From NCBI GenBank assembly GCA_023249225.1, contig JAHFDA010000011.1:1-58634 (forward strand): a stretch of 58,634 nucleotides of DNA, read 5' to 3'. Below are positions 1 to 58,634 of this stretch, one piece after another. Under the pieces are notes generated by a model. It had not been told where the DNA came from. It saw nothing but the letters and a program-made list of their open reading frames with translations, and did not search any database. Positions within the stretch are counted from its first letter, which is position 1; each line of letters begins with the position of its first letter. The DNA is from a bacterium (GTDB lineage Bacteria; Margulisbacteria; Marinamargulisbacteria; JAHFDA01). Made by a program: the position numbers and the translations under genes.

Positions 1-110
1 TGTACTGACCCCCAAAGCCTTCAGGCTCATCTTGTGTTAGAAATACGCTGTTCGATCCCACTAGCAACCTTTGGGGCTCACGACCTTCGCTTCAGGCTCA
101 TCTTGTATTG
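1..110. mobile_element. Probable decayed insertion-sequence end with a 17-bp direct repeat
   Basis: The window opens with TGTACTGACCCCC, which resembles the terminal inverted repeat of the IS150 group of the IS3 family (TGTACTG start). A 17-bp direct repeat, CTTCAGGCTCATCTTGT, occurs at 19-35 and again at 90-106. No transposase frame is seen here. An IS3 orfA fragment lies 3.6 kb downstream on the minus strand, so this may be debris of the same family. The family assignment rests on recall of end sequences and is uncertain. Confidence 0.4.
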
Positions 111-124
111 GACAAGGCTAACGC

Positions 125-153
125 TTAACGGACGCCAGAGCCTGCACTATACT
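125..153 (+). promoter_or_regulatory. Candidate sigma-70-type promoter for the DUF5693 gene
   Basis: TTAACG at 125-130 and TATACT at 148-153 are separated by 17 nt. The start codon of the membrane protein gene follows 25 nt after the -10 box. No strong ribosome binding site is visible before that start. Confidence 0.45.
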
Positions 154-178
154 AACCGGGGATTTTAGCCCTTGGAAC

Positions 179-2185
179 ATGCACAAAATTAAAACCTGGT
201 TTTCGGGAGACGCCAAACTGGTGTTTGTACGCTGGATGGGCGTGCTGGGTGTGGCGCTGGCCATTTGGCACATCAGCACGCGCCTTGCTTTCGACCTGGC
301 TTACCGCAAGGTGAGTGTGACTATCGGCTGGGATGACCTGGTGGCGCTGGGCAAGGCCGAAGGCCGCAAACCCGATACGCTGGCCTATGAATGGGCGCGC
401 CAAGGCCTGTTCCAAACCCTGGCAATTAGCGAAGACACCCTGCCCAAACTGCGCGACGACAGCCGTATCAGTTGGCAGGATGGTGCCTTTATCATCAATG
501 ACAACCGCTCGAACCGGGGTCGCCAATGGGTGCTGCTCAACATGGGCGATCAGCGCAATGTGCTGCCCGAAGCGCACTATGTGATCGTCGATAATTTTGA
601 TTTATTCGAACGCATCAAAAACCGCATGATCTTAAGTTTTGGCCCAAACCGGGTCAGTGATCTGGGTTTTACCATTCTCGAAGTCAAGGCGGCCTCCACC
701 GAACTCGAGACCCTGGGCCTGGGGTTTTCACAAGGGCCCTTTGATGTGGCGCAGGGCGCGGGGGTGGCCACGGTGCTGCGCGTGCGTAACAATCCGCGCC
801 TTAAAGCAGACGACTGGGGCATTATCTTGCGGCGACTGAAAGATTTTGAACCGCAGCCATCGGTGCTTTTATTCGATGGTGATTATGTCGGGGGCTACCC
901 ACGGGAACTTGAAACGGTGGCGCACAAGATGGTCAAGGAAAAACTGACCCTGGGTGTGATTGAATTCGCTTCTCAAGACGGTGACCATAGCCTTGCCAGC
1001 GGTGTACTGCCACGGGTGCTGCGGGTGCATAGTATTCCCGAAGATGAATTGGCTTTGGTGATGCCAGAGCACTGGGTCAACCGTTACGTGCGTGCGGCGC
1101 GCGAGCGCAATGTCCGCCTGTTGTATGTGCATCCCTACCTGGATCCACTGGTGAGCGATCAACTGCTGAACTTTAACGCGCAGCTGCTGAAAAATTTGCG
1201 TGACCGGCTGTGGGCCGATGGTTTTAAGACGGTTCCGGTTTCTGATGTGCCGCTGTCCGATTATCGGTCGGCCGGTCTGCTGATGCGTATTTTGCTGGCC
1301 GGGGTTTTGGGCGCATTGACGATGGCCTTTTTAACACCCTGGTGGCCGCTGACCTGGACACGGCTTTTTTCGGGCATGGCTGTTTTTTGGGTGCTGACGC
1401 TGGCATTCAGTATCGAAAAATGGGCTCCTTATGGGGCAGCTCTGATGGCCTTGTATATGGCCTGTTTTATACCGGTCAGTGGGGTGGTCTGGGCCTTGCG
1501 CCAGACTGCATATGACCTGAATGCCCGCGGACGCTTGCGGCGGGCGCTGCAACGCCTGGTGGCCTTGCTGGCTTGGGCCGTTTTGGGCGGTGTGTGGATC
1601 GGTATTTGGCTGGCGAATACGGCTTACCTGCTTTCAGTACAGCAGTTTTTTGGCGTCAAAATTTCGTTTTTACTTCCGGTTTTGTGCGTGGCCGCCATTT
1701 TGTATATGACGCCCGCACGCTGGCGCAGTTTTAAACACATCTTGCACCGGGTCAGCTTTACGCCGCTTTCAAAGCTGCAGGCGGCGGGTGCCTTGGTGTT
1801 TGCCCTGTTTGTGTTGACCTATATCTTGCGCAGCAGCAACACCATGCAGTTTGAACTACCCTGGTTTGAATCGGCCATGCGTCAGGGACTTGAAACCTGG
1901 CTGGGCGTGCGTCCGCGCACCAAAGAATTTTTGATTGGCATTCCCTTGTTGTGGTTGGTGTTAAATCGCAGTGTCAAACGGCGTTATGAAGGCTGGGTCT
2001 GGTTTCTTGGGGCGCTGGGCACGGTGGCACCGGTGTCGGTGGTCAATTCGTTTTGTCATTTGCATACGCCGCTGCTGATATCGCTGCAACGTACATTGTG
2101 GGGGCTTGTGCTGGGGCTTTTGTGTGGTCTGCTGCTGGATTTATGCTTGCGTGCCACGGGTTGGTTTTACAAACACATTAACTAA
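179..2185 (+). CDS. DUF5693-family polytopic membrane protein
   Basis: 668 aa. One membrane segment lies near residues 18-36. It is followed by a long extracytoplasmic region to about residue 360, and then by eight or so hydrophobic segments to the C-terminus. This layout and the opening sequence fit the DUF5693 family, whose members commonly lie next to csaB (polysaccharide pyruvyl transferase), as here. The molecular function of the family is not established. The neighbourhood suggests a role in making or exporting a pyruvylated cell-envelope polysaccharide, which is inference. The ATG at 179 is the first start after a plausible promoter. Between this gene and csaB lie a lipoprotein gene and IS debris, so a once-contiguous pair may have been split. 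Confidence 0.7.
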   Translation: MHKIKTWFSGDAKLVFVRWMGVLGVALAIWHISTRLAFDLAYRKVSVTIGWDDLVALGKAEGRKPDTLAYEWARQGLFQTLAISEDTLPKLRDDSRISWQDGAFIINDNRSNRGRQWVLLNMGDQRNVLPEAHYVIVDNFDLFERIKNRMILSFGPNRVSDLGFTILEVKAASTELETLGLGFSQGPFDVAQGAGVATVLRVRNNPRLKADDWGIILRRLKDFEPQPSVLLFDGDYVGGYPRELETVAHKMVKEKLTLGVIEFASQDGDHSLASGVLPRVLRVHSIPEDELALVMPEHWVNRYVRAARERNVRLLYVHPYLDPLVSDQLLNFNAQLLKNLRDRLWADGFKTVPVSDVPLSDYRSAGLLMRILLAGVLGALTMAFLTPWWPLTWTRLFSGMAVFWVLTLAFSIEKWAPYGAALMALYMACFIPVSGVVWALRQTAYDLNARGRLRRALQRLVALLAWAVLGGVWIGIWLANTAYLLSVQQFFGVKISFLLPVLCVAAILYMTPARWRSFKHILHRVSFTPLSKLQAAGALVFALFVLTYILRSSNTMQFELPWFESAMRQGLETWLGVRPRTKEFLIGIPLLWLVLNRSVKRRYEGWVWFLGALGTVAPVSVVNSFCHLHTPLLISLQRTLWGLVLGLLCGLLLDLCLRATGWFYKHIN

Positions 2186-2186
2186 C

Positions 2187-2280
2187 GACTTTACTTCTGC
2201 TTCCAAACTGATAATCCGATTTTGAGATTGTGCAATGATCTTCGCTTGCTGGACCACCAGTGCGAATAATTCATCATACC
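2187..2280 (-). pseudogene. Remnant of an IS66-like transposase N-terminus
   Basis: Read on the minus strand, this short stretch gives an open frame DELFALVVQQAKIIAQ followed by SQNRIISLEAEVKSL. That is the coiled-coil style found at the start of IS66-family transposases. It has no in-frame ATG, is preceded by a stop within the adjacent palindromic repeat, and runs straight into the antisense of the neighbouring membrane protein gene. It is therefore a fragment of about 30 codons. The assignment is by pattern only. Confidence 0.4.
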
Positions 2281-3626
2281 CGGATTATTCACGCAGCGGA
2301 AAATTAATCTGCGGGGAATTTATAGGTTCCGGGTTAGAATATCCAAAGGGAGTTTCAATTTCTACTAGGCAATTCAACCGGTGGGGTTTAGGTCTGCTCG
2401 TTCTGACAGCTGTGTGTTTTCACGGCTGCGGCCTGTTTACCAGTTCCACTTCCAGCACATCATCAACATCTTCAAGCACAGAACGACTGTACTTGGGTAC
2501 GGGAGAATACTCCCCAATCACCCACTGGCACGGCATTTTGCGCTTTGAGAACGCCCAGTCACTAAACACCTGCGGCACCTCCGTCAGCCCCAATGGCACC
2601 GTCGACGTCTGGACAGTCGTCGGACAGGACGGCGTGTCGCTAAACTTTATACACAGTTTTTTTGTGGACGAGTCGCTCGACGAAATATACGTGTCGTCAC
2701 TGTTTACCAGCACCGACCCATCGATCAATTGCCAGGACGGTCCCTCTAACCCGAGCATCAACTGCGGTTCCATTGGCGTGATTCGCAGCGCATCGAGCAT
2801 TGACGGCTCGCAAATCCTGTCGCGACACATTTTCGGCAGCGCCACCAAGATTAACCAGGCCCATGGCATTTGGATCGATGCCGTGCGTAACATCCTGTAC
2901 GCCGCCAATACCTTTGGCGGCAATATTCTGTCGTGGGACAGCGCCTCCACAGTCAGCGGCAACCAGGCACCCAGCCGTATCCTCACCTATTCGGGCCTGG
3001 GCGCGCCGGTATACGTGTACGTGGATACGACCGACGACCGCATGTTTGTGGCCGTCATGCGCAACAGTAGCGGTAACGATCCGGCAATTTTGATTTACAA
3101 CAATGCCTCGACGCTTACGGGCGAACAAACCCCCGACCTGATCATCAATGGCGACAACACGCGCATCAGCACCGGCAACAACCAGACCACCCATAACACC
3201 TGGTACGACCACGACCGCAAAATGCTGTTTGTCGGACACCACACCAACGAGGTGCTGATCTTTGACCTTAGCACCGCCAACTTTACGCCCAGTTCAAAAC
3301 CCACACAGCTAAACATTGCTCCCCGGGTACTGCGGATCAACGAACAACAAGACTTAAGCGATAAATACGACTGGAGCTGCTACGGCATGTTCTATTTGCC
3401 TTACAATGATCGCCTATACGTGGCGGCAGGTTACACTCCGGGCGGAACTGAGACTCAATCCGGAGGCCCGCCGCAATCCGGATCACCGCGCCAGGCCATC
3501 AAGGTCTACGATAATATTTTGTCTGACACTTCCAAATCGGGCCTGGTCACGCCGGATCGCAGCATTCACTGGTCGAACGGAACCCAGTTCTACCCGGCCC
3601 AGCCGTTATGGGTGACCAAATACTAG
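2235..3626 (+). CDS. Putative lipoprotein with a beta-propeller-like repeat domain
   Basis: 463 aa from the ATG at 2235. A hydrophobic stretch (about residues 50-61) leads to a lipobox-like CFHGC (Cys65), then a Ser/Thr linker. The rest contains recurring strands with motifs such as ASTVSGNQAP and ASTLTGEQTP, typical of NHL/YVTN-style propeller blades. It probably sits on the outer face of a membrane; ligand and function are unknown. The start is uncertain: the 45 residues before the hydrophobic stretch are encoded partly by a palindromic repeat and IS debris. The likely native start lies near 2350, where AAAGGGAG resembles a ribosome binding site, but no standard start codon follows in frame. 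Confidence 0.65.
   Translation: MIFACWTTSANNSSYPDYSRSGKLICGEFIGSGLEYPKGVSISTRQFNRWGLGLLVLTAVCFHGCGLFTSSTSSTSSTSSSTERLYLGTGEYSPITHWHGILRFENAQSLNTCGTSVSPNGTVDVWTVVGQDGVSLNFIHSFFVDESLDEIYVSSLFTSTDPSINCQDGPSNPSINCGSIGVIRSASSIDGSQILSRHIFGSATKINQAHGIWIDAVRNILYAANTFGGNILSWDSASTVSGNQAPSRILTYSGLGAPVYVYVDTTDDRMFVAVMRNSSGNDPAILIYNNASTLTGEQTPDLIINGDNTRISTGNNQTTHNTWYDHDRKMLFVGHHTNEVLIFDLSTANFTPSSKPTQLNIAPRVLRINEQQDLSDKYDWSCYGMFYLPYNDRLYVAAGYTPGGTETQSGGPPQSGSPRQAIKVYDNILSDTSKSGLVTPDRSIHWSNGTQFYPAQPLWVTKY
2276..2336. repeat. Degenerate copy C of the AACCCGGATTATTCACG repeat
   Basis: ACCCGGATTATTCACGCA at 2278-2295 matches the left end of two better copies at 48637 and 57403. CCGGGTTA at 2329-2336 provides an inverted right end. 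The centre differs from the other copies. It abuts the IS66-like fragment and overlaps the first codons of the following lipoprotein frame, which makes that gene's start doubtful. Confidence 0.6.
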
Positions 3627-3962
3627 GACCGCGCTCCCCTGCGCCAGACAATAAACCCCATAAGTCCAAAACCAGCTGCGGTTGATCGTCTTTAGAAAGA
3701 TATGAATGTTTGCCTCAAGCACCATCTTAACTTTAAACTCGTCACTGAATTTACTTTTTTTCTAGACATGTTTTTCCTCCGTTGCCGATCTTATATTGAT
3801 CTAACTAGAAGGAATTTGTTTTCGTTTTTATCTGTCTAAATTTCTCAGGGCGCTATAAAATAGATAAGAAGATTGTTTTGATCAACTTTGTGAGTCGAGG
3901 TAGTGCATATTAGAAGCCTCAACCTATTTTCTATGGATCTTCTGTGTTGCCAGACGTGATGT
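3627..3962. other. Intergenic region with IS3 debris and an AT-rich leader
   Basis: 336 bp between the lipoprotein gene and csaB. The left part holds the IS3 orfA fragment listed separately. The right part is AT-rich and includes TATAAA at 3854-3859, about 105 nt before csaB, a possible -10 element. No intact gene is seen. Confidence 0.6.
3711..3769 (-). pseudogene. Truncated, frameshifted IS3-family transposase OrfA
   Basis: On the minus strand a ribosome binding site GGAGG (3776-3780) precedes ATG at 3769-3767. The frame starts MSRKK, and after a one-base slip in an A-run it continues KFSDEFKVKMVLEA, a hallmark opening of IS3-family OrfA. The homology then stops abruptly at about 3711. The fragment is non-functional: it has one frameshift and only about 20 codons. 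It is the clearest transposase relic in the window. Confidence 0.75.
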
Positions 3963-4952
3963 ATGACTGATAGGGCAATCGGTTACCAGCAGTGTCGTTA
4001 TGTTTTAGTCGCTTCTGTCGGCCGAGGTAACTGGGGTGACGAAGCCATGCTGGTGGCGGCCCTGGCGCGTTACGGAGCCGCAAATTCTGTGGTGCTTTCG
4101 GTTGAGCCCCAAAAAACCCAGGCACTCCATGGCTGTCAAGCAATATCCCGCCGTGCCTTTAGAACGGTGTCCCAATATTTTCAAAACGGTGCAGTCTTGG
4201 TTTTTATCGGAGGTAGTCAATTTCAAAATATCACCAGCTGGGGTTCGCTGCTTTATCATGCGCTGCTCGTCTTGCTGGCCAGGACTTGGGGCGCAACAGT
4301 CATCATGGAAGGGCAGGGCTGGGGGCCTTTTACGAACAGCTTGGCCGAGGGTCTGGCAATGTTATGTCTGCGTCTTGCCAGGCAGGTAGAATTTCGGGAC
4401 GCCCGCGCTTACGAACGCTTAAAGACTTTGGGTCCGCCGATGGCGCTTGGCCTTGACCCGGTATTCCGTCTGCCAATTAAGGTGATCCCGTATAAAACGG
4501 TAAAGCGCTCGGTGGCTCTGGTGCTGCGACCGCATGCGCTGCTCACAGAGGAACGCCGCCAAACCCTGTATCAATTTTGTCAGACCTTGCAGACGCGCTG
4601 GGGCAAGCGCCTGTTTTTTATACCGCTGGCTCTGCCTGAAGACCTGGCGCTGGCAGAATGGTTTGTCACTCGCCTGCAGACGGGGGATCTTCCGGCAACA
4701 CTTGTGCGGTCAGAAAATCTAGATACTTTGATGAATGCGATTAAGGCGATGCAGCTTGTGTTCAGCATGCGCTACCACGGCTGCGTGTTTGCAGAGTGGC
4801 TGCAGGTCGATTATGTGGGTCTTTCGTATGATCCCAAAGTTCAGCACCACTGTGAACTTTTTAAACGCCCGTGTCTTCCCATTCACGATCTGAATGCCGA
4901 TACATTGCATTATCTGTGGGTTCATTACCTGGAGAGCGTGCAAGTGAGTTAA
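3963..4952 (+). CDS. csaB: CsaB-type polysaccharide pyruvyl transferase
   Basis: 329 aa. Family motifs are in the expected order: GRGNWGDEAML near the N-terminus (residues ~20-30), an FIGGS loop near residue 81, SMRYHGCVFAE around residue 263, and LSYDPKVQHHCE soon after. CsaB transfers pyruvate from phosphoenolpyruvate onto cell-wall polysaccharide. In Firmicutes the pyruvyl ketal is the anchor for SLH-domain S-layer proteins. Its place near a DUF5693 gene is the usual context. No SLH protein is visible in this window, so the acceptor is unknown. No Shine-Dalgarno is evident before the ATG. Confidence 0.85.
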   Translation: MTDRAIGYQQCRYVLVASVGRGNWGDEAMLVAALARYGAANSVVLSVEPQKTQALHGCQAISRRAFRTVSQYFQNGAVLVFIGGSQFQNITSWGSLLYHALLVLLARTWGATVIMEGQGWGPFTNSLAEGLAMLCLRLARQVEFRDARAYERLKTLGPPMALGLDPVFRLPIKVIPYKTVKRSVALVLRPHALLTEERRQTLYQFCQTLQTRWGKRLFFIPLALPEDLALAEWFVTRLQTGDLPATLVRSENLDTLMNAIKAMQLVFSMRYHGCVFAEWLQVDYVGLSYDPKVQHHCELFKRPCLPIHDLNADTLHYLWVHYLESVQVS

Positions 4953-5000
4953 GCGTTAAAAGTAAAGTATGGGTTTAACTTTTAACTTTTAACGTTGCAC
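4953..5000. repeat. Imperfect palindrome built from GTTAAAAGT units
   Basis: GCGTTAAAAGTAAAGT reads into TTAACTTTTAACTTTTAACG, forming an imperfect inverted repeat with a tandem TTAACTTT unit on the right arm. It lies directly after the csaB stop and just upstream of the dnaX -10 box, so it could act as a terminator and may also supply a -35-like TTTAAC at 4981-4986. Confidence 0.55.
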
Positions 5001-5002
5001 TT

Positions 5003-5008
5003 TATACT
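5003..5008 (+). promoter_or_regulatory. -10 box of a likely leaderless dnaX promoter
   Basis: TATACT ends 8 nt before the dnaX ATG, with TTTAAC 16 nt upstream as a weak -35. The intervening GTCCCTCC contains no Shine-Dalgarno sequence, so transcription would start at or next to the start codon. Confidence 0.5.
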
Positions 5009-5016
5009 GTCCCTCC

Positions 5017-6552
5017 ATGACGCAGGGTACCCTGTACCGCAAATACCGCTCGCAAGGATTTTCAGAATTGGTGGGACAAGAAGTCATCCGCACGGTGCTG
5101 CTCAATGCGCTCAAGGCGGGTGAGGCGTCGCATGCTTACCTGCTTTCGGGTCCGCGTGGAACAGGCAAGACCAGCACGGCGCGGATTCTGGCCAAGGCGC
5201 TCAATTGCGAACAGCCCATGCAGGGCGAACCCTGCAACCGCTGCCGCCTCTGCCAAAAAATTACCGTGGGCCAGTGCGTGGATGTTTTGGAGGTTGACGC
5301 CGCCAGTAACCGGGGCATTGATGAAATCCGCAATTTGCGCGAGCAACTCCACTTTCAGCCCATGGAGGGCCGTTGCAAGGTTTACATCATTGACGAAGTA
5401 CACATGCTTACGGATGCGGCTTTTAACGCGCTCTTAAAAACTCTGGAGGAACCGCCAGCGCATGTGTATTTTTGTCTGGCCACCACCGATGCGCAAAAAG
5501 TGCCCGTCACCATTAGTTCGCGCTGCCAGCGTTTGTACTTTCGCAAGATCACGGCAGCAGATATCGTTTTGCACTTGCAGGCGGTATTGCAAAAAGAAGG
5601 GCGGCAGGCCGAATCCGAGGCCCTCGACATGCTTTCGCAGGCTGCCGATGGCGGTTTACGAGATGCGCTGTCGCTGCTGGAGCAGGCCCTGACTGTGACC
5701 GAAAAAAACATTCAGGCGGCAGACATACGCCGCTTGCTGGGCGTACCGGCCGCAGCAGCGGCCCAAGCCATGTTGACGCAGGCAGTGGCCGGAAACCTGT
5801 CGCAAGCCTATGCTTCCCTGGCCGAACTGCTGGGTCAGGGGGTGCAGGCCGCTGAACTGCTCAAGCAGTGGGTGGTTCAGCTGACCCAGGCCTTGCAGCA
5901 CGCAGGTCACAACAAAAGCGGGGAGCAGGCACAGCATTTTTCGTTGGCCCAGGCCCTGACGCTTTTGGATGTTTGTTTTGATATTGATAAGCGTTTGCGT
6001 TGGCATGAGGACAAACAGTTGTTACTCGAATTGACCCTGGCCAAGTTTCATGTGGCTTTGCAACCTGCTTCCACTGCCCAGTACGTGGTACCCAGTGTCC
6101 AGGATGCGGTACAAAGTGCGCAGGTGAAGGAGAAAGTTAAGGAGGAGGTTAAGGTTAAGGTGGAGGGACTTGTTTCAGGGAATCCAAGCCTGGCCGAGAT
6201 CAAGCATCGTTGGAAAGATGTCTTGTCAGCAGTCCGGCAAGTCAAAATGCGGATTTACATGTTGCTGTGTGAAGCCGAACCGGTCGCAGTAGACCAAAGC
6301 ACCCTGTGGCTGGCCTACCACAGCGGGAACAGTTTTCTGAAAGAACAAATCAAAGAACCTGAACATATGGCTGTTGTGGAACAGGCGATCGAGCGCGTGA
6401 TGGGTCAGAAACTAAAACTTAAGCCGGTGATGCAGGGCGAAGCGGTGGGTGCAGCCCCCCCGGTGGAGCAGACCGGCGAAAAAGCTCCCGTTGAGGCCGA
6501 TGATCACAGCGCCCAGCGCATCTTAGAGGTCTTCAACGGCAAGTTTGTGTAA
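5017..6552 (+). CDS. dnaX: DNA polymerase III subunit tau/gamma
   Basis: 511 aa. AAA+ clamp-loader ATPase: Walker A GPRGTGKT at 45-52, four zinc-ligand cysteines C64, C73, C76 and C79, Walker B DEVH at 126-129, and sensor SRC at 168-170. The protein loads the sliding clamp and organises the replisome. After about residue 370 the sequence becomes low-complexity, with alternating K, E and V encoded by a repetitive GTTAAGG-like DNA stretch. A conserved C-terminal region resembling domain V follows. It heads the dnaX-ybaB-recR cluster common in bacteria. Confidence 0.95.
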   Translation: MTQGTLYRKYRSQGFSELVGQEVIRTVLLNALKAGEASHAYLLSGPRGTGKTSTARILAKALNCEQPMQGEPCNRCRLCQKITVGQCVDVLEVDAASNRGIDEIRNLREQLHFQPMEGRCKVYIIDEVHMLTDAAFNALLKTLEEPPAHVYFCLATTDAQKVPVTISSRCQRLYFRKITAADIVLHLQAVLQKEGRQAESEALDMLSQAADGGLRDALSLLEQALTVTEKNIQAADIRRLLGVPAAAAAQAMLTQAVAGNLSQAYASLAELLGQGVQAAELLKQWVVQLTQALQHAGHNKSGEQAQHFSLAQALTLLDVCFDIDKRLRWHEDKQLLLELTLAKFHVALQPASTAQYVVPSVQDAVQSAQVKEKVKEEVKVKVEGLVSGNPSLAEIKHRWKDVLSAVRQVKMRIYMLLCEAEPVAVDQSTLWLAYHSGNSFLKEQIKEPEHMAVVEQAIERVMGQKLKLKPVMQGEAVGAAPPVEQTGEKAPVEADDHSAQRILEVFNGKFV

Positions 6553-6583
6553 ACTGATTAAAAAACCAGGTTAGGAGAAAAAT

Positions 6584-6910
6584 ATGTTCGGAGACATGGG
6601 CAAATTGCTAAAACAGGCGCAGGAAATGCAAAAAAAGATGAAGGAAATTCAGGCCGAACTTAAGCAACTTGAGGTCAAGGGCGTCAGTGGTGCCGGGCTG
6701 ATGCAAAAGGAGCCTCTGGTGCAGGTGGTGAGCACGGGTGAACTAGAAATTACCCGCATCGACCTGCATGAAAAATTTTCAGAAAAAGGCCGCGAAGAGC
6801 AAGCCAAACTCATTCAGGCGGCGGTCAATAACGCCTTAAAACAAGCCAAGGAAATCAGCGCGGATAAACTTAAAGAAGCCACCGGGGGTCTTAAAATTCC
6901 GGGCTTGTGA
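6584..6910 (+). CDS. ybaB: YbaB/EbfC-family nucleoid-associated protein
   Basis: 108 aa, the usual size for the family. It starts with an amphipathic helix rich in Q and K (KLLKQAQEMQKKMKEIQAEL) and ends with helices and a short GGLKIPGL tail, as family members do. The protein is a small dimeric DNA-binding protein. A clear ribosome binding site (TTAGGAGAAAAAT) precedes the ATG. Its stop overlaps the recR start, so the two are likely translated together. Confidence 0.92.
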   Translation: MFGDMGKLLKQAQEMQKKMKEIQAELKQLEVKGVSGAGLMQKEPLVQVVSTGELEITRIDLHEKFSEKGREEQAKLIQAAVNNALKQAKEISADKLKEATGGLKIPGL

Positions 6911-7512
6911 TGGCCTTTCCACTGCCGTTCGAAAAATTAGTGGTCGCGCTTGGGCGGCTGCCGGGCATGGGGCCGAAATCAGCCCGCCGAGTGGCTTTTT
7001 ATTTATTGGGCTGTCCTGTGGGCGAGGTCGAAGAACTTGCCGACCTCATGCGGTCGATGCGCCAGGAGCTGCGCTACTGCCGCCAGTGCTTTTTTCTGAC
7101 CTGGCAAAGCGACATCTGTCATATCTGCGCTGACCCGGGGCGTGAACGCAGTCAATTGCTGGTGGTGGCCGATCCTAAAGATGTGGTGACCTTGGAATCT
7201 GCCAAGGTATTCAAAGGTTTATATCATGTGCTCGGAGGGGTTTATTCGCCCTTACAGCAGCGTGGCATCGAGCAGCTGCGCGTTAAAGAACTTTTGCAGC
7301 GTTTAAAGACCGAAACCATAGTGGAGTTGATTTTTGCTTTGCCGCCATCGGTCGAAGGCGAGGCCACGCGCAGCCTGATTTTACAGCAAGGCGGATCAAC
7401 ACCGTTCAAGGTCAGTCAGCTGGCGGTAGGCTTGCCCGTGGGGAGTGATATTGAATACATCGACCAGCTCACGCTGGGGCAGGCCATCCGTGCCAGGGTA
7501 CCGCTGCTCTAG
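6910..7512 (+). CDS. recR: Recombination mediator protein RecR
   Basis: 200 aa from ATG 6910, which overlaps the ybaB stop (TGATG); a GTG directly before it at 6907 would add one residue. It has the helix-hairpin-helix LGRLPGMGPKSARR, a four-cysteine zinc finger (C57, C60, C70, C73) and a Toprim domain beginning LLVVADPKDV. With RecF/RecO it loads RecA at gaps. The size is standard. The dnaX-ybaB-recR order supports the assignment. Confidence 0.95.
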   Translation: MAFPLPFEKLVVALGRLPGMGPKSARRVAFYLLGCPVGEVEELADLMRSMRQELRYCRQCFFLTWQSDICHICADPGRERSQLLVVADPKDVVTLESAKVFKGLYHVLGGVYSPLQQRGIEQLRVKELLQRLKTETIVELIFALPPSVEGEATRSLILQQGGSTPFKVSQLAVGLPVGSDIEYIDQLTLGQAIRARVPLL

Positions 7513-7544
7513 TTAAAATTTATTGTCATGACGCGAAATTCATC

Positions 7545-7573
7545 TTGAATTAAGGAGGTGGATTGCTTACACT
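7545..7573 (+). promoter_or_regulatory. Promoter giving a leaderless HU transcript
   Basis: TTGAAT at 7545-7550 and TACACT at 7568-7573 are separated by exactly 17 nt, and the ATG follows 6 nt later. An AAGGAGG at 7552-7558 lies inside the spacer, 21 nt from the start codon. That is too far to act as a ribosome binding site for this ATG. Confidence 0.5.
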
Positions 7574-7579
7574 AAAAAC

Positions 7580-7882
7580 ATGACCAACGATGAACACACG
7601 GTCAGCAAAAAAAACATTATCCAGGTGGTGTCGGAACGCACGCAGGTATCCAAAATCGAAGTTAAAGAAGTGGTCGAGTGCCTGCTGGATGAAATTACGC
7701 GCAACCTGGTGCAGGATCATGAAGTCCGTCTGGTGGGCTTTGGAAGTTTCCAGGTGCGTAAACGCATATCCCGCGAAGGCCGCAATCCTCAAACCGGAGA
7801 CAAGATCACCATTGCTTCTACCCGCACGCCTACTTTTTTGGCGGGCAAGGCTTTAAAAGACGCTGTCAAAGGCCGATTATAA
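7580..7882 (+). CDS. hup: HU/IHF-family DNA-binding protein
   Basis: 100 aa. Canonical HU fold: N-terminal helices with VSKIEVKEVVECLLDEI, the beta motif VRLVGFGSFQVRKR, the DNA-binding arm with GRNPQTGDKI, and the terminal helix FLAGKALKDAV. It is slightly longer than HU at the N-terminus (MTNDEHTVSKKN). It bends and compacts DNA. It lies between recR and tmk, 7 nt before tmk. The start is taken as ATG because the apparent ribosome binding site is misplaced and a leaderless promoter fits better. Confidence 0.92.
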   Translation: MTNDEHTVSKKNIIQVVSERTQVSKIEVKEVVECLLDEITRNLVQDHEVRLVGFGSFQVRKRISREGRNPQTGDKITIASTRTPTFLAGKALKDAVKGRL

Positions 7883-7883
7883 T
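7878..7883 (+). promoter_or_regulatory. Consensus -10 box immediately before tmk
   Basis: A perfect TATAAT overlaps the end of the HU gene and ends 6 nt before the tmk ATG. No Shine-Dalgarno is present in GGTTCT. This is one of the clearest leaderless-promoter candidates; the -35 element is weak. Confidence 0.55.
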
Positions 7884-7889
7884 GGTTCT

Positions 7890-8540
7890 ATGAATGGTTT
7901 GCTGATTACCTTCGAAGGGCCCGAGGGCAGCGGAAAGAGTACCCAAATTCGGGTGCTTCACGATGCTTTGGTCGAAAGAGGTTATCCCGTGATTGTGACC
8001 CGTGAGCCGGGCGGTACGCCACTCGGGCAAGATATTCGCCAATGGCTGCTCTATCGTCCGCTCGAGCTTGATCCCTGGACGGAATTGCTCCTGTTTCTCG
8101 CAGACCGCGCCCAACATTTGCGTGAAGTCATTAAACCGGCACTGGAAGCCGGAAAGCTGGTGCTTTCTGATCGCTTTATAGATTCAACTGTGGCTTATCA
8201 AAGTGCCGGCAGGGGTTTTGCCATGGAGGTGGTTGAAAAACTGCACGAACTGACTTTAAACGGCCTCAAACCCGACCTGACTATTTTGCTTAAGGTCGAT
8301 CCGGACGAAGGCTTGCGACGGGCCAAACATTCTAAAGACGTGGCCCAAAAAGATAAATTTGAATCGCAGCAATTGAGCTTTCATCAAAATGTCAGCGCCA
8401 GGTACGATAGCCTTGCACAACGCGAGTCTAAACGTTTTCTGGTCTTTGATACCACCCACGATGATGCCAAGACTGTCAGTCAAATATTGCTGCCTATTGT
8501 GCTGGCCCGGATACAGGCCTTAAAAGACGGAAAAATCTGA
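7890..8540 (+). CDS. tmk: Thymidylate kinase
   Basis: 216 aa. Phosphorylates dTMP to dTDP. P-loop GPEGSGKST at 10-18, the TREPGGTPLG substrate loop at 37-46, and DRFIDSTVAYQSAGRG around residues 93-108. Length is normal for the family. It is placed between HU and a membrane sensor gene; the sensor starts 2 nt after the tmk stop, so they are probably co-transcribed. Confidence 0.95.
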   Translation: MNGLLITFEGPEGSGKSTQIRVLHDALVERGYPVIVTREPGGTPLGQDIRQWLLYRPLELDPWTELLLFLADRAQHLREVIKPALEAGKLVLSDRFIDSTVAYQSAGRGFAMEVVEKLHELTLNGLKPDLTILLKVDPDEGLRRAKHSKDVAQKDKFESQQLSFHQNVSARYDSLAQRESKRFLVFDTTHDDAKTVSQILLPIVLARIQALKDGKI

Positions 8541-8542
8541 AT

Positions 8543-10564
8543 ATGTTGCTTTTACACGGATACATATTAAGCCTCATGCTATTGACGTTTTTATGTGCCA
8601 TCGGTTACCTGATGGGTCGTCAGGCTTTGCGCACCGAAGCGGTGCCACGCTTGTTTGGGCGGCAGATGCACCGCATGTTCTTTATCAGTAATGCCGGTTG
8701 GGTTCTGGCCTTGATGGTATTGGCATTCTGGGGTTTGCAGGCCTTGCCGACCGTGGTGCCGGTGCGGGCAGTGTTGTGGGTTTTTCAAATGAGCGTGGGC
8801 ATGGGCGGTTTGTTTGCGCTGACCCTGGTGGTGAGCGCCCGTGATGATCGCTATGCCAAAGCGTGCCTTATGGCCTTGTTGCCGGTATGGGCGTTTTATA
8901 TGTTTTTTCTGTGGCAGCGGCAGGCCGTGGTCAGCGCCAGCTGGCCTCTGGTTGATTTTCAGGTTTTTTCCAGTCTCCCCTGGTGGGGCGATCTGGGTCC
9001 CTTGCTGCCTTGGATACTAGCCACTTTGGCGGCGTTGCTGATTTTACCCGGTAAAGCCAAACTGCTTGCGGTGGCCTTGACGGGTGTGCCGGTGGGCTTG
9101 GCAGTTTTTCTGGGCACCTATCAGGCTGTGTTGCCCGGGCCGGGTTGGCAAAAACCGCTCGAGGCAACCTGGATACTGATCTTAGGCCTGGCCCAGTTAC
9201 TGCCGTCCGAAGAAGGCGGCTTTGGACGTTTTCGCCCCCTGGCGCTGTTGCGGCTTTTTCAAACCAAACTTACCTTTCGTTTGGGGAGCACTTTTGTGCT
9301 GATGGTGATCGTGCTGCTCGAGTCGCTCAACGCGATTTCGGTGCTTTCTTCGCAGTCTGAACTGCGCGTGACGCGTTCCGAAGATCTGGCCGAAGAGTTA
9401 CGCCGCGTGGATGGAGTGCTCAAAAGTTATCTGGCCGATAGTCAAAAACAATTGACCGATATGCGTGAACAAAGCCTGTGGGAAAAACTACGCTTGGACA
9501 ATGCCAGTTATATTGTCCGGATGCTGGCCGCTTCGGCGGGCCATTTTCAGGCGCTGGCCGTTTACGAGACCGGTGGCTTGCAGATGGGCGCATACCCCTT
9601 GCGGCATGAAAACACGGATCTTCTGGATCTGACCATGGTTCCGCTGCTGCAACAGCTTAAGGCCACAGGCCAGGGGGTGGGCACCAGGGTGGTGGACGAC
9701 AAACATTATGTGTTTGGCACCTATCTTAAAGACCATAATCACGTGTTGCTCGGCATGCTTTCGTGGGGCGCGCTCAAGCAACGTTTTGCCGGTCTGGCGC
9801 TGCGATCCGACACCATTGTGGTACTCGAAAACATGAAAGGTGAAAGCCTTTTAGGGCCGGTCAGTAGCAACGACGAAAGCTACTTATGGAAAAGCACTGA
9901 ACTGCCTAAAATGGAATTGCGTCTGTCCGTGGGTATGAAACTGACCGATGCCTATCACGAATTCCGCAAGGCCCAGGTCAGTGGTCTGCTGGTCTTGCTG
10001 GGGGGTGCCCTGTTTGCCTTTCTGGTGTCTTTAAGTATTTCCTGGGGCCTAAGCGTTAAGTTGCGCAAGCTGCTGGTAGGAATGAGCATTGTGCGCGGGG
10101 GCAACCTTAATTACCGCATTGATGTGCGCGGACATGATGAGGTCAGCAGCGTGGCCACGGCTTTTAACGACATGGCGCGCGAACTCAAGGTGGCGCGCGA
10201 GCAACTGGTCGAACTCGAGCGCCTTAAGTCGGTGCATCTCACAACCACCACGGTCAATCATGAAATCAATTCGCCGCTGGGAACCATCCTGATGACAGCG
10301 CAGATGGTGAAGAAACTTGTGCAACAAAACACGGGGCAGGCGGCTGTGCAACCCGCTGCCTTGGCAACGGTCTTACAAAAAATTGGGCCGCTGTCTGAGA
10401 TCCTTGAACGTGAAGCTAAAAACATCCGGGATATCTGCAATAAACTCAAGGACATCAAGAGCGTGCAGACGGCTGAATATATGGCCGGACACGAGATGCT
10501 GGTGATCAGGGACGGCGCAGGTTTGACTTTGGAGGAACGTAAAAAGGCCAGGCCTGACGCGTGA
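8543..10564 (+). CDS. Membrane sensor with HAMP and histidine-kinase DHp helix but no ATPase domain
   Basis: 673 aa. About seven membrane segments occupy residues 1-220. An eighth lies near 245-268, then an extracytoplasmic region to about 470, a last membrane segment near 481-503, a HAMP domain (~505-555), and a HisKA-like dimerisation helix with H-box NHEINSPLGT (His573). The protein ends about 100 residues later, without the N, G1 or G2 boxes of a HATPase domain, and none follows in any frame before the atp promoter. It may act as a phospho-acceptor or scaffold served by another kinase, or be a degenerate kinase. No response regulator is adjacent. Confidence 0.7.
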   Translation: MLLLHGYILSLMLLTFLCAIGYLMGRQALRTEAVPRLFGRQMHRMFFISNAGWVLALMVLAFWGLQALPTVVPVRAVLWVFQMSVGMGGLFALTLVVSARDDRYAKACLMALLPVWAFYMFFLWQRQAVVSASWPLVDFQVFSSLPWWGDLGPLLPWILATLAALLILPGKAKLLAVALTGVPVGLAVFLGTYQAVLPGPGWQKPLEATWILILGLAQLLPSEEGGFGRFRPLALLRLFQTKLTFRLGSTFVLMVIVLLESLNAISVLSSQSELRVTRSEDLAEELRRVDGVLKSYLADSQKQLTDMREQSLWEKLRLDNASYIVRMLAASAGHFQALAVYETGGLQMGAYPLRHENTDLLDLTMVPLLQQLKATGQGVGTRVVDDKHYVFGTYLKDHNHVLLGMLSWGALKQRFAGLALRSDTIVVLENMKGESLLGPVSSNDESYLWKSTELPKMELRLSVGMKLTDAYHEFRKAQVSGLLVLLGGALFAFLVSLSISWGLSVKLRKLLVGMSIVRGGNLNYRIDVRGHDEVSSVATAFNDMARELKVAREQLVELERLKSVHLTTTTVNHEINSPLGTILMTAQMVKKLVQQNTGQAAVQPAALATVLQKIGPLSEILEREAKNIRDICNKLKDIKSVQTAEYMAGHEMLVIRDGAGLTLEERKKARPDA

Positions 10565-10585
10565 ATGTTTGGATGGGCCGTTTCA

Positions 10586-10615
10586 TTGACAACTGTGTTT
10601 AGCGCTATCTAAAAT
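10586..10615 (+). promoter_or_regulatory. Promoter of the ATP synthase operon
   Basis: A perfect TTGACA (10586-10591) and TAAAAT (10610-10615) are separated by 18 nt, ending 10 nt before the GTG start of the first atp gene. This is one of the best matches to a housekeeping promoter in the window. Confidence 0.65.
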
Positions 10616-10625
10616 TAAAAGGTTT

Positions 10626-10877
10626 GTGTCAGCCCTCAAAGACGGTAAAGTGCCGGGTGATCAAAGCCCAGGCTGGGGCCGCGGATGGGTGCTGGCCTCA
10701 AAAGGAATGGGAACGGTTTTGGGACCGCTTGCTTTGGCGTGGTGGGCAGGCAGTGCCTTGGATCGCCTGTTCCAACTCCAAAAACCATGGGCGAGTCTCG
10801 TCTTGTGGGTGCTGGGAGCGATGACCGGTCTCTATGGTCTTGTAAAAATGGCAAGTCATGACAAACACAATTCATAA
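10626..10877 (+). CDS. atpZ: AtpZ/AtpI-family ATP synthase accessory membrane protein
   Basis: 83 aa from GTG 10626. Two hydrophobic segments (about 28-43 and 53-73) joined by a short polar loop, as in the ATPase_gene1 (AtpZ) family. Such proteins sit ahead of atpB and are linked to c-ring assembly and, in some bacteria, to Mg2+ or Ca2+ handling. AAAGG just before the GTG supports this start. Its last 20 nt overlap atpB. Confidence 0.75.
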   Translation: MSALKDGKVPGDQSPGWGRGWVLASKGMGTVLGPLALAWWAGSALDRLFQLQKPWASLVLWVLGAMTGLYGLVKMASHDKHNS

Positions 10878-11628
10878 CGAAGCAGCGCAGGCTCACAGCC
10901 TGCATATTGGCCAGTACCATTACGTTTACCTGGGAAATCTCAAGTTCCATATAGAGACGTTACAAAGCCTGTTGTTTGTCAATTTGATTATATGTATTTT
11001 CCTGGCGGTCTTGCAGCGCCGCGTGCGCCAGCATGTGACACGTCTTGCGCCACGCGGTTTACAGAACGTGGTCGAGATGCTGGTTGCTTATGTGCGCGAG
11101 ACGATCACTTTTGAAGCCGGAGAGCGTGGAAAAAAATATGCTCCTCTGGTGGGCACTATTTTTGTGTTTATCTTAACCTGCAACTATTTTGGTTTGGTGC
11201 CCTGGTCCCAGGCCTACCAAATATTTTTTTCGGGCTGGTTGGGTGAGCGGCATCACTTTATTCCGCCCACCATGGACATTAATACCACCGTGGCGTTGGC
11301 CATTGCGGCCATGGTCAGTGTGCATGTGATCGGCGTGCGTGAGCGCGGCCTGCGGTATTTTAGCCACCTGTTTGTGTTTAAAGTCATTCCCAATCCAATG
11401 GCTTTCATGGAAGAATTAGCAAGACCCTTTTCGTTGACGGTACGTTTGTTTGCCAACTTGTTTGCGCATGAGACGATTATTGCAGTGTTGCTTTTTTTGG
11501 TGGCCTGGCCGCTGGTGTTTCCGATACCGATCGTCATGCTGGGGCTGATTACGGGTGCAATTCAGGCTTATGTGTTTGCCTTGCTCACGGCCAATTACAT
11601 TGGCGGAGCGCTTAAAGAACATCATTAA
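10858..11628 (+). CDS. atpB: F-type ATP synthase subunit a
   Basis: 256 aa with five or six membrane helices. The essential arginine is in SLTVRLFANLFAHE (Arg196), the family signature, and the C-terminal helix ends GLITGAIQAYVFALLTANYI. Subunit a forms the two half-channels through which ions reach the c ring. It overlaps atpZ, indicating translational coupling, and is followed by atpE. Confidence 0.95.
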   Translation: MTNTIHNEAAQAHSLHIGQYHYVYLGNLKFHIETLQSLLFVNLIICIFLAVLQRRVRQHVTRLAPRGLQNVVEMLVAYVRETITFEAGERGKKYAPLVGTIFVFILTCNYFGLVPWSQAYQIFFSGWLGERHHFIPPTMDINTTVALAIAAMVSVHVIGVRERGLRYFSHLFVFKVIPNPMAFMEELARPFSLTVRLFANLFAHETIIAVLLFLVAWPLVFPIPIVMLGLITGAIQAYVFALLTANYIGGALKEHH

Positions 11629-11647
11629 TTTTAGGAAGGAGAAAATT

Positions 11648-11896
11648 ATGGCAGGAACAGAAATGATGACAGACCCGGGTGTGTACAAGATGGTGGCAGG
11701 GGTGGCGGCATTGGGCTTGGCCGCAGCGGCCGGTACGATTGGCCAGTCTATTGCGGTTGGCAAGTCGGTCGAGGCCATGGCGCGTCAGCCCGAAGTTAAA
11801 AACGATGTGCGGGCTTCGATGTTGCTCGGATTGGTGTTTATTGAATCGCTGGTACTGTATGCGCTGGTGGTGGCCTTTATCACTTTGTTTGTTTAA
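11648..11896 (+). CDS. atpE: F-type ATP synthase subunit c, Na+-type ligand set
   Basis: 82 aa; the ATG at 11648 is chosen because AGGAAGGAG precedes it closely, although the frame is open further upstream. Two membrane helices flank the polar loop ARQPEVKND. The ion site shows Gln33, Val63, Glu66, Ser67 and Tyr71, spaced like the sodium ligands of Ilyobacter tartaricus subunit c (Q32, V63, E65, S66, Y70), apart from a one-residue offset. H+-only rings usually lack the Gln and Ser. The ring is therefore predicted to carry Na+. Confidence 0.92.
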   Translation: MAGTEMMTDPGVYKMVAGVAALGLAAAAGTIGQSIAVGKSVEAMARQPEVKNDVRASMLLGLVFIESLVLYALVVAFITLFV

Positions 11897-11908
11897 AAGG
11901 ATGGGTTC

Positions 11909-12409
11909 ATGTTTTTAACATTTAACGGCACAGCCATTGTGGTGCTGATTAACTTTGGCATCATGCTTTGGATCTTGAACCGCTTTCTTTTTAAACCGAT
12001 TGGCAAGATCCTCGACGAACGTTCTGCCCAAATTAAGCAGGAACTGGAACAGTCGGAGGAACACCTGTCTCAAGCCGAAGCCGATCGTGCCGAGGCCAAA
12101 CGCATACTGACCCAGGCGCGCGCCGAAAGTCAGGCTGCCGTCAGCCGGGCCATGGATCAGGCCGAGCAGTTTAAACGCGAACTGGAGCTTAAAATTCGCG
12201 CCGATGCCGAAACCTTTAAAGCCAAGGCGCAGTTGGCCCTTGAGTCTGAACGCAAGGCAGTTCTGGATCACTTGCGCCAGGAAGCCTCGCAGGTGGCCAT
12301 GGTGGGCGCCGAAAAAATTCTTGAGGATGTGCTGGATGATGCTATGCGCCAGCGCCTGAAACAAGCGGCATTGTTGCAGATACAGCCGCGCGATGTGGTG
12401 CGTACGTGA
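11909..12409 (+). CDS. atpF: F-type ATP synthase subunit b
   Basis: 166 aa. One N-terminal membrane helix (about residues 7-25, VVLINFGIMLWILNRFLF) followed by a long charged coiled coil, with the typical KPIGKILDERSAQIKQEL junction. It forms the peripheral stalk with the delta subunit. Its stop overlaps the atpH start (GTGA). Confidence 0.93.
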   Translation: MFLTFNGTAIVVLINFGIMLWILNRFLFKPIGKILDERSAQIKQELEQSEEHLSQAEADRAEAKRILTQARAESQAAVSRAMDQAEQFKRELELKIRADAETFKAKAQLALESERKAVLDHLRQEASQVAMVGAEKILEDVLDDAMRQRLKQAALLQIQPRDVVRT

Positions 12410-12945
12410 GTAGGGTGGCGGCGCATCCGCTGGCAAAAACCTACGCCCGGGCCCTGCTTTTAACGGTAGCGCCAGCGGGACGGCGGCCCATGCTGGAACA
12501 GCTTCAAAACCTGGTGGCGTTGTGGCAGTCGCAGCCCCGGGCGGTGGAACTGTGGTTAAGTCCGCTGCTAAACGTGACCCAAAAGCAGGCGCTTGCGCAA
12601 GCCTTGGTCACCGACAAAGCCACGCTTGAGTTTTTGCATGTCATGGCCACACAGGGTCGCTTGAACATCTTGCCTGCGGTGGTCACGGTTTTTGAAAGCA
12701 TGGTTTTAGAAGCTGAAGGACAGATGAAAATTCAATTGCAGTGTGCGCAGGACTTAAGCACATCCGAAAAAATGGCTTGGGGCGCGCAGTTGCAAAAGTA
12801 TTTTGGCAAGGTGATCGTGCTCGAAACAGAAACGTTTCCGGCTTTGTTGGGGGGTGTAAGGGTCTTAAGTGCCGAGGGTGTGCTCGACCTGTCCGTGCGC
12901 GGAAAGACCCAGGCCTTGCGGCAGTTTTTATTGAAGCAGAATTAA
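12406..12945 (+). CDS. atpH: F-type ATP synthase subunit delta
   Basis: 179 aa starting with GTG in a GTGA overlap with atpF. The N-terminal helical domain contains AKTYARALL, as is usual. The C-terminal segment has FPALLGGVRVLSAEGVLDLSVRGKTQALR, the conserved delta end. It links the peripheral stalk to the alpha subunits. Length and position are normal. Confidence 0.92.
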   Translation: MSRVAAHPLAKTYARALLLTVAPAGRRPMLEQLQNLVALWQSQPRAVELWLSPLLNVTQKQALAQALVTDKATLEFLHVMATQGRLNILPAVVTVFESMVLEAEGQMKIQLQCAQDLSTSEKMAWGAQLQKYFGKVIVLETETFPALLGGVRVLSAEGVLDLSVRGKTQALRQFLLKQN

Positions 12946-12966
12946 ATTCAAGGAAGTAGGCGCTTT

Positions 12967-14470
12967 ATGGCAACCTTAGAAATGGCCAGTGTGCTCAAGC
13001 AGCAGATTCAGGCCTTTGAACACAAGGTTTCGCTTGAGGAACAAGGTGTGGTGGTTAAGGCAGGCGATGGCATTGCGACGCTCTATGGTCTTAAAAATGC
13101 GGTTTCACAAGAACTGTTAGATTTTGGCAACGGACTTTATGGTGTGGTGCTCAATTTGGCCGAAGATTCTATTGGCTGTGCCATTTTGGGCGACCCCAGT
13201 ACCGTGCGTGAAGGCGATACCGTGCGGCGCACCGGACGCGTGGCCGAAATTCCGGTGGGGGAGGCCTTGCTGGGCCGGGTGCTTAATGCCCTTGGTCAGC
13301 CCATCGACGGCAAGGGACCGGTAACTGCCAGTACGCAATGGAAAATCGAAACCCAGGCTCCCAGTATCATCGAACGTCAAAGCGTATGCGAGCCCTTGCA
13401 GACCGGCATCAAAATCATCGATGCCCTGACGCCCATCGGCCGTGGACAGCGCGAACTGATCATCGGCGATCGCCAAACCGGTAAAACGGCCATCGCCATT
13501 GATACGATCATCAACCAAAAAGAAGAAAATGTTTTTTGTATTTATGTGGCCATTGGTCAAAAGGCCTCCACCGTGGCGTCTATTGCAGACACGCTTGAAA
13601 AACACGGGGCGCTTAAGTACACCATCATTGTGTCGGCACCGGCCAACGAAAGCTGCGCCCTGCAATATTTGGCGCCCTACGCCGGTTGCGCCATGGGTGA
13701 GTACTTCATGCGCCAGGGCAAGCATGCTCTGGTGGTCTATGACGATTTGTCAAAACATGCTGTGGCCTACCGGCAGTTGTCGCTGTTGCTCGAACGTCCC
13801 CCTGGGCGCGAGGCATATCCGGGCGACGTGTTTTACCTGCACAGCCGCTTGCTCGAACGTGCCGCCAAGCTCTCGGATGCGCGCGGAGCAGGATCGCTGA
13901 CGGCCCTGCCCATCATTGAAACCCAGGAAGGTGACGTGTCGGCCTATATTCCTACCAATGTCATATCCATTACCGATGGCCAAATCTTTTTAGAAACGGA
14001 TCTGTTTTACAGTGGCATCCGTCCGGCCATGAACGCAGGCATTTCGGTGTCGCGTGTGGGCGGCGCGGCGCAAACCAAAGCCACGCGCCAGGTGGCCGGA
14101 AAATTGCGCCTCGAGCTGGCGCAGTTTAGGGAACTGGAGGCCTTTGCCCAGTTTGCCAGCGACCTGGACGAAGCCACGCAAAAGCAGTTGCGGCGTGGCG
14201 CGGCCCTGGTGGAGGCATTAAAACAGCCGCAGTACCAGCCGGTTTCCATGGCAGCACAAGTGGTGTGGATTTTTGCGGCCACGCAAGGGTTTCTTGACAG
14301 TATCGACAAACAAAATATCACCGATCTTGAACCCAAACTCAAACAATTTATTCAGGCCAACGCGCCCGATCTGTATGTCCAGCTTCAAAATGAAAAGAAA
14401 CTATCAGACGAGCTGTCCGCCAAACTCAAAACACAGCTGACCGCCTTTATGGAGACCGTAGCAGCAGCCC

Positions 14471-14478
<8 letters not shown>
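12967..14478 (+). CDS. atpA: F-type ATP synthase subunit alpha
   Basis: 503 aa. Non-catalytic nucleotide-binding subunit of F1. P-loop GDRQTGKT at 167-174 and the [11 protein letters not shown] segment that supplies the arginine finger to beta. AAGGAAG precedes the ATG. Its last 8 nt overlap atpG. Nothing unusual was seen in the main motifs. Confidence 0.97.
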
Positions 14479-17269
<2,791 letters not shown>

Positions 17270-17274
17270 AAACA

Positions 17275-18882
17275 ATGATCTTACGTCGTTGGGGATGGGT
17301 GCCGTTACAGGCCGTGTTACTGGGCCTGACCTTGTTTGTGGGTGTTTTTGCCCGCCATCTGTTTAATTTTGAATTCAGTGAAGGCCTTAAACTCACTGCC
17401 CTGGCAACGGGGGCATGGTTTTTATTGACGGTACTGTGCCTATCGTGGTGGCAAAAGCCGCCTGCTTGGGCCGAGCTTTCGGGGATGCGTTCAATCACCC
17501 TGTCTGGCCTGGCTGTTTTTGTAGGCTGGGTTTTTGTAAGCGCGGCGTTTGCGGAAAATAAAATCTACGCGTTTTGGGGTTCTCCGGATCGCATGGAAGG
17601 CGCCCTGCACTGGTTACTGTATCTGGTGGTGGGCTGGATTATGTGGCAGACCTTACGCGATCCAAAAGTGCAGAACTCAAAAATACTGCACGCGTTGATC
17701 CTGCTTGCCATTGTGCTGCAAGCCAGTTACGCCATTGCCCAGTCTTTGGGTATCGACATCAGTGCCACACGCTTGACCGGCATCAAACGGGTGGTCACCA
17801 CCCTGGGTTTGCACAACACGGTGTGCGCCTGGATCTGGCTGTCTTTTTTTTATGTGCTGACGGCATGCTTGGAGGCGTGGCCACGCAGGCGTGTCTGGGG
17901 ATACATGGCGCTCGGTTGCGTCATCGGTTGGGCTGCTGTCGCGTCACATTCACGGGCGGCCTGGATCGGAGGGCTGCTGGGTTTAGCCATTTTGTTTTTG
18001 ATTCTGCAAGTACAGGTAAAGCGCTTGCGCAGCTTGCTGGTCAGTTTAGGTTTGTTCTCCGTCTTCGGAAGCCTGGCGCTGCTGGGTAATGTGGTGGCGC
18101 TTTCATGGTATATGGCGCTGGCGGCTGGGGCGGTGGGCGTGGGCACGCTGATGCTGATGCGCTGGGGGACGGCAGAAAATCGATGGGTTAATCTGCTTTC
18201 TGCTGTGCTAGGCTTGCTGGCTATTTTTGCACTGTATCGCGTGGTTAATTCCTGGCCTTGGGCCTGTCTTGCCGCAAGTTTATTGCTGGCCGGCATTGTC
18301 TTTTCCTGGCGTTTCACCAAAAGGCTGCTTCCCTTTTGGATGGCCTTGCTGGCACTCTGGGGGGGCATCCAACTGGGGCACCTGGCCACACGCTGGCAGG
18401 ACATGCATGCGCGTTCAGAGGTCGCTTTTCTAACCCATGCGGTAGGCAACTTGGATGCCACCATGAAAGGCGAATCGCGGGTCAGCATTTGGATGGCTGC
18501 CGGGCCTTGGGCCAAAGACCATTTGTGCTGGGGCAGCGGACCGCAGAGCGTGGAGCTGTATTATCCGCAATATCGCCTGGCAGACCAGATTCGGCGCAGC
18601 GAAGAAAATCTCGATCGTCTGCACAATATGGCGCTCGACTGGCTGGTGACATTGGGCTTGCCAGGGTTGCTTATTTTTTATGGATGGCTGGTGTATTTTT
18701 TCTACCGTTGTTTAAAAGCCCTGCTGGTTGCGCAAGTCCGTGAACGCTTGCCTTTGGGGGCCCTGCTGGCGGGGATATTTTCATTTTACGTGCAAGGCCT
18801 TTTTTTATTTGGCTTTGTCGCCGGCTGGTTGTGGTTGTTTTTTTTCATGCTGCTTTTAGAAGCACGCCTTTCGGAATTATAA
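17275..18882 (+). CDS. O-antigen ligase/polymerase-like (Wzy_C) membrane protein
   Basis: 535 aa with about eleven hydrophobic segments and one large extracytoplasmic loop around residues 380-450. The loop contains SRVSIWMAAGPW and GSGPQSVELYYPQY. The segment HSRAAWIGGLLGLAILFL and the loop fit the Wzy_C/O-antigen ligase family, which joins or polymerises surface glycans. The acceptor is unknown; some members instead glycosylate proteins. The next gene is a TPR protein beginning directly after this stop, a pairing often seen for such ligases. Confidence 0.75.
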   Translation: MILRRWGWVPLQAVLLGLTLFVGVFARHLFNFEFSEGLKLTALATGAWFLLTVLCLSWWQKPPAWAELSGMRSITLSGLAVFVGWVFVSAAFAENKIYAFWGSPDRMEGALHWLLYLVVGWIMWQTLRDPKVQNSKILHALILLAIVLQASYAIAQSLGIDISATRLTGIKRVVTTLGLHNTVCAWIWLSFFYVLTACLEAWPRRRVWGYMALGCVIGWAAVASHSRAAWIGGLLGLAILFLILQVQVKRLRSLLVSLGLFSVFGSLALLGNVVALSWYMALAAGAVGVGTLMLMRWGTAENRWVNLLSAVLGLLAIFALYRVVNSWPWACLAASLLLAGIVFSWRFTKRLLPFWMALLALWGGIQLGHLATRWQDMHARSEVAFLTHAVGNLDATMKGESRVSIWMAAGPWAKDHLCWGSGPQSVELYYPQYRLADQIRRSEENLDRLHNMALDWLVTLGLPGLLIFYGWLVYFFYRCLKALLVAQVRERLPLGALLAGIFSFYVQGLFLFGFVAGWLWLFFFMLLLEARLSEL

Positions 18883-20217
18883 ATGCGCCGGGCGCTTATC
18901 ATCGGAATATGGGTCACAGTCACGGCATTGTTTGTGATTGTCCTTATGCCGCCGCTTAAGGCACATCGGGCGTTTCTTAAGCATCGCCAGGCGCTGGCCA
19001 AGGGCGATGCCTACCGGGCTTTGGACTATTTAGAACAAGCCGTGCAGGCATGGCCCCACGCAGGTGAGTACCATGTGGCGCTGGTGGATGGCTGCCGGGC
19101 CTTGCTCGGACAGTTGCCAGATGGTCCGCAGCGCCAAGCGCTGCAGGCCCGTCTAGACCGTGAAAATGAACGTTTCCTTATCGTGAATCCCAGAGACATG
19201 GGCTTGTTGTATGCCAAGATGCAAAAGGATCTGGATGCCTGGCTTAGCGGCGGTAATATTTCTGTACAGCGGATTACTGAACAAATTGACAGGTTGCTCA
19301 AATTGGATCCGCATAATCCGGAACTGCTTTATCGCCTGGCCAAGATAGAGCGGGTACTGGGCCAGCCTCAAAAATCAGAAGACTTGCTGCGCCAGGTGAT
19401 CAACATCAAGCCGCTCTATAGAGATGCCTACGTGTTATTGGCGGATGCGTATGCGCAGCGGCCTGAAGATTTTGAAAAACTCAAACAGACGTACAATGCG
19501 GTTTTCCGTACAAAGGCCCTGCTGGTGCCACTCGAACCGTATGTGTTTCCAGAAGGCGTCTGTAGCGAACAGCTAGAACTTTTGTGGTCGATACTGGAGC
19601 ACAAACTGCTTTTCAACCCGCTTTTGCGCGACCAGATTGCCAGGCTTGGGCCAATTGAACGTCGCGACTCTCAGATGCTTCAACTTTTTTTAAGTGAATT
19701 TTATGACCAGCCGCAGCTTTATGCGGATAATCGTCTTTTTTTTGATCGGCTGATCGAAGGCAGTTTGCCCGATGAAAAAATGCGTTTGCAACGCGATATC
19801 AAGGTGCTGGGTCTCGATGGCAAGTCGACGGTGCGGCGTTTGCAATCAGACGAGGAGCGTTGGCTTTTGCGCTTGCTGAACATTCGGCTGATGCGCCACA
19901 TCAATCCGTGTTTTCTGCCGGGCTTCGATCAGCAGTTGCGCGATTTTTATGTCCTCGATCTCAAGCAGCAGCAACAACGCGCCGACCGAGCCCTTGAGAA
20001 ACACGACCATCGGGCTGCCTTGGAAGCGTATCTGGCCATGGCAGATCAGGATCCCGACAATGCGCCGCAGCTTTATAATGCGGCCGTCTGCCTGGTGAAT
20101 CTGCGCCGTTATCGCGAGGCGCGTGAATTACTCAATCAGGTATTACAAAAGTCTCCCGGCTATGACATGGCACAACAACTTAAGAATCAACTTGACCACG
20201 TCTTGGGCGTTCGCTAA
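18883..20217 (+). CDS. Membrane-anchored TPR-repeat protein
   Basis: 444 aa. One N-terminal membrane segment (about residues 4-24) then helical repeats. Recognisable TPR-like units occur near residues 130-195 (DPHNPELLYRLAKIERVLGQ) and at the C-terminus (DPDNAPQLYNAAVCLVNLRR). It is likely to face the periplasm. It begins one base after the stop of the ligase-like gene, so the two are probably partners, the TPR part acting as a protein-binding adaptor. Exact function unknown. Confidence 0.7.
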   Translation: MRRALIIGIWVTVTALFVIVLMPPLKAHRAFLKHRQALAKGDAYRALDYLEQAVQAWPHAGEYHVALVDGCRALLGQLPDGPQRQALQARLDRENERFLIVNPRDMGLLYAKMQKDLDAWLSGGNISVQRITEQIDRLLKLDPHNPELLYRLAKIERVLGQPQKSEDLLRQVINIKPLYRDAYVLLADAYAQRPEDFEKLKQTYNAVFRTKALLVPLEPYVFPEGVCSEQLELLWSILEHKLLFNPLLRDQIARLGPIERRDSQMLQLFLSEFYDQPQLYADNRLFFDRLIEGSLPDEKMRLQRDIKVLGLDGKSTVRRLQSDEERWLLRLLNIRLMRHINPCFLPGFDQQLRDFYVLDLKQQQQRADRALEKHDHRAALEAYLAMADQDPDNAPQLYNAAVCLVNLRRYREARELLNQVLQKSPGYDMAQQLKNQLDHVLGVR

Positions 20218-20222
20218 TACGG

Positions 20223-20228
20223 TATAAT
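20223..20228 (+). promoter_or_regulatory. Consensus -10 box 7 nt before the first M16 peptidase gene
   Basis: TATAAT followed by TCTGGAT and the GTG start codon. There is no Shine-Dalgarno sequence. The position implies a transcript starting at the GTG. Confidence 0.5.
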
Positions 20229-20235
20229 TCTGGAT

Positions 20236-21597
20236 GTGCCCCGTCGCTATGCGCTGGTCTTTTTTCTTGGAGCTTGTCTTATGCTAACCACTCAAACGGC
20301 TTGTCGGCATACACCTAAGGCACAAGGCTCCAACCCCTTTGCAACGGTAGAAAAGATGACGCTGCCTAATGGGCTGGAGGTTTTGTTTTATCCCAACCCG
20401 GCCTCTCCAGTGGTGTGCGTGCATTTTTGGTGTCGTACCGGCAGCCGCAACGAACCCCAGGAATGGGCTGGAATTTCGCATTTTTTTGAGCACATGTTTT
20501 TTAAGGGCAGCAAAAATTATGGCGTGGGCGCCATGGATCGGCTGATCAAGTCGCTGGGCGGTTACAACAACGCTTTTACCAGCATTGAATATACGGGGTA
20601 TTACGTGGTGCTTCCGGCAGGCAACTTTACCAAGGCCATGGATGTGCTGCTTGACGCCATCCGTTTTCCGGCCTTTGATCCCAAAGAGATCAACTTGGAG
20701 CGCGAGGTGGTGCGCGAAGAGATCAATCGCAAGCACGATAACCCGACCGGCACCCAATATGAAGTGTTCCAAAACCTGATTTTTCAGGGTTCTGTGTATG
20801 CGCCCCCCGTGCTAGGGACAGCCGAAAGCGTGGGACGCATTGACCACGATGCCTTTGTGACCTATCTCAAAAGTTTTTACCACCCCAAAAATCTGTGCAT
20901 GATCATTGCGGGCGATTTTGACCGCGCAGAGGTACTGGCGTATATCCGGCAGGCCACGGACGGATGGGTGGGCGAGGCTCATCCGGTGCTGCAAGAAATT
21001 CCGGTCAAGTTGCTCGAGCGTGACCGGCCCGTTGAAAAGGTTATCGAAAAAGAGACGCAACAATCCTATGGGGTGACGGGATACCGTTACCCGGGGTATG
21101 CCCAGCCCGCAACGCATATGGCGCTGGATGTCGCCAGCAGCATGCTGGCAGGGGGCCGCTCGTCGCGTTTGTACCGCCGCCTGTACGTGCAGGATAACCT
21201 GGTTCAGTCGGTCAGTGCCTGGGTTTGGCCGCAAGCGGAGGCAGGGGCCTTTGGAATCAACGTGGTGTGCCCCCCGGCAAATTTGGAACGCGTGCGCAGC
21301 ATTATCAACGAAGAATTGCAGCTGTTTATACGCGAGCCCTGGGATCCAGAGGAACTCAACAAGGTTAAAACCAAGCTGATTGCCGATTTTGAAATGGGCA
21401 CAGAGACGGCCAACGATGTGGCCCAGGCCCTGGGTGAAGCGTGGGTCTACGGGCGCGTCCCCACGCTGGTGTCTTATGTGACCGATGTCGAAGCCCTCAA
21501 CGAGGTGCAGATTAAAGCCGCACTGCGTGAAACGCTTAAACCCGCAGGCGAAGTGTATGTCACCGTACAGCCACCCTCGTCAGAACCCAAGGAATGA
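20236..21597 (+). CDS. M16-family zinc metallopeptidase, catalytic
   Basis: 453 aa from GTG 20236. The N-terminus has a signal sequence with two candidate lipidation cysteines (LGAC, Cys14; QTAC, Cys23), so it is probably a lipoprotein. The zinc motif HxxEH is intact (SHFFEHMFFKG, His82, Glu85, His86), with the downstream glutamate in LEREVVREEINRK. It belongs to the pitrilysin/processing-peptidase family and degrades peptides or processes proteins at the envelope. It overlaps a second, inactive M16 gene. Confidence 0.9.
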   Translation: MPRRYALVFFLGACLMLTTQTACRHTPKAQGSNPFATVEKMTLPNGLEVLFYPNPASPVVCVHFWCRTGSRNEPQEWAGISHFFEHMFFKGSKNYGVGAMDRLIKSLGGYNNAFTSIEYTGYYVVLPAGNFTKAMDVLLDAIRFPAFDPKEINLEREVVREEINRKHDNPTGTQYEVFQNLIFQGSVYAPPVLGTAESVGRIDHDAFVTYLKSFYHPKNLCMIIAGDFDRAEVLAYIRQATDGWVGEAHPVLQEIPVKLLERDRPVEKVIEKETQQSYGVTGYRYPGYAQPATHMALDVASSMLAGGRSSRLYRRLYVQDNLVQSVSAWVWPQAEAGAFGINVVCPPANLERVRSIINEELQLFIREPWDPEELNKVKTKLIADFEMGTETANDVAQALGEAWVYGRVPTLVSYVTDVEALNEVQIKAALRETLKPAGEVYVTVQPPSSEPKE

Positions 21598-22904
21598 CCA
21601 TGCGCGTAAGCCGCTGTGTTTTGGTGTTGCTTGCGCTGGGACTGCTTGGCGCCGGATGTTGGCGGCAGCGCCCAGTCACCAGTACACTTAAACGTGTGCA
21701 AAAATCTAACGGTCTTGTGATTATTACCGAAGCGACCGAGGCCAATGCCATTGTGGCTGTTAACATCGTGCTAAAAAGCGGATCGCGGAATGACCCGGTG
21801 GATCGGCGTGGTTTGCACACGTTAATGCAGCGCTGTCTGCGCAAAGGCACCAAACAATATACCGAAGAGGCCTTAAACGAGGCGCTTGATCGCATTGGCG
21901 CCAGCATCAGCGCGGGCGCAGACCGCGATTTTTGTTCGGTCAGTCTGCAATGCACTGCCAGGCATCTCGAAGCTGCGCTGCCGCTTTTGTTCGAAGTGCT
22001 TAAGCAACCGGTGTTTCCGCAGGCAGAGGTCGAAAAAACCAAAGAACAAATTTTGCGCGATATTCAGGAACGCCGTGATGACATGCTTTCCTATGCGTTT
22101 GATCTGTTCCAAGACACCTATTACGGAAAGTATCCGTATCATCATCCGCTCGGCGTCGAAAGCGAACTGCGCCAGGCCTCGCAGGCAGAGGTGCTGGCAC
22201 TTTTTCAAAAGGTCTATCAGCCCAACTGCATGATTGTCAGCGTGGTGGGTCCGGTGCAGGATGGCAAACTGCGCCGCCTTTTTGCCAAGGAACTGGGCTG
22301 GGATGTAAGTGACGCTGAAACGCCCACCGAGGCGGTCTTTGGTGTGCCCAGCCCTAACGCGCAAACGATTATACGGCGGCAGTCTTCGGCCAACTGGGTG
22401 GTGCTGGGATATCCGGCCGCGCCGCTCAAGCATGGCGATGAAATTCCGCTGCGGGTGATGAATGGCCTTTTGGGGGGTGGCATGGATAGCCGTCTCTTTC
22501 GCGAAGTACGCGACAAAAAAGGCCTGGCCTATCAAGTAGGTTCGCTCTACGCGGCGCGTCTGGGGCCAAGTTTTTGGGGTATTTATTTCGGCACCAAAAA
22601 CGGGCAATACGAGGCCGCACGCGATGCTGCCTTACAAGAAGTGCGTCGTATCCGCGAAGATTTGGTCGATACCGTTGAGCTTGAACATACCAAGGCTTAT
22701 CTGAAAGGCACGTTTTTGATTTCGCAGGAACGTAACATGAGCCGGGCAGAACTTTATGCCCGTTACGAAGCCGAAGGTCGCCCGGTGAATTATGCCCAGA
22801 CCTACTTAAAGGCCATTGACGCGGTGACCCGTGAAGATGTGCAGCGTATGGCGCAGACTTATTTGACCGGGGTGCCAGTCATGGGCGCCATTTTTCCCAA
22901 ATGA
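21594..22904 (+). CDS. M16-family protein, catalytically inactive partner
   Basis: 436 aa. Signal sequence with a good lipobox, LGAGC (Cys22). The M16 fold is recognisable (LKSGSRNDPVDRRGLHTLMQR, and NGLLGGGMDSRLFREVRDKKGLAYQVGS in the second half), but the zinc motif reads HTLMQ in place of HxxEH, so it cannot bind zinc in the usual way. Together with the preceding active gene this matches two-subunit M16 peptidases, where the inactive subunit supplies the substrate-binding arginine/tyrosine half. The ATGA overlap implies equal synthesis. It also overlaps the next gene. Confidence 0.88.
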   Translation: MTMRVSRCVLVLLALGLLGAGCWRQRPVTSTLKRVQKSNGLVIITEATEANAIVAVNIVLKSGSRNDPVDRRGLHTLMQRCLRKGTKQYTEEALNEALDRIGASISAGADRDFCSVSLQCTARHLEAALPLLFEVLKQPVFPQAEVEKTKEQILRDIQERRDDMLSYAFDLFQDTYYGKYPYHHPLGVESELRQASQAEVLALFQKVYQPNCMIVSVVGPVQDGKLRRLFAKELGWDVSDAETPTEAVFGVPSPNAQTIIRRQSSANWVVLGYPAAPLKHGDEIPLRVMNGLLGGGMDSRLFREVRDKKGLAYQVGSLYAARLGPSFWGIYFGTKNGQYEAARDAALQEVRRIREDLVDTVELEHTKAYLKGTFLISQERNMSRAELYARYEAEGRPVNYAQTYLKAIDAVTREDVQRMAQTYLTGVPVMGAIFPK

Positions 22905-24607
22905 ATTTTTGCCGGGGGGTCTGTGGTCGCGGCCTGTTTTTTGTATTTCTGTTGCTGCTCTTGCTCGGAGTCAACGGTTGTGGCAAACCCCAACAAATGG
23001 CCCGGGGCGGAGTAGGCCGCTATGGCGGTAGCTTTCGTCTGGCAGAACTAGGCGAATTGCGTTCGCTTGACCCCGTGCGTATTGGCGATACGGCCAGCCA
23101 CCTGGTGGGGACACAGCTGTATAACGGCCTGGTCGATTTTAATGATGCCATGGAAATTGTGCCGGCCATTGCGGCCTCATGGGAGGTCAGTGCGGATGGT
23201 CTGCGCTACCGCTTTCACCTGCGTGCGGGCGTGTGTTTTTCTGACGACGCTTGTTTTGCAAACGGTAAAGGACGGACGGTCACAGCACAGGATTTTAAAT
23301 ACAGTCTCGAACGCGTCTGCGACCCCCGTAGTTTAAGCACGGGTTGGTGGCTTTTTGATGGCAAAGTGGCGGGGGCCAACGCGTATCGTGCTGGCTTAAG
23401 CGCGGGGCATGCCATCACCGGTGTAGAGGGTTTTCAGGTACTCGACGATCAAACATTCGATATCACGCTCACCCGTCCTTTTGCCCCCTTTTTGCATCTA
23501 CTGACCATGTCGTATGCCTGGGTTGTACCCCGGGAAGCGGTCGAAAAGTACGGTCCAGATTTCTTCAAGCATCCGGTCGGCACGGGGCCTTTTGTGCTGG
23601 CATCATGGGAACCCGGCTTGCATACCTTGCTTAAACGAAACCCGCATTACTTTGAAAAGGATGCAGACGGACAAACGCTGCCTTACCTGGATGCCGTGCA
23701 GATTCGTTTTTTGCGCGAGCGCGCCATGGTATTTTTAGAATTTGAAAAAGGCAATTTCGAAGCGGGCGGCATTCCGCCCGAATTTTGGCCACGGGTCATG
23801 ACTGCGCAAAAAACACTTAAACCAGAATATGCCAAAAAGTACCACCTGCGCATTGGGCCTGCGCTTGATGTGCACTATATCGGTTTTATGATGACCCAAT
23901 CTCCGCTTGGAAAAAATCTTAAATTGCGCCAGGCCTTTAACTATGCCGTCGACAAGCAAGGTATTATCGATCAGGTGCAAAACGGACGGGGTTTGGCTGC
24001 CAAGGGCATTTATCCGCCCGGCATCCCAGGCTACCAGTCTGGATTGACAGGCTACCCATTTAATCTGGCCAAGGCCAAGGCCTTGTTGGCCGAAGCAGGT
24101 TATCCGGCGGGCAAGGGTCTGCCCGAATTTGAATTGCAGCTTAATGCCAGTGGGGGTTCCAACGAAGAGGTGGCGGCTGCCATTCAAGCCAACCTGGCAG
24201 CGGCAGGCATCAGGATCAAGCTTAAGTTGATTTCATGGCCCCAACATCTTGATGCGGTTGATCGGGGTGTGCCCGCCCTCTTCCGTATGGGCTGGATTGG
24301 CGATTATCCTGATCCCGAAAACTTTTTGGCTCTGCTGATCAGCAAGAACCATAGCCCGCAGGGTCCCAACTCAACGCGTTACAGCAATCCCCAGGTGGAC
24401 GCGCTTTACGAGCAGGCCTTGGCCGAACCCGAGCTTAAAAAACGTTTGATCTACTATCAACAGGCCGAGAATTTGGTGCTGGCCGATGCGCCCTGGTTGT
24501 TTTTGTCACACAGCGAAAGCTATCGCCTCGAGCAACCCTATGTGCAAAACCTGCCTATGAATCCCTTGGGCCGCTTGTCATTTAAAGAAGTTTATTTCAA
24601 CCGCTGA
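22901..24607 (+). CDS. Oligopeptide-type ABC transporter substrate-binding lipoprotein
   Basis: 568 aa. Signal sequence ending in lipobox VNGC (Cys27). Family 5 solute-binding protein (OppA/DppA-like): GGSFRLAELGELRSLDPVR near the start, then PAIAASWEVSADGLRYRFHLRAGVCFSDD. No permease or ATPase genes are adjacent. The ATGA overlap with the inactive M16 gene suggests a joined function: surface peptidolysis followed by peptide capture. This is inference. Confidence 0.88.
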   Translation: MNFCRGVCGRGLFFVFLLLLLLGVNGCGKPQQMARGGVGRYGGSFRLAELGELRSLDPVRIGDTASHLVGTQLYNGLVDFNDAMEIVPAIAASWEVSADGLRYRFHLRAGVCFSDDACFANGKGRTVTAQDFKYSLERVCDPRSLSTGWWLFDGKVAGANAYRAGLSAGHAITGVEGFQVLDDQTFDITLTRPFAPFLHLLTMSYAWVVPREAVEKYGPDFFKHPVGTGPFVLASWEPGLHTLLKRNPHYFEKDADGQTLPYLDAVQIRFLRERAMVFLEFEKGNFEAGGIPPEFWPRVMTAQKTLKPEYAKKYHLRIGPALDVHYIGFMMTQSPLGKNLKLRQAFNYAVDKQGIIDQVQNGRGLAAKGIYPPGIPGYQSGLTGYPFNLAKAKALLAEAGYPAGKGLPEFELQLNASGGSNEEVAAAIQANLAAAGIRIKLKLISWPQHLDAVDRGVPALFRMGWIGDYPDPENFLALLISKNHSPQGPNSTRYSNPQVDALYEQALAEPELKKRLIYYQQAENLVLADAPWLFLSHSESYRLEQPYVQNLPMNPLGRLSFKEVYFNR

Positions 24608-24644
24608 CCCTGACTCCCCAGTTAAGGGGAGCGCAGGGCAGGGT
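24607..24644. repeat. Double palindrome after the substrate-binding protein gene
   Basis: Outer stem ACCCTG/CAGGGT encloses an inner CTCCCC/GGGGAG stem. It lies between two convergent genes. It starts at the stop codon and may act as a transcription end or mRNA-stabilising hairpin; there is no T-tract. Confidence 0.6.
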
Positions 24645-24657
24645 GAAAAATGACGCG

Positions 24658-25326
24658 TTAAAGTCCGGCGTAAAGAGCGAAAGAAACCAAAGTGGTATTT
24701 CCCGCGTTTGCCAATGGTAGGGTCATATCTACCTGAAATTCCAGAAGATCCGACAGCAGAAAATTGGTACCGGCAATCAGATTAAGGGGCGTGCTTACAT
24801 TGGCGCCGCCAAAATCGAGATCGAGGTTTCCCAAAAGTTCAATCTGTTCGGTGAGCAGATAGCTGGCGCCGGTAGTGGCGTCGAAAGCGACCTGACTGCC
24901 AGCCGCAGTGGACTGGTTAAAACCCAGGATCCCATAAGGCGTAAAACCACCTTCTAGCAATCCGCGCGCTTGCAGAGCCGCATTGTAGGTCCAGGTTTGA
25001 GTGGACGAAAAACGCAGACTGCCCAGCACGTCGACCATGGTGTGCTGATCGGCCAGGTTGCTGACGTTGGCGATCCCGCTGATGCCAACCACCTTGTTGA
25101 CAATACCGTTGTTATAATCGGCCTGTCCCAAGGCTCCGATCAAGACGCTGTTGTTGATGGCATAATCCATCTCGCCAAACAGAATCGTGGTGGGGTTGCT
25201 TGCAAAAGGCGCCGTACCCTTGGTGGTCATCCATAATGCATCCTTGGCCAGGGGCTCGTAAATATCCAACGCCAAAAGCGGAGTAGCCGCAAGTATGAGG
25301 GCAAGTGAAAGCACAATCTTTTTCAT
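24658..25326 (-). CDS. Exported protein, probably a small outer-membrane beta-barrel
   Basis: 222 aa. Clear signal peptide (MKKIVLSLALILAATPLLA). The mature part is composed of alternating short hydrophobic strands and ends in an LVSFALYAGL-type strand, compatible with an outer-membrane barrel of about eight to ten strands. A very strong ribosome binding site, AGGAGGTGA, precedes the ATG. Specific family not recognised; it could be a surface or pore protein. It is convergent to the peptide-binding gene. Confidence 0.6.
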   Translation of the reverse strand: MKKIVLSLALILAATPLLALDIYEPLAKDALWMTTKGTAPFASNPTTILFGEMDYAINNSVLIGALGQADYNNGIVNKVVGISGIANVSNLADQHTMVDVLGSLRFSSTQTWTYNAALQARGLLEGGFTPYGILGFNQSTAAGSQVAFDATTGASYLLTEQIELLGNLDLDFGGANVSTPLNLIAGTNFLLSDLLEFQVDMTLPLANAGNTTLVSFALYAGL

Positions 25327-25406
25327 GTGTTCACCTCCTCTCTTTTCATGGAGTCCATGAAGTAAAGAAATTGTAGCACGTGGTTTGAATGACCACCCAT
25401 CGATTT

Positions 25407-26777
25407 TTACTCGTCGTCAAAAGCGGCTGAAGCCGCCAATATGTCTGCGGCGTCATCTTGGGCGGCAGGGGGTTTTGGAGCCGGAGCCGTGCTTACACGC
25501 ACGGTTTCGTCAGTGTCATCGTCCTCCTCGTGATCTTCGACGTTATCTGAAGGGGCTGCAACGGTGGGGCTGGTATGGCCCAGACGGTGCGCGTCAGCGG
25601 GATCTTGATCATCAAAAACGACTGCATCTAAGTGATCATCAGGTCGCGCCGTGGTAAAACTGCCAAGAGGGGCTGCATCACGCACCACGACAGTCGCTTC
25701 TTCTGAAGTATCCCTGGCGGGGGCTTCATCCGCTTCAACAAGTTCAGGTTCATCTTCAGGAGCTTCTTCAATTTGGGGCTCTTCTTGATCAGCCTGCCTT
25801 AAAGGGGCGGCAGCTACAGGTGTTGTAAGAGTAATCAGCCCATCATCTTCAGCTTCCATGTCTTGGAGTGCAACCGGGGGTGGCGTTGTGCGCAGATCCC
25901 GTGCGAATTCAAGCAATGCGACCTGTGCCAAAAGGGTGGTCACGCGGCTTTCTTGGCGGACAAGCACATTTTCATGTTCGATGCGTTGTTCGATCAGGCG
26001 ATAATGCAGGCGCAGCACCTGGCGCAAGCCAGATCCTTCGGGTATGGCGACGTCTTGATCAGCGAGGACGGGCCTAGCCAGTTCGATCAGGCTTTCGTTG
26101 GTGATGTCTAAGGTAGCCGTGCTTTGCGTATTTTGGATGACCTGATTAAGCGCAGTCCAGTCATGTGCCGGAGCCAGGGTTTTGACCTCCTGGGCCAGGC
26201 GCAAAAAGGCTTCGTCGGCTTGTCCAGAAATAACGCTGGGGTTGCATTTTTCCAGATAGCTGTTCAAGCGTTCCAGTTTTTCATTAAGTTCAGTACGGTG
26301 TTCAGCCAGGTAATCAGCGCGCTTGATCAGTTTTTTAGCCACAGGATCCATAGCATCATAAGTGGCGGGAGCATTTTTTAGTCTTTGGCAGCCGCGCTTA
26401 ATGGATTCCAGTTGTTTAATGATCACAGCCAGTCGCACTACTTTGGCGAGCTGTTGAAAAGGATGTAATTCGGTTTCTAAATCGATCAGGGTCACCTGGC
26501 CTCCGGCCGCAATAAAAAGCTCGCCGATTTCAAGACTTTCACCATGGCTTGAAAGCCGGGCATGCTGACGTAAAATAGCCTTTTCGGGCGTGCCTTTTAA
26601 GGAATTTTCGGCCAAATCAAGCAAGAGCACCAGCGCTGCTGCACGCACCACATCACTTTCGCTATTGATGATGTCCGTGTCTTTGCCGATTAACGCGCAA
26701 ATGTACGGAAAGCCTGTGACCGAGGTCAATTCCTCACGGGCAGATGCGGCAAGATGATAATGCAATGGCTTTAACAT
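25407..26777 (-). CDS. Unknown cytoplasmic protein with a long acidic tail
   Basis: 456 aa with no signal peptide or membrane segment. Residues 1-275 look helical and globular (LVLLLDLAENSLKG, VVRLAVIIKQLESIKRG). From about 285 to the end the chain is highly acidic and probably disordered (EEPQIEEAPEDEPELVEADE, then EDHEEDDDTDETVR). The ribosome binding site GGAG precedes the ATG. I do not recognise the family. The acidic tail could bind basic proteins or ions, but this is speculation. A distant relation to secretion or scaffold proteins was considered and could not be supported. Confidence 0.7.
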   Translation of the reverse strand: MLKPLHYHLAASAREELTSVTGFPYICALIGKDTDIINSESDVVRAAALVLLLDLAENSLKGTPEKAILRQHARLSSHGESLEIGELFIAAGGQVTLIDLETELHPFQQLAKVVRLAVIIKQLESIKRGCQRLKNAPATYDAMDPVAKKLIKRADYLAEHRTELNEKLERLNSYLEKCNPSVISGQADEAFLRLAQEVKTLAPAHDWTALNQVIQNTQSTATLDITNESLIELARPVLADQDVAIPEGSGLRQVLRLHYRLIEQRIEHENVLVRQESRVTTLLAQVALLEFARDLRTTPPPVALQDMEAEDDGLITLTTPVAAAPLRQADQEEPQIEEAPEDEPELVEADEAPARDTSEEATVVVRDAAPLGSFTTARPDDHLDAVVFDDQDPADAHRLGHTSPTVAAPSDNVEDHEEDDDTDETVRVSTAPAPKPPAAQDDAADILAASAAFDDE

Positions 26778-26876
26778 GGAGGACTCCTATAGAATTAGTA
26801 TTTATAGGCTTATCGTGTAATAAATTTAGAAATTTCAAATAATTCAATATGGATCTTTTTGATGGGTGTTTCAGGA

Positions 26877-27335
26877 TCAATGTTCGTGCGTATCACAAGC
26901 CTGTTGGCGAGGGATCTTTTTATAGGCCAGCCAACCATTAATACCCCCCTCCAAGGTATAGACTTTGGGGTAATTTTCCATCAACAAGAGCGCGGCCCCG
27001 GTCAGGCTGCGGTTGCCGCTGGCGCAGGTGACCACCACGGTTTTGTCGCGGGGTATGGTTTTAATCTTAAATTCAATAAAGGCTACCGGAATATTGACCG
27101 AGTTTTCAAGTTTATGGCCGCTTTTATATTCTTTGCTTCCGCGCACATCCATAATAAACAAGTCATCTTTACGGGTTTGCAATAACTGGTCAAAAACTTC
27201 GGGAGTAATCATTTCGGGCTTGGGAATGGTCATTTCGGTTTCGGGTGGGGCGGGCATGCGGCGGGGTTTGGCCAGCCATACCCAGACGGCCAAAACAGCG
27301 GATACAGCGACAGCGCCCCACAGAAATGCAAGCAT
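26877..27335 (-). CDS. Membrane-anchored rhodanese-domain protein
   Basis: 152 aa. An N-terminal membrane helix (residues 3-22), then a single rhodanese domain with MDVRGSKEYKSGH and the active-site loop CASGNRS (Cys104-Ser110). The six-residue loop after the cysteine is typical of sulfurtransferases. It likely handles sulfane sulfur at the membrane. It ends a reverse operon and starts 9 nt after the epimerase-like gene. Confidence 0.85.
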   Translation of the reverse strand: MLAFLWGAVAVSAVLAVWVWLAKPRRMPAPPETEMTIPKPEMITPEVFDQLLQTRKDDLFIMDVRGSKEYKSGHKLENSVNIPVAFIEFKIKTIPRDKTVVVTCASGNRSLTGAALLLMENYPKVYTLEGGINGWLAYKKIPRQQACDTHEH

Positions 27336-27344
27336 GGTTGTATC

Positions 27345-28166
27345 TTAGCCTAAGAAATACTTTTTCAAAACGTCTGCCAGGGGCGTGGGCTGAAAATGAA
27401 AATGGTGCGGAATCGAGCGCTGGCTGCAAATGCGGTTTTCTTGCAAGAGCAAAAACTGGTCGGGTGTGGCGGCAAAGGGTAGCCGCAGCCAGGGCGTTAA
27501 GCCGATAAACGGTTTAATGAGTTCATAAGACAAGGGTAACTTTAGCCGTCGTTTGCCGCTCATTTGCATGAGCAAGTCGAGCAACTGACCCAGCGAGACA
27601 CGATCCTCGCCGCCTATGTTATAGGTTTGCCCCAGCGCTTCGGGCAGATCCAGCAGCTTAAAAATCAGTGTCACAGCATCGGCGACATCGACGGGTTGCA
27701 TCATGCTGTGGATGTTTACATAAGGCAGCAACGGAAAATAACGTACCATGCGTGCCAGTGCCTCGGTTTGGCCATCGCCGGGCCCGATCAGCGGAGCCAG
27801 GCGCACGATGATATGGGACAGGCCGCTCTGGATCAGGATTTGTTCCGCACTGTACTTGGCCTGCGCCAATGGACTGACGGCGTTGGGGCGGGATCCGATC
27901 AGGCTGACATACAGGATGCGCGGACTGCCCTGTTGGCGGGCGCAGGCGATAAGCTCCTGCATGCCTTCGACGATTGATTTTTCAAAGGTAATCCCGGCGG
28001 AGGGATGCTCGGTCAAAAGTTCATCGATATGCAGAATGGCTTCGTGCCCTTTAAGGTCAACAGAAATCTGATCGAGATTTCCAGCCTTAAGATCGTGTGT
28101 TCCGGCAGACGATAAAATCTGCCGACCCAGCCAGGAGCGCGATCCAGTTACGTAGACGCGGGACAC
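27345..28166 (-). CDS. NAD(P)-dependent epimerase/dehydratase-like protein
   Basis: 273 aa. Atypical SDR with a Rossmann start VYVTGSRSWLGRQIL, an ILYVSLIGSRPN strand, and AKYSAEQILIQSGLSHIIVRLAPLIGPGDG, resembling NDUFA9/NmrA-type and TIGR01777-like members more than sugar epimerases. The classical YxxxK is represented by KYSAEQ. The substrate is unknown. Its start overlaps the last 19 nt of uvrA, so both are on one transcript. Confidence 0.75.
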   Translation of the reverse strand: MSRVYVTGSRSWLGRQILSSAGTHDLKAGNLDQISVDLKGHEAILHIDELLTEHPSAGITFEKSIVEGMQELIACARQQGSPRILYVSLIGSRPNAVSPLAQAKYSAEQILIQSGLSHIIVRLAPLIGPGDGQTEALARMVRYFPLLPYVNIHSMMQPVDVADAVTLIFKLLDLPEALGQTYNIGGEDRVSLGQLLDLLMQMSGKRRLKLPLSYELIKPFIGLTPWLRLPFAATPDQFLLLQENRICSQRSIPHHFHFQPTPLADVLKKYFLG

Positions 28167-30952
28167 TTCATTAGTATATTAAATCGTTCGCGTAAATATT
28201 GGGCTGTGATGCCTTTGCCCGTTTTGAGTATTTTAGATAAGGCCCCCTGGTCAACGATGTGGCCACCTTTCGAACCGCCTGCGGGACCAAGATCAATCAG
28301 ATAGTCGCATTGCAACAAAAAATCCAGGTGGTGTTCAACCACAAGCAGGCTGTGGCCACGCATTAACAATTCGTGCAAGACGTTAAACAAGGTAGCAATG
28401 TCGTCGTGGTGCAATCCGGTGGTGGGTTCATCAAAGAGCAACAGATAACGTGCCTTGCTGCGGCTTTGCCCAAGCACCGTGGCCAGTTTTAGACGCTGGG
28501 ATTCACCACCCGACAGGGTGCTGGTGGCTTGCCCAAGGCGCAAGTAAGCCAGGCCAACCTGTACCAGGGGTTCCAGCGCGCGCAAAATCTTGGGCTGGTC
28601 CGAGAAAAATTGGCAGGCTTCGGAGGCGGTCAGATGCAGCATGTCGGCCACATTTTTTCCGCGGTAACGCACGGCCAGAGTTTGGGAGGTAAAGCGTTTT
28701 CCCTGGCAGGTATCGCAACACAAGGTTAAGTCGTCTAAAAATTGCATGTCATAGATGATTGCACCACGGCCTTCGCAAGCCGGGCAGCGCCCTTTTCCGG
28801 AATTAAACGAAAAATGCCCCGGCCCCAATTGTCTTTCTTTGGCGGCGGGAGTGGCTGCCAGCAGTGCGCGCAGAATTCCGTAGGCACCCGTTAAGGTGGC
28901 GGGGTTGCTGCGCGGCGAAGGTGACACCGGACTTTGGTCGATGAGCATGACCTCGTCCACCTGTTCCAGGCCCAGAATGGCGTCGCAGGGACCGCGGTCA
29001 ACTTCGGTATTGCCTTTGAGATACTGTGCCTGGCCATAGAGCACATGTTTCATTAAGGTTGTTTTTCCAGAACCTGAAATGCCGCTTAAGCACACCAGCC
29101 GGTTGAGTGGAATCCTGAAGGTCAGGTTTTTAAGGTTGTTGGCGCGGGCGTTGCGCACTTCGATAAATTCTTTGCACGGTGACCTGAATTGTGCGGGCCG
29201 CAGCAGGCTCTTTCCGGAGAGGGCGGCGCGGCTGCGGCTGTGCGCCGGAAGATCTCTCAAGCGCCCTTCGGCGACCAGATGGCCACCCGACTCACCGGCG
29301 CCGGGGCCAAGCTCGATGATGTGATCCGCTGCGGCAATGACTTGGCTGGCATGTTCTACCACCACCACGGTGTTGCCGCCAGTGACAAGTTGCTTGACCA
29401 AGGTCACCATGCGTTCAACATCGCAGGCATGCAAGCCGATGGTGGGTTCGTCGAGCACGTACAGACTTTGGGTCAGCGCGTTGCCCAGGGTATGCGCAAT
29501 GCGCAAGCGCTGGTACTCTCCGCCCGAGAGTGTGCGTGTGGGGCGGGCCAGGTTTAAATAAGTCAGGCCCATTTGGCATAGCAGGTCTACCCGGCGACAG
29601 ACTTCTTTCCATACCGTGCCAGCTTTGGCCTTGTCGGTCGGGTCAAGCGGCAGGGTGTTTAAAAACAGCTTCAGTTCGGGCAAGGGTAGTTGCCACAGGT
29701 CAGCGATGGAACGTCCGGCCAGCTTGACTTGCAGCGCCAGGGGGTTCAAACGTTGGCCCTGGCAGTGTGGGCAGGGCAGGTAAGCCCGGTAACGCGCCAA
29801 AAACACGCGTACATGCACTTTGTAACGCTGCTTTTCGAGTTGTTTAAAAAAACCGCGGATGCCGGGCCAATCATCTGCGGGACTGCCATCCTCAATCAGC
29901 TTGCGTTGGTTTTCTGCCAGTGCACGGTAGGGCAGATGGGTCGATATGCGGTGGTGATGGCATAGTGCCAACAGGGCAGCCAGGTAGTCTGCATACGCAG
30001 CATGTTGAAAGGGTGCCACGGCTCCAAAAGCCAGAGCCGAATTTTGGTTGACCGCTTTTTCCATGTCAATGTCGATGATGCGTCCGTAGCCCTCGCAGGC
30101 CGGACAAGCCCCCAAGGCAGAGTTAAACGAAAACCAGGCGGGCTCGGGCAGCGCAAAACGTTGCAGGCAGTTTGGGCAGCTGGGGGCATCAAAAACTTTA
30201 TTCAGACAAGTCTGCCCCTGCCAGACTTCAATGTGATAGCGGGTGGGGCCCAGTGTCAGCAGCACATGCCTACCAGCGGTTAACCCGTTTTCAAAAGCTT
30301 CCAGTACCCGTGAGCGGCGGATGTGTCCAGGGGTCAGACGGTCGAGCACCGCACACAAGGGTTCCTTATCCGGCAAGCAGGCTTTGAGTTCCACCCGTTC
30401 CCCGTTTTTAAAACCATGCCGATAACCCAGCTCGATAAGTTTTTGCGCAGCCTGCTCGTGGTTTTGAGGGTCTAAGCCATCAAAGACCAAAAGCAGCCAC
30501 AAGGGCGTGTCGCCAGCGCATTGCGACACTTGCAAGGCGCTTTGACTGGCATTGGGATGCACGACGGCTGTTTGGCAGCGCGGGCAATGCAGGTGGCCAA
30601 GGGTGCTGTAGAGCAATTTAAGGTAGTCATTAATTTCAGAAGCCGTGCCCACCGTAGAGCGGGCGTTGCGCACCACATTTTTTTGTTCAAAGGCAATGGC
30701 AGGAGGGATGCCGCGCACTGCATCGACTTCGGGCTTGAGCGCGCTTTTAAAATATTGGCGGCTATAGGTGCTGATCGATTCAAGAAAACGGCGTTGGCCT
30801 TCGGCGTAAAGCGTGGCAAAGGCCAATGAACTTTTTCCGCTGCCGCTGATGCCGGTGACCACCGTCAGTGCATGATGCGGAATACGCAGGTCCAGGTTCT
30901 TTAAGTTGTGAGTGCGGACGCCCTTAAGCTCGATAAAAGTTTTGGCAGACAT
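28148..30952 (-). CDS. uvrA: Excinuclease ABC subunit A
   Basis: 934 aa from ATG 30952. The frame is open for another 86 codons upstream, but that part overlaps the methyltransferase gene and lacks UvrA similarity. Two ABC modules: Walker A GISGSGKSS (34-42) and LSGISGSGKTT in the second half, signatures LSGGEYQRLRIA and LSGGESQRLKLA, plus CxxC zinc modules (CPRC, CPNC, CPAC). The region between CPRC and CPNC corresponding to the UvrB-binding domain is present. It detects bulky DNA damage. uvrB and uvrC are not in the window. Confidence 0.93.
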   Translation of the reverse strand: MSAKTFIELKGVRTHNLKNLDLRIPHHALTVVTGISGSGKSSLAFATLYAEGQRRFLESISTYSRQYFKSALKPEVDAVRGIPPAIAFEQKNVVRNARSTVGTASEINDYLKLLYSTLGHLHCPRCQTAVVHPNASQSALQVSQCAGDTPLWLLLVFDGLDPQNHEQAAQKLIELGYRHGFKNGERVELKACLPDKEPLCAVLDRLTPGHIRRSRVLEAFENGLTAGRHVLLTLGPTRYHIEVWQGQTCLNKVFDAPSCPNCLQRFALPEPAWFSFNSALGACPACEGYGRIIDIDMEKAVNQNSALAFGAVAPFQHAAYADYLAALLALCHHHRISTHLPYRALAENQRKLIEDGSPADDWPGIRGFFKQLEKQRYKVHVRVFLARYRAYLPCPHCQGQRLNPLALQVKLAGRSIADLWQLPLPELKLFLNTLPLDPTDKAKAGTVWKEVCRRVDLLCQMGLTYLNLARPTRTLSGGEYQRLRIAHTLGNALTQSLYVLDEPTIGLHACDVERMVTLVKQLVTGGNTVVVVEHASQVIAAADHIIELGPGAGESGGHLVAEGRLRDLPAHSRSRAALSGKSLLRPAQFRSPCKEFIEVRNARANNLKNLTFRIPLNRLVCLSGISGSGKTTLMKHVLYGQAQYLKGNTEVDRGPCDAILGLEQVDEVMLIDQSPVSPSPRSNPATLTGAYGILRALLAATPAAKERQLGPGHFSFNSGKGRCPACEGRGAIIYDMQFLDDLTLCCDTCQGKRFTSQTLAVRYRGKNVADMLHLTASEACQFFSDQPKILRALEPLVQVGLAYLRLGQATSTLSGGESQRLKLATVLGQSRSKARYLLLFDEPTTGLHHDDIATLFNVLHELLMRGHSLLVVEHHLDFLLQCDYLIDLGPAGGSKGGHIVDQGALSKILKTGKGITAQYLRERFNILMKCPAST

Positions 30953-30977
30953 GCTGAACCATTCAGTATATTCCGCA

Positions 30978-31781
30978 TTAGGGTTTAGAGGCCACCAGGC
31001 AAAGCTCATCTCCCCAATGTAATAGCTGAGCGGCAACCAGCACGCCCGAAACCAGAACTTGCTTCCACCAGGGCCGCTGGGGGTCGTCATGATCCATCGA
31101 ACGTTTAAACACGCAGGTGACCCGTAAGCCGGCCGCTTCGACCAGGCGCGCAAGGCTTTGCGGTTCGTATTGCCACACATGTTGGTCGATGCCCAGGCCA
31201 TACCAGCCATCTCCTTTGGCGCGGCGCATCAGGCTGGCATAGTTAGGCAGGCAGATGAACACATGGCCGCCGGGCGCCAGGCGTTCGCGGGTTAAAGCCA
31301 AAAAAGGTAGCGGGTCATGGATATGTTCGAGCACATGAATGATCGAGATGACATCAAACTGCTGGTTCACAAAGGCGGCTTGCGACCACAGACCGGCGAA
31401 GATCTTGTGGCCATGCACGGCAGCCACCTGTGCTCCCACGCTGGTTTCAACACCGTAGGTGTCAAAACCAGCCGCCTTGGCGCCGTCCAGGGTGCCGCCC
31501 ACATTGCAGCCAATATCCAACCAGCTTCCGCCTGGGTGATAGTGCTGTACCCAGGCCACATCCCGACGGGAATATTTTTCAAGCAGGGTTTTGTGGCTTT
31601 GGTAGTACTGCTCGCGATCCGTCAGGCTGTACAGGTTGTCATAGCCAGGATACGGCGTGGGATGGGTTTGGATCAGACCGCATTTGGCGCAGCGTAAAAG
31701 TTCAAACGTACCCACTTTTGGAAAATTTCCTGTGCGAATGCTTTCCAGATGTTGGTCGGTCTTACAAATGGGGCAAGGCAT
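30978..31781 (-). CDS. SAM-dependent methyltransferase with N-terminal zinc ribbon
   Basis: 267 aa. N-terminal cysteine pairs CPIC and CAKC form a probable zinc ribbon. A class I methyltransferase domain follows: WLDIGCNVGGTLDGAKAAG (motif I), then FDVISIIHVLEHIHDPLPFL and PGGHVFICLPN. It resembles Methyltransf_23 enzymes found in sugar or lipid modification clusters. It begins a reverse run leading to uvrA. Substrate unknown. Confidence 0.85.
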   Translation of the reverse strand: MPCPICKTDQHLESIRTGNFPKVGTFELLRCAKCGLIQTHPTPYPGYDNLYSLTDREQYYQSHKTLLEKYSRRDVAWVQHYHPGGSWLDIGCNVGGTLDGAKAAGFDTYGVETSVGAQVAAVHGHKIFAGLWSQAAFVNQQFDVISIIHVLEHIHDPLPFLALTRERLAPGGHVFICLPNYASLMRRAKGDGWYGLGIDQHVWQYEPQSLARLVEAAGLRVTCVFKRSMDHDDPQRPWWKQVLVSGVLVAAQLLHWGDELCLVASKP

Positions 31782-31792
31782 ACTTTATTTAC

Positions 31793-31798
31793 TATACA
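31793..31798 (+). promoter_or_regulatory. -10-like box before the barrel-SppA fusion gene
   Basis: TATACA, continuing as TATACAAT, ends 8 nt before the ATG with no Shine-Dalgarno in ATCAGTGT. It lies in the 25-bp gap between the divergent methyltransferase gene and this gene. Confidence 0.45.
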
Positions 31799-31806
31799 AT
31801 CAGTGT

Positions 31807-34236
31807 ATGATTTATGTAGTGTTTTTACGCTTGGTATTTGTGGCGATCATGTTTAGTTTTTCCACGTTGCATGCCGCCTTGGTCGACGATGTGCTTAAAC
31901 AAGGCTATGGCGTGCGCCCGCTGGGTATGGGCGGAGCCTTTACCTCGGTTGCAGACGACGAGTGGTCTTTGTATTGGAACCCGGCGGGTTTGGCGGGCAA
32001 GGGTTTTTCATATGTATATCAAGATCACGACCAGCGCAACACCTTTACCAGTGTTTTCGAAACCAAATCAGTTTATCTGGGTCCCTTTGCATGGTCGAAC
32101 ATTACGCGCACCAACCTCAATGGCGGCAGTATTGAAGTGAATCATTATGGTTTTGGCCGCCGCAGCCGCAATGGAGTGGATTGGGGTGTGGGGTATAAAA
32201 ATGTGTCCGATTATTCCACGGGCATGCTGGGTTGGACCAGCGATCTGGGTTTACTGGCGCATATCCTGCCCAACGTCGATGTGGGTTTTGTGGCCCAGGA
32301 TATTCTCAAAGACCGTGTAAACACCGCTGCGTCGGCGCGCTTGGGGCTTTCGATGTTTATGCCCGAGCGCTCATTTATTGTGGCAGCCGAAGGTGAATAT
32401 CTCTCGGGCGGCCAACTCTATCCGCATGTGGGAATAGAGTGGGAAGTTGCGCCTGGCCTGGCACTGCGTGGCGGACTGTTTCGAAGCAAACCCAGCATGG
32501 GCGCCAGCATGGTGCTTCCGATATTGGGCGATGTGGAATACGCCGCCATCTCCAATTACCAGGACAGTGGCGAAACGGTGCATATGTTTGGTTACCGCAT
32601 TGGGGTGGCCAAGCGTCGCCAGTACCGCCGACCTATTACCATGATTTCACAGGAAGAAGTGGTCGAAATTGCTTTGGGCGGAAACATGATTGCCGGAAAA
32701 ACCGAAGTTAGTTTGTTGGGGGGTTCTAAAGAAGGTGCGGATGATCTGTTGCAACTTTTGCGGGCGGCGGTGGATGAGCCTAGCGTCAAAGGTATTGTGA
32801 TTCGGGTAGAGAGCATGGGGCAGGGCATGGGCATGCTGGCGTTGGTTCAGGAATTCCGGCAGGAGATCTTGCGGGCTCGGGCCAATGGCAAAAAAGTGGT
32901 GGCCTTTTTAGACGGCTGGAACACCCTGCCGGAGTTTTATCTGGCATCGGCGGCAGACCGTATTGTCATTCCGGAATTAGGGATGATTAGTCACCTGGGC
33001 GTCATGTTACAAACTTATAAACTAGCTGGCTTGCAAGATCTTTTGGGTGTGCGTCCGCAAATTATCTTTCATGGCAAACACAAGGTGGCGTTGTTTGATA
33101 GTACCGATATCAGCGATGAGAGCAAACTTCAGCTGAAAACGGTGCTTGAATCGCTTTATCACATTGTGGTGGACGATGTGCGTCAGGATCGCGGCGAGCG
33201 TTTAAGTTCTCAACCGGCCCAGATTTTTGGCGGACAGTTTATCAGTGCCAAAGAATCGCTCAAAATGGGGCTGGTTGACCGCCTGGGGTTTTATGAAGTG
33301 GCGCGTGACGAAATGAAGTCATTGCTCAACAAGGAACCTGCTTATCTAAAGGCTGAATACCTTAAAGAGTTTGAGCTTCAGTTTGATCAGATGGGGCCCA
33401 CCACTATTTTAAGCGCCTTTAATCGTATTGCCATTATTGAAATTGACGGCCCTATTGTCGATGGTGAATCTGGAGAAAACATTTTGTTTGGCGGCAAGAG
33501 TGTGGGGTCAGAAACCATTGTGCAGCAGATCAAGCAGGCGGCCGATGATATCGGCGTGCGGGCCGTGATCTTGCGGGTCAATAGCCCCGGTGGATCGGCC
33601 ATTGCGTCCCAGGAAGTGCTCGAGGCTTTGCGCAAACTTAAAGATCGGCATAAGCCCGTGGTGGTCTCCATGGGTAATATGGCCGCCTCGGGCGGCTACA
33701 TGGTCAGTGCCGAAGCCGATCGCATTATTGCCAATCCAGCCACTTTTACGGGTTCTATTGGCGTGGTATCGGTGTTTCCTTATCAGGCCGATCTTTTACG
33801 CAAACTTAAAATTGATACCCTTACGCTTAAAGAAGGCGATTCAATGGACGCCACCGCAGGTACCCGGCGTTTTACCCCCGAGGAACGTCAGTTGCTGCAG
33901 AGCATCCTGGATGAAACCTATGATAAGTTTGTTGAGATCGTCAGCAACGGTCGCAAGATCAGCAAAGCCGATCTGGCAGACGTGGCCCAGGGACAAATTT
34001 TTACTGGAACGCAGGCTCTGGAGCTTAAACTGGTGGATGAACTTGGAAATTTTCAGACGGCCGTCAATGTGGCCGAAGCATTGGCGCATATTGATACCGG
34101 TAAAAGTCAGCTGATGTATTACCGCACGTCACCAGGCTTGTTTTCTAATCTTGGCGGCCAGGCAGCAGCTTGGTTTGGCAACAATATAAGAATGATGTTA
34201 AGCCTGGAACCGGAGATCAAGTTTTCAGCCTTATAG
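31807..34236 (+). CDS. sppA: PorV/FadL-like outer-membrane barrel fused to SppA (S49) protease
   Basis: 809 aa from ATG 31807, chosen because a signal peptide follows at once (cleavage near LHA, residue 23). Residues 24 to ~270 carry the PorV/FadL/UPF0164-type opening RPLGMGGAFTSVADD (37-51) and LYWNPAGLA (55-63), then many alternating strands. From ~280 a complete two-part S49 protease follows, with catalytic Lys426 (in HGKHKVALFD, matching E. coli Lys209) and Ser628 (NMAASGGYM). SppA normally sits in the inner membrane and cleaves residual signal peptides. Here the protease would be tethered to the outer membrane. The reading frame is continuous, with no internal start signals noted. Confidence 0.88.
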   Translation: MIYVVFLRLVFVAIMFSFSTLHAALVDDVLKQGYGVRPLGMGGAFTSVADDEWSLYWNPAGLAGKGFSYVYQDHDQRNTFTSVFETKSVYLGPFAWSNITRTNLNGGSIEVNHYGFGRRSRNGVDWGVGYKNVSDYSTGMLGWTSDLGLLAHILPNVDVGFVAQDILKDRVNTAASARLGLSMFMPERSFIVAAEGEYLSGGQLYPHVGIEWEVAPGLALRGGLFRSKPSMGASMVLPILGDVEYAAISNYQDSGETVHMFGYRIGVAKRRQYRRPITMISQEEVVEIALGGNMIAGKTEVSLLGGSKEGADDLLQLLRAAVDEPSVKGIVIRVESMGQGMGMLALVQEFRQEILRARANGKKVVAFLDGWNTLPEFYLASAADRIVIPELGMISHLGVMLQTYKLAGLQDLLGVRPQIIFHGKHKVALFDSTDISDESKLQLKTVLESLYHIVVDDVRQDRGERLSSQPAQIFGGQFISAKESLKMGLVDRLGFYEVARDEMKSLLNKEPAYLKAEYLKEFELQFDQMGPTTILSAFNRIAIIEIDGPIVDGESGENILFGGKSVGSETIVQQIKQAADDIGVRAVILRVNSPGGSAIASQEVLEALRKLKDRHKPVVVSMGNMAASGGYMVSAEADRIIANPATFTGSIGVVSVFPYQADLLRKLKIDTLTLKEGDSMDATAGTRRFTPEERQLLQSILDETYDKFVEIVSNGRKISKADLADVAQGQIFTGTQALELKLVDELGNFQTAVNVAEALAHIDTGKSQLMYYRTSPGLFSNLGGQAAAWFGNNIRMMLSLEPEIKFSAL

Positions 34237-34282
34237 TATTGGCATTTGTATTTACGCTTCACGGGTGGACGCTTCACGCATT

Positions 34283-35326
34283 TCACACCAGTCGGTAACG
34301 GAGTTCCTTGGCAAGTTCCTGAACAAAAACTTTTAGGATGCCCAGTGTGGGCACCGCTAATAACATGCCCCACAATCCGGCCCACTGGCTGCCAAGAATA
34401 ATGGCAAACATGATCATGATGGGGTGCAGGTTAAGCGAGCGTCCATAGATCAAAGGCTGCAGCAGATTGTTGTCGATGATCTGCACGATGTAGAACATCA
34501 ATACCACCAGCCACCAGGGACTGCCGCTGGGATCCATAAGTGTAAACAGCACAGCGGGCACAGCACCCACCACCGGTCCCAGGTAGGGCACCATGTTGGC
34601 GAATCCGGCCAGCATGCCAATGACCAATGCATACTTTACGTCCAGAATCAGCAAGCCTATCGTGCTCATGGCGCCGACCAGCAACGATTCCAGCAACAGA
34701 CCGCGTACATAAGCCACGGTTTGATATTCCACGCGATAGACCACGTTTAAAACCCGTTCAAAATAGCGGTTAGGCACACTTTGCAAAAAGGCACGTTTGA
34801 TCTGATGACCATCTTTCAGCAGAAAAAATGTGGTGATGGGCATCAGCAAAAAAATAGCCAGAATCGAAAAAACGCTTGAAATAATGGTGGGGATGTCTTG
34901 AAATAAACGGATCACCAGCATGTGGAGGGCATCCACCCCCTGGGACACAAAATTGATTTGTTGAATCCATGGGAATGAACGATGCAGTGATTTTTGCGCT
35001 TGAAGACCATGCTGCTTGAGCGTGTCCATATACACCGGCAGATCCGCGCGCAGGCTAAGAATCTGCAAATAGGCCTTTGGAAAAAGAAAATATCCTCCCA
35101 AGCCCAGCAAAGCAGCCAGTAAGCCCAGGGCCAGGATCACTCCGACCACGCGCGGAAGGCCGGCCCGTTCCAAGGCGTTGACCAGCGGATTGAGCATAAA
35201 GGTCAGTGCCAGGCTTAACGCCAGAGGGGTCAGGATGCTGCGCATCAAGTACAGAATCAGCAACATGACGCCCAGCCCGGCCACCCCCAAAATCAGTTTT
35301 TGAAAAGGCGTGAAATATCGGCTCAT
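34283..35326 (-). CDS. AI-2E/PerM-family membrane transporter
   Basis: 347 aa from ATG 35326, which overlaps the stop of the cNMP-binding gene (ATGA). About eight membrane segments. The conserved C-terminal part reads ANMVPYLGPVVGAVPAVLF and QIIDNNLLQPLIYGRSLNLHPIMIM, diagnostic for the family. Members export autoinducer-2 or, in some bacteria, act as Na+/H+ antiporters or permeases; the cargo cannot be told from sequence. Co-transcription with a cNMP-binding protein suggests nucleotide-linked control. Confidence 0.88.
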   Translation of the reverse strand: MSRYFTPFQKLILGVAGLGVMLLILYLMRSILTPLALSLALTFMLNPLVNALERAGLPRVVGVILALGLLAALLGLGGYFLFPKAYLQILSLRADLPVYMDTLKQHGLQAQKSLHRSFPWIQQINFVSQGVDALHMLVIRLFQDIPTIISSVFSILAIFLLMPITTFFLLKDGHQIKRAFLQSVPNRYFERVLNVVYRVEYQTVAYVRGLLLESLLVGAMSTIGLLILDVKYALVIGMLAGFANMVPYLGPVVGAVPAVLFTLMDPSGSPWWLVVLMFYIVQIIDNNLLQPLIYGRSLNLHPIMIMFAIILGSQWAGLWGMLLAVPTLGILKVFVQELAKELRYRLV

Positions 35327-35850
35327 GCAGCCGCCGGGTTTTGTTTTTGAACCTGGTACTTGATCAGCCGGTATTCGCGGTTGGTGCGGCGCAATTTTTC
35401 GCAAATGATATTTGCCAGATGAAACAACAGGCGATTTCCGATTAACGGGTTTTGCTGGCTATATTCAATAAAATCAGGTCGGTAGATTCCGGCCAATTCG
35501 GTGTCTTCGTCGGCCACGGCCGTGGCTGAACGCGGTCCCTCGCTAAAGAGCGCCAGCTCGCCAAAAAAATGACCTGGCCCAAGATAAGCCAATTGGATGT
35601 CTTCGGATTCTGATGGCAGGATGATACGGACGGCACCCGTCAGAATGATATACATGCCCACACCCGGTTCTCGTTCTTTAAAAATGGTTTCACCGGACGT
35701 GTATTGGCGGCGATAAATGAGCTGCATGAATTTGTGAAGTTCTTTTGGATTAAACGTGTCAAACAGGGGTAGCTTTTCAAGCAAGTCGAATAAATCTTGA
35801 TTGGGATGCTTGCGGCGGCTCAACCAGGGGGCCCATGAAAAGTCGTTCAT
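35323..35850 (-). CDS. Cyclic-nucleotide-binding domain protein
   Basis: 175 aa. One cNMP-binding domain with the phosphate cassette FFGELALFSEGPRSATA, and no DNA-binding domain after it, so it is not a CRP-type regulator. ATG 35850 is preferred over a GTG at 35877 because a minus-strand TATAAT at 35868-35873 would place the transcript start between them. It likely modulates the overlapping AI-2E-type transporter. Confidence 0.82.
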   Translation of the reverse strand: MNDFSWAPWLSRRKHPNQDLFDLLEKLPLFDTFNPKELHKFMQLIYRRQYTSGETIFKEREPGVGMYIILTGAVRIILPSESEDIQLAYLGPGHFFGELALFSEGPRSATAVADEDTELAGIYRPDFIEYSQQNPLIGNRLLFHLANIICEKLRRTNREYRLIKYQVQKQNPAAA

Positions 35851-35867
35851 TGCTGCTCTTAATGGGT

Positions 35868-35876
35868 CATTATACA
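35868..35876. promoter_or_regulatory. Overlapping divergent -10 boxes between rpoN and the cNMP gene
   Basis: ATTATACA reads TATAAT on the minus strand (35868-35873) and TATACA on the plus strand (35871-35876). The two starts lie 17 and 15 nt away, so one short element could serve both divergent genes and make their transcription mutually exclusive. Confidence 0.45.
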
Positions 35877-35891
35877 CTCGACGCTGCTTAC

Positions 35892-37271
35892 ATGAAATTT
35901 AAATTACAGCTAAGTCCGCGGCTTGAACAAAGACAGATGATGACGCTGACGCCGTTGCTGATCCAACGCTTTCAGTTTTTACGCCAGCCCTATGAGCATC
36001 TGATTGAAAAGGTTTCGGAGGCGGTCAAAAACAACGTCATGCTTGAATTTGCGCGTGACGATGTGCTGATGAAGCGTTTTCGTCCCTCCACCTCGGTGTC
36101 GGCTGGGCTACAAGATGATTTTCTCGAAAATCGTGCGGATCGCCGGGAGCTTACCTTGCAGCAGTTTTTAGCGGAACAGTTGGCATTTAAAGGTTTTGAT
36201 GAACCCGACCGCTCGCTGGTCGAAGGACTGCTCTCGGCGCTGGACGAACGCGGATATTTGCGTGACTACCCGCAGATCAAGGTTGAATTGATGCAAAAAC
36301 ACGATGTCTCACGCGTTAAAGTCGATCAGGCACTCGGGCTTCTTCAGGAATTTGAGCCCGAGGGCGTGGGGGCCCGTAACCTTAAAGAATGTCTTTTGTT
36401 GCAAGTCAAAGCACACCAGTTTGATTCAGAAAGCTTGCGTCAGTTGCTGGATCAGGTCATTCGAGGACATTTGCATGACTTGGCAGATAAAAATTTTTCG
36501 GCGGTGGCAAAGGCCCTTAACATTCCTGCCGAGGGTGTGCCGGTTTTGGCAGCGTTTATTGAACAAAATTTAACGCCTAATCCGGGTTTGCGATTTGCGT
36601 CCGAGCGCGACAATCGCTACGTGGTGCCCAGCCTGGTGGTGCGAAAGAACGGGGAACGCTATGTCATTGACAACCTGGAGCAGACCCAGGGATTTAAGCT
36701 TAAAGTCAGCGACGCTTACCTGGCCATGCTGGATGCGCCCTCGACCGACGATCAAACCCGTGCCTACCTTAAGGAACAATTGCAGAGCGCCCGCGAATTT
36801 TTAGAACACCTGGAACAACGCGGGCAGACCATTAATCAGATTGCCGAAACTCTGGCCGAGACCCAGCAGATGTTTTTTGAAAAAGGAATCCATTGGTTGA
36901 TGCCTCTGCCGCAAAGTGAACTTGCAAGCAAAATCGGTGTGCATCCTTCTACCATTAGTCGGGCGGTTTCTGACAAGTACATCCAGACGCCCCACGGCCT
37001 GGTTGCGGTCAAGCTGCTTTTGCCAAGGCGGGTATCAGGCGTGTCTGTGCAATACATCAAACGGCGTTTGGTCGATCATGTCCATGCCCATCCCGAGTGG
37101 TCTGATCGCCAGCTAGAACAGGCGCTCACCGCACATGGTATCCGCATCAAACGACGTACAGTCAATAAATACCGACACGAACTTTTGAGCGAGGGTCGGG
37201 TGCAACTTCCGCCGCCAGAATTCAGGCATCCAAGGCCGGGAGCTAAAAAAGATATAATAACTTTGCCATGA
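35892..37271 (+). CDS. rpoN: RNA polymerase sigma-54 factor
   Basis: 459 aa from ATG 35892. Region I begins LQLSPRLEQRQMMTLTPLLIQRFQFL. The core-binding and HTH regions include SELASKIGVHPSTISRAVSDKYIQTPHG. The RpoN box is RRTVNKYRHEL near the C-terminus. All three regions are complete. No enhancer-binding activator is present in the window. The next gene overlaps its stop by 4 nt. Confidence 0.95.
   Translation: MKFKLQLSPRLEQRQMMTLTPLLIQRFQFLRQPYEHLIEKVSEAVKNNVMLEFARDDVLMKRFRPSTSVSAGLQDDFLENRADRRELTLQQFLAEQLAFKGFDEPDRSLVEGLLSALDERGYLRDYPQIKVELMQKHDVSRVKVDQALGLLQEFEPEGVGARNLKECLLLQVKAHQFDSESLRQLLDQVIRGHLHDLADKNFSAVAKALNIPAEGVPVLAAFIEQNLTPNPGLRFASERDNRYVVPSLVVRKNGERYVIDNLEQTQGFKLKVSDAYLAMLDAPSTDDQTRAYLKEQLQSAREFLEHLEQRGQTINQIAETLAETQQMFFEKGIHWLMPLPQSELASKIGVHPSTISRAVSDKYIQTPHGLVAVKLLLPRRVSGVSVQYIKRRLVDHVHAHPEWSDRQLEQALTAHGIRIKRRTVNKYRHELLSEGRVQLPPPEFRHPRPGAKKDIITLP
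37253..37258 (+). promoter_or_regulatory. Consensus -10 box inside the 3' end of rpoN
   Basis: TATAAT, 9 nt before the ATG of the DUF502 gene, encoding the last residues of RpoN. There is no Shine-Dalgarno sequence. It would give the downstream gene an independent, leaderless transcript. Confidence 0.45.
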
Positions 37272-37906
37272 AGTCTCGCACGAAGGATCAGTTTATCCTG
37301 CGGCACACGCGAAACGCTTTTATTACGGGGATCATTGTGATTGCGCCGCTGGCGGCCACCCTGTGGATACTTTCGTTGCTTTATAAACTTATCGCAAATC
37401 CCATTGCAGGACCGGTCAAAGTTTTGTTTGGCAGGGCCCTGTCGCCCCACGAATTAAGCCTGGTGAGTTTCTTTTCCATGGCGGTTATCCTGCTTGTGGT
37501 TGGATTTATTACCAATTTGCTGGGTCGCGGAATGATGCGGATGGTGGATCGCATCATGCTGGGTATTCCCGTGGTGGGCAGCGTCTATGGCACGGCCAAG
37601 CAGTTTGTGGACGCAGTGACGGTGCAAAAGAATGCCATGTTTAAGCGGGTGGTGCTGGTAGAATTTCCTTATCCGGGGGTTTTGGCGTTAGGTTTTGTCA
37701 CCCGCGAAGACCTTGATGACCTGGTCGAGGCTAACGGAAAAAAGGCGGCCGAAGGCCGGGTGGCTGTGTTTGTTCCTACCACACATTTGCTGCTTGGGCA
37801 TGTAGGATTTTATTCGAAATCCAAGGTCGTTCCACTCACGCTTGGCACCGACGAGGCCATCCGTATGCTGCTGACTGCGGGAACCATTGGCGGAAAAAAA
37901 GCGTAG
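37268..37906 (+). CDS. DUF502-family membrane protein
   Basis: 212 aa. Two membrane segments (about 18-40 and 58-80), followed by the conserved VGSVYGTAKQFVDAVT and VLVEFPYPGVLALGFVT and VFVPTTHLLLGHVGFYSKSKVVPL, which identify DUF502. The family's function is not established. It overlaps rpoN (ATGA), and its stop codon is embedded in a palindromic repeat. Confidence 0.85.
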   Translation: MKSRTKDQFILRHTRNAFITGIIVIAPLAATLWILSLLYKLIANPIAGPVKVLFGRALSPHELSLVSFFSMAVILLVVGFITNLLGRGMMRMVDRIMLGIPVVGSVYGTAKQFVDAVTVQKNAMFKRVVLVEFPYPGVLALGFVTREDLDDLVEANGKKAAEGRVAVFVPTTHLLLGHVGFYSKSKVVPLTLGTDEAIRMLLTAGTIGGKKA

Positions 37907-37931
37907 AGGCAGGTTTCAAACCTGCTACGCT
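37900..37931. repeat. Palindromic repeat, family GTAGAGGCAGGTTT, copy 1
   Basis: AGCGTAG and CTACGCT flank CAGGTTTCAAACCTG. The element contains the stop codon of the DUF502 gene and sits between two convergent genes, where it could serve as a bidirectional stop. A longer, perfect copy lies at 44773-44805. Confidence 0.75.
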
Positions 37932-37935
37932 GCCT

Positions 37936-39198
37936 TTATTGCGCTTGATTAAAGAGTGCCATGCGCCGGGTGTCTTCCTCGGCCCGGGCGACCGCCACTT
38001 TGGTCATGATCGCGCCGACAATTTCGCTCATTAAAATGGCGGCCAGGCCAGACATGGTCATGAAGTGTTCAAATACCGAAAAACGCGGATCGCTTTGGAT
38101 CAGAAATAGCATGCCAATAGCCATACTGGCCTGTGGGATAAGGCTCAAACCCAAATATTTGCGCACCATCTGATTGGCCTGCACAAACTGGGCTCCCAGA
38201 CCGCAGCCGTAACTTTTTCCCATGGTGCGCAAGGCAAAATAAATGAGACCAAATAAGCCCGTGGTCAGGATGGCGCCGGGATTGAGATGACTGCTGACCA
38301 AAATAAAAAACAAGGCCAGAATGGTGGGTTCAAGATCATAAAAAACCGACAAGGTACGGCTATGGGAATGTTTTAGATTGACCACCAATGTGCCGGCAAC
38401 AATGCCAATCAAGATGGGGCTTAAGCCAAACGATACGGCCACACCGGAGGCCAGAACCAACATGCCCATATTGACAATCAATATCTCGTGACGTTCTTTT
38501 AACCAACGCATCATCGAACTTAATAAGCCTCCCAGAACCAATCCGAGTACAAGTGACAGTCCAATTTCCGCCAGAGGTACGAACGCGATCTTCAGCCATG
38601 AAATATCTCCGCTACCTTCGAGATAATCTCCCGTGACGGTAAACACAAGCGCAAACACCAGCAGCGACAGGGCGCTGTCCAATGTTATGACGGACAGCAG
38701 CATCTTTGAAAAGACCCCCAGACTCTTGTATTCATGCAATACGGCCATGGTGGTGGCTGGCGACGAGGCCATAGACATGGCGCCGAGTAGCAGGGCGATC
38801 CAAAAGCTGTCCATCATGGACAGGTTAAAGATGGGGGTGGGCAATAATGTAAACAATAAAAATAAACCCAAAAAACCTAAGGTCACTACAAAAAAGGATA
38901 CCAGTGACTCCACCAACGCAATGACCACAATGGTTTTGCCCTCGGAACGCAATTCCTTGAGGTGCAGATTTTCTCCCATCGTAAACGCAATAAACATAAG
39001 GCCCAGGTTAGAAAAAAGCGACAAGGCGCCACCATAACGCGCCAGATGTTCTGGTGAGATCATGAGGCCTAAGCAGGCGCCGGTTAGAATATATCCAATG
39101 ACGCTGGGCAAACGCAGCAGCTTAGAAACTTTGCTGGCCGCAAAACCCAAAAGCAGCAAAAGACCGATGCCAAGCAACAGGTTAGATTCAAAGTGCAT
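37936..39198 (-). CDS. Monovalent cation/proton antiporter (CPA2-like)
   Basis: 420 aa with about twelve membrane segments. Na+/H+ exchanger domain: RLPSVIGYILTGACLGLMISPEHL near the N-terminus and a central SSPATTMAVLHE segment, as in CPA2/KefB-like carriers. The NAD-binding TrkA-N domain seen in Kef proteins is absent. AAGGAGG precedes the ATG. An antiporter fits with the Na+-type ATP synthase in this window, but ion specificity is inferred only. Confidence 0.85.
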   Translation of the reverse strand: MHFESNLLLGIGLLLLLGFAASKVSKLLRLPSVIGYILTGACLGLMISPEHLARYGGALSLFSNLGLMFIAFTMGENLHLKELRSEGKTIVVIALVESLVSFFVVTLGFLGLFLLFTLLPTPIFNLSMMDSFWIALLLGAMSMASSPATTMAVLHEYKSLGVFSKMLLSVITLDSALSLLVFALVFTVTGDYLEGSGDISWLKIAFVPLAEIGLSLVLGLVLGGLLSSMMRWLKERHEILIVNMGMLVLASGVAVSFGLSPILIGIVAGTLVVNLKHSHSRTLSVFYDLEPTILALFFILVSSHLNPGAILTTGLFGLIYFALRTMGKSYGCGLGAQFVQANQMVRKYLGLSLIPQASMAIGMLFLIQSDPRFSVFEHFMTMSGLAAILMSEIVGAIMTKVAVARAEEDTRRMALFNQAQ

Positions 39199-39222
39199 GA
39201 TGGCAGCCTCCTTATTTTATTA

Positions 39223-40035
39223 CTATAGCCCAGATGACGCCGACTGTTCTTGCCTGCGGCGCTGGAGCTTGACCAGTAATTTTGGAAAGTGCTTGCGCAG
39301 TTCTTCGAGCGCCTGGGGGTTTCGCGCTTCAACATGGTCTTCTGTACGCACAATTTCCACCGGTGGGCGCATGAGTATGGCGGCAGCGGATTCTTCGACG
39401 TTTCTGAAAAATTCAAGATCAACGGACAGATATTTGTCATTGAATTGGCTTAAGTTGCCCAAGAGCGCGTTAAGGGCACCAATAAATACCGTGTCGGTAA
39501 ACTGTTTACGCCAGTTAAAACACAGATGCTCTGTCTTTTGAATGTAAGTTTGTATGGTTTTTTTCTGTTGAAAATGATCATAAAGCGAACGTAGCAGTTT
39601 TCGTGTACCTGCATCGCTGGGTTTTTTCTTAAGGCTAAAGAACACATGTTTAAAGTAGTTGGGCAGATCAATCCAATTGTTTTTTTTGGCCAGGTAGCTA
39701 AAGGATTTTTCATTTTGAATGATCTGCGTCAGCAGTGGGATCATGCGGCGTTGCAACTGCAACAACGCATTTTCTTTGTCTTCAAAGTCGCTGCCTTGTG
39801 CTTCCTGCAGGTAATCGGCAAACGTTTTCCACGGATCTTGGTCAATGCTTGCAACCAGGCTTTGACGAGCCAGGTCGCTTAACTCGCCTTTGGCCAGCAG
39901 GCGTGAGAGTTCTTCTGAAAGCTGCAGGGGGGCGCCTGCCACAGGGGCTAGTGTGGCTTGCAAGGCGTTGCCCACTGGCGCGCCCAGGCGTTTGCCTTTT
40001 TCAATCAACGACTGATATTTATCAGGTGCAGCCAT
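39223..40035 (-). CDS. Unknown helical protein
   Basis: 270 aa. No signal peptide or membrane segment. Predominantly helical and charged, with a basic C-terminal end (KLLVKLQRRRQEQ). I do not recognise a family. Its stop lies 24 nt before the antiporter start, so the two may share a transcript, and it is preceded by an AT-rich gap of about 70 bp that could hold its promoter. Confidence 0.6.
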   Translation of the reverse strand: MAAPDKYQSLIEKGKRLGAPVGNALQATLAPVAGAPLQLSEELSRLLAKGELSDLARQSLVASIDQDPWKTFADYLQEAQGSDFEDKENALLQLQRRMIPLLTQIIQNEKSFSYLAKKNNWIDLPNYFKHVFFSLKKKPSDAGTRKLLRSLYDHFQQKKTIQTYIQKTEHLCFNWRKQFTDTVFIGALNALLGNLSQFNDKYLSVDLEFFRNVEESAAAILMRPPVEIVRTEDHVEARNPQALEELRKHFPKLLVKLQRRRQEQSASSGL

Positions 40036-40108
40036 TAATCGTTTGTTTTCCCGTTGGAGCAGTAAATTATGCAGTATCTAAAATAAATTGTATTTAAAAT
40101 AATCGTCT

Positions 40109-40906
40109 TTAAATATATTTTGTTTTTACAGTTTTCCAGGCGGTTTCAACCAAACTTTTTGATTTAGGTAGCTTACCTTTAAAATATTTCAACAGACGTA
40201 GATAACGGTTTTCAAAGCGCAGATTTGCCGATCGCAAGGCGGTTTCGGCCGAAATATCCCACTTGCGGCACAGATTAACGACCGAAAACAAAAGGTCGCC
40301 AAGTTCAGCCTCGATGTGCTTGCGGGATTGCCTGGGTTTATTCAACTCCGACGTAACTTCATGCAGCTCTTCGCGGATTTTAGCCAAGGGTCCCCGGGAG
40401 GTCTTCCAATCAAAGCCGTCCTTGGCCACGCGCGACTGAACCTTTTGGGCCCGCATGAGAGCGGTAAATGTTTTGGGAACATCCTTAAACGGAGTATGCG
40501 CTGCGCGGTAGGCAGAGGTTGAATTTTTTTGTTCTGCGTTCTGCCTTCCACGTTCTGCGTTTTTTAACGCTTCCCACTGCACATGAAGCTCTTTTAGATT
40601 TCTGACTTTACTGTTTCCAAAAACGTGCGGATGCCGGTGGATCAGCTTGGCTTCAAGGCGGCGTGCCACGTCGTTAAAATCAAAATGTTTTTTCTCGGAC
40701 ATCAGTTGGGCATGCAGCAAAATCTGCAGCAGCACATCGCCCAGTTCTTCTAGAATTTTTTCGGGGTCGCCGAGCTGAAGCGCTTCGAGTAATTCGTGGG
40801 TTTCTTCGAGTAAATAAGGTTTTAAACTGGAGTGAGTTTGAGCGCGATCCCAGGGGCAGCCCCCGGGGGCGCGTAGCCGCGCGATGATGCGCAGCAAACT
40901 ATCCAC
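40109..40906 (-). CDS. mazG: Nucleoside triphosphate pyrophosphohydrolase
   Basis: 265 aa. Two MazG modules: GGCPWDRAQTHSSLKPYLLEETHELLEAL with EELGDVLLQILLHAQ, and a second EELHEVTSE and EAELGDLLFSVVNL. It hydrolyses NTPs to NMP and PPi, and can remove aberrant nucleotides. Between the modules is a polar insert (ERGRQNAEQKNS) encoded by a GCAGAACG-type repetitive DNA, which looks like an in-frame repeat insertion. It overlaps the SurA-like gene by 8 nt. Confidence 0.9.
   Translation of the reverse strand: MDSLLRIIARLRAPGGCPWDRAQTHSSLKPYLLEETHELLEALQLGDPEKILEELGDVLLQILLHAQLMSEKKHFDFNDVARRLEAKLIHRHPHVFGNSKVRNLKELHVQWEALKNAERGRQNAEQKNSTSAYRAAHTPFKDVPKTFTALMRAQKVQSRVAKDGFDWKTSRGPLAKIREELHEVTSELNKPRQSRKHIEAELGDLLFSVVNLCRKWDISAETALRSANLRFENRYLRLLKYFKGKLPKSKSLVETAWKTVKTKYI
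40530..40565. repeat. GTTCTGCGTTCTGCC-type repeat inside mazG
   Basis: GTTCTGCGTTCTGCC, then CACGTTCTGCGTTTTTT. Three imperfect TTCTGC units in about 36 bp encode a polar linker in MazG. The composition differs from the surrounding gene and resembles intergenic repeat sequence. Confidence 0.5.
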
Positions 40907-41834
40907 GGAAAGGGTTCAAAGCATCCTGAAAATCGATGCCCGTAATCGGTTGATCCAGATGCATGGGGGGCACATTGATTTGAAGCAACGGAAAAAAGTT
41001 GGGCGGAAGTTTAACGTGGGCCAATTCTTTTTCGCGTTGCAACCACTGTGTATAACGTTCTTCACGTTCATGTTGTTCAAGGTAATTTTGAATTTCGCGG
41101 CGCATCTGTTCAAAAGAAGCTTCTTCCTCTGGGTAGCGTTGTTCCACCATAAACACGGTATAACCGTCAAACGTACGTAAAATGGGCGAAATGCTGCCGC
41201 CGGGCAGAGAAAATAAAATGTCGCCGACCTCCTGACCGTAGTAGGCCCGATCCACCAGTCCCACGTAACCGCCGTTCGAGCGGGTATAAGGATCTTGTGA
41301 ATGGCTTTCAGCCAGGGCCGAGAAATCTCCGCCGAGCAGCAGTTGATGGTATACGCTTTGAGCCAGTGCTTCGTCTGCGAGTACAATCTGGCGCACCTTG
41401 AGGCGCTCCGGAAGTTTAAAATAGCTGCGGTTCTGGTCGTAAAATTCTTGCAGGTGCTTGCGATCAATCCGCGCCGATCCCACCAATTCTTTGCGCACCT
41501 GTTCGCGCAGCCGATCAAAAGCCAGACTGTTTAAATGGGCTAGTTCTTCAGCAGGGGGCAGACTGTCCCAGCCCTGACTGCGGGCAAAATCAAGCAGCAA
41601 GACCCGCTCGATCAGATCGTTTAAAAGTTCATAACGGGCACTAAACGCCAGCATCGGATCCGCCTCTGGCGCCGCTCCTTTTAAACTTTCAGCCAAAAGG
41701 TCATTAAAAACCCGCAGACCCAGGGGGTGTTGTTTGATGACGATCACAGGCGTGTTGCCTGTGTCTGCCCCAAGTTGACTGGCCAGGCTGACACCCAGAC
41801 ACAGCGCTGCGAGAAGCTTAAACGGCTTTTTCAC
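40899..41834 (-). CDS. SurA/PpiC-type periplasmic peptidyl-prolyl isomerase
   Basis: 311 aa from GTG 41834, preceded by GGAGAA and followed by a signal sequence (KKPFKLLAALCLGVSLASQLGA). Residues ~30-135 are an N-terminal chaperone-like helical part. One parvulin domain follows: LKVRQIVLADEALAQSVYHQLL through GGYVGLVDRAYYGQEVGDILFSLPGGSISPI. It helps fold outer-membrane proteins. It overlaps glnB upstream and mazG downstream, an unusual trio. Confidence 0.85.
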   Translation of the reverse strand: MKKPFKLLAALCLGVSLASQLGADTGNTPVIVIKQHPLGLRVFNDLLAESLKGAAPEADPMLAFSARYELLNDLIERVLLLDFARSQGWDSLPPAEELAHLNSLAFDRLREQVRKELVGSARIDRKHLQEFYDQNRSYFKLPERLKVRQIVLADEALAQSVYHQLLLGGDFSALAESHSQDPYTRSNGGYVGLVDRAYYGQEVGDILFSLPGGSISPILRTFDGYTVFMVEQRYPEEEASFEQMRREIQNYLEQHEREERYTQWLQREKELAHVKLPPNFFPLLQINVPPMHLDQPITGIDFQDALNPFRG

Positions 41835-42156
41835 CGCGTTCTCCGGTACGGATACGCAGGGTTTCCTCGACAGGAATGATAAATATTTTTCCATCGCCAA
41901 TTTCACCGGTATAAGCGGCAGACTGAATGGCCTGAATGACGTTTTCGGTCAGCTCGTTGGGCACAGTGATTTCAAGCTTAATTTTAGGAATCAAGCTGAT
42001 CTGATATTCTGCGCCACGGTACAATTCGGTCTTGCCTTTTTGGCGACCGCTTCCACGCACGTCCGAGATCGTCATGCCATAAACGCCCAGTTCTTCAAGC
42101 TTGTTTTTGATGTCATCCAGTTTATGTGGCCGCACGATGGCTTCAATCTTTTTCAT
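41818..42156 (-). CDS. glnB: Nitrogen regulatory protein PII
   Basis: 112 aa. MKKIEAIVRPHKLDDIKNKL, the T-loop GKTELYRGAEY with Tyr51 (the uridylylation site in proteobacteria), and the C-terminal GEIGDGKIFIIPVEE. It senses ATP/ADP and 2-oxoglutarate. No amtB or glnA is adjacent. AGGAGA precedes the ATG. Divergent from grpE. No convincing -24/-12 sigma-54 site was found in the 91-bp intergenic region despite the rpoN gene nearby. Confidence 0.95.
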   Translation of the reverse strand: MKKIEAIVRPHKLDDIKNKLEELGVYGMTISDVRGSGRQKGKTELYRGAEYQISLIPKIKLEITVPNELTENVIQAIQSAAYTGEIGDGKIFIIPVEETLRIRTGERGEKAV

Positions 42157-42209
42157 AGGTCTCCTGCTTAAATTTTAAAGTATCGGAAGCAAGTGTTGAT
42201 TTATTTACC

Positions 42210-42239
42210 TTGACATTTATTCTAACCTGTTTTTAATTT
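42210..42239 (+). promoter_or_regulatory. Candidate promoter of grpE
   Basis: A perfect TTGACA (42210-42215), an 18-nt spacer and TAATTT (42234-42239), ending 8 nt before the GTG start. No CIRCE-like inverted repeat is visible, so HrcA control is not supported by sequence here. Confidence 0.45.
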
Positions 42240-42247
42240 ATAGGCTT

Positions 42248-42766
42248 GTGACACAAGAAAATCCAAATAGTATTGCGGCCGATCCGTCGCCGCCGGGGGA
42301 ATCAAATGTGGCCGCTGCGGACGAGTTGATCAAGCTGCAGGCCGAAAACGCACAAATCAAGGACAAATGGCTGCGCATGCTGGCCGAACATGAAAACTTT
42401 AAACGCCGAAAAAGCGAAGAACTGCCGCAACTGCTTGAACGCCGCGAAGAAAACCTTTTATTACAGTTCTTGCCGGTACTCGACAATCTGGAAAAAGCCC
42501 GCCAACAACTTCCGGATGCTTCAGATCTGCAAGCCTTTAAGTCCGGTTTGGAATTAACTGAAAAACTGTTCCGGCAGGCGCTTGAAAAATTTGATGTGTA
42601 CCGCATCGATAGCCTGGGCACGGCGTTTGACCCTTCTAAACACCAAGCCATTGCTCAAGAAAGCCGTGCTGGGGTGCAAGAAGGAACCGTTATTCAGGAA
42701 GTCACGCCCGGTTATAGACGAGGACAGCGGGCTTTAAGGGCGGCATTAGTGATTGTGGCTTCGTAG
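42248..42766 (+). CDS. grpE: Nucleotide exchange factor GrpE
   Basis: 172 aa starting with GTG. A long N-terminal coiled coil (ADELIKLQAENAQIKDKWLRMLAEHENFKRR) and the beta-wing end with GTVIQEVTPGYRRGQRALRAALVIVA. It releases ADP from DnaK. The grpE-dnaK-dnaJ order is typical. No hrcA upstream. Confidence 0.93.
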   Translation: MTQENPNSIAADPSPPGESNVAAADELIKLQAENAQIKDKWLRMLAEHENFKRRKSEELPQLLERREENLLLQFLPVLDNLEKARQQLPDASDLQAFKSGLELTEKLFRQALEKFDVYRIDSLGTAFDPSKHQAIAQESRAGVQEGTVIQEVTPGYRRGQRALRAALVIVAS

Positions 42767-42855
42767 TGGCGCGATCTGTTTCATTTTTATACACTGGATT
42801 GGCATTAAAAATGACACTTTCTTGGGTAAGGGATAAACAGTGAAGGAGCTGGGGC

Positions 42856-44772
42856 ATGTCTAAAATAATTGGTATTGATCTTGGAACCACGAACAGTTGC
42901 GTAGCCGTTATGGAAGGCGGAGAGCCTAAAGTCATTGTGAATGCCGAGGGTAACCGTACCACGCCTTCAGTGGTGGCTTTTGCAAAGAGCAATGAGCAGT
43001 TGGCGGGTCAGGTGGCCAAACGTCAGGCCATCACCAATCCTAAACGCACGGTCTACTCGATCAAGCGTTTTATGGGGCGTCTGCATAACGAAGTGGCTGA
43101 AGAAGAAAAGTTAGTGCCTTATCAGGTGGTGGACGGTAAAAATGGGGCTGCTGCCGTTAAAATTGATGACAAAGCCTATACCCCACCCGAAATTTCGGCC
43201 AAGATTTTGCAAAAGCTAAAAGCGGATGCCGAGGCTTATCTGGGAGAGCCCGTTAAAAAAGCGGTGATCACTGTCCCGGCTTATTTTAATGATTCGCAAC
43301 GTCAGGCCACCAAGGATGCCGGTGAAATTGCGGGTTTAGAAGTGGTTCGTATTATTAACGAACCCACTGCAGCGGCCCTGGCTTACGGCCTTGATAAAAA
43401 GACCAATGAAAAAATTGCAGTCTATGATTTTGGTGGTGGAACTTTTGATATTTCCATCATGGAAATTGGCGATGGCGTCTTTGAAGTGTTGTCCACCAAT
43501 GGTGACACGCATCTGGGCGGCGACAATATCGATCAAGAAATTATCTTATGGCTGATGGCTGAATTTAAAAAAGAACAGGGCATCGATCTGGCAAGCGACA
43601 CCATGGCCATCCAGCGGCTTAAAGAAGCGGCAGAAAAGGCTAAAATCGAATTAAGTTCGGCCCAGCAAACCGAAATCAATCTGCCTTTTATCACCGCCAA
43701 CCAAAGCGGCCCCAAGCACCTGGTGCTGACGCTGACGCGGGCGCGTTTTGAACAGATGATTGAATCCTATGTGCGTCGTTCGCTGGGACCTTGCGAGCAG
43801 GCCCTTAAAGATGCCGGGGTCAGCAAAGCCGCCATCAATGAAGTGGTGCTGGTGGGCGGAAGCACCCGTATTCCGGCCATTCAAAAAGCAGTCAAAGACT
43901 TTTTTGAAAAAGAACCCCACAAGGGCGTCAATCCGGACGAAGTTGTGGCGGTGGGGGCGGCCATCCAGGGGGGCATCTTGGGGGGCGAAGTGAAAGACAT
44001 CGTACTCCTGGACGTGACTCCGCTTTCATTGGGTATCGAGACCCTGGGGGGCGTATTTACCAAATTGATTGACCGCAACACCACCATTCCCACCTCGAAG
44101 AAGCAGGTTTTTTCGACAGCGGCGGATCACCAACCCAGCGTGGATGTGCACGTGTTGCAGGGCGAGCGCCCCATGGCTTCGGATAACCGCACCATCGGAC
44201 GTTTTCAGCTTTCAGGCCTTCCGCCTGCGCCACGTGGCATTCCGCAGATCGAAGTCACCTTTGACATCGACGCGAACGGCATTTTAAACGTCAAGGCCAA
44301 GGATCTGGGTACGGCCAAAGAACAAAAAATTACCATCCAGGCCAGCAGCGGCCTTTCTAAGGACGAAGTGGAACGCATGCGTAAAGATGCCGAAGCGCAT
44401 GCTGCTGACGATGAGCAGAAGAAAAAAATCATTGAAGCGCGCAACGAGGCGGATACCCTGGTCTATCAATGCGAAAAAATGCTTAAGGAAAACGGCGAAA
44501 AAATACCCGCAGCCAAACAGGAAGAGCTTAAAAAGGTGATTGAATCCTGCAAAGAAGCTTTAAAAGGCGAAGACGCACAAAAAATTTCGCAGACCAAGGA
44601 TCAGCTTCAACAGGTGATGTTTGGCATTAGCCAGGAACTCTATCAGCAAGCGGGCGCCGGACAGCAGGCCCAGGAATCGCCCCAGGCCGAGGCAGAACCG
44701 ACTGCGCCGCCGACCGAAGATCCCAAAGATAACGTGGTCGATGCTGAATATCAGGAAGTCAAGGATAAATAG
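42856..44772 (+). CDS. dnaK: Molecular chaperone DnaK
   Basis: 638 aa. Hsp70 with [36 protein letters not shown], the ATPase/substrate linker [17 protein letters not shown], and a tail ending [18 protein letters not shown] precedes the ATG. Full length with no anomalies seen. Two palindromes separate it from dnaJ. Confidence 0.97.
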
Positions 44773-44805
44773 GCGTAGAGGCAGGTTTGAAACCTGCCTC
44801 TACGC
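44773..44805. repeat. Palindromic repeat, family GTAGAGGCAGGTTT, copy 2
   Basis: A perfect 16-bp stem (GCGTAGAGGCAGGTTT and its complement) with a single-base loop, just after the dnaK stop. It matches the element at 37900-37931. No T-tract follows. Confidence 0.8.
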
Positions 44806-44806
44806 T

Positions 44807-44826
44807 GCCCGGGCCCAGGCCCGGGC
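44807..44826. repeat. GC-only palindrome next to the dnaJ -10 box
   Basis: GCCCGGGCC and GGCCCGGGC form a 9-bp stem with a CA loop, ending one base before TATAAT. This places a very stable structure where a -35 element would be, so the dnaJ promoter may rely on other contacts, or the -10 match may be fortuitous. Confidence 0.7.
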
Positions 44827-44832
44827 TATAAT
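44827..44832 (+). promoter_or_regulatory. Consensus -10 box immediately before dnaJ
   Basis: TATAAT ends 5 nt before the dnaJ ATG, with ATTCA between and no Shine-Dalgarno. Transcription would begin at about the start codon. Confidence 0.5.
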
Positions 44833-44837
44833 ATTCA

Positions 44838-45989
44838 ATGCCTTCTAAACGAGACTATTATGATGTGCTGGGCGTCAACCGGGGTGTTTCCGAACCCGAC
44901 TTAAAGTCTGCCTATCGCAAGCTGGCGCGCCAGTATCATCCGGACGTCAATAAATCGCACGATGCCGAGGCCAAGTTTAAAGAGCTACAAGAGGCTTACG
45001 ATGTGCTCTCGAACAGCCAAAAGCGTGGCCAATATGATCAGTTTGGACACGCTGCCTTTGCCAGCGGCGCGGGTCCAGGGGCACCTGGCGCCGGTTTTGG
45101 TGGTTTCGAACATGGGGCTGGCTTTGGCACCGATTTCGAAGATATTTTTGATGTTTTTTTTGGGGGTGCGCCGGGGCGGCGGCGAGGCGGTCAATCTGCC
45201 AGTACAGTCCGGCGAGGCGAAGATCTGCGTATCAACTTAAGCGTCACGCTTGAAGAAACCGTCAGTGGTGCCAATAAAGACATTGAACTTGCGCATCTCG
45301 GGCGTTGCGAAGAATGTACGGGTACAGGCAGCCGCCAGGGTTCTAAAAGCAAAACTTGCCATAGCTGTGGGGGCAGTGGCCAGGTGCGCCAAAGCCAACG
45401 TACCATTCTCGGAAGTTTTACCCAGGTTACCACTTGTCCCACCTGTCACGGTGAAGGCCAGGTGGTGACGGATCCCTGCCAGGCCTGTCATGGCCGCGGA
45501 CTGGCGTCTAAAAAGAAACGCCTTAAAGTACAGGTGCCTCCGGGCGTTGACACCGGTTCGCGTATTCGTGTCAGCGGAGGCGGTAACGCGGGTATCAAGG
45601 GTGGCCCAGCCGGAGATTTATATGTTCAGATACAGGTCGAACCGCACCGCTATTTTCAGCGCGAGGGCGACGATCTTATTTGTCGTGTCGAAATCAGTTA
45701 TGCCCAGGTGGTGCTGGGAGACGACATTGAAGTGCCCACCATCGACGGCAAAGTCAGCCTTAAAATTCCGGCCGGTACGGCCAGCCAATCTGTTTTTCGC
45801 TTAAAAGGCAAGGGCATACCGCATTTACAGGGCCATGGGCGCGGGGATCAGCATGTGCAGGTGCTGGTCGAAATTCCGCGCAACCTCGTAGGCCGTGAAA
45901 AGGATCTTATTAAGGAACTGATGCAAATTCAAAACGAAAAACGCGAAAATAAGTCTATTTTCGACCGGGTGAAGGAAATTATTTCGTAA
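44838..45989 (+). CDS. dnaJ: Chaperone DnaJ
   Basis: 383 aa. J domain with HPD at 34-36, a G/F-rich linker (residues ~75-115), four CxxCxGxG-type zinc repeats ([32 protein letters not shown]), and C-terminal substrate-binding domains. It stimulates DnaK ATPase. Confidence 0.96.
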
Positions 45990-46067
45990 GGCACGCCTTT
46001 ATATCTAAAAATATCCATGAATTGATTTGTGACATAAGGGGAATTTAGATGTTTAGGAAATTCTTTT

Positions 46068-47675
46068 ATGGTCACTCCCGTTACTGGATCAGGGGCGCAA
46101 ACGTCCGATTACGCATACGCCACGCCAAATCATCCTGCTGTGAGTCAGCTTAATCGGGATATTCGCGCCTTATATGCCCAAGATCATGGAGCATTAAGGG
46201 TATTCGACGCTGCCAGACAGCCCGTCGATGCCCTGCCAGCGCTTGCAAAAGAACTGGGGTATACCAGCGTCGAGGATCTGGCGCAAGGCTACCAAACATA
46301 TTTAAATGATTTTAAATTTCAGCCCAGTGCTGACCAACTGAATGGTTTTACCGAAAACCGTCGTAGCATACAGATGGCAGAGCAAGTTTCTCAACAACAA
46401 AAACGCATCGAAACCTACTCGCAAAAAGTCATACAGCTCTATGGCAAGGGCAAAACAGATTTAATGGAGCTGACGGCAGAAGACACTGCCAAATTAACTG
46501 ATCCACAAAAAAAAGCCTTATTTATGGCCTATGTCATGGTTGAGTTGCCTAATGCGGGCGTATATCAGGGGCTGGATGCAGGCAAAGACGGTGGTTCCGT
46601 CAATACTTTTACACAACGGATTAATTACCTTTCTGATGTTCTAGAAAGTAATTCTGCTTTGAAGGGCCAGTTTGACTATGCCAAAGTTAAACACGAGCTG
46701 CTTTTTGACTCGGATGGTTTTGAAAATCAGCTAACCGGAGCAGTACAAAAAGCGGTGGATATTGTGAGCAGAATCGATGCGCAGACCTACCAAGCCATGG
46801 AAGCCAGGTATGGCATACATGGCATTGCCAACATGATGAAAGCTCCGCAGACAGAGGGTCTGAACGCGGATGAAGTTCAAGTAGTGCAGCGGTTTAAGGA
46901 GCTTCAAGATTTGTGGAAATCACATGATGCAGATCCGGCATTGCAGGCGATTTTAAGCGATGTTGCTTTTACAGATTTACAGGCGTTGGAGGAGAAAGCA
47001 AACGGTGTGGTGGAGTCATCGGAACAAGTGCTAGAACAAGGGCCTACACCGGAATCGGCTTCCACTTTTATTAACTCTGTTAAGGGGTTGAATGATCCCG
47101 CGATGCAGCAGTTAAATAAAAATGTAGTCGTTTTAAAGGCTCGTATAGACAAGGTGCTCGCCGAGGGATTGTTAAATGGGGTACCGATCAATGCTGAACA
47201 ACGTACCCTGCTTGAACGTGCTCGTGACAAGATAAACCAGGTTCAGGGTGTGGTCGACCAAGCCACAGAAAAAGGTTATGAGGCCACCCAAGCCTGTCAT
47301 TATTTTGCAGTTCAAACCAACAATGTAGAGTTGCTCCATGACCTATGCGAGGTGGGGATCATTTTGCAAAGCTACGTGGCCAGTGATAATCAGGCACTAC
47401 AAGACAAATACACACAGTTACAGACGCAAATGGAAACAGATGTCCAAATGCTAGAGTCACAAAGCGCTTTAGAAAGTGGTACCGAAGAAAAAAATTCTTT
47501 CACCAGCCAATTTGGCCAAAGCCTGATGGGCTTGTTTGGCATCGAGGACGAAAGCAGCCGCGCGGAACAGCGCCAGCAGACCCAGCGTAACGCCGACAAA
47601 ATCAATTATCAGAGGGGTGAAGAAAAACGCGCTGCGGACGCTTTAAAGCGCCAGATGGGCGATTATTTGGTTTGA
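46068..47675 (+). CDS. Large unknown helical protein
   Basis: 535 aa. No signal peptide or membrane segment. The N-terminus is rich in Ser, Thr, Gly and Ala (MVTPVTGSGAQTSDYAYATP). The rest is charged and helical with repeated Gln-rich segments (QVSQQQKRIETYSQKVIQLY), and the C-terminus is strongly hydrophilic (SRAEQRQQTQRNADKINYQR). AGGAAA precedes the ATG. I do not recognise it. An exported or secretion-apparatus protein is possible given the style of the N-terminus, but nothing proves it. It ends at a strong terminator. Confidence 0.65.
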   Translation: MVTPVTGSGAQTSDYAYATPNHPAVSQLNRDIRALYAQDHGALRVFDAARQPVDALPALAKELGYTSVEDLAQGYQTYLNDFKFQPSADQLNGFTENRRSIQMAEQVSQQQKRIETYSQKVIQLYGKGKTDLMELTAEDTAKLTDPQKKALFMAYVMVELPNAGVYQGLDAGKDGGSVNTFTQRINYLSDVLESNSALKGQFDYAKVKHELLFDSDGFENQLTGAVQKAVDIVSRIDAQTYQAMEARYGIHGIANMMKAPQTEGLNADEVQVVQRFKELQDLWKSHDADPALQAILSDVAFTDLQALEEKANGVVESSEQVLEQGPTPESASTFINSVKGLNDPAMQQLNKNVVVLKARIDKVLAEGLLNGVPINAEQRTLLERARDKINQVQGVVDQATEKGYEATQACHYFAVQTNNVELLHDLCEVGIILQSYVASDNQALQDKYTQLQTQMETDVQMLESQSALESGTEEKNSFTSQFGQSLMGLFGIEDESSRAEQRQQTQRNADKINYQRGEEKRAADALKRQMGDYLV

Positions 47676-47696
47676 GCCAGGCCTGTTTGTAAGGTT

Positions 47697-47732
47697 AAAA
47701 AAAAAGACCCCGGGCTTGCACCCGGGGTTTTT
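47697..47732. terminator. Bidirectional rho-independent terminator
   Basis: CCCCGGG (47708-47714), loop CTTGCA, CCCGGGG (47721-47727), flanked by an A-run on the left and TTTTT on the right. It can end transcription from both the forward 535-aa gene and the reverse secreted-protein gene. It is the clearest intrinsic terminator in the window. Confidence 0.85.
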
Positions 47733-47771
47733 CTTACGCGTCAGACTTAACGCAGTCTAAACGGTCTTAGT

Positions 47772-48326
47772 TTAGTAAGCAATCCGCATGCCCGGATCCG
47801 TCACATTGATCTTAAATACGGAGGGCGCAATTCCCAGCGGTGCTGTCCAGCTATCGGTATAGGCGTACGCAAGGGTCGTTTTACTAGAGGCCCCAGTTCC
47901 AGGAGACATATTCTTAGCCGGATCGTAGTAGTAATACGTAAGATTGTACGCAACAATCTGGGCTGGGCCAGATGGGCCAGGGTTAAGCTGCATTGCCGTG
48001 TTGTAGGGAATCTTTACAGCCCAAACACCGGTACCAATTAAGCTCAGGGTAAGCTCACCCGTGTCCTTCATGGAACCGTTACTAAAATACAATTTAAAAT
48101 AAACTTTACTTAAATCAATTTCGCGAAGTGCGGTGTCCGTGTCATCTACCACAGTAGCCTTAGGCGGAATTCCAGAGACTATAACGCTAAGATTACTGGC
48201 CCGTGCGCCAGTAAACGACGTGACTTGGCTACTTGGGTTGCTTGCCTTATTTGTATACGCTACCGCATGCTGGGGCAGTGCCGTTAGCAGAAGCAACCCC
48301 AATACCACCATTGATTTTTTTAACAT
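47772..48326 (-). CDS. Secreted protein of unknown function
   Basis: 184 aa from ATG 48326, preceded by AGGAGGAAATT. Signal peptide MLKKSMVVLGLLLLTALP with cleavage near AVA (residue ~22). The mature part is rich in Thr, Ser and Tyr with beta-strand character (VYFKLYFSNGSMKD, AYNLTYYYYDP). No lipobox and no recognised domain. The frame is open eight codons further upstream, but the ribosome binding site decides this start. Confidence 0.7.
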   Translation of the reverse strand: MLKKSMVVLGLLLLTALPQHAVAYTNKASNPSSQVTSFTGARASNLSVIVSGIPPKATVVDDTDTALREIDLSKVYFKLYFSNGSMKDTGELTLSLIGTGVWAVKIPYNTAMQLNPGPSGPAQIVAYNLTYYYYDPAKNMSPGTGASSKTTLAYAYTDSWTAPLGIAPSVFKINVTDPGMRIAY

Positions 48327-48566
48327 AATTTCCTCCTTTTTTTCTGACAAGTATCATTGTTCCCTATCATGGGCCACTCTAAACATATTTTGGGACTGCC
48401 GAAAAAGTCGTATAAAACCAACTTTTTAACAACAGCCTGACTTGAGAAATCTGTTTATGTCGAAGTTCTTTGGCGGCGTCCGTGAGCGTTTGCTGATGAT
48501 CCCGAATCATGAGCAAAGCCTAACAGATTAACCGCCTGCTACAGCTCCAAGCATGCTTTGTTCGCT

Positions 48567-48606
48567 CCCTTCCCCCCACCCATCAAAATCATCATTGGGG
48601 GAAGGG
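48567..48606. repeat. CCCTTCCCCC/GGGGGAAGGG palindrome
   Basis: A 10-bp perfect stem with a 20-nt loop, followed by GCTGGGGTTAGGGGG. Similar pyrimidine-purine hairpins are widespread as intergenic repeats in other genomes. Possibly non-autonomous repeat DNA. Confidence 0.6.
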
Positions 48607-48636
48607 CTGGGGTTAGGGGGTTCGGGCAAATAACCT

Positions 48637-48702
48637 AACCCGGATTATTCACGCATATGAAGCGGACACCTACACACGGGAAGCCCGTATATCGTGAATA
48701 AC
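48637..48702. repeat. AACCCGGATTATTCACG repeat, copy A
   Basis: It shares with copy B the AACCCGGATTATTCACG end, then CATATGAAGCGGAC, and, after a short variable gap, TACACACGGGAA. Its right side holds CGTGAATAA, the inverted partner of TTATTCACG. It resembles a small non-autonomous mobile element or the ends of one with the centre lost. Confidence 0.75.
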
Positions 48703-48708
48703 ACCTGC

Positions 48709-48736
48709 TTAACATGCCGAAAAATGCTGATATAAT
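48709..48736 (+). promoter_or_regulatory. Promoter giving a leaderless rimO transcript
   Basis: TTAACA (48709-48714), 16-nt spacer, TATAAT (48731-48736), then 9 nt to the ATG. No Shine-Dalgarno sequence. The promoter directly abuts repeat copy A. Confidence 0.55.
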
Positions 48737-48745
48737 TTTTTAACC

Positions 48746-50059
48746 ATGGCAAACGTAGGCGTGATCAGCTTGGGCTGTCCCAAGAACCTTACCGACAGCG
48801 AAGAAATGATGGGCGCCATGGTCAAGGCCGGCCATCAGCTGGTGAATGACCCGGAGCAGGCCGATGTCATTCTGGTGAATACCTGCGCCTTTGTGGGCCC
48901 GGCCGAACAGGAAACCCGGCGCACCATGCAGGAATTTATTGCCTGGAAAAACCAGCGTGCCAATCGCCATCTTTTAATGACCGGCTGTTACACCCAAAAA
49001 CACCGCCTGCGCATCCGTGAGGAGTTTCCGGACGTGGATGGTTTTTTAGGCACGGCCGATACCGCCAACGTGGGCGAGGCTCTGTCATGGGCTTTGGCGC
49101 GAAATACGTATTACCGGGTGTCTGATCCTTCGTCGGGTGAACAACGCGTACGCGACCGCGTGCTGGCCACGGCGGCGCACACGGCTTACATCAAAATTGC
49201 CGAAGGCTGCAACAAGGCCTGTAGTTTTTGCATTATCCCGCAACTGCGCGGCAACTACCGCAGCCGTTCTATCGATGACATCGTGGCCGAAGTCACGGGT
49301 CTGGTGTCGGCCGGCGTGCAGGAAGTGGTGCTGATCTCGCAAGAAAGTTCCTACTACGGACGCGATCTTGGGCTGCGGAACGGACTCGACACTTTGCTTG
49401 AACGACTGTGCGCGTTAGAGGGTTTGCGGTGGATTCGTTTTTTTTATGTGTACCCCGAAAACATGTCTGAACGCTTGATTGAGCTGGTGCGCGACCAACC
49501 TAAAATCTGCGCTTATTTTGATCTGCCTTTGCAGCATGTCAGCACCCGTGTGCTTAAGCTGATGCGGCGCGCCTCTACGTTTGAGTCTACCTGCAGTTTG
49601 GTGCAGTCCATCCGCCGCCACATTCCGCAGGCCACCATCCGCGCCAACTTTATTGTGGGTTTTCCGTCCGAAACCGAAGCTGAATTTGAAGAACTCAAAG
49701 GCTTTTTAAACGAGTTTCAACTGGAGCGGGTGGGTATTTTTCCGTACAGCCGTGAAGAAGGCACAGGTGCTGCGCTGCTGCCCGGCCAAATTGACGAAGA
49801 CCTCAAAAAACAGCGCTACGAAACCTTGCGTGCGCAGCAGCAAAGCATCAGCCGTGCGCGCCTGACCCAGCGCATGAATCAGGTGCTGCCGGTTTTGGTG
49901 ACGCACAGCGCCGGATATGGCCGCAGCGAATTTGAGGCGCCCGAAGTGGATGGCATGATCAAGATCAAAAGCAAAAAGAAACTGCGTCCCGGCCAGTGGG
50001 TCAAGGTCAAAATCACCGGTGCCGGATTGCACGATCTAGAGGGTATACTGGTGCCATGA
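48746..50059 (+). CDS. rimO: Ribosomal protein S12 methylthiotransferase RimO
   Basis: 437 aa. N-terminal cluster cysteines C11 (SLGCPKN), C47 and C81, radical SAM motif CNKACSFC (C155, C159, C162), and a C-terminal TRAM domain. SLGCPKNL at the start and LISQESSYYGRDLG separate RimO from MiaB. It adds a methylthio group to Asp of S12. It heads the rimO-pgsA-cinA-recA-rny-ymdB run. Confidence 0.94.
   Translation: MANVGVISLGCPKNLTDSEEMMGAMVKAGHQLVNDPEQADVILVNTCAFVGPAEQETRRTMQEFIAWKNQRANRHLLMTGCYTQKHRLRIREEFPDVDGFLGTADTANVGEALSWALARNTYYRVSDPSSGEQRVRDRVLATAAHTAYIKIAEGCNKACSFCIIPQLRGNYRSRSIDDIVAEVTGLVSAGVQEVVLISQESSYYGRDLGLRNGLDTLLERLCALEGLRWIRFFYVYPENMSERLIELVRDQPKICAYFDLPLQHVSTRVLKLMRRASTFESTCSLVQSIRRHIPQATIRANFIVGFPSETEAEFEELKGFLNEFQLERVGIFPYSREEGTGAALLPGQIDEDLKKQRYETLRAQQQSISRARLTQRMNQVLPVLVTHSAGYGRSEFEAPEVDGMIKIKSKKKLRPGQWVKVKITGAGLHDLEGILVP
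50044..50049 (+). promoter_or_regulatory. -10-like box inside rimO, before pgsA
   Basis: TATACT encodes part of the RimO C-terminus and ends 6 nt before the pgsA ATG. There is no Shine-Dalgarno sequence. It is consistent with an internal leaderless promoter, although translational coupling (the genes overlap by 4 nt) is an alternative. Confidence 0.4.
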
Positions 50060-50574
50060 CCCTGGCCAGCAAGGTCACGCTGCTGCGGATTGCCTGCATT
50101 CCGTTTTTTATATTTGTTTATTTTCATCTGTCATCGCGCTGGCTGGCGGCAAGCATCTTTTTGCTGATTGCGTTGACCGATGCGCTCGATGGTTACCTGG
50201 CGCGCCGTTACCACGAAATCACCAGCATCGGAAAATTTCTTGACCCGCTGGCAGACAAACTGTTGGTGGCGGCGGGCTTGCTATGCCTGCTCGAAGATCA
50301 CCTGCTTACCTCGGTGCCGGTGTTTATCATTATTGCGCGAGAATTTTTTATATCGGGTATGCGCAGCCTGGCGCTGGTCAAGGGCCGTGGGCCGATTGCG
50401 GCCAGTAAGCTGGCCAAGGTCAAGACGGTGTCGCAGGTGACTCTGGTGATTGTTCTCATTTTAAATCTGCCGTGGCCGCAAGTGCCTTATCAGCCGCTAC
50501 TCATCTGGTTGACGGTGGCCCTGACCATTGCTTCGGGAGTTGACTACTTTTTTCGTCACAGAGATTTGTTTTAA
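50056..50574 (+). CDS. pgsA: CDP-diacylglycerol-glycerol-3-phosphate 3-phosphatidyltransferase
   Basis: 172 aa from the ATG at 50056; the frame stays open further upstream, but that part lies wholly inside rimO. CDP-alcohol phosphotransferase motif DALDGYLARRYHEITSIGKFLDPLADK, with the conserved aspartates, and four to five membrane segments. It makes phosphatidylglycerol phosphate. It overlaps the rimO stop (ATGA). Confidence 0.93.
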   Translation: MTLASKVTLLRIACIPFFIFVYFHLSSRWLAASIFLLIALTDALDGYLARRYHEITSIGKFLDPLADKLLVAAGLLCLLEDHLLTSVPVFIIIAREFFISGMRSLALVKGRGPIAASKLAKVKTVSQVTLVIVLILNLPWPQVPYQPLLIWLTVALTIASGVDYFFRHRDLF

Positions 50575-50586
50575 AGCGCGGAACCT

Positions 50587-51114
50587 ATGCTTGAATCTTC
50601 TGAATTTTTAGACCTGGTTACCCAAGAAACGCGCGGCTATGCCAAGAACCTCTTGCAAAATTTGCATGCGGCGCTGACTCAAGGGGCCTATACCGTGGCC
50701 TGCGCCGAATCGGTCACTGGCGGCATGCTGTCCGAGGCGTTAACCCGATTGCCGAAATCTTCCAACTTTTTTATGGGGGGCATCATTTGTTACCATCCTC
50801 GTATCAAGGTAGAGGCAGTGGGCTTAGACGCGGCCTTGTTGCGCCAATTTGGCGTGGTCAGCGCTCCCGTGGCCGAAGCTTTGGCCATAGGTATTGCCAA
50901 GCGCATGCGCACGCGCGTAGGCGTGTCCACCACCGGGCAGGCTGGACCTGATACGATTAGTGGCTTGCCGGTGGGAACTGTTTTTGTGGGCTTGTCTGTG
51001 GATGGAAAAACCCAAACACGGCGACTGGATTTGCAGGGGGATCGCCAGCAGATTCGTCAGGCGGCAGTCTTGCAAGCATTGCGTCTTTTAGATGAGGCCT
51101 TGCGTACCGGATAA
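50587..51114 (+). CDS. cinA: CinA C-terminal-domain protein (nicotinamide-nucleotide amidase type)
   Basis: 175 aa. Only the CinA C-terminal domain (PncC type) is present: [23 protein letters not shown], then [16 protein letters not shown] and [23 protein letters not shown]. The N-terminal MoCF-like domain of long CinA is missing. It deamidates nicotinamide mononucleotide. Proximity to recA is conserved in many bacteria. Confidence 0.9.
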
Positions 51115-51118
51115 AATG

Positions 51119-51124
51119 TATACT
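51119..51124 (+). promoter_or_regulatory. Possible -10 box upstream of recA
   Basis: TATACT, followed by a strong ribosome binding site AAGGAAGG and the ATG 16 nt further on. Unlike the leaderless genes nearby, recA has a conventional Shine-Dalgarno sequence. No LexA box of the known types is recognised. Confidence 0.35.
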
Positions 51125-51140
51125 AAGGAAGGATTTTATT

Positions 51141-52202
51141 ATGAATGAAAAAGAAAAAGCACTAAGTTTAGCCATTGGAACTATCGAAAAAAGCTATGGC
51201 AAGGGCGCAATCATGCGTTTGGGTGAAAAAGGCGATGGAATCTATGAAGTTATTTCTACGGGTTCCATTGGCTTGGATATTTGTTTAGGGGTCGGAGGTT
51301 TGCCGCGTGGACGCATCGTAGAAGTTTATGGTCCCGAGGCCTCTGGCAAGACCACCCTGTGCATGCACGTCATTGCCGAAGCTCAAAAAAAAGGGGGGAT
51401 TTGCGCATTTATCGATGTCGAACATGCGCTTGATCCGGTCTATGCCCAAAAAATTGGCGTAGACATTGATAATTTATTGCTCTCGCAACCTGATTTCGGA
51501 GAGCAGGCGCTTGAAATTGCTGAAACCCTGGTGCGTAGCGGCGCCGTAGACGTGGTCGTGATTGACTCCGTTGCGGCATTGGTGCCCCGTCACGAACTCG
51601 AGGGTGAAATGGGCGATGCCCAGATGGGTTCGCAAGCACGTTTGATGAGTCAGGCTTTGCGTAAGTTGACGGCGGTGGTCAGTAAATCCAAGACCTTAAT
51701 TGTGTTTACCAACCAGTTGCGCGAAAAGCTTGGGGTGATGATGGGTAACCCCGAAACCACGACCGGTGGTCGTGCGCTTAAGTTTTATGCCTCGGTGCGC
51801 CTGGATGTGCGCCGGACAGAATCCATCAAAATGGGTACGGATATTGTCGGCAGCCGCACCAAAGTCAAGGTGGTCAAAAATAAAATGGCCCCGCCTTTCA
51901 GGACGGCTGAATTCGACATTATTTACGGCGAAGGCATTAGTAAAGCCGGAGAAGTGTTAGATATGGCAGCAGCGAGCGGCATCATTGAGCGCTCGGGTAC
52001 GTGGTTTTCGTATGGTAATGAACGTATCGGTCAGGGGCGCGAAAATGCGCGCAGGTATATCCTTGAAAATCAGGCTATGCTACTTGATCTGCAGTCTAAA
52101 CTTATGGAGAAACAGCCTCGCATCGAGGGTCTCCGTCGGGCAGATGCCGAAATCACTGTGATTAAGACAGGCAGCAAAGTGCCTGTGGCCGTGGCAGACT
52201 AA
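51141..52202 (+). CDS. recA: Recombinase RecA
   Basis: 353 aa. Walker A GPEASGKT at 64-71, Walker [15 protein letters not shown], and loop L2 [21 protein letters not shown]. It forms filaments on single-stranded DNA and drives homologous recombination. The length is normal and no intein is present. Confidence 0.98.
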
Positions 52203-52326
52203 AGCGCGACCTTCGCAGTACCCAGCAGAACCATTCTAGTAGCGCGCGCCGCGTGGCGTGCGTAAATCTTGGCCTTTCAAAGGTGTTTATACGCCGTTTG
52301 AGAGCGCCTAAAGGGAGGGATCGACG

Positions 52327-53868
52327 TTGAATTTTTTTGCCATTACTATCGGATTAATTGTGGCCATCAGTTTTTTGCTGGTGGCGGCGGCGGTATACCG
52401 CAAGATTGCCTCGGATCGCAAAATAAAGCTGGCCGAAGAAGAAGCTAAAAAAATCATTGAGCGGGCACAGAGCAGCGCCAGCGAGACCGCCAAGGCAGCC
52501 GAATCAAAAAACCGTGAATTCCAGGAGCAAAGCAAGGACCGCATTGAAAAAGAATTGCAGCGGCGCAAGCAGGAATGGCGGGATATCGAACGGCGCATCG
52601 AAAAAAAAGAAGCCCAGCTTGACCAACGCGGCGCTATTTTAGAAGAAAAAGTCCGTGATGTAGAAGAAGAACGCAAGCGGCTCCAGGAAAAGCAGCACAA
52701 GCTCGACAGCATGTATCAGCAACAAATTGAGGCGCTTGAGCGCGTTTCGCAGCTGGGTCGCGATGAAGCCCGCAGTCAGATTCTGACGCGGGTCGAGGCT
52801 GAAACCAAGGATATGGCGGCCAAGATGATCCGTGAAACCGAGGCCAAGGCCAAGCAAACCGCCGACCGCCGGGTGAGGGAAATTTTGACCATTGCCTTGC
52901 AAAAATGCACCGTCGATCAGGCACTGCAGGTCACCACCACCACAGTGGAACTTCCGGGTGACGAATACAAGGGTAAGATCATAGGCCGCGAAGGACGCAA
53001 TATCCGCGCGTTTGAGGCTGCAACGGGTGTCGACTTGATTGTGGACGATACGCCGGGCGTGGTGATTTTGTCCTGTTTCGACCCGATCCGGCGCGAGATT
53101 GGCCGCCTGGCGCTTAAGCACCTGATCGACGATGGGCGTATTCATCCGGCGCGGGTTGAAGAATCAGTCACCAAGGCCCGCAAAGAAGTTGAAGATGTCA
53201 TCCGTGAAAAAGGTGAGGAGACCATTCTTGAACTGGATATTGGCACCATGCATCCCAAGCTGGTTTATCTGGTGGGTAAACTGCATTACCGTACCAGTTA
53301 TGGCCAAAACATCCTGGCGCACTCCAAAGAAATTGCGCACTTATGCGGCATCATGGCCGGGGAGCTGGGGGCCAACGTGCGTTTGGCCAAGCGCTCGGGC
53401 TTGTTGCACGACATCGGCAAGGCGCTTGATTTTGAACAAGAGGGCACCCATACCCGCCTGGGGGTTGAAATCTGCAACAAGTGCGGCGAGGTGCCCGAAA
53501 TTGCCAACGCGATTTTAGTGCATCACGACGAAGCCGAGCCGTTTTGCGTTGAGTCGATCATCGTTAAAGTGGCTGACGGCATGTCGGGAGCCCGTCCGGG
53601 AGCGCGGCGCGAATCAGTGGATGCCTACATCAAGCGCTTGCAAAAACTTGAAGAAATTGTAAAAGAGTTTCCGGGCGTGGAGGGCTGTTACGCCATTCAG
53701 GCAGGCCGTGAGGTGCGTGTCATCGTTAAGCCCGAAGAGGTCGACGATGCCACGGCCGTCAAACTGTCGCACGACATCAGCAAGCGCATCGAGGGCGAGC
53801 TGGATTATCCGGGCGAGATTCAGGTATCGGTGATCCGCGAAACGCGGGCGGTGGCTTACGCCAGATAA
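52327..53868 (+). CDS. rny: Ribonuclease Y
   Basis: 513 aa from TTG 52327, chosen because AAGGGAGGG precedes it at normal spacing. An N-terminal membrane helix, a long coiled coil to about 200, the KH domain with IIGREGRNIRAFE (from residue 218), and the HD domain with HDIGKALDFE (His361, Asp362). It starts mRNA decay at the membrane. Adjacent to ymdB as in many bacteria. Confidence 0.95.
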   Translation: MNFFAITIGLIVAISFLLVAAAVYRKIASDRKIKLAEEEAKKIIERAQSSASETAKAAESKNREFQEQSKDRIEKELQRRKQEWRDIERRIEKKEAQLDQRGAILEEKVRDVEEERKRLQEKQHKLDSMYQQQIEALERVSQLGRDEARSQILTRVEAETKDMAAKMIRETEAKAKQTADRRVREILTIALQKCTVDQALQVTTTTVELPGDEYKGKIIGREGRNIRAFEAATGVDLIVDDTPGVVILSCFDPIRREIGRLALKHLIDDGRIHPARVEESVTKARKEVEDVIREKGEETILELDIGTMHPKLVYLVGKLHYRTSYGQNILAHSKEIAHLCGIMAGELGANVRLAKRSGLLHDIGKALDFEQEGTHTRLGVEICNKCGEVPEIANAILVHHDEAEPFCVESIIVKVADGMSGARPGARRESVDAYIKRLQKLEEIVKEFPGVEGCYAIQAGREVRVIVKPEEVDDATAVKLSHDISKRIEGELDYPGEIQVSVIRETRAVAYAR

Positions 53869-53877
53869 TCGAGTCAG

Positions 53878-53918
53878 CGAAACGGCGAAACCCGCCGTTT
53901 CGCCATTTCGCCGTTTCG
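53878..53918. repeat. Perfect palindrome between rny and ymdB
   Basis: CGAAACGGCGAAA pairs with TTTCGCCGTTTCG around a 15-nt loop, and the loop offers a competing inner hairpin (CCGCCGTTTCG), so two mutually exclusive structures are possible. There is no T-tract. Confidence 0.75.
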
Positions 53919-53928
53919 GAAATCAATC

Positions 53929-54723
53929 ATGGAGCTAATCAAAATCTTATTTATCGGCGACATGTTTGGCAAACCTGGACGCCAGGCAGTGAGAAACTTT
54001 CTCCCTCAAGTTTTAGAGGAATATCCGGCAGATTTAGTGCTGGCAAACGGTGAGAACGCGGCCGGAGGCAAGGGCTTAACGGTCGATGTATACCGCGAGC
54101 TCATGGAGCTGGGGATCCATTTTTTAACGTCAGGCAACCATATCTGGGATAAAAAAGAATTTCTCAAAGACGGCGCAAACTGTCCAAATTTTATTCGCCC
54201 GCTCAATTATTCTGCACTGCAGCCCGGCGCTGGTTATCAGGTGCTCGATACGCCCAGGGGGCCGGTGGCGGTGGTCAATCTGGCGGGCAGGGTGTTCATG
54301 GGACAAGCCAACGATCCCTTTGAAGCTATTGATACAGTGCTGCCAGCCTTGCAGGCCCGTAGCAAAGTTATTTTTGTGGATATACATGCCGAAACCACCA
54401 GTGAAAAAGCTTGCATGGCCTGGCACCTTGATGGCCGGGCATCAGCTTTGGTGGGTACGCATACCCATGTGCAAACGGCCGATGAGCGCATTTTGCCGGG
54501 TGGACTGGGTTTTATCACCGATGTGGGCATGACCGGCCCGCGTGACAGTATCATTGGCGCAAAAATCGAAAACGCCTTGTTTTCCATGCGCAGCGGGCTT
54601 AAAAAAAGCATGGATCCCGCTGAAGGGCCACTGCAATTTAATGCCTGTTATTTTGTGATTAACGCTGATACTGCAAAAACGGAACGCGTAGAACGCATTT
54701 GCCGAATTCAAACCTTGTCGTAA
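53929..54723 (+). CDS. ymdB: YmdB-family metallophosphoesterase
   Basis: 264 aa. TIGR00282-type: FIGDMFGKPGRQAVR, ANGENAAGGKGLT, SGNHIWDKKEF, VDIHAETTSEK and GTHTHVQTADERI supply the metal-binding Asp, Asn and His residues. B. subtilis YmdB has 2',3'-cyclic nucleotide phosphodiesterase activity. Next to rny as usual. Confidence 0.93.
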   Translation: MELIKILFIGDMFGKPGRQAVRNFLPQVLEEYPADLVLANGENAAGGKGLTVDVYRELMELGIHFLTSGNHIWDKKEFLKDGANCPNFIRPLNYSALQPGAGYQVLDTPRGPVAVVNLAGRVFMGQANDPFEAIDTVLPALQARSKVIFVDIHAETTSEKACMAWHLDGRASALVGTHTHVQTADERILPGGLGFITDVGMTGPRDSIIGAKIENALFSMRSGLKKSMDPAEGPLQFNACYFVINADTAKTERVERICRIQTLS

Positions 54724-54725
54724 TT

Positions 54726-55376
54726 TTATAGGTTGGTTTTTGCTGGTATTGCCACGGTTTGCATGGGCGTTTTAACCATCGGGGTAGCGCTGGCAACCGA
54801 GCTGGTGTCAGGCGTAAGGTCCTTGGGTATGACGCTGGAAGCTGTAATGTCTAAACCGCCCAAATCCAGACCACCAAAATCTAAATTCTTTGAAACAGAG
54901 GTATTAACCGCGCTCGACACGCTTACAGAACTTTTGACGCTTCCGGTATTTTGAGTGTTTACAGTCGTGGTGGGCTGGCTGCTGCTGGATTCAGAAGCGC
55001 TGCTGCCAGAAATTTTACCTGCGTCCATGGCGGCCAAAATGTTCATTGCTAGTTTTTCTTCTTTAACGCTGATATCGCCATCGCCATCAAAGTCAAAGCT
55101 GCTGCCCTCAATCAAACCGTCGTCGGCATCGTCAATAAAAGTCTGGATGCTGTCGCTATATTCACTGGTACTGTCTTTGGTATTTGTGTCATCCGGGCTC
55201 TGAAGCATATCGTCGGTAATGACGGCATCATCAAACGCAGCGCTAAAAGAAAGTGAATCGTTGCTTGCTTTAACCAGGTTGCTGCTTTCAGTGGCAATTT
55301 CTTTAGACAGATCGGCGTTGGAAATCTGGCTCACGTTACTGGCGCTTTGAAGTTGATTGTTTTGAATGGATTGCAT
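54726..55376 (-). CDS. EF-hand protein with a Ser/Asn/Gln-rich N-terminus
   Basis: 216 aa from ATG 55376, which is preceded by AAGGAG. No signal peptide. Residues 95-106 (DFDGDGDISVKE) are a canonical 12-residue EF-hand loop with Asp 1, 3 and 5, Gly 6, Ile 8 and Glu 12, so Ca2+ binding is likely. The rest is low-complexity, rich in Ser and Thr, with a LDFGGLDLGGLDI repeat. The N-terminal composition is like that of proteins secreted without Sec, but this is only a hint. Convergent with ymdB, with 2 bp between the stops. Confidence 0.75.
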   Translation of the reverse strand: MQSIQNNQLQSASNVSQISNADLSKEIATESSNLVKASNDSLSFSAAFDDAVITDDMLQSPDDTNTKDSTSEYSDSIQTFIDDADDGLIEGSSFDFDGDGDISVKEEKLAMNILAAMDAGKISGSSASESSSSQPTTTVNTQNTGSVKSSVSVSSAVNTSVSKNLDFGGLDLGGLDITASSVIPKDLTPDTSSVASATPMVKTPMQTVAIPAKTNL

Positions 55377-55559
55377 AATGAAACTCCTTAAATATGGGAT
55401 TGCTTTTAACATCTTTATCGGTATGCAGGTAAGGACAGGATGTATTGATAAAAAACGTTCCATATCGAATTTTAAAAATGTTTAGGCCTCTAAGCATAAG
55501 GGAAAAGATTGGCATGTTTATACACCAAGAACCATGGGTATATGGGCAGGGAGGGATCA

Positions 55560-55928
55560 GTGCTTAACGGAACCAGCGTTATGGAAAAAGAGACCAAAAA
55601 AGCCGAAAAAATAGCCTCTGTGGCCTTAACTGCGGCGGAACCCAAATTCCAAATCAATGCCGATTTCATGTCCTTTAAAAAGTTGTTTAAGGCTCTGGCC
55701 AGCGACGAACGCATCGAAATTTTACGGCTGCTTAAAAAGAACGGCGAAATGTTTGCCCAGGATATTGAAAAACATTTTTACATGGAACAGTCCACGGCCT
55801 CGCATCACCTTAATACCCTGCTAAGAGCGGGGGCGGTGACCAATCGTAAATCGGGACGTTATATCTATTACGCATTGCAAAAAGACTCTATTTCAAAAAT
55901 GCTGGATGAGTTTATAGGCCTGCTCTAA
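55560..55928 (+). CDS. ArsR-family HTH transcriptional regulator
   Basis: 122 aa from GTG 55560, chosen because GGGAGG lies just upstream; the frame is open to a TTG at 55509. Winged HTH: FKALASDERIEILRLLKKNGEMFAQDIEKHF and STASHHLNTLLRAGAVTNRKSGRYIYYAL. No metal-binding cysteine pair (CxC) is present, so metal sensing through that motif is unlikely. It is divergent from the EF-hand gene and upstream of the small-gene cluster, which it may control. Confidence 0.85.
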   Translation: MLNGTSVMEKETKKAEKIASVALTAAEPKFQINADFMSFKKLFKALASDERIEILRLLKKNGEMFAQDIEKHFYMEQSTASHHLNTLLRAGAVTNRKSGRYIYYALQKDSISKMLDEFIGLL

Positions 55929-56020
55929 CCCTAACCAGTCACACAACGGTAATTTCCAATACATCAGATTCCCCTGGTCTTTTCGATATAAGTTATGACA
56001 TCCAAGGGGGAAGTAAATAT

Positions 56021-56371
56021 ATGCAAGAACTACATTTACAAGAACGTTTAGAACAATGCCAAGAAGCAGCCATCAAACTATCGTGCTTGGTCGAACGCAT
56101 TCCCAATTTTGAATTTATTGAAGTTCCTAAGCGTGAGCGGTTTGTAAACGTGCTTAAGGAAGTGCTGCCTTATGTTGGGTCAGACCTGCATCAAATCATC
56201 CGTGCCGAAGTGGTGGCAGCATTAGTGGTCGAAGGTTATGAAGGTGCCCAAAATGCCGAGCGCGACCGATTGACAGAGATCATTGTGGCAGCGATAGAAG
56301 CGGATTCTGATAAAAAACTTGAAGCGCTGTGGCTGGCGGAGCGGATGATGCGCCAGATGACAACCCAATAA
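56021..56371 (+). CDS. Small unknown helical protein, first of a three-gene cluster
   Basis: 116 aa. Charged, helical, with no signal peptide (LEQCQEAAIKLSCLVERIPNF, EVVAALVVEGYEGAQNAERD). Preceded by a GGGGAAG ribosome binding site. Its stop lies 3 nt before the next gene. No family recognised. Confidence 0.6.
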   Translation: MQELHLQERLEQCQEAAIKLSCLVERIPNFEFIEVPKRERFVNVLKEVLPYVGSDLHQIIRAEVVAALVVEGYEGAQNAERDRLTEIIVAAIEADSDKKLEALWLAERMMRQMTTQ

Positions 56372-56374
56372 GTC

Positions 56375-56650
56375 ATGGGCCTGCTGGATAACATATCCAA
56401 CGCTATTTCGGGATCCTTACGTGGATTAGAAAACCAGGCCAGTACCAGTTCCAAAGTTTCTGCCTCCAGTGTTGCCAACGAACTGATCAACCTGGGTGAC
56501 CAGTTATCCAAGGCCAGTTCAGACAGCGCAGTTTCGGATACAGCGCAGGGCTTGCAGGCCTTTAAAGGGCAGGAATCTGGCAATACCGTATTGGTGATGA
56601 GCGACTTAAACAGTAAATTTCACGATGGAGAGACCAGTTTTCTGGTCTAA
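56375..56650 (+). CDS. Small unknown protein, second of the cluster
   Basis: 91 aa. Rich in Ser, Ala and Gln; starts GLLDNISNAISGSLRGLENQ and ends with a short polar tail. No signal peptide or membrane segment. Fitting so tightly between its neighbours, it is probably translated with them. Function unknown. Confidence 0.55.
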   Translation: MGLLDNISNAISGSLRGLENQASTSSKVSASSVANELINLGDQLSKASSDSAVSDTAQGLQAFKGQESGNTVLVMSDLNSKFHDGETSFLV

Positions 56651-56656
56651 GCTAAG

Positions 56657-56980
56657 ATGACAGTCCCCTTTGGTCCAGCTTTCAATAGCGAATTCAGCAC
56701 TCAATTTCAGCCTAAAAAAGCGCCGACATCCGCGCCCGGCAGTGGCGAAGCTTTTTTGGCAGCCATGGACCAGGTGGTTAAAGAAGAAGCCAAACGCCGC
56801 ACGCTGGTCGAGACGGCAGACAACGATGCCAATGCCAACCTGTCCAAGAATAAAATTTTGCTCGAAGACGGCAAAAACCTAAAGTTTCCGATGGATGAAG
56901 ACATCATGCAGGAATTGCTCGAAACGGTAAAAGGCAAGATTGGGCAGTTGCGGCAGCTTAAGGAAGAGCTGGGCTTGTGA
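56657..56980 (+). CDS. Small unknown protein, third of the cluster
   Basis: 107 aa. A disordered, Pro/Ser-rich N-terminus (FQPKKAPTSAPGSGE), then two helices (FLAAMDQVVKEEAKRRTLVE; MQELLETVKGKIGQLRQLKE). No signal peptide. Starts 6 nt after the previous stop. The helical-hairpin shape would suit a small structural or chaperone protein. No family recognised. Confidence 0.55.
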   Translation: MTVPFGPAFNSEFSTQFQPKKAPTSAPGSGEAFLAAMDQVVKEEAKRRTLVETADNDANANLSKNKILLEDGKNLKFPMDEDIMQELLETVKGKIGQLRQLKEELGL

Positions 56981-56988
56981 ACGATTGA

Positions 56989-56994
56989 TATAAT
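56989..56994 (+). promoter_or_regulatory. -10 box before the aspartic-protease-like gene
   Basis: TATAAT (within TTGATATAAT), 15 nt before the ATG, just after the small-gene cluster. It would give a leader of a few nucleotides. Confidence 0.4.
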
Positions 56995-57009
56995 ACCTCC
57001 GAGGCAAAC

Positions 57010-57396
57010 ATGACAATGGGTATGGTTTATGCGGATCTGATCTTAAGCAATCCGGCTGAAGGTATTGAAATCAAAGCACATGCACTGGTTGATAGGGGTT
57101 CATTGCTTATGTGTATCCCTGAACATCTTGCCATACAGCTGAAACTGGAGGAGCTTGAAAAACGTGAAGTTGTGCTGGCCAATGGGCACAGGCAACTGTG
57201 TCCTTATGTGGGGCCACTGGAAATCAGGTTTAAAAACCGGCGTTGTTTTGCGGGCGCCCTGGTTTTGGGAAACGAACCTTTGCTGGGCGCGGTTCCCATG
57301 GAAGATATGGATGTTCTTGTGCATCCCGCTTTACGGGCATTGATTGTAAATCCAGAAAGCCCGCATATCTCTGTTGCGCCGGTAAAAAGCACATGA
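57010..57396 (+). CDS. Retropepsin-like aspartic protease fold, degenerate catalytic triad
   Basis: 128 aa. AHALVDRGSLLMCIPEHLAIQLKL matches the clan AA layout (a hydrophobic strand, DTG, then a strand and helix), but the second triad residue is Arg instead of Thr/Ser (DRGS). LGNEPLLGAVPMEDMDVLV resembles the second conserved strand of small bacterial aspartyl proteases. Activity is doubtful. It may be an inactive relative or a sequence change. Confidence 0.65.
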   Translation: MTMGMVYADLILSNPAEGIEIKAHALVDRGSLLMCIPEHLAIQLKLEELEKREVVLANGHRQLCPYVGPLEIRFKNRRCFAGALVLGNEPLLGAVPMEDMDVLVHPALRALIVNPESPHISVAPVKST

Positions 57397-57402
57397 CTTG
57401 TT

Positions 57403-57485
57403 TTAACCCGGATTATTCACGCATATGAAGCGGACTATTACACACGGGAACCCGCTACGAGTAAAGTATGAATAGTGCGGGTTAA
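57403..57485. repeat. AACCCGGATTATTCACG repeat, copy B
   Basis: TTAACCCG and CGGGTTAA are perfect 8-bp ends of an 83-bp element whose left half matches copy A. Its right end contains the stop codon of the adjacent nucleotidyltransferase gene, so the element probably altered that gene's 3' end. Confidence 0.75.
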
Positions 57486-57775
57486 ACCACCCGAATGCCG
57501 TACTTGCGCACCTGATCTAAAAGCGGCGAAACCAGGTCGGTTTTAAATCTTTTCGGAGTGGTCAGGTAATCATCAAAACGCGGGTCAATGGCTTTGGCAA
57601 TACCCGTGATTTGCAGCTGTAGATCCATGGTTTTATTTTCAAAGTCAGGCGACACCACGCAAACGTCTATGTCGCTGTGTTTGCGAGCTTCGTTGCGGGC
57701 ATACGAACCAAACAAATAGATGGCGCTGATGCGGTAATGTCCGGCCAACTTTTGGGCCAGCTTTTTTATTTTCAA
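57482..57775 (-). CDS. Minimal nucleotidyltransferase (MNT-type antitoxin-like)
   Basis: 97 aa from TTG 57775. LFGSYARNEARKHSDIDVCVV holds the GS (23-24) and the catalytic DxD (Asp35, Asp37) of the MNT family. Such proteins usually pair with a HEPN toxin, which they can AMPylate. The upstream DNA holds only a HEPN remnant in the same frame, so the module looks broken. The start is unsure because the frame continues upstream into that remnant. The stop lies in repeat copy B. Confidence 0.75.
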   Translation of the reverse strand: MKIKKLAQKLAGHYRISAIYLFGSYARNEARKHSDIDVCVVSPDFENKTMDLQLQITGIAKAIDPRFDDYLTTPKRFKTDLVSPLLDQVRKYGIRVV

Positions 57776-57865
57776 TTGATTTTTTAACCATGGGTAAATC
57801 TTGAGTTTTAAGACCTCACGGGCGAGATCCAGCTCATTTTTAGAAAGCTGAAACCAATAATTTGG
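57776..57865 (-). pseudogene. HEPN toxin-like remnant upstream of the nucleotidyltransferase
   Basis: In the same frame as the nucleotidyltransferase, the minus strand reads YWFQLSKNELDLAREVLK then LKIYPWLKNQ, matching the first helix of HEPN proteins. A TGA precedes it, and a one-base shift would restore a longer N-terminus starting MPP. The rest of HEPN is absent, consistent with a deletion joining the HEPN start to the nucleotidyltransferase. Confidence 0.5.
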
Positions 57866-58582
57866 TCAGTTTTTTATAGTCTTGGGGGGCATAATATTAA
57901 TATTGTACGGGCTGGGCAGAGTAATTCATACAGCATAATGTCACCGTCGAGGGTATTTATTTTGAATTGAATAAAGGACATATGCGTCCTAAAATATAAA
58001 CATGTTGTCGTGGTTTGACATTGACCAACAGTGTTGCTGGACCTGATTTACCTCAATTTGAAAAATGGCCGGGCGATTTCGGGCGATGAGTGGGAAAGCG
58101 CTGCGTTTTCGGTGGACAAGCTTAGACAATACGCCCAAAAGTTTCCAAAAAGCGTGCAGACAGAAAGCGCAGTTTATCTGGGGCCGAACAAAAGCCCAGT
58201 GGCAGGGCCACTGGGAGCTGGACAGAGGGCATTCCACTTCTACGCCAGGCAAGGCCTGGGGGCTTCAGAACACGCAGGCCCTGCCTGCATGCTGAGAAAA
58301 AAAGCGCACGTGTCCAGCTCGCATGCGGCCCCTGCCGCTGTGCCTGGTATGTGACAAAGCTGAATAGTTACAAATATTTTGGTATTTTTAGCATGGGTGG
58401 CGATGCCGTACAAGAATCCAGGGATTATGGGCTTTAACCTGGCTCTGGAGTATCAAAACATAAAATATCGATACATTGAACTTATATGGCCAGGCCGATA
58501 AGAGAGATATAAAAAAACAAAATTGTCTTAACACAGGATTCCTAAAAGGGATCAGGTGCTAGGGCAAAAAAAGGAGAAAAAA
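57866..58582. other. Gene-poor stretch with a GC-rich hairpin block
   Basis: About 700 bp with no convincing gene. Open frames on both strands within 58031-58354 have no recognisable motif. Two strong hairpins occur, CCCAGTGGC/GCCACTGGG (58195-58215) and CCAGGC/GCCTGG (58245-58259), in a GC-rich block flanked by AT-rich DNA, which suggests imported or decayed sequence. Confidence 0.5.
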
Positions 58583-58634
58583 ATGAGTGTAGAATCAGTT
58601 AACGGCGCAGCAGAGACAATGAGCAGGGTAGCCA
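58583..58634 (+). CDS. Start of an unknown gene, cut by the window end
   Basis: ATG 58583 follows an excellent ribosome binding site (AAAAGGAGAAAAAA). The visible part, MSVESVNGAAETMSRVA, shows no signal peptide. It resembles the Ser/Ala-rich starts of the small unknown genes nearby, but is too short to classify. Confidence 0.5.
   Translation, partial: MSVESVNGAAETMSRVA

Follow-up and report, generated by a model that had tools for sequence, protein, structure and literature searches.

A predicted FadL/PorV-type barrel joined to a two-repeat S49 protease in single proteins of Margulisbacteria, Zixibacteriota and Myxococcota: a probable outer-membrane-tethered periplasmic peptidase

SppA of Escherichia coli (protease IV, 67K; structures 3bez and 3bf0) is described in a review as an inner-membrane tetramer with an N-terminal helix anchor and active sites far from the membrane, acting on released signal peptides (PMC9360617). 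Like E. coli SppA, the fusion protein considered here has tandem S49 repeats with a lysine in the first and a serine in the second; where the E. coli enzyme is anchored by its N-terminal helix, the fusion has a signal peptide and a predicted 14-strand barrel. Short SppA proteins of approximately 300 aa (SppA36K type) share the S49 catalytic domain with the fusion and lack a barrel, and the one such protein checked (L148) has a strongly hydrophobic N-terminus. On the barrel side, the fatty-acid and hydrocarbon channels FadL, TodX and TbuX have the 14-strand barrel, N-terminal hatch and NPA motif in common with the fusion, whereas the fusion barrel is shorter, has very short outer loops and is followed by a protease. 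PorV and PorQ of the type IX system resemble the fusion in barrel fold and through a weak N-terminal profile match, but the fusion scores below the family cut-offs, the genome that encodes it has no SprA match over cut-off, and an extra enzyme domain is present. OmpA-type proteins likewise place an N-terminal barrel ahead of a periplasmic domain, but have 8 strands and a peptidoglycan-binding domain, and no protease. No description of a barrel-SppA fusion was recognised in the open-access full-text literature searched, and none of four SppA/S49 terms occurs in the main text of a paper on Myxococcus vesicles (PMC4158809).

The fusion gene was identified in a margulisbacterial window (the whole stretch of DNA analysed, 58,634 nucleotides) at 31807-34236 on the plus strand, where a single open frame encodes 809 aa followed by a stop. 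This frame is also open 5' up to a GTG at 31657, and the ATG at 31807 yields a normal-looking signal peptide. A signal peptide at the head of an 809-aa frame had been proposed in a first-pass annotation, and both were borne out on reading the frame and applying a simple, generous rule based on hydropathy and an AxA-like site (a 10-aa hydrophobic stretch of KD 2.80 starts at residue 9, and residue 23 is the last of an AxA-like site). A lipoprotein anchor was considered for the window protein and rejected, since the sequence has no lipobox cysteine. The gene is solitary on the plus strand with minus-strand frames on either side, and no promoter-like site was found on the plus strand in the window (3 in all, versus 3.0 expected). 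Separately, a 1020-aa frame at 28148-31210 on the minus strand resembles a UvrA-like excision ATPase by eye, and a methyltransferase-like gene at 30978-31781 (also by eye) adjoins it. The features of the fusion gene are as follows.

31807-31875, plus strand: predicted signal peptide, residues 1-23, without a lipobox cysteine (simple rule).
31876-32004, plus strand: predicted N-terminal hatch or plug, residues 24-66, with NPA at 58-60 and helices at 36-40, 51-57 and 59-63; structural match to FadL/TodX/TbuX begins at 25-28.
32005-32607, plus strand: predicted 14-stranded beta-barrel (DSSP), residues 67-267; pLDDT of 10-residue blocks 74-94.
32608-32652, plus strand: linker, residues 268-282; pLDDT below 50 for 271-281.
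32653-33396, plus strand: S49 first repeat, residues 283 to approximately 530, holding Lys426; PF01343 match at 32875-33327.
33082-33084, plus strand: codon AAG of Lys426, putative general base; invariant in 18/18 rows.
33397-34131, plus strand: S49 second repeat, residues approximately 531-775, holding Ser628; PF01343 match at 33637-34092 and phmmer matches to 3bez, 4kwb and 3rst.
33688-33690, plus strand: codon TCG of Ser628, putative nucleophile in an AASGGY motif; invariant in 18/18 rows, the motif lining up with the AASGGY stretch in E. coli SppA.
34132-34233, plus strand: C-terminal tail, residues 776-809; poorly modelled (pLDDT below 50), variable, gappy in the alignment.

The window protein was modelled with AlphaFold2 on an 18-row alignment (A1) comprising itself and 17 homologues 29-37% identical to it, with an overall pLDDT of 83.1 and pTM of 0.70. 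The 17 homologues were taken from fusion loci, with L007, L020, L023 and L025 (full-length) and L027 and L028 (partial) omitted; two further fusion alignments contained 11 rows (A2, truncated L172 omitted) and 9 rows (A3, L155, L157 and L159 omitted, the last lacking NPA). Start codons of some aligned fusions were chosen with the help of NPA. The earlier proposal that residues 24-270 form a barrel agrees with the model, in which 14 strands occupy residues 67-267, and the motif RPLGMGGAF...LYWNPAGLA, cited as the mark of a barrel-type domain, was found at residues 37-63, within the part (residues 24-267) that models as a barrel with its hatch. Using VIA-align, residues 25-267 matched TbuX at Z 27.4 (rmsd 2.3 over 237 residues), CymD at 27.0, TodX at 26.4 and FadL at 26.3; PorV of the type IX translocon (6h3i_F and 8gl6_F) matched the window model at Z 27.2 and 26.6, over a range that continues into the protease. 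FadL was also listed by Foldseek (E 4.2e-8). OmpG, another 14-strand barrel, gave a Z of just 14.8 against the window model, so the likeness is to hatch-bearing barrels of the FadL type in particular, not to barrels in general. Model confidence is low across the linker (residues 271-281), and the model therefore does not define how barrel and protease lie relative to each other.

In profile searches, the first part of the window protein matched PorV/PorQ models weakly, at 27.4 and 25.4 bits over approximately 40 residues and far below cut-off, and scored 25.4 and 29 bits over approximately 43 residues against the NCBIfam PorV/PorQ family NF033709, whose cut-off is 90 bits; PorV_fam was matched by 13/15 margulisbacterial N-domains at E 0.001 or better. 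With profile matches this short and weak, the barrel assignment is made because the predicted structure supports it, and the first part of the window protein models as a FadL/TodX/PorV-type 14-strand barrel with an N-terminal hatch. It is not classed as a type IX PorV, because it scores below the NF033709 cut-off and the SprA matches in its genome are likewise sub-cut-off. In the HMM searches of both halves for which the first-pass annotation had asked, the S49 half scored above its cut-off, and the barrel half reached the PorV/PorQ models at sub-cut-off scores.

In the hatch, N58, P59 and A60 are invariant in 18/18 rows of A1 and in all rows of A2 and A3. Among wider sets, NPA was found in 26/27 close and 4/4 divergent margulisbacterial frames and in 20/21 Zixibacteriota frames, and is missing from 1 of 24 distinct myxococcal frames that have the extension. 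The motif corresponds to that named in the entry titles of FadL mutant structures (N33A, P34A and delta NPA). These observations bear on a reading in which the FadL-type barrel is still a channel for hydrophobic ligands or peptides, its hatch opening over the S49 domain so that imported material is digested on entry. Hatch helices and NPA (18/18 rows) are retained, NPA is the very motif probed in the FadL mutants, and the barrel-only homologues described below imply that the barrel is useful in its own right. The barrel is short, however (approximately 240 residues aligned against target lengths of 345-427), and with its very short outer loops may leave no ligand site; the known FadL ligands are not peptides, and one frame in each of the three sets (1/27 close margulisbacterial, 1/21 Zixibacteriota, 1/24 myxococcal) lacks NPA. 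We consider this reading unlikely. Were it true, an NPA-gated FadL-type pore over an S49 ring would combine uptake and digestion in one machine in at least three phyla, a prospect to which we assign the same low probability.

The window protein scored 242.8 bits against Pfam S49 (cut-off 24.9) with two places over cut-off, and model residues 281-774 superposed on E. coli SppA (3bez) at Z 38.5, with an rmsd of 2.9 over 461 residues. Lys426 sits in a G-x-x-K stretch whose spacing is also invariant in A2 and A3. We take Lys209 and Ser409 to be the E. coli SppA counterparts of Lys426 and Ser628. The intact S49 protease claimed from the letters, with these two residues, is upheld by their invariance in 18/18 rows and by the two PF01343 matches. 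Residues 283-775 are accordingly described as a two-repeat S49 protease with Lys426/Ser628 as its dyad residues, a description drawn from alignment and model under which catalysis would be expected. The SppA_67K model TIGR00705 (cut-off 311.45 bits) scored the window protein at 298.5 and the myxococcal L076 at 301.3, both below cut-off, and the Zixibacteriota member L044 at 319.5, above it. The window protein is not classed as an E. coli-type SppA, because it falls below this cut-off and has no inner-membrane anchor.

To survey the phylum, the 18-row profile was searched against 56 Margulisbacteria genomes of completeness 80 or more, the window's own genome included. A match running from profile position 13 or earlier to 776 or later within a single frame of 779-882 aa was found in 27 of them; a stop is listed inside the match in three of these 27 rows, and all 27 still have one open frame with both parts and the dyad. 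In four more genomes (G031, G034, G043 and G024) the frames measure 777-825 aa; their N-terminal part is divergent and contains NPA, and both dyad residues are present. A barrel-S49 frame is thus present in 31/56 genomes, with both dyad residues in 27/27 close and 4/4 divergent frames. Outside the window's class, many genomes of the phylum matched the fusion profile 5-17 times, with many matches falling in its first 280 positions, the mark of a large PorV-like barrel family. In a separate set of 80 loci, the barrel extension was found at L035, L036, L044 and L076, of which L035 and L036, as named relatives, place the window in Candidatus Margulisbacteria/Saganbacteria; L073 and L094 have extensions of 130-160 residues without the motif, and L037 starts inside the gene. 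These 80 loci were selected by closeness to the protease part and so give no estimate of frequency. Two loci of this set, which comprises the 80 best of one genome scan, belong to other phyla: L044, on a Zixibacteriota chromosome, and L076, from a Myxococcales bacterium.

This recurrence settles whether the fusion could be an artefact of assembly or gene calling, or a frame error. The window does come from a genome in 121 contigs. Single frames through both parts are nevertheless found in the 27 genomes and the four divergent ones, in the 3.8 Mb chromosome record of L044, and in contigs 2.1 and 5.0 Mb long, and an artefact, ruled out by recurrence in dozens of genomes, retains a negligible probability. 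The first-pass annotation had asked for related genomes with the same architecture, and these are supplied, the chromosome record included; it had also named separate halves as a sign of an assembly error, and a few related genomes do have the halves apart, yet alongside many intact fusions, which argues against that error.

Samples of 80 Zixibacteriota and 77 Myxococcota genomes were each drawn evenly from a larger group. By frame length and match, 68/80 Zixibacteriota genomes have an S49 frame of at least 777 aa with a match reaching the N-domain; of the remainder, the long-type frame is shorter in 7, and in 5 all S49 genes are of the short kind. At the 21 Zixibacteriota loci read, an N-terminal extension of at least 200 residues and the serine were present in 21/21 and the lysine in 19/21 (pairwise alignment), with a lysine also recognisable by eye in one of the two exceptions. 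AlphaFold2 modelled a Zixibacteriota member less well than the window protein (pLDDT 69.8), again with 14 strands, and this model matched TodX, PorV and FadL at Z 19-20. Among the Myxococcota, at least 22/77 genomes had matches that extend to the N-domain within frames no shorter than 839 aa, and 8 further genomes, read singly (G083, G089, G092, G093, G108, G127, G132 and G143), have a long N-extension with NPA; judging from these matches, fusion-bearing Myxococcota genomes in the sample may number 30 or more. Five of 21 myxococcal regions (L205, L207, L208, L209 and L215) had no recognised fusion frame at first and were left out of neighbour counts; reread without frame competition, four of the five have a long N-extension with NPA, L215 (a 680-aa frame) being the exception. 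At position 426, pairwise alignment placed A in L196, L197 and L218 and E in L213, and a lysine lies close to the aligned position by eye in L196 (YKSA), L218 (FKTA) and L213 (HKSP); the missing lysine in these three looks like misalignment. The second barrel-S49 frame of one myxococcal genome (L213:7782-10487, G121:C12) has AGGAGYY where others have the serine motif, and an intact fusion is present elsewhere in that genome (G121:C7). L213 is probably a protease-dead paralogue, and without the nucleophile serine it indicates that not every member of the fusion family can be an active protease.

The N-terminal parts of the four groups were compared as profiles, at 99.1% for Margulisbacteria and Zixibacteriota, 96.7% for Margulisbacteria and Myxococcota, 94.9% for Margulisbacteria and the divergent set, 99.4% for Zixibacteriota and Myxococcota, and 98.6% for Zixibacteriota and the divergent set; reversed and column-shuffled controls of these five gave at most 3.5%. 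The comparison of Myxococcota with the divergent set was weak (57.4%, uncontrolled). On the first five comparisons, the N-domains are homologous across groups by profile. A signal-peptide-like start was present in 41/41 aligned fusions by the same generous rule, and beyond NPA none of the 41 contains a 19-residue window that reaches KD 1.8. Among 28 unfused 67K-type S49 proteins, 21 show such a window within the 110 residues that precede the S49 domain and 7 do not, the measures for the fused and unfused sets being not identical. In the window protein no inner-membrane helix is joined to the protease; it has a signal-peptide-like N-terminus and the barrel instead, in keeping with the signal peptide of the first-pass annotation.

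The side of the membrane was approached through the barrel. An even strand count with an N-terminal hatch inside leaves both barrel ends periplasmic, as in FadL. With 14 strands and the hatch inside, both ends of the fusion barrel should face the periplasm, and so should the protease. Turns on the terminus side are the shorter ones in both models, with means of 3.2 versus 4.7 residues for the window protein and 2.5 versus 7.3 for the Zixibacteriota member. Of the surface or periplasmic role first suggested, the surface alternative is thus disfavoured by the predicted ends and the turns, and the periplasmic side is kept as our reading.

Neighbouring genes were read for 20 margulisbacterial loci (19 and the window) and 21 Zixibacteriota loci. 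The shared margulisbacterial neighbours read as housekeeping genes by eye. In 15/21 Zixibacteriota loci (L184 and 14 more) an upstream gene, at -2 or -3 in 14 of them, reads as a patatin-POTRA-barrel protein; this gene (approximately 880 aa, divergent) would combine a patatin-like phospholipase, POTRA and an outer-membrane barrel, which would make it another enzyme-barrel fusion close to the one studied here. A homologous gene of approximately 320-410 aa is directly upstream of the fusion in 15/21 loci, and a pair of M16-like peptidase genes lies downstream in 7/21. A SprA-type gene occurs at -3 in 4/21 loci (BLAST cluster, HMM-tested in L044 only), where L044:143-2929 is a SprA/Sov-type gene (TIGR04189, 259.9 bits versus a cut-off of 200) three genes upstream of the fusion, with peptidase-like genes around. 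The Zixibacteriota neighbours are envelope company, too inconstant to name a pathway.

The SprA-type gene raises a secretion-linked role, in which a PorV-like shuttle would dock to a SprA-type translocon or another export machine and its protease would trim or clear failed cargo. The fold match to PorV, the 13 PorV_fam-matching N-domains and the SprA-type neighbour of the L044 clade are all in its favour. Set against these, the best SprA match in the window's genome (97% complete) is 51.3 bits versus the cut-off of 200, at G000:C38:6883-7221 within a 901-aa frame (L175, L238); the other 17/21 Zixibacteriota loci have no SprA-type neighbour in the stretch fetched, the margulisbacterial neighbours have their housekeeping appearance, and the window protein reaches 29 of the 90 bits of PorV_fam. 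We regard such a role as quite improbable.

Short S49 genes were found in the same genome as the fusion, rather than adjacent to it, in at least 58/68 Zixibacteriota genomes (where they encode 295-345 aa), and in at least 7/31 margulisbacterial genomes (G004, G009, G010, G011, G012, G014 and G031), and a short gene kept alongside the fusion suggests division of labour. A Pfam S49 search found no second S49 gene in the window's genome, where the fusion would therefore cover any inner-membrane task, or the task is dispensable. A change of anchor with the same job would fit the latter genome, the barrel replacing the N-terminal helix and ordinary periplasmic signal-peptide clearance proceeding from the outer-membrane side: the two S49 repeats and the dyad are complete, no other S49 gene is at hand, and a review gives as the targets of SppA those signal peptides that have been set free in the periplasm (PMC9360617). 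Where the short gene is retained, as in those Zixibacteriota genomes, equating the fusion with the housekeeping enzyme is too simple, and we hold this account to be rather unlikely.

Barrel-only genes occur in surroundings like those of the fusion in other genomes. In G005 one (L029:1468-2316) lies directly after a TsaB-like gene by eye, and a TsaB-like neighbour adjoins the fusion in 8/20 margulisbacterial loci. In G057 another (L240, G057:C125:7239-8036) lies between RsmH-like and GltX-like genes by eye, and genes of these two kinds border the fusion in a few further genomes (L009, L014); GltX occupies position -1 at 4 loci, and RsmH position +1 or +2 at 4. The protease half was lost or never gained in these two genomes. 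A barrel-only gene stands in tandem directly upstream of the fusion in G056 (L140, G056:C8:18563-21781) and G058 (L141, G058:C46). The existence of barrel-only genes indicates that the halves separate in evolution and that the barrel is useful alone, not merely as an anchor.

The origin of the fusion was examined with a tree of 67 S49 domains (39 fused and 28 unfused); 31 unfused candidates were tried, L068, L078 and L149 being skipped for low coverage, and the 8th and 15th rows of A1 were omitted. The fused state requires 3 changes on this tree. Margulisbacterial, myxococcal and Zixibacteriota fusions each form one group (the last weakly supported, 89/29), the groups do not join, and a single clade of all fused domains is weakly rejected (p-AU 0.034, lnL 22.75 lower). 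Repeated fusion and a single old fusion followed by losses are both possible, and we claim neither.

Taken in this architecture and on this side of the membrane, an outer-membrane-tethered periplasmic S49 protease is the reading we favour as reasonably probable, given the alignments and models. We infer for the fusion the following course of outer-membrane insertion, periplasmic placement, oligomer formation, catalysis and substrate use. The signal peptide would route the chain through Sec and then be cleaved off, and the minimal 14-strand FadL/PorV-type barrel (residues 24-267) would insert into the outer membrane. The two-repeat S49 domain would hang in the periplasm from the short linker and, by analogy with E. 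coli SppA, may form a tetramer with Ser628/Lys426 sites. It could then trim peptides and protein fragments near the outer membrane rather than the inner membrane, which makes the protein-clearing role first suggested plausible. We would place the protein among the S49 peptidases, as one that bears a FadL/PorV-superfamily barrel.

The usual view of SppA is that of an inner-membrane enzyme for the disposal of signal peptides. A widespread outer-membrane form would shift its proteolysis across the periplasm and give some Gram-negative lineages a second, spatially separate site of peptide disposal or processing, with an N-terminal barrel and a periplasmic serine protease as a natural design. Proteins of 770-960 aa that are called simply 'SppA' on the basis of an S49 domain may be located in the other membrane.

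What the first reader, a model, noticed from the sequence alone, without database searches (positions are those of the whole stretch)
56021..56980. Three tightly packed small genes of unknown family
Proteins of 116, 91 and 107 aa are separated by 3 and 6 nt, sit downstream of an ArsR regulator and near an EF-hand protein, and show no signal peptide or known domain. They look like a small operon with a structural or secretion-type function. Type III secretion was considered, but no member could be matched.
Basis: partly seen in the sequence, partly recalled or inferred. Interest (0 to 1): 0.6.

Follow-up and report, generated by a model that had tools for sequence, protein, structure and literature searches.

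The report
Small operon related to flagellar-operon gene
Three tiny neighbouring genes in an uncultured Margulisbacteria genome are real and conserved, and the first belongs to an unnamed protein family that relatives keep beside the sigma factor of their flagellum operon, so they are more likely a motility-control module than a secretion system.

Summary
The three ORFs are real genes. The window is a contig of a flagellated Margulisbacteria genome (Marinamargulisbacteria/UBP8 class). P116 occurs in 19/27 genomes of the class and 6/6 complete ones, nearly always in the order serS–arsR–P116–(P91)–(P107)–lpxC. In the window genome the cassette lies elsewhere but kept its arsR–P116–P91–P107 order. 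Profiles built without the window find P116 (E=2e-16) and P107 (E=4e-6) as top hits among 640 window ORFs; P91 is assigned by position only. All three are under purifying selection in a congeneric pair. None matches Pfam, NCBIfam, PHROGs, PADLOC or PDB.

P116 is a distant homologue of "P88" (hhalign 95%, score 50 versus at most 18 for shuffles), a small protein that other Margulisbacteria lineages encode as flhA–P88–P68/P90–fliA. In the window's class, and in one other family sharing serS–arsR–P116, P88 is missing from that gap. A further paralogue (P120) is coupled to NtrC-type response regulators. Best explanation: a transcription-factor partner protein, most likely in flagellar sigma-28 control, now encoded with an ArsR-type regulator. 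The genome has one FlhA and one FliQ; the FlhA is flagellar, so no injectisome was found. Function is inferred, not shown.

The parts
55581..55928 (+). ArsR/SmtB-fold regulator (start codon uncertain; the ORF opens at 55509), no cysteines
   Evidence: NF033788 E=5.8e-22 and Pfam HTH_5 E=1.1e-10; homologue beside P116 in 15 of 17 class relatives with readable context and in G031; zero cysteines
56021..56371 (+). P116: small five-helix protein, homologous to P88 of the flagellar flhA-fliA operon of other Margulisbacteria
   Evidence: class-wide conservation; leave-window-out HMM E=2.3e-16; hhalign to P88 95.1% with shuffle controls; AF2 pLDDT 82.7
56375..56650 (+). P91: middle gene of the cassette; no detectable sequence homologue, hydrophobic C-terminus (FLV) as in the middle genes of relatives
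   Evidence: position and C-terminus only; not found by the leave-window-out HMM
56657..56980 (+). P107: low-confidence N-terminal part and a confident C-terminal helix ending LGL; third gene of the cassette
   Evidence: leave-window-out HMM E=3.8e-6; found in 13 class genomes, always beside P116; AF2 helix 80-105

Best explanation
arsR-P116-P91-P107 is a conserved regulatory cassette of one class of flagellated Margulisbacteria. P116 belongs to an unnamed family of small helical proteins that probably act as partners of transcription factors. In other lineages of the phylum the family member (P88) is encoded in the flagellar operon between flhA and the sigma factor fliA, next to a second small protein (P68/P90) that can be fused to the sigma factor. 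In the window's class that slot has lost P88 and the family member sits with an ArsR-type regulator. Most likely (inferred) the cassette tunes flagellar late-gene expression: a non-metal ArsR-type repressor sets the level of P116, and P116 with P107 and P91 binds a regulatory target such as FliA or its P90 partner. Shown here: coding status, conservation, cassette order, homology P116-P88-P120, and placement. Inferred: binding partner, direction of control, signal.
For: Homology P116-P88 by hhalign, 95.1%, score 50.3, against at most 18.4 for shuffles and at most 12.5 for unrelated small families. P88, P68 and the sigma factor are contiguous in 14 of 15 loci; flhA-P88-P90-sigma factor in G043. 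Either/or placement: in 11 class genomes and G031 the flhA-sigma gap has P90 or an extended sigma factor but no P88, and P116 is at arsR instead. P68/P90 match on the sigma-factor ORF itself in G061 and G014. P120 is coupled to NtrC-type response regulators. So each subfamily lies with a transcription regulator. 6 of 6 complete class genomes have P116 and FlhA.
Against: No experiment, no solved relative, no structural match. Almost the whole phylum is flagellated (66 of 74 with FlhA), so co-occurrence with flagella proves little. In the window's class P116 is not next to any flagellar gene. The tree puts P116 opposite P88+P120 together, so it does not single out P88 as the orthologue. G004 and G009 lack the adjacent arsR. 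Several lineages have the sigma factor without P88 beside it (G032, G038, G072).
Confidence: 0.45

Rival explanations
1. P116/P88 are export chaperones or adaptors of the flagellar type III apparatus (FliT/FlgN-like), with P91 and P107 as their substrates or partners. The poorly structured N-termini would be export signals, and flhA is the neighbour because chaperones dock on FlhA.
For: P88 lies directly downstream of flhA in nine genomes; P116 is small and all-helical; P107 has a low-confidence N-terminal part and a C-terminal helix.
Against: No sequence or fold match to known flagellar chaperones; P120 is tied to response regulators, not to export genes; P88 stays with the sigma factor even where flhA has moved away (G055, G059).
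Confidence: 0.2
2. An ArsR-linked regulatory or stress module with no role in motility: the P116 subfamily kept the ancestral habit of partnering a regulator but now works with the ArsR-type repressor on other genes.
For: arsR is adjacent in 15 of 17 class relatives with readable context and the cassette moved as a unit in the window genome; no flagellar gene is next to it; P120 shows that the family works outside the flagellar operon.
Against: P88 is absent from the flhA-fliA gap in the lineages that have P116 at arsR, which suggests replacement; G004 and G009 keep P116 without adjacent arsR.
Confidence: 0.3
3. Parts of a non-flagellar type III secretion system or its effectors.
For: Small proteins without signal peptides packed in an operon.
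Against: One FlhA and one FliQ in the genome, the FlhA flagellar by its neighbours; no family or fold match.
Confidence: 0.02
4. Chance or spurious ORFs.
For: No database family; the window's P91 has no detectable homologue.
Against: Leave-one-out detection of P116 and P107, purifying selection, synteny.
Confidence: 0.02

Closest known systems
P88 of the Margulisbacteria flagellar operon (flhA-P88-P68/P90-fliA; unnamed, found here)
   Same: Homologous domain (hhalign 95.1%), similar size, one copy per genome in its own slot, next to a transcription regulator
   Different: Different neighbours: P88 is with the sigma factor, P116 with ArsR and two genes (P91, P107) not seen beside P88; about 15-25% identity
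FlgM anti-sigma-28 factor (Pfam PF04316)
   Same: Small protein tied by gene context to flagellar sigma-28 (for P88); P107 resembles FlgM only in having a poorly structured N-terminal part and a C-terminal helix
   Different: No PF04316 match in any of the three or in the window genome; genuine FlgM domains occur elsewhere in the phylum
FlgV (Borrelia BB0268 family, PMC11607428)
   Same: Small conserved gene next to the flagellar sigma factor
   Different: FlgV has two transmembrane helices and a polar tail; P116/P88 are soluble helical proteins. In G031, G028, G034 and G043 a small membrane protein in the flhF-flhG-X slot is the FlgV-like one
ArsR-family repressors without a metal site, such as SdpR
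   Same: HTH_5 fold and a small ArsR protein heading an operon
   Different: Below the SdpR cut-off (68 versus 100 bits); different downstream genes; signal unknown

Membership tests
P116/P88/P120 family (unnamed) | Profile similarity above controls | tested here: met
   hhalign 95.1% with P88, 83% with P120, shuffle and reversal controls far lower; the P88 HMM finds several P116s at E 2e-7 to 9e-5
P116/P88/P120 family (unnamed) | Encoded beside a transcription regulator | tested here: met
   ArsR for P116, sigma factor for P88, NtrC-type regulators for P120
FlgM (anti-sigma-28) | PF04316 domain | tested here: not met
   No match for any of the three proteins and none in the window genome
FlgM (anti-sigma-28) | Binds and inhibits sigma-28 and is exported through the flagellum | not testable with these tools
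   needs binding and export assays
FlgV | Two transmembrane helices, encoded inside the flagellar operon next to sigma-28 | tested here: not met
   No hydrophobic segments by inspection; soluble helical model; the cassette is outside the flagellar operon
Non-flagellar type III secretion system | Injectisome-type export apparatus (second FHIPEP and FliQ-type proteins) | tested here: not met
   One FlhA, one FliQ; FlhA in a flagellar operon
ArsR/SmtB metalloregulator | HTH_5 winged-helix domain | tested here: met
ArsR/SmtB metalloregulator | Cysteine-containing metal site | tested here: not met
   No cysteine in the window's ArsR; a His/Asp/Glu-only site was not excluded

The most novel reading that the evidence does not exclude
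The cassette is a new kind of sigma-28 switch: an ArsR-type repressor controls P116 and P107, which together replace FlgM as the brake (or act as a brake release) on FliA. In support, 12 of 13 P107-bearing genomes have no recognisable FlgM while the f4 genomes that lack P107 and P91 have one, and P116's relatives lie in the fliA operon.
Probability: 0.13. Interest if true: 0.7.

Novelty: new variant of a known kind. Interest (0 to 1): 0.42.

Why it matters
It exposes a small-protein family absent from Pfam, NCBIfam and PDB. Members are tied to three kinds of transcription regulators (ArsR, flagellar sigma factor, NtrC-type response regulators) across a phylum near the Cyanobacteria. It also shows that in many Margulisbacteria the slot filled by flhF–flhG–flgV in other flagellar operons is filled by P88 and P68/P90, with P68/P90 sometimes fused to the sigma factor. 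This gives a testable route to how these uncultured bacteria control flagella, apparently without a recognisable FlgM or FlhF in most lineages.

Tried and rejected
Pfam, NCBIfam, PHROGs, PADLOC and PDB-sequence searches of single proteins and alignments gave only chance-level hits for the trio and its relatives. The weak PDB hit to MJ1213 (E=0.022) disappeared with the larger alignment. Foldseek of the P116 model against PDB and BFVD gave nothing (best E 2.4 and 1.3). P107 or P91 as paralogues of P90 was rejected by hhalign, and P90 versus P68 was not detectably related. P116 as FlgM was rejected. A read-through fusion of the trio as a folding trick was dropped because MAFFT misplaced the P107 rows on P116. 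A sigma-70 promoter scan of the region found nothing and no convincing operator palindrome was seen. The lpxC dN/dS control used the wrong strand and is discarded.

Full report
OBSERVATION. P116 has a Shine-Dalgarno-like AAGGGGGAAG upstream. The ORF upstream is an ArsR/SmtB-fold regulator without a single cysteine, so it is not a classical cysteine-based metal sensor. No known family matches the three proteins.

REAL GENES. A search of relatives found P116 in 16 of 56 genomes with one sequence. With a profile it is in 19 of 27 genomes of the class, and in 6 of 6 that are at least 90% complete and at most 5% contaminated. The gene order in relatives is serS–arsR–P116–small 'NPDFFK' protein–P107–convergent lpxC. 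Some genomes lack the middle gene and some (families f4 and f10) lack both partners. arsR is next to P116 in 15 of 17 class relatives with readable context; G004 and G009 are the exceptions. In the window the cassette lies downstream of rny–ymdB instead, yet arsR–P116–P91–P107 kept their order, which marks them as a functional unit. HMMs built without the window find P116 (E=2.3e-16) and P107 (E=3.8e-6) as top hits among 640 window ORFs; the window's P91 is not found and is assigned by position only. In the congeneric pair G004/G009, dN and dS are 0.045 and 0.64 (P116), 0.15 and 0.84 (P91 position), 0.054 and 1.73 (P107), which is purifying selection on all three.

ORGANISM. Named homologue records are Candidatus Margulisiibacteriota, Marinamargulisbacteria and UBP8 metagenome bins. 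The window's own genome (G000, 2.83 Mb, 97% complete) is unnamed but in the same class.

NO INJECTISOME. G000 has one FlhA, in an operon flhB–flhA–P90–sigma factor, and one FliQ, between fliP-like and fliR-like ORFs by inspection. 66 of 74 genomes of the phylum have FlhA. No separate type III secretion apparatus was found to which the trio could belong.

THE LINK TO THE FLAGELLAR OPERON. Outside the class, the P116 profile gave weak hits (E 1e-5 to 7e-4) in five genomes. Two of the five lie in flhB–flhA–[88-133 aa]–[68-73 aa]–sigma factor (G071, G058), and two more (G055, G059) have the same small protein–small protein–sigma factor unit without flhA upstream. The fifth, G031, again lies at serS–arsR. 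The 88-aa protein (P88) as a query found 15 such loci and, weakly, P116 of G016 and G011 in return. It also found a third group of about 110-120 aa (P120). Profile-profile comparison gives P116–P88 95.1% probability, score 50.3 over 83 columns, when P88s from families f19 and f23 are included, and 90.6% without them. P116–P120 gives 83% and P88–P120 98.7%. Controls: column-shuffled alignments at most 18.4 for the P88 set (at most 20.3 for any set), reversed at most 13.1, unrelated small-protein families at most 12.5. Homology is therefore well above background although identity is low.

WHERE THE FAMILY SITS. P88, P68 and the sigma factor are contiguous and often overlapping in 14 of 15 loci, the last being cut by a contig end. 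In f23 (G043) the order is flhA–P88–P90–sigma factor; in f19 (G028) P88 is followed by a sigma factor with an N-terminal extension. In the window's class, the flhA–sigma gap was read in 11 genomes: it holds P90, or an extended sigma factor, and never P88. G031 is the same. P88 is thus missing from the flagellar slot in the lineages where P116 sits beside arsR. That either/or pattern is the main reason to think P116 took over or carries on P88's job. The tree puts P116 (with G031) on one side of a split and P88+P120 on the other (98/99), which is compatible with this but does not prove it. The sigma-factor ORFs carry Sigma70_r2 and/or r4 domains; calling them FliA rests on position. P68 or P90 matches lie on the sigma ORF itself in G061 and G014, and two more sigma ORFs (G028, G003) have unassigned N-terminal extensions of similar length. 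P120 lies between an NtrC-type regulator and a second receiver–sigma-54-domain protein in several genomes, overlapping or nearly overlapping the latter.

STRUCTURE. AF2 gives P116 five helices, mean pLDDT 82.7, with residues 41-110 mostly above 90, and no match in PDB or BFVD. P107 is mostly low-confidence with a confident C-terminal helix 80-105 ending LGL.

MECHANISM. The family member travels with a transcription regulator: ArsR (P116), the flagellar sigma factor (P88), an NtrC-type regulator (P120). The simplest reading is a partner protein that modulates a regulator. Given P88's place, flagellar late-gene control is the most likely pathway (0.45); an unrelated ArsR-linked role (0.3) and a flagellar export chaperone (0.2) remain. 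A FlgM domain is found in only 4 of 27 class genomes: the three f4 genomes, in which P107 was not found, and weakly G001, which has P107. This hints that P107 could replace FlgM, but it rests on about one evolutionary event, and FlgM is short and easily missed, so I give it 0.13. FlhF above its cut-off is present only in f19, f21 and f23. In G028, G034, G043 and G031 a second flagellar operon with flhA–flhF–flhG–small membrane protein was read, matching the flgV slot described in PMC11607428.

NOVELTY. Family libraries and solved structures hold no member that could be detected. Paper searches for Margulisbacteria or Saganbacteria with flagella turned up no title or abstract about these genes; the FlgV paper (PMC11607428), the only hit read for flagella, describes a different, membrane protein. 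It is a new protein family in a known kind of setting (small accessory genes of flagellar operons), so 'new variant of a known kind'.

Noticed in passing
window 57010-57396 (+): A retropepsin-like clan AA aspartic protease (TIGR03698, 59.3 bits over the 57.35 cut-off) starts 29 nt after P107; it may extend the operon in this genome but had no match beside the cassette in the fetched relatives.
   Followed up: partly
window 57482-57775 (-): A small MNT-type nucleotidyltransferase-like protein; PADLOC models PDC-S09 match at E=4e-12. Possible toxin-antitoxin or defence half without an identified partner.
   Followed up: no
window 54726-55463 (-): A 245-aa low-complexity protein with one EF-hand loop by eye and no signal peptide noted by eye; no match in the fetched relatives.
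   Followed up: partly
window 58584-58634 (+): A gene starting MSVESVNGAAETMSRVA runs off the contig end after an AAAGGAGAAA ribosome site; not identified.
   Followed up: no
L081, L107, L127, L110 (fliA region of G061, G014, G028, G003): The small P68/P90 protein is fused to the flagellar sigma factor in G061 and G014, and the sigma factors of G028 and G003 carry unassigned N-terminal extensions of similar length, suggesting a direct sigma-factor partner.
   Followed up: partly
L122-L127, L135 (G031, G043, G034, G028): These Margulisbacteria carry two flagellar FlhA operons, one with flhF-flhG-FlgV-like and one with P88/P90-sigma factor.
   Followed up: partly
L086-L100 (P120 loci): P120 lies between or beside NtrC-type response regulators, and the downstream one has a weak sigma-54 domain and no HTH_8 hit.
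   Followed up: partly
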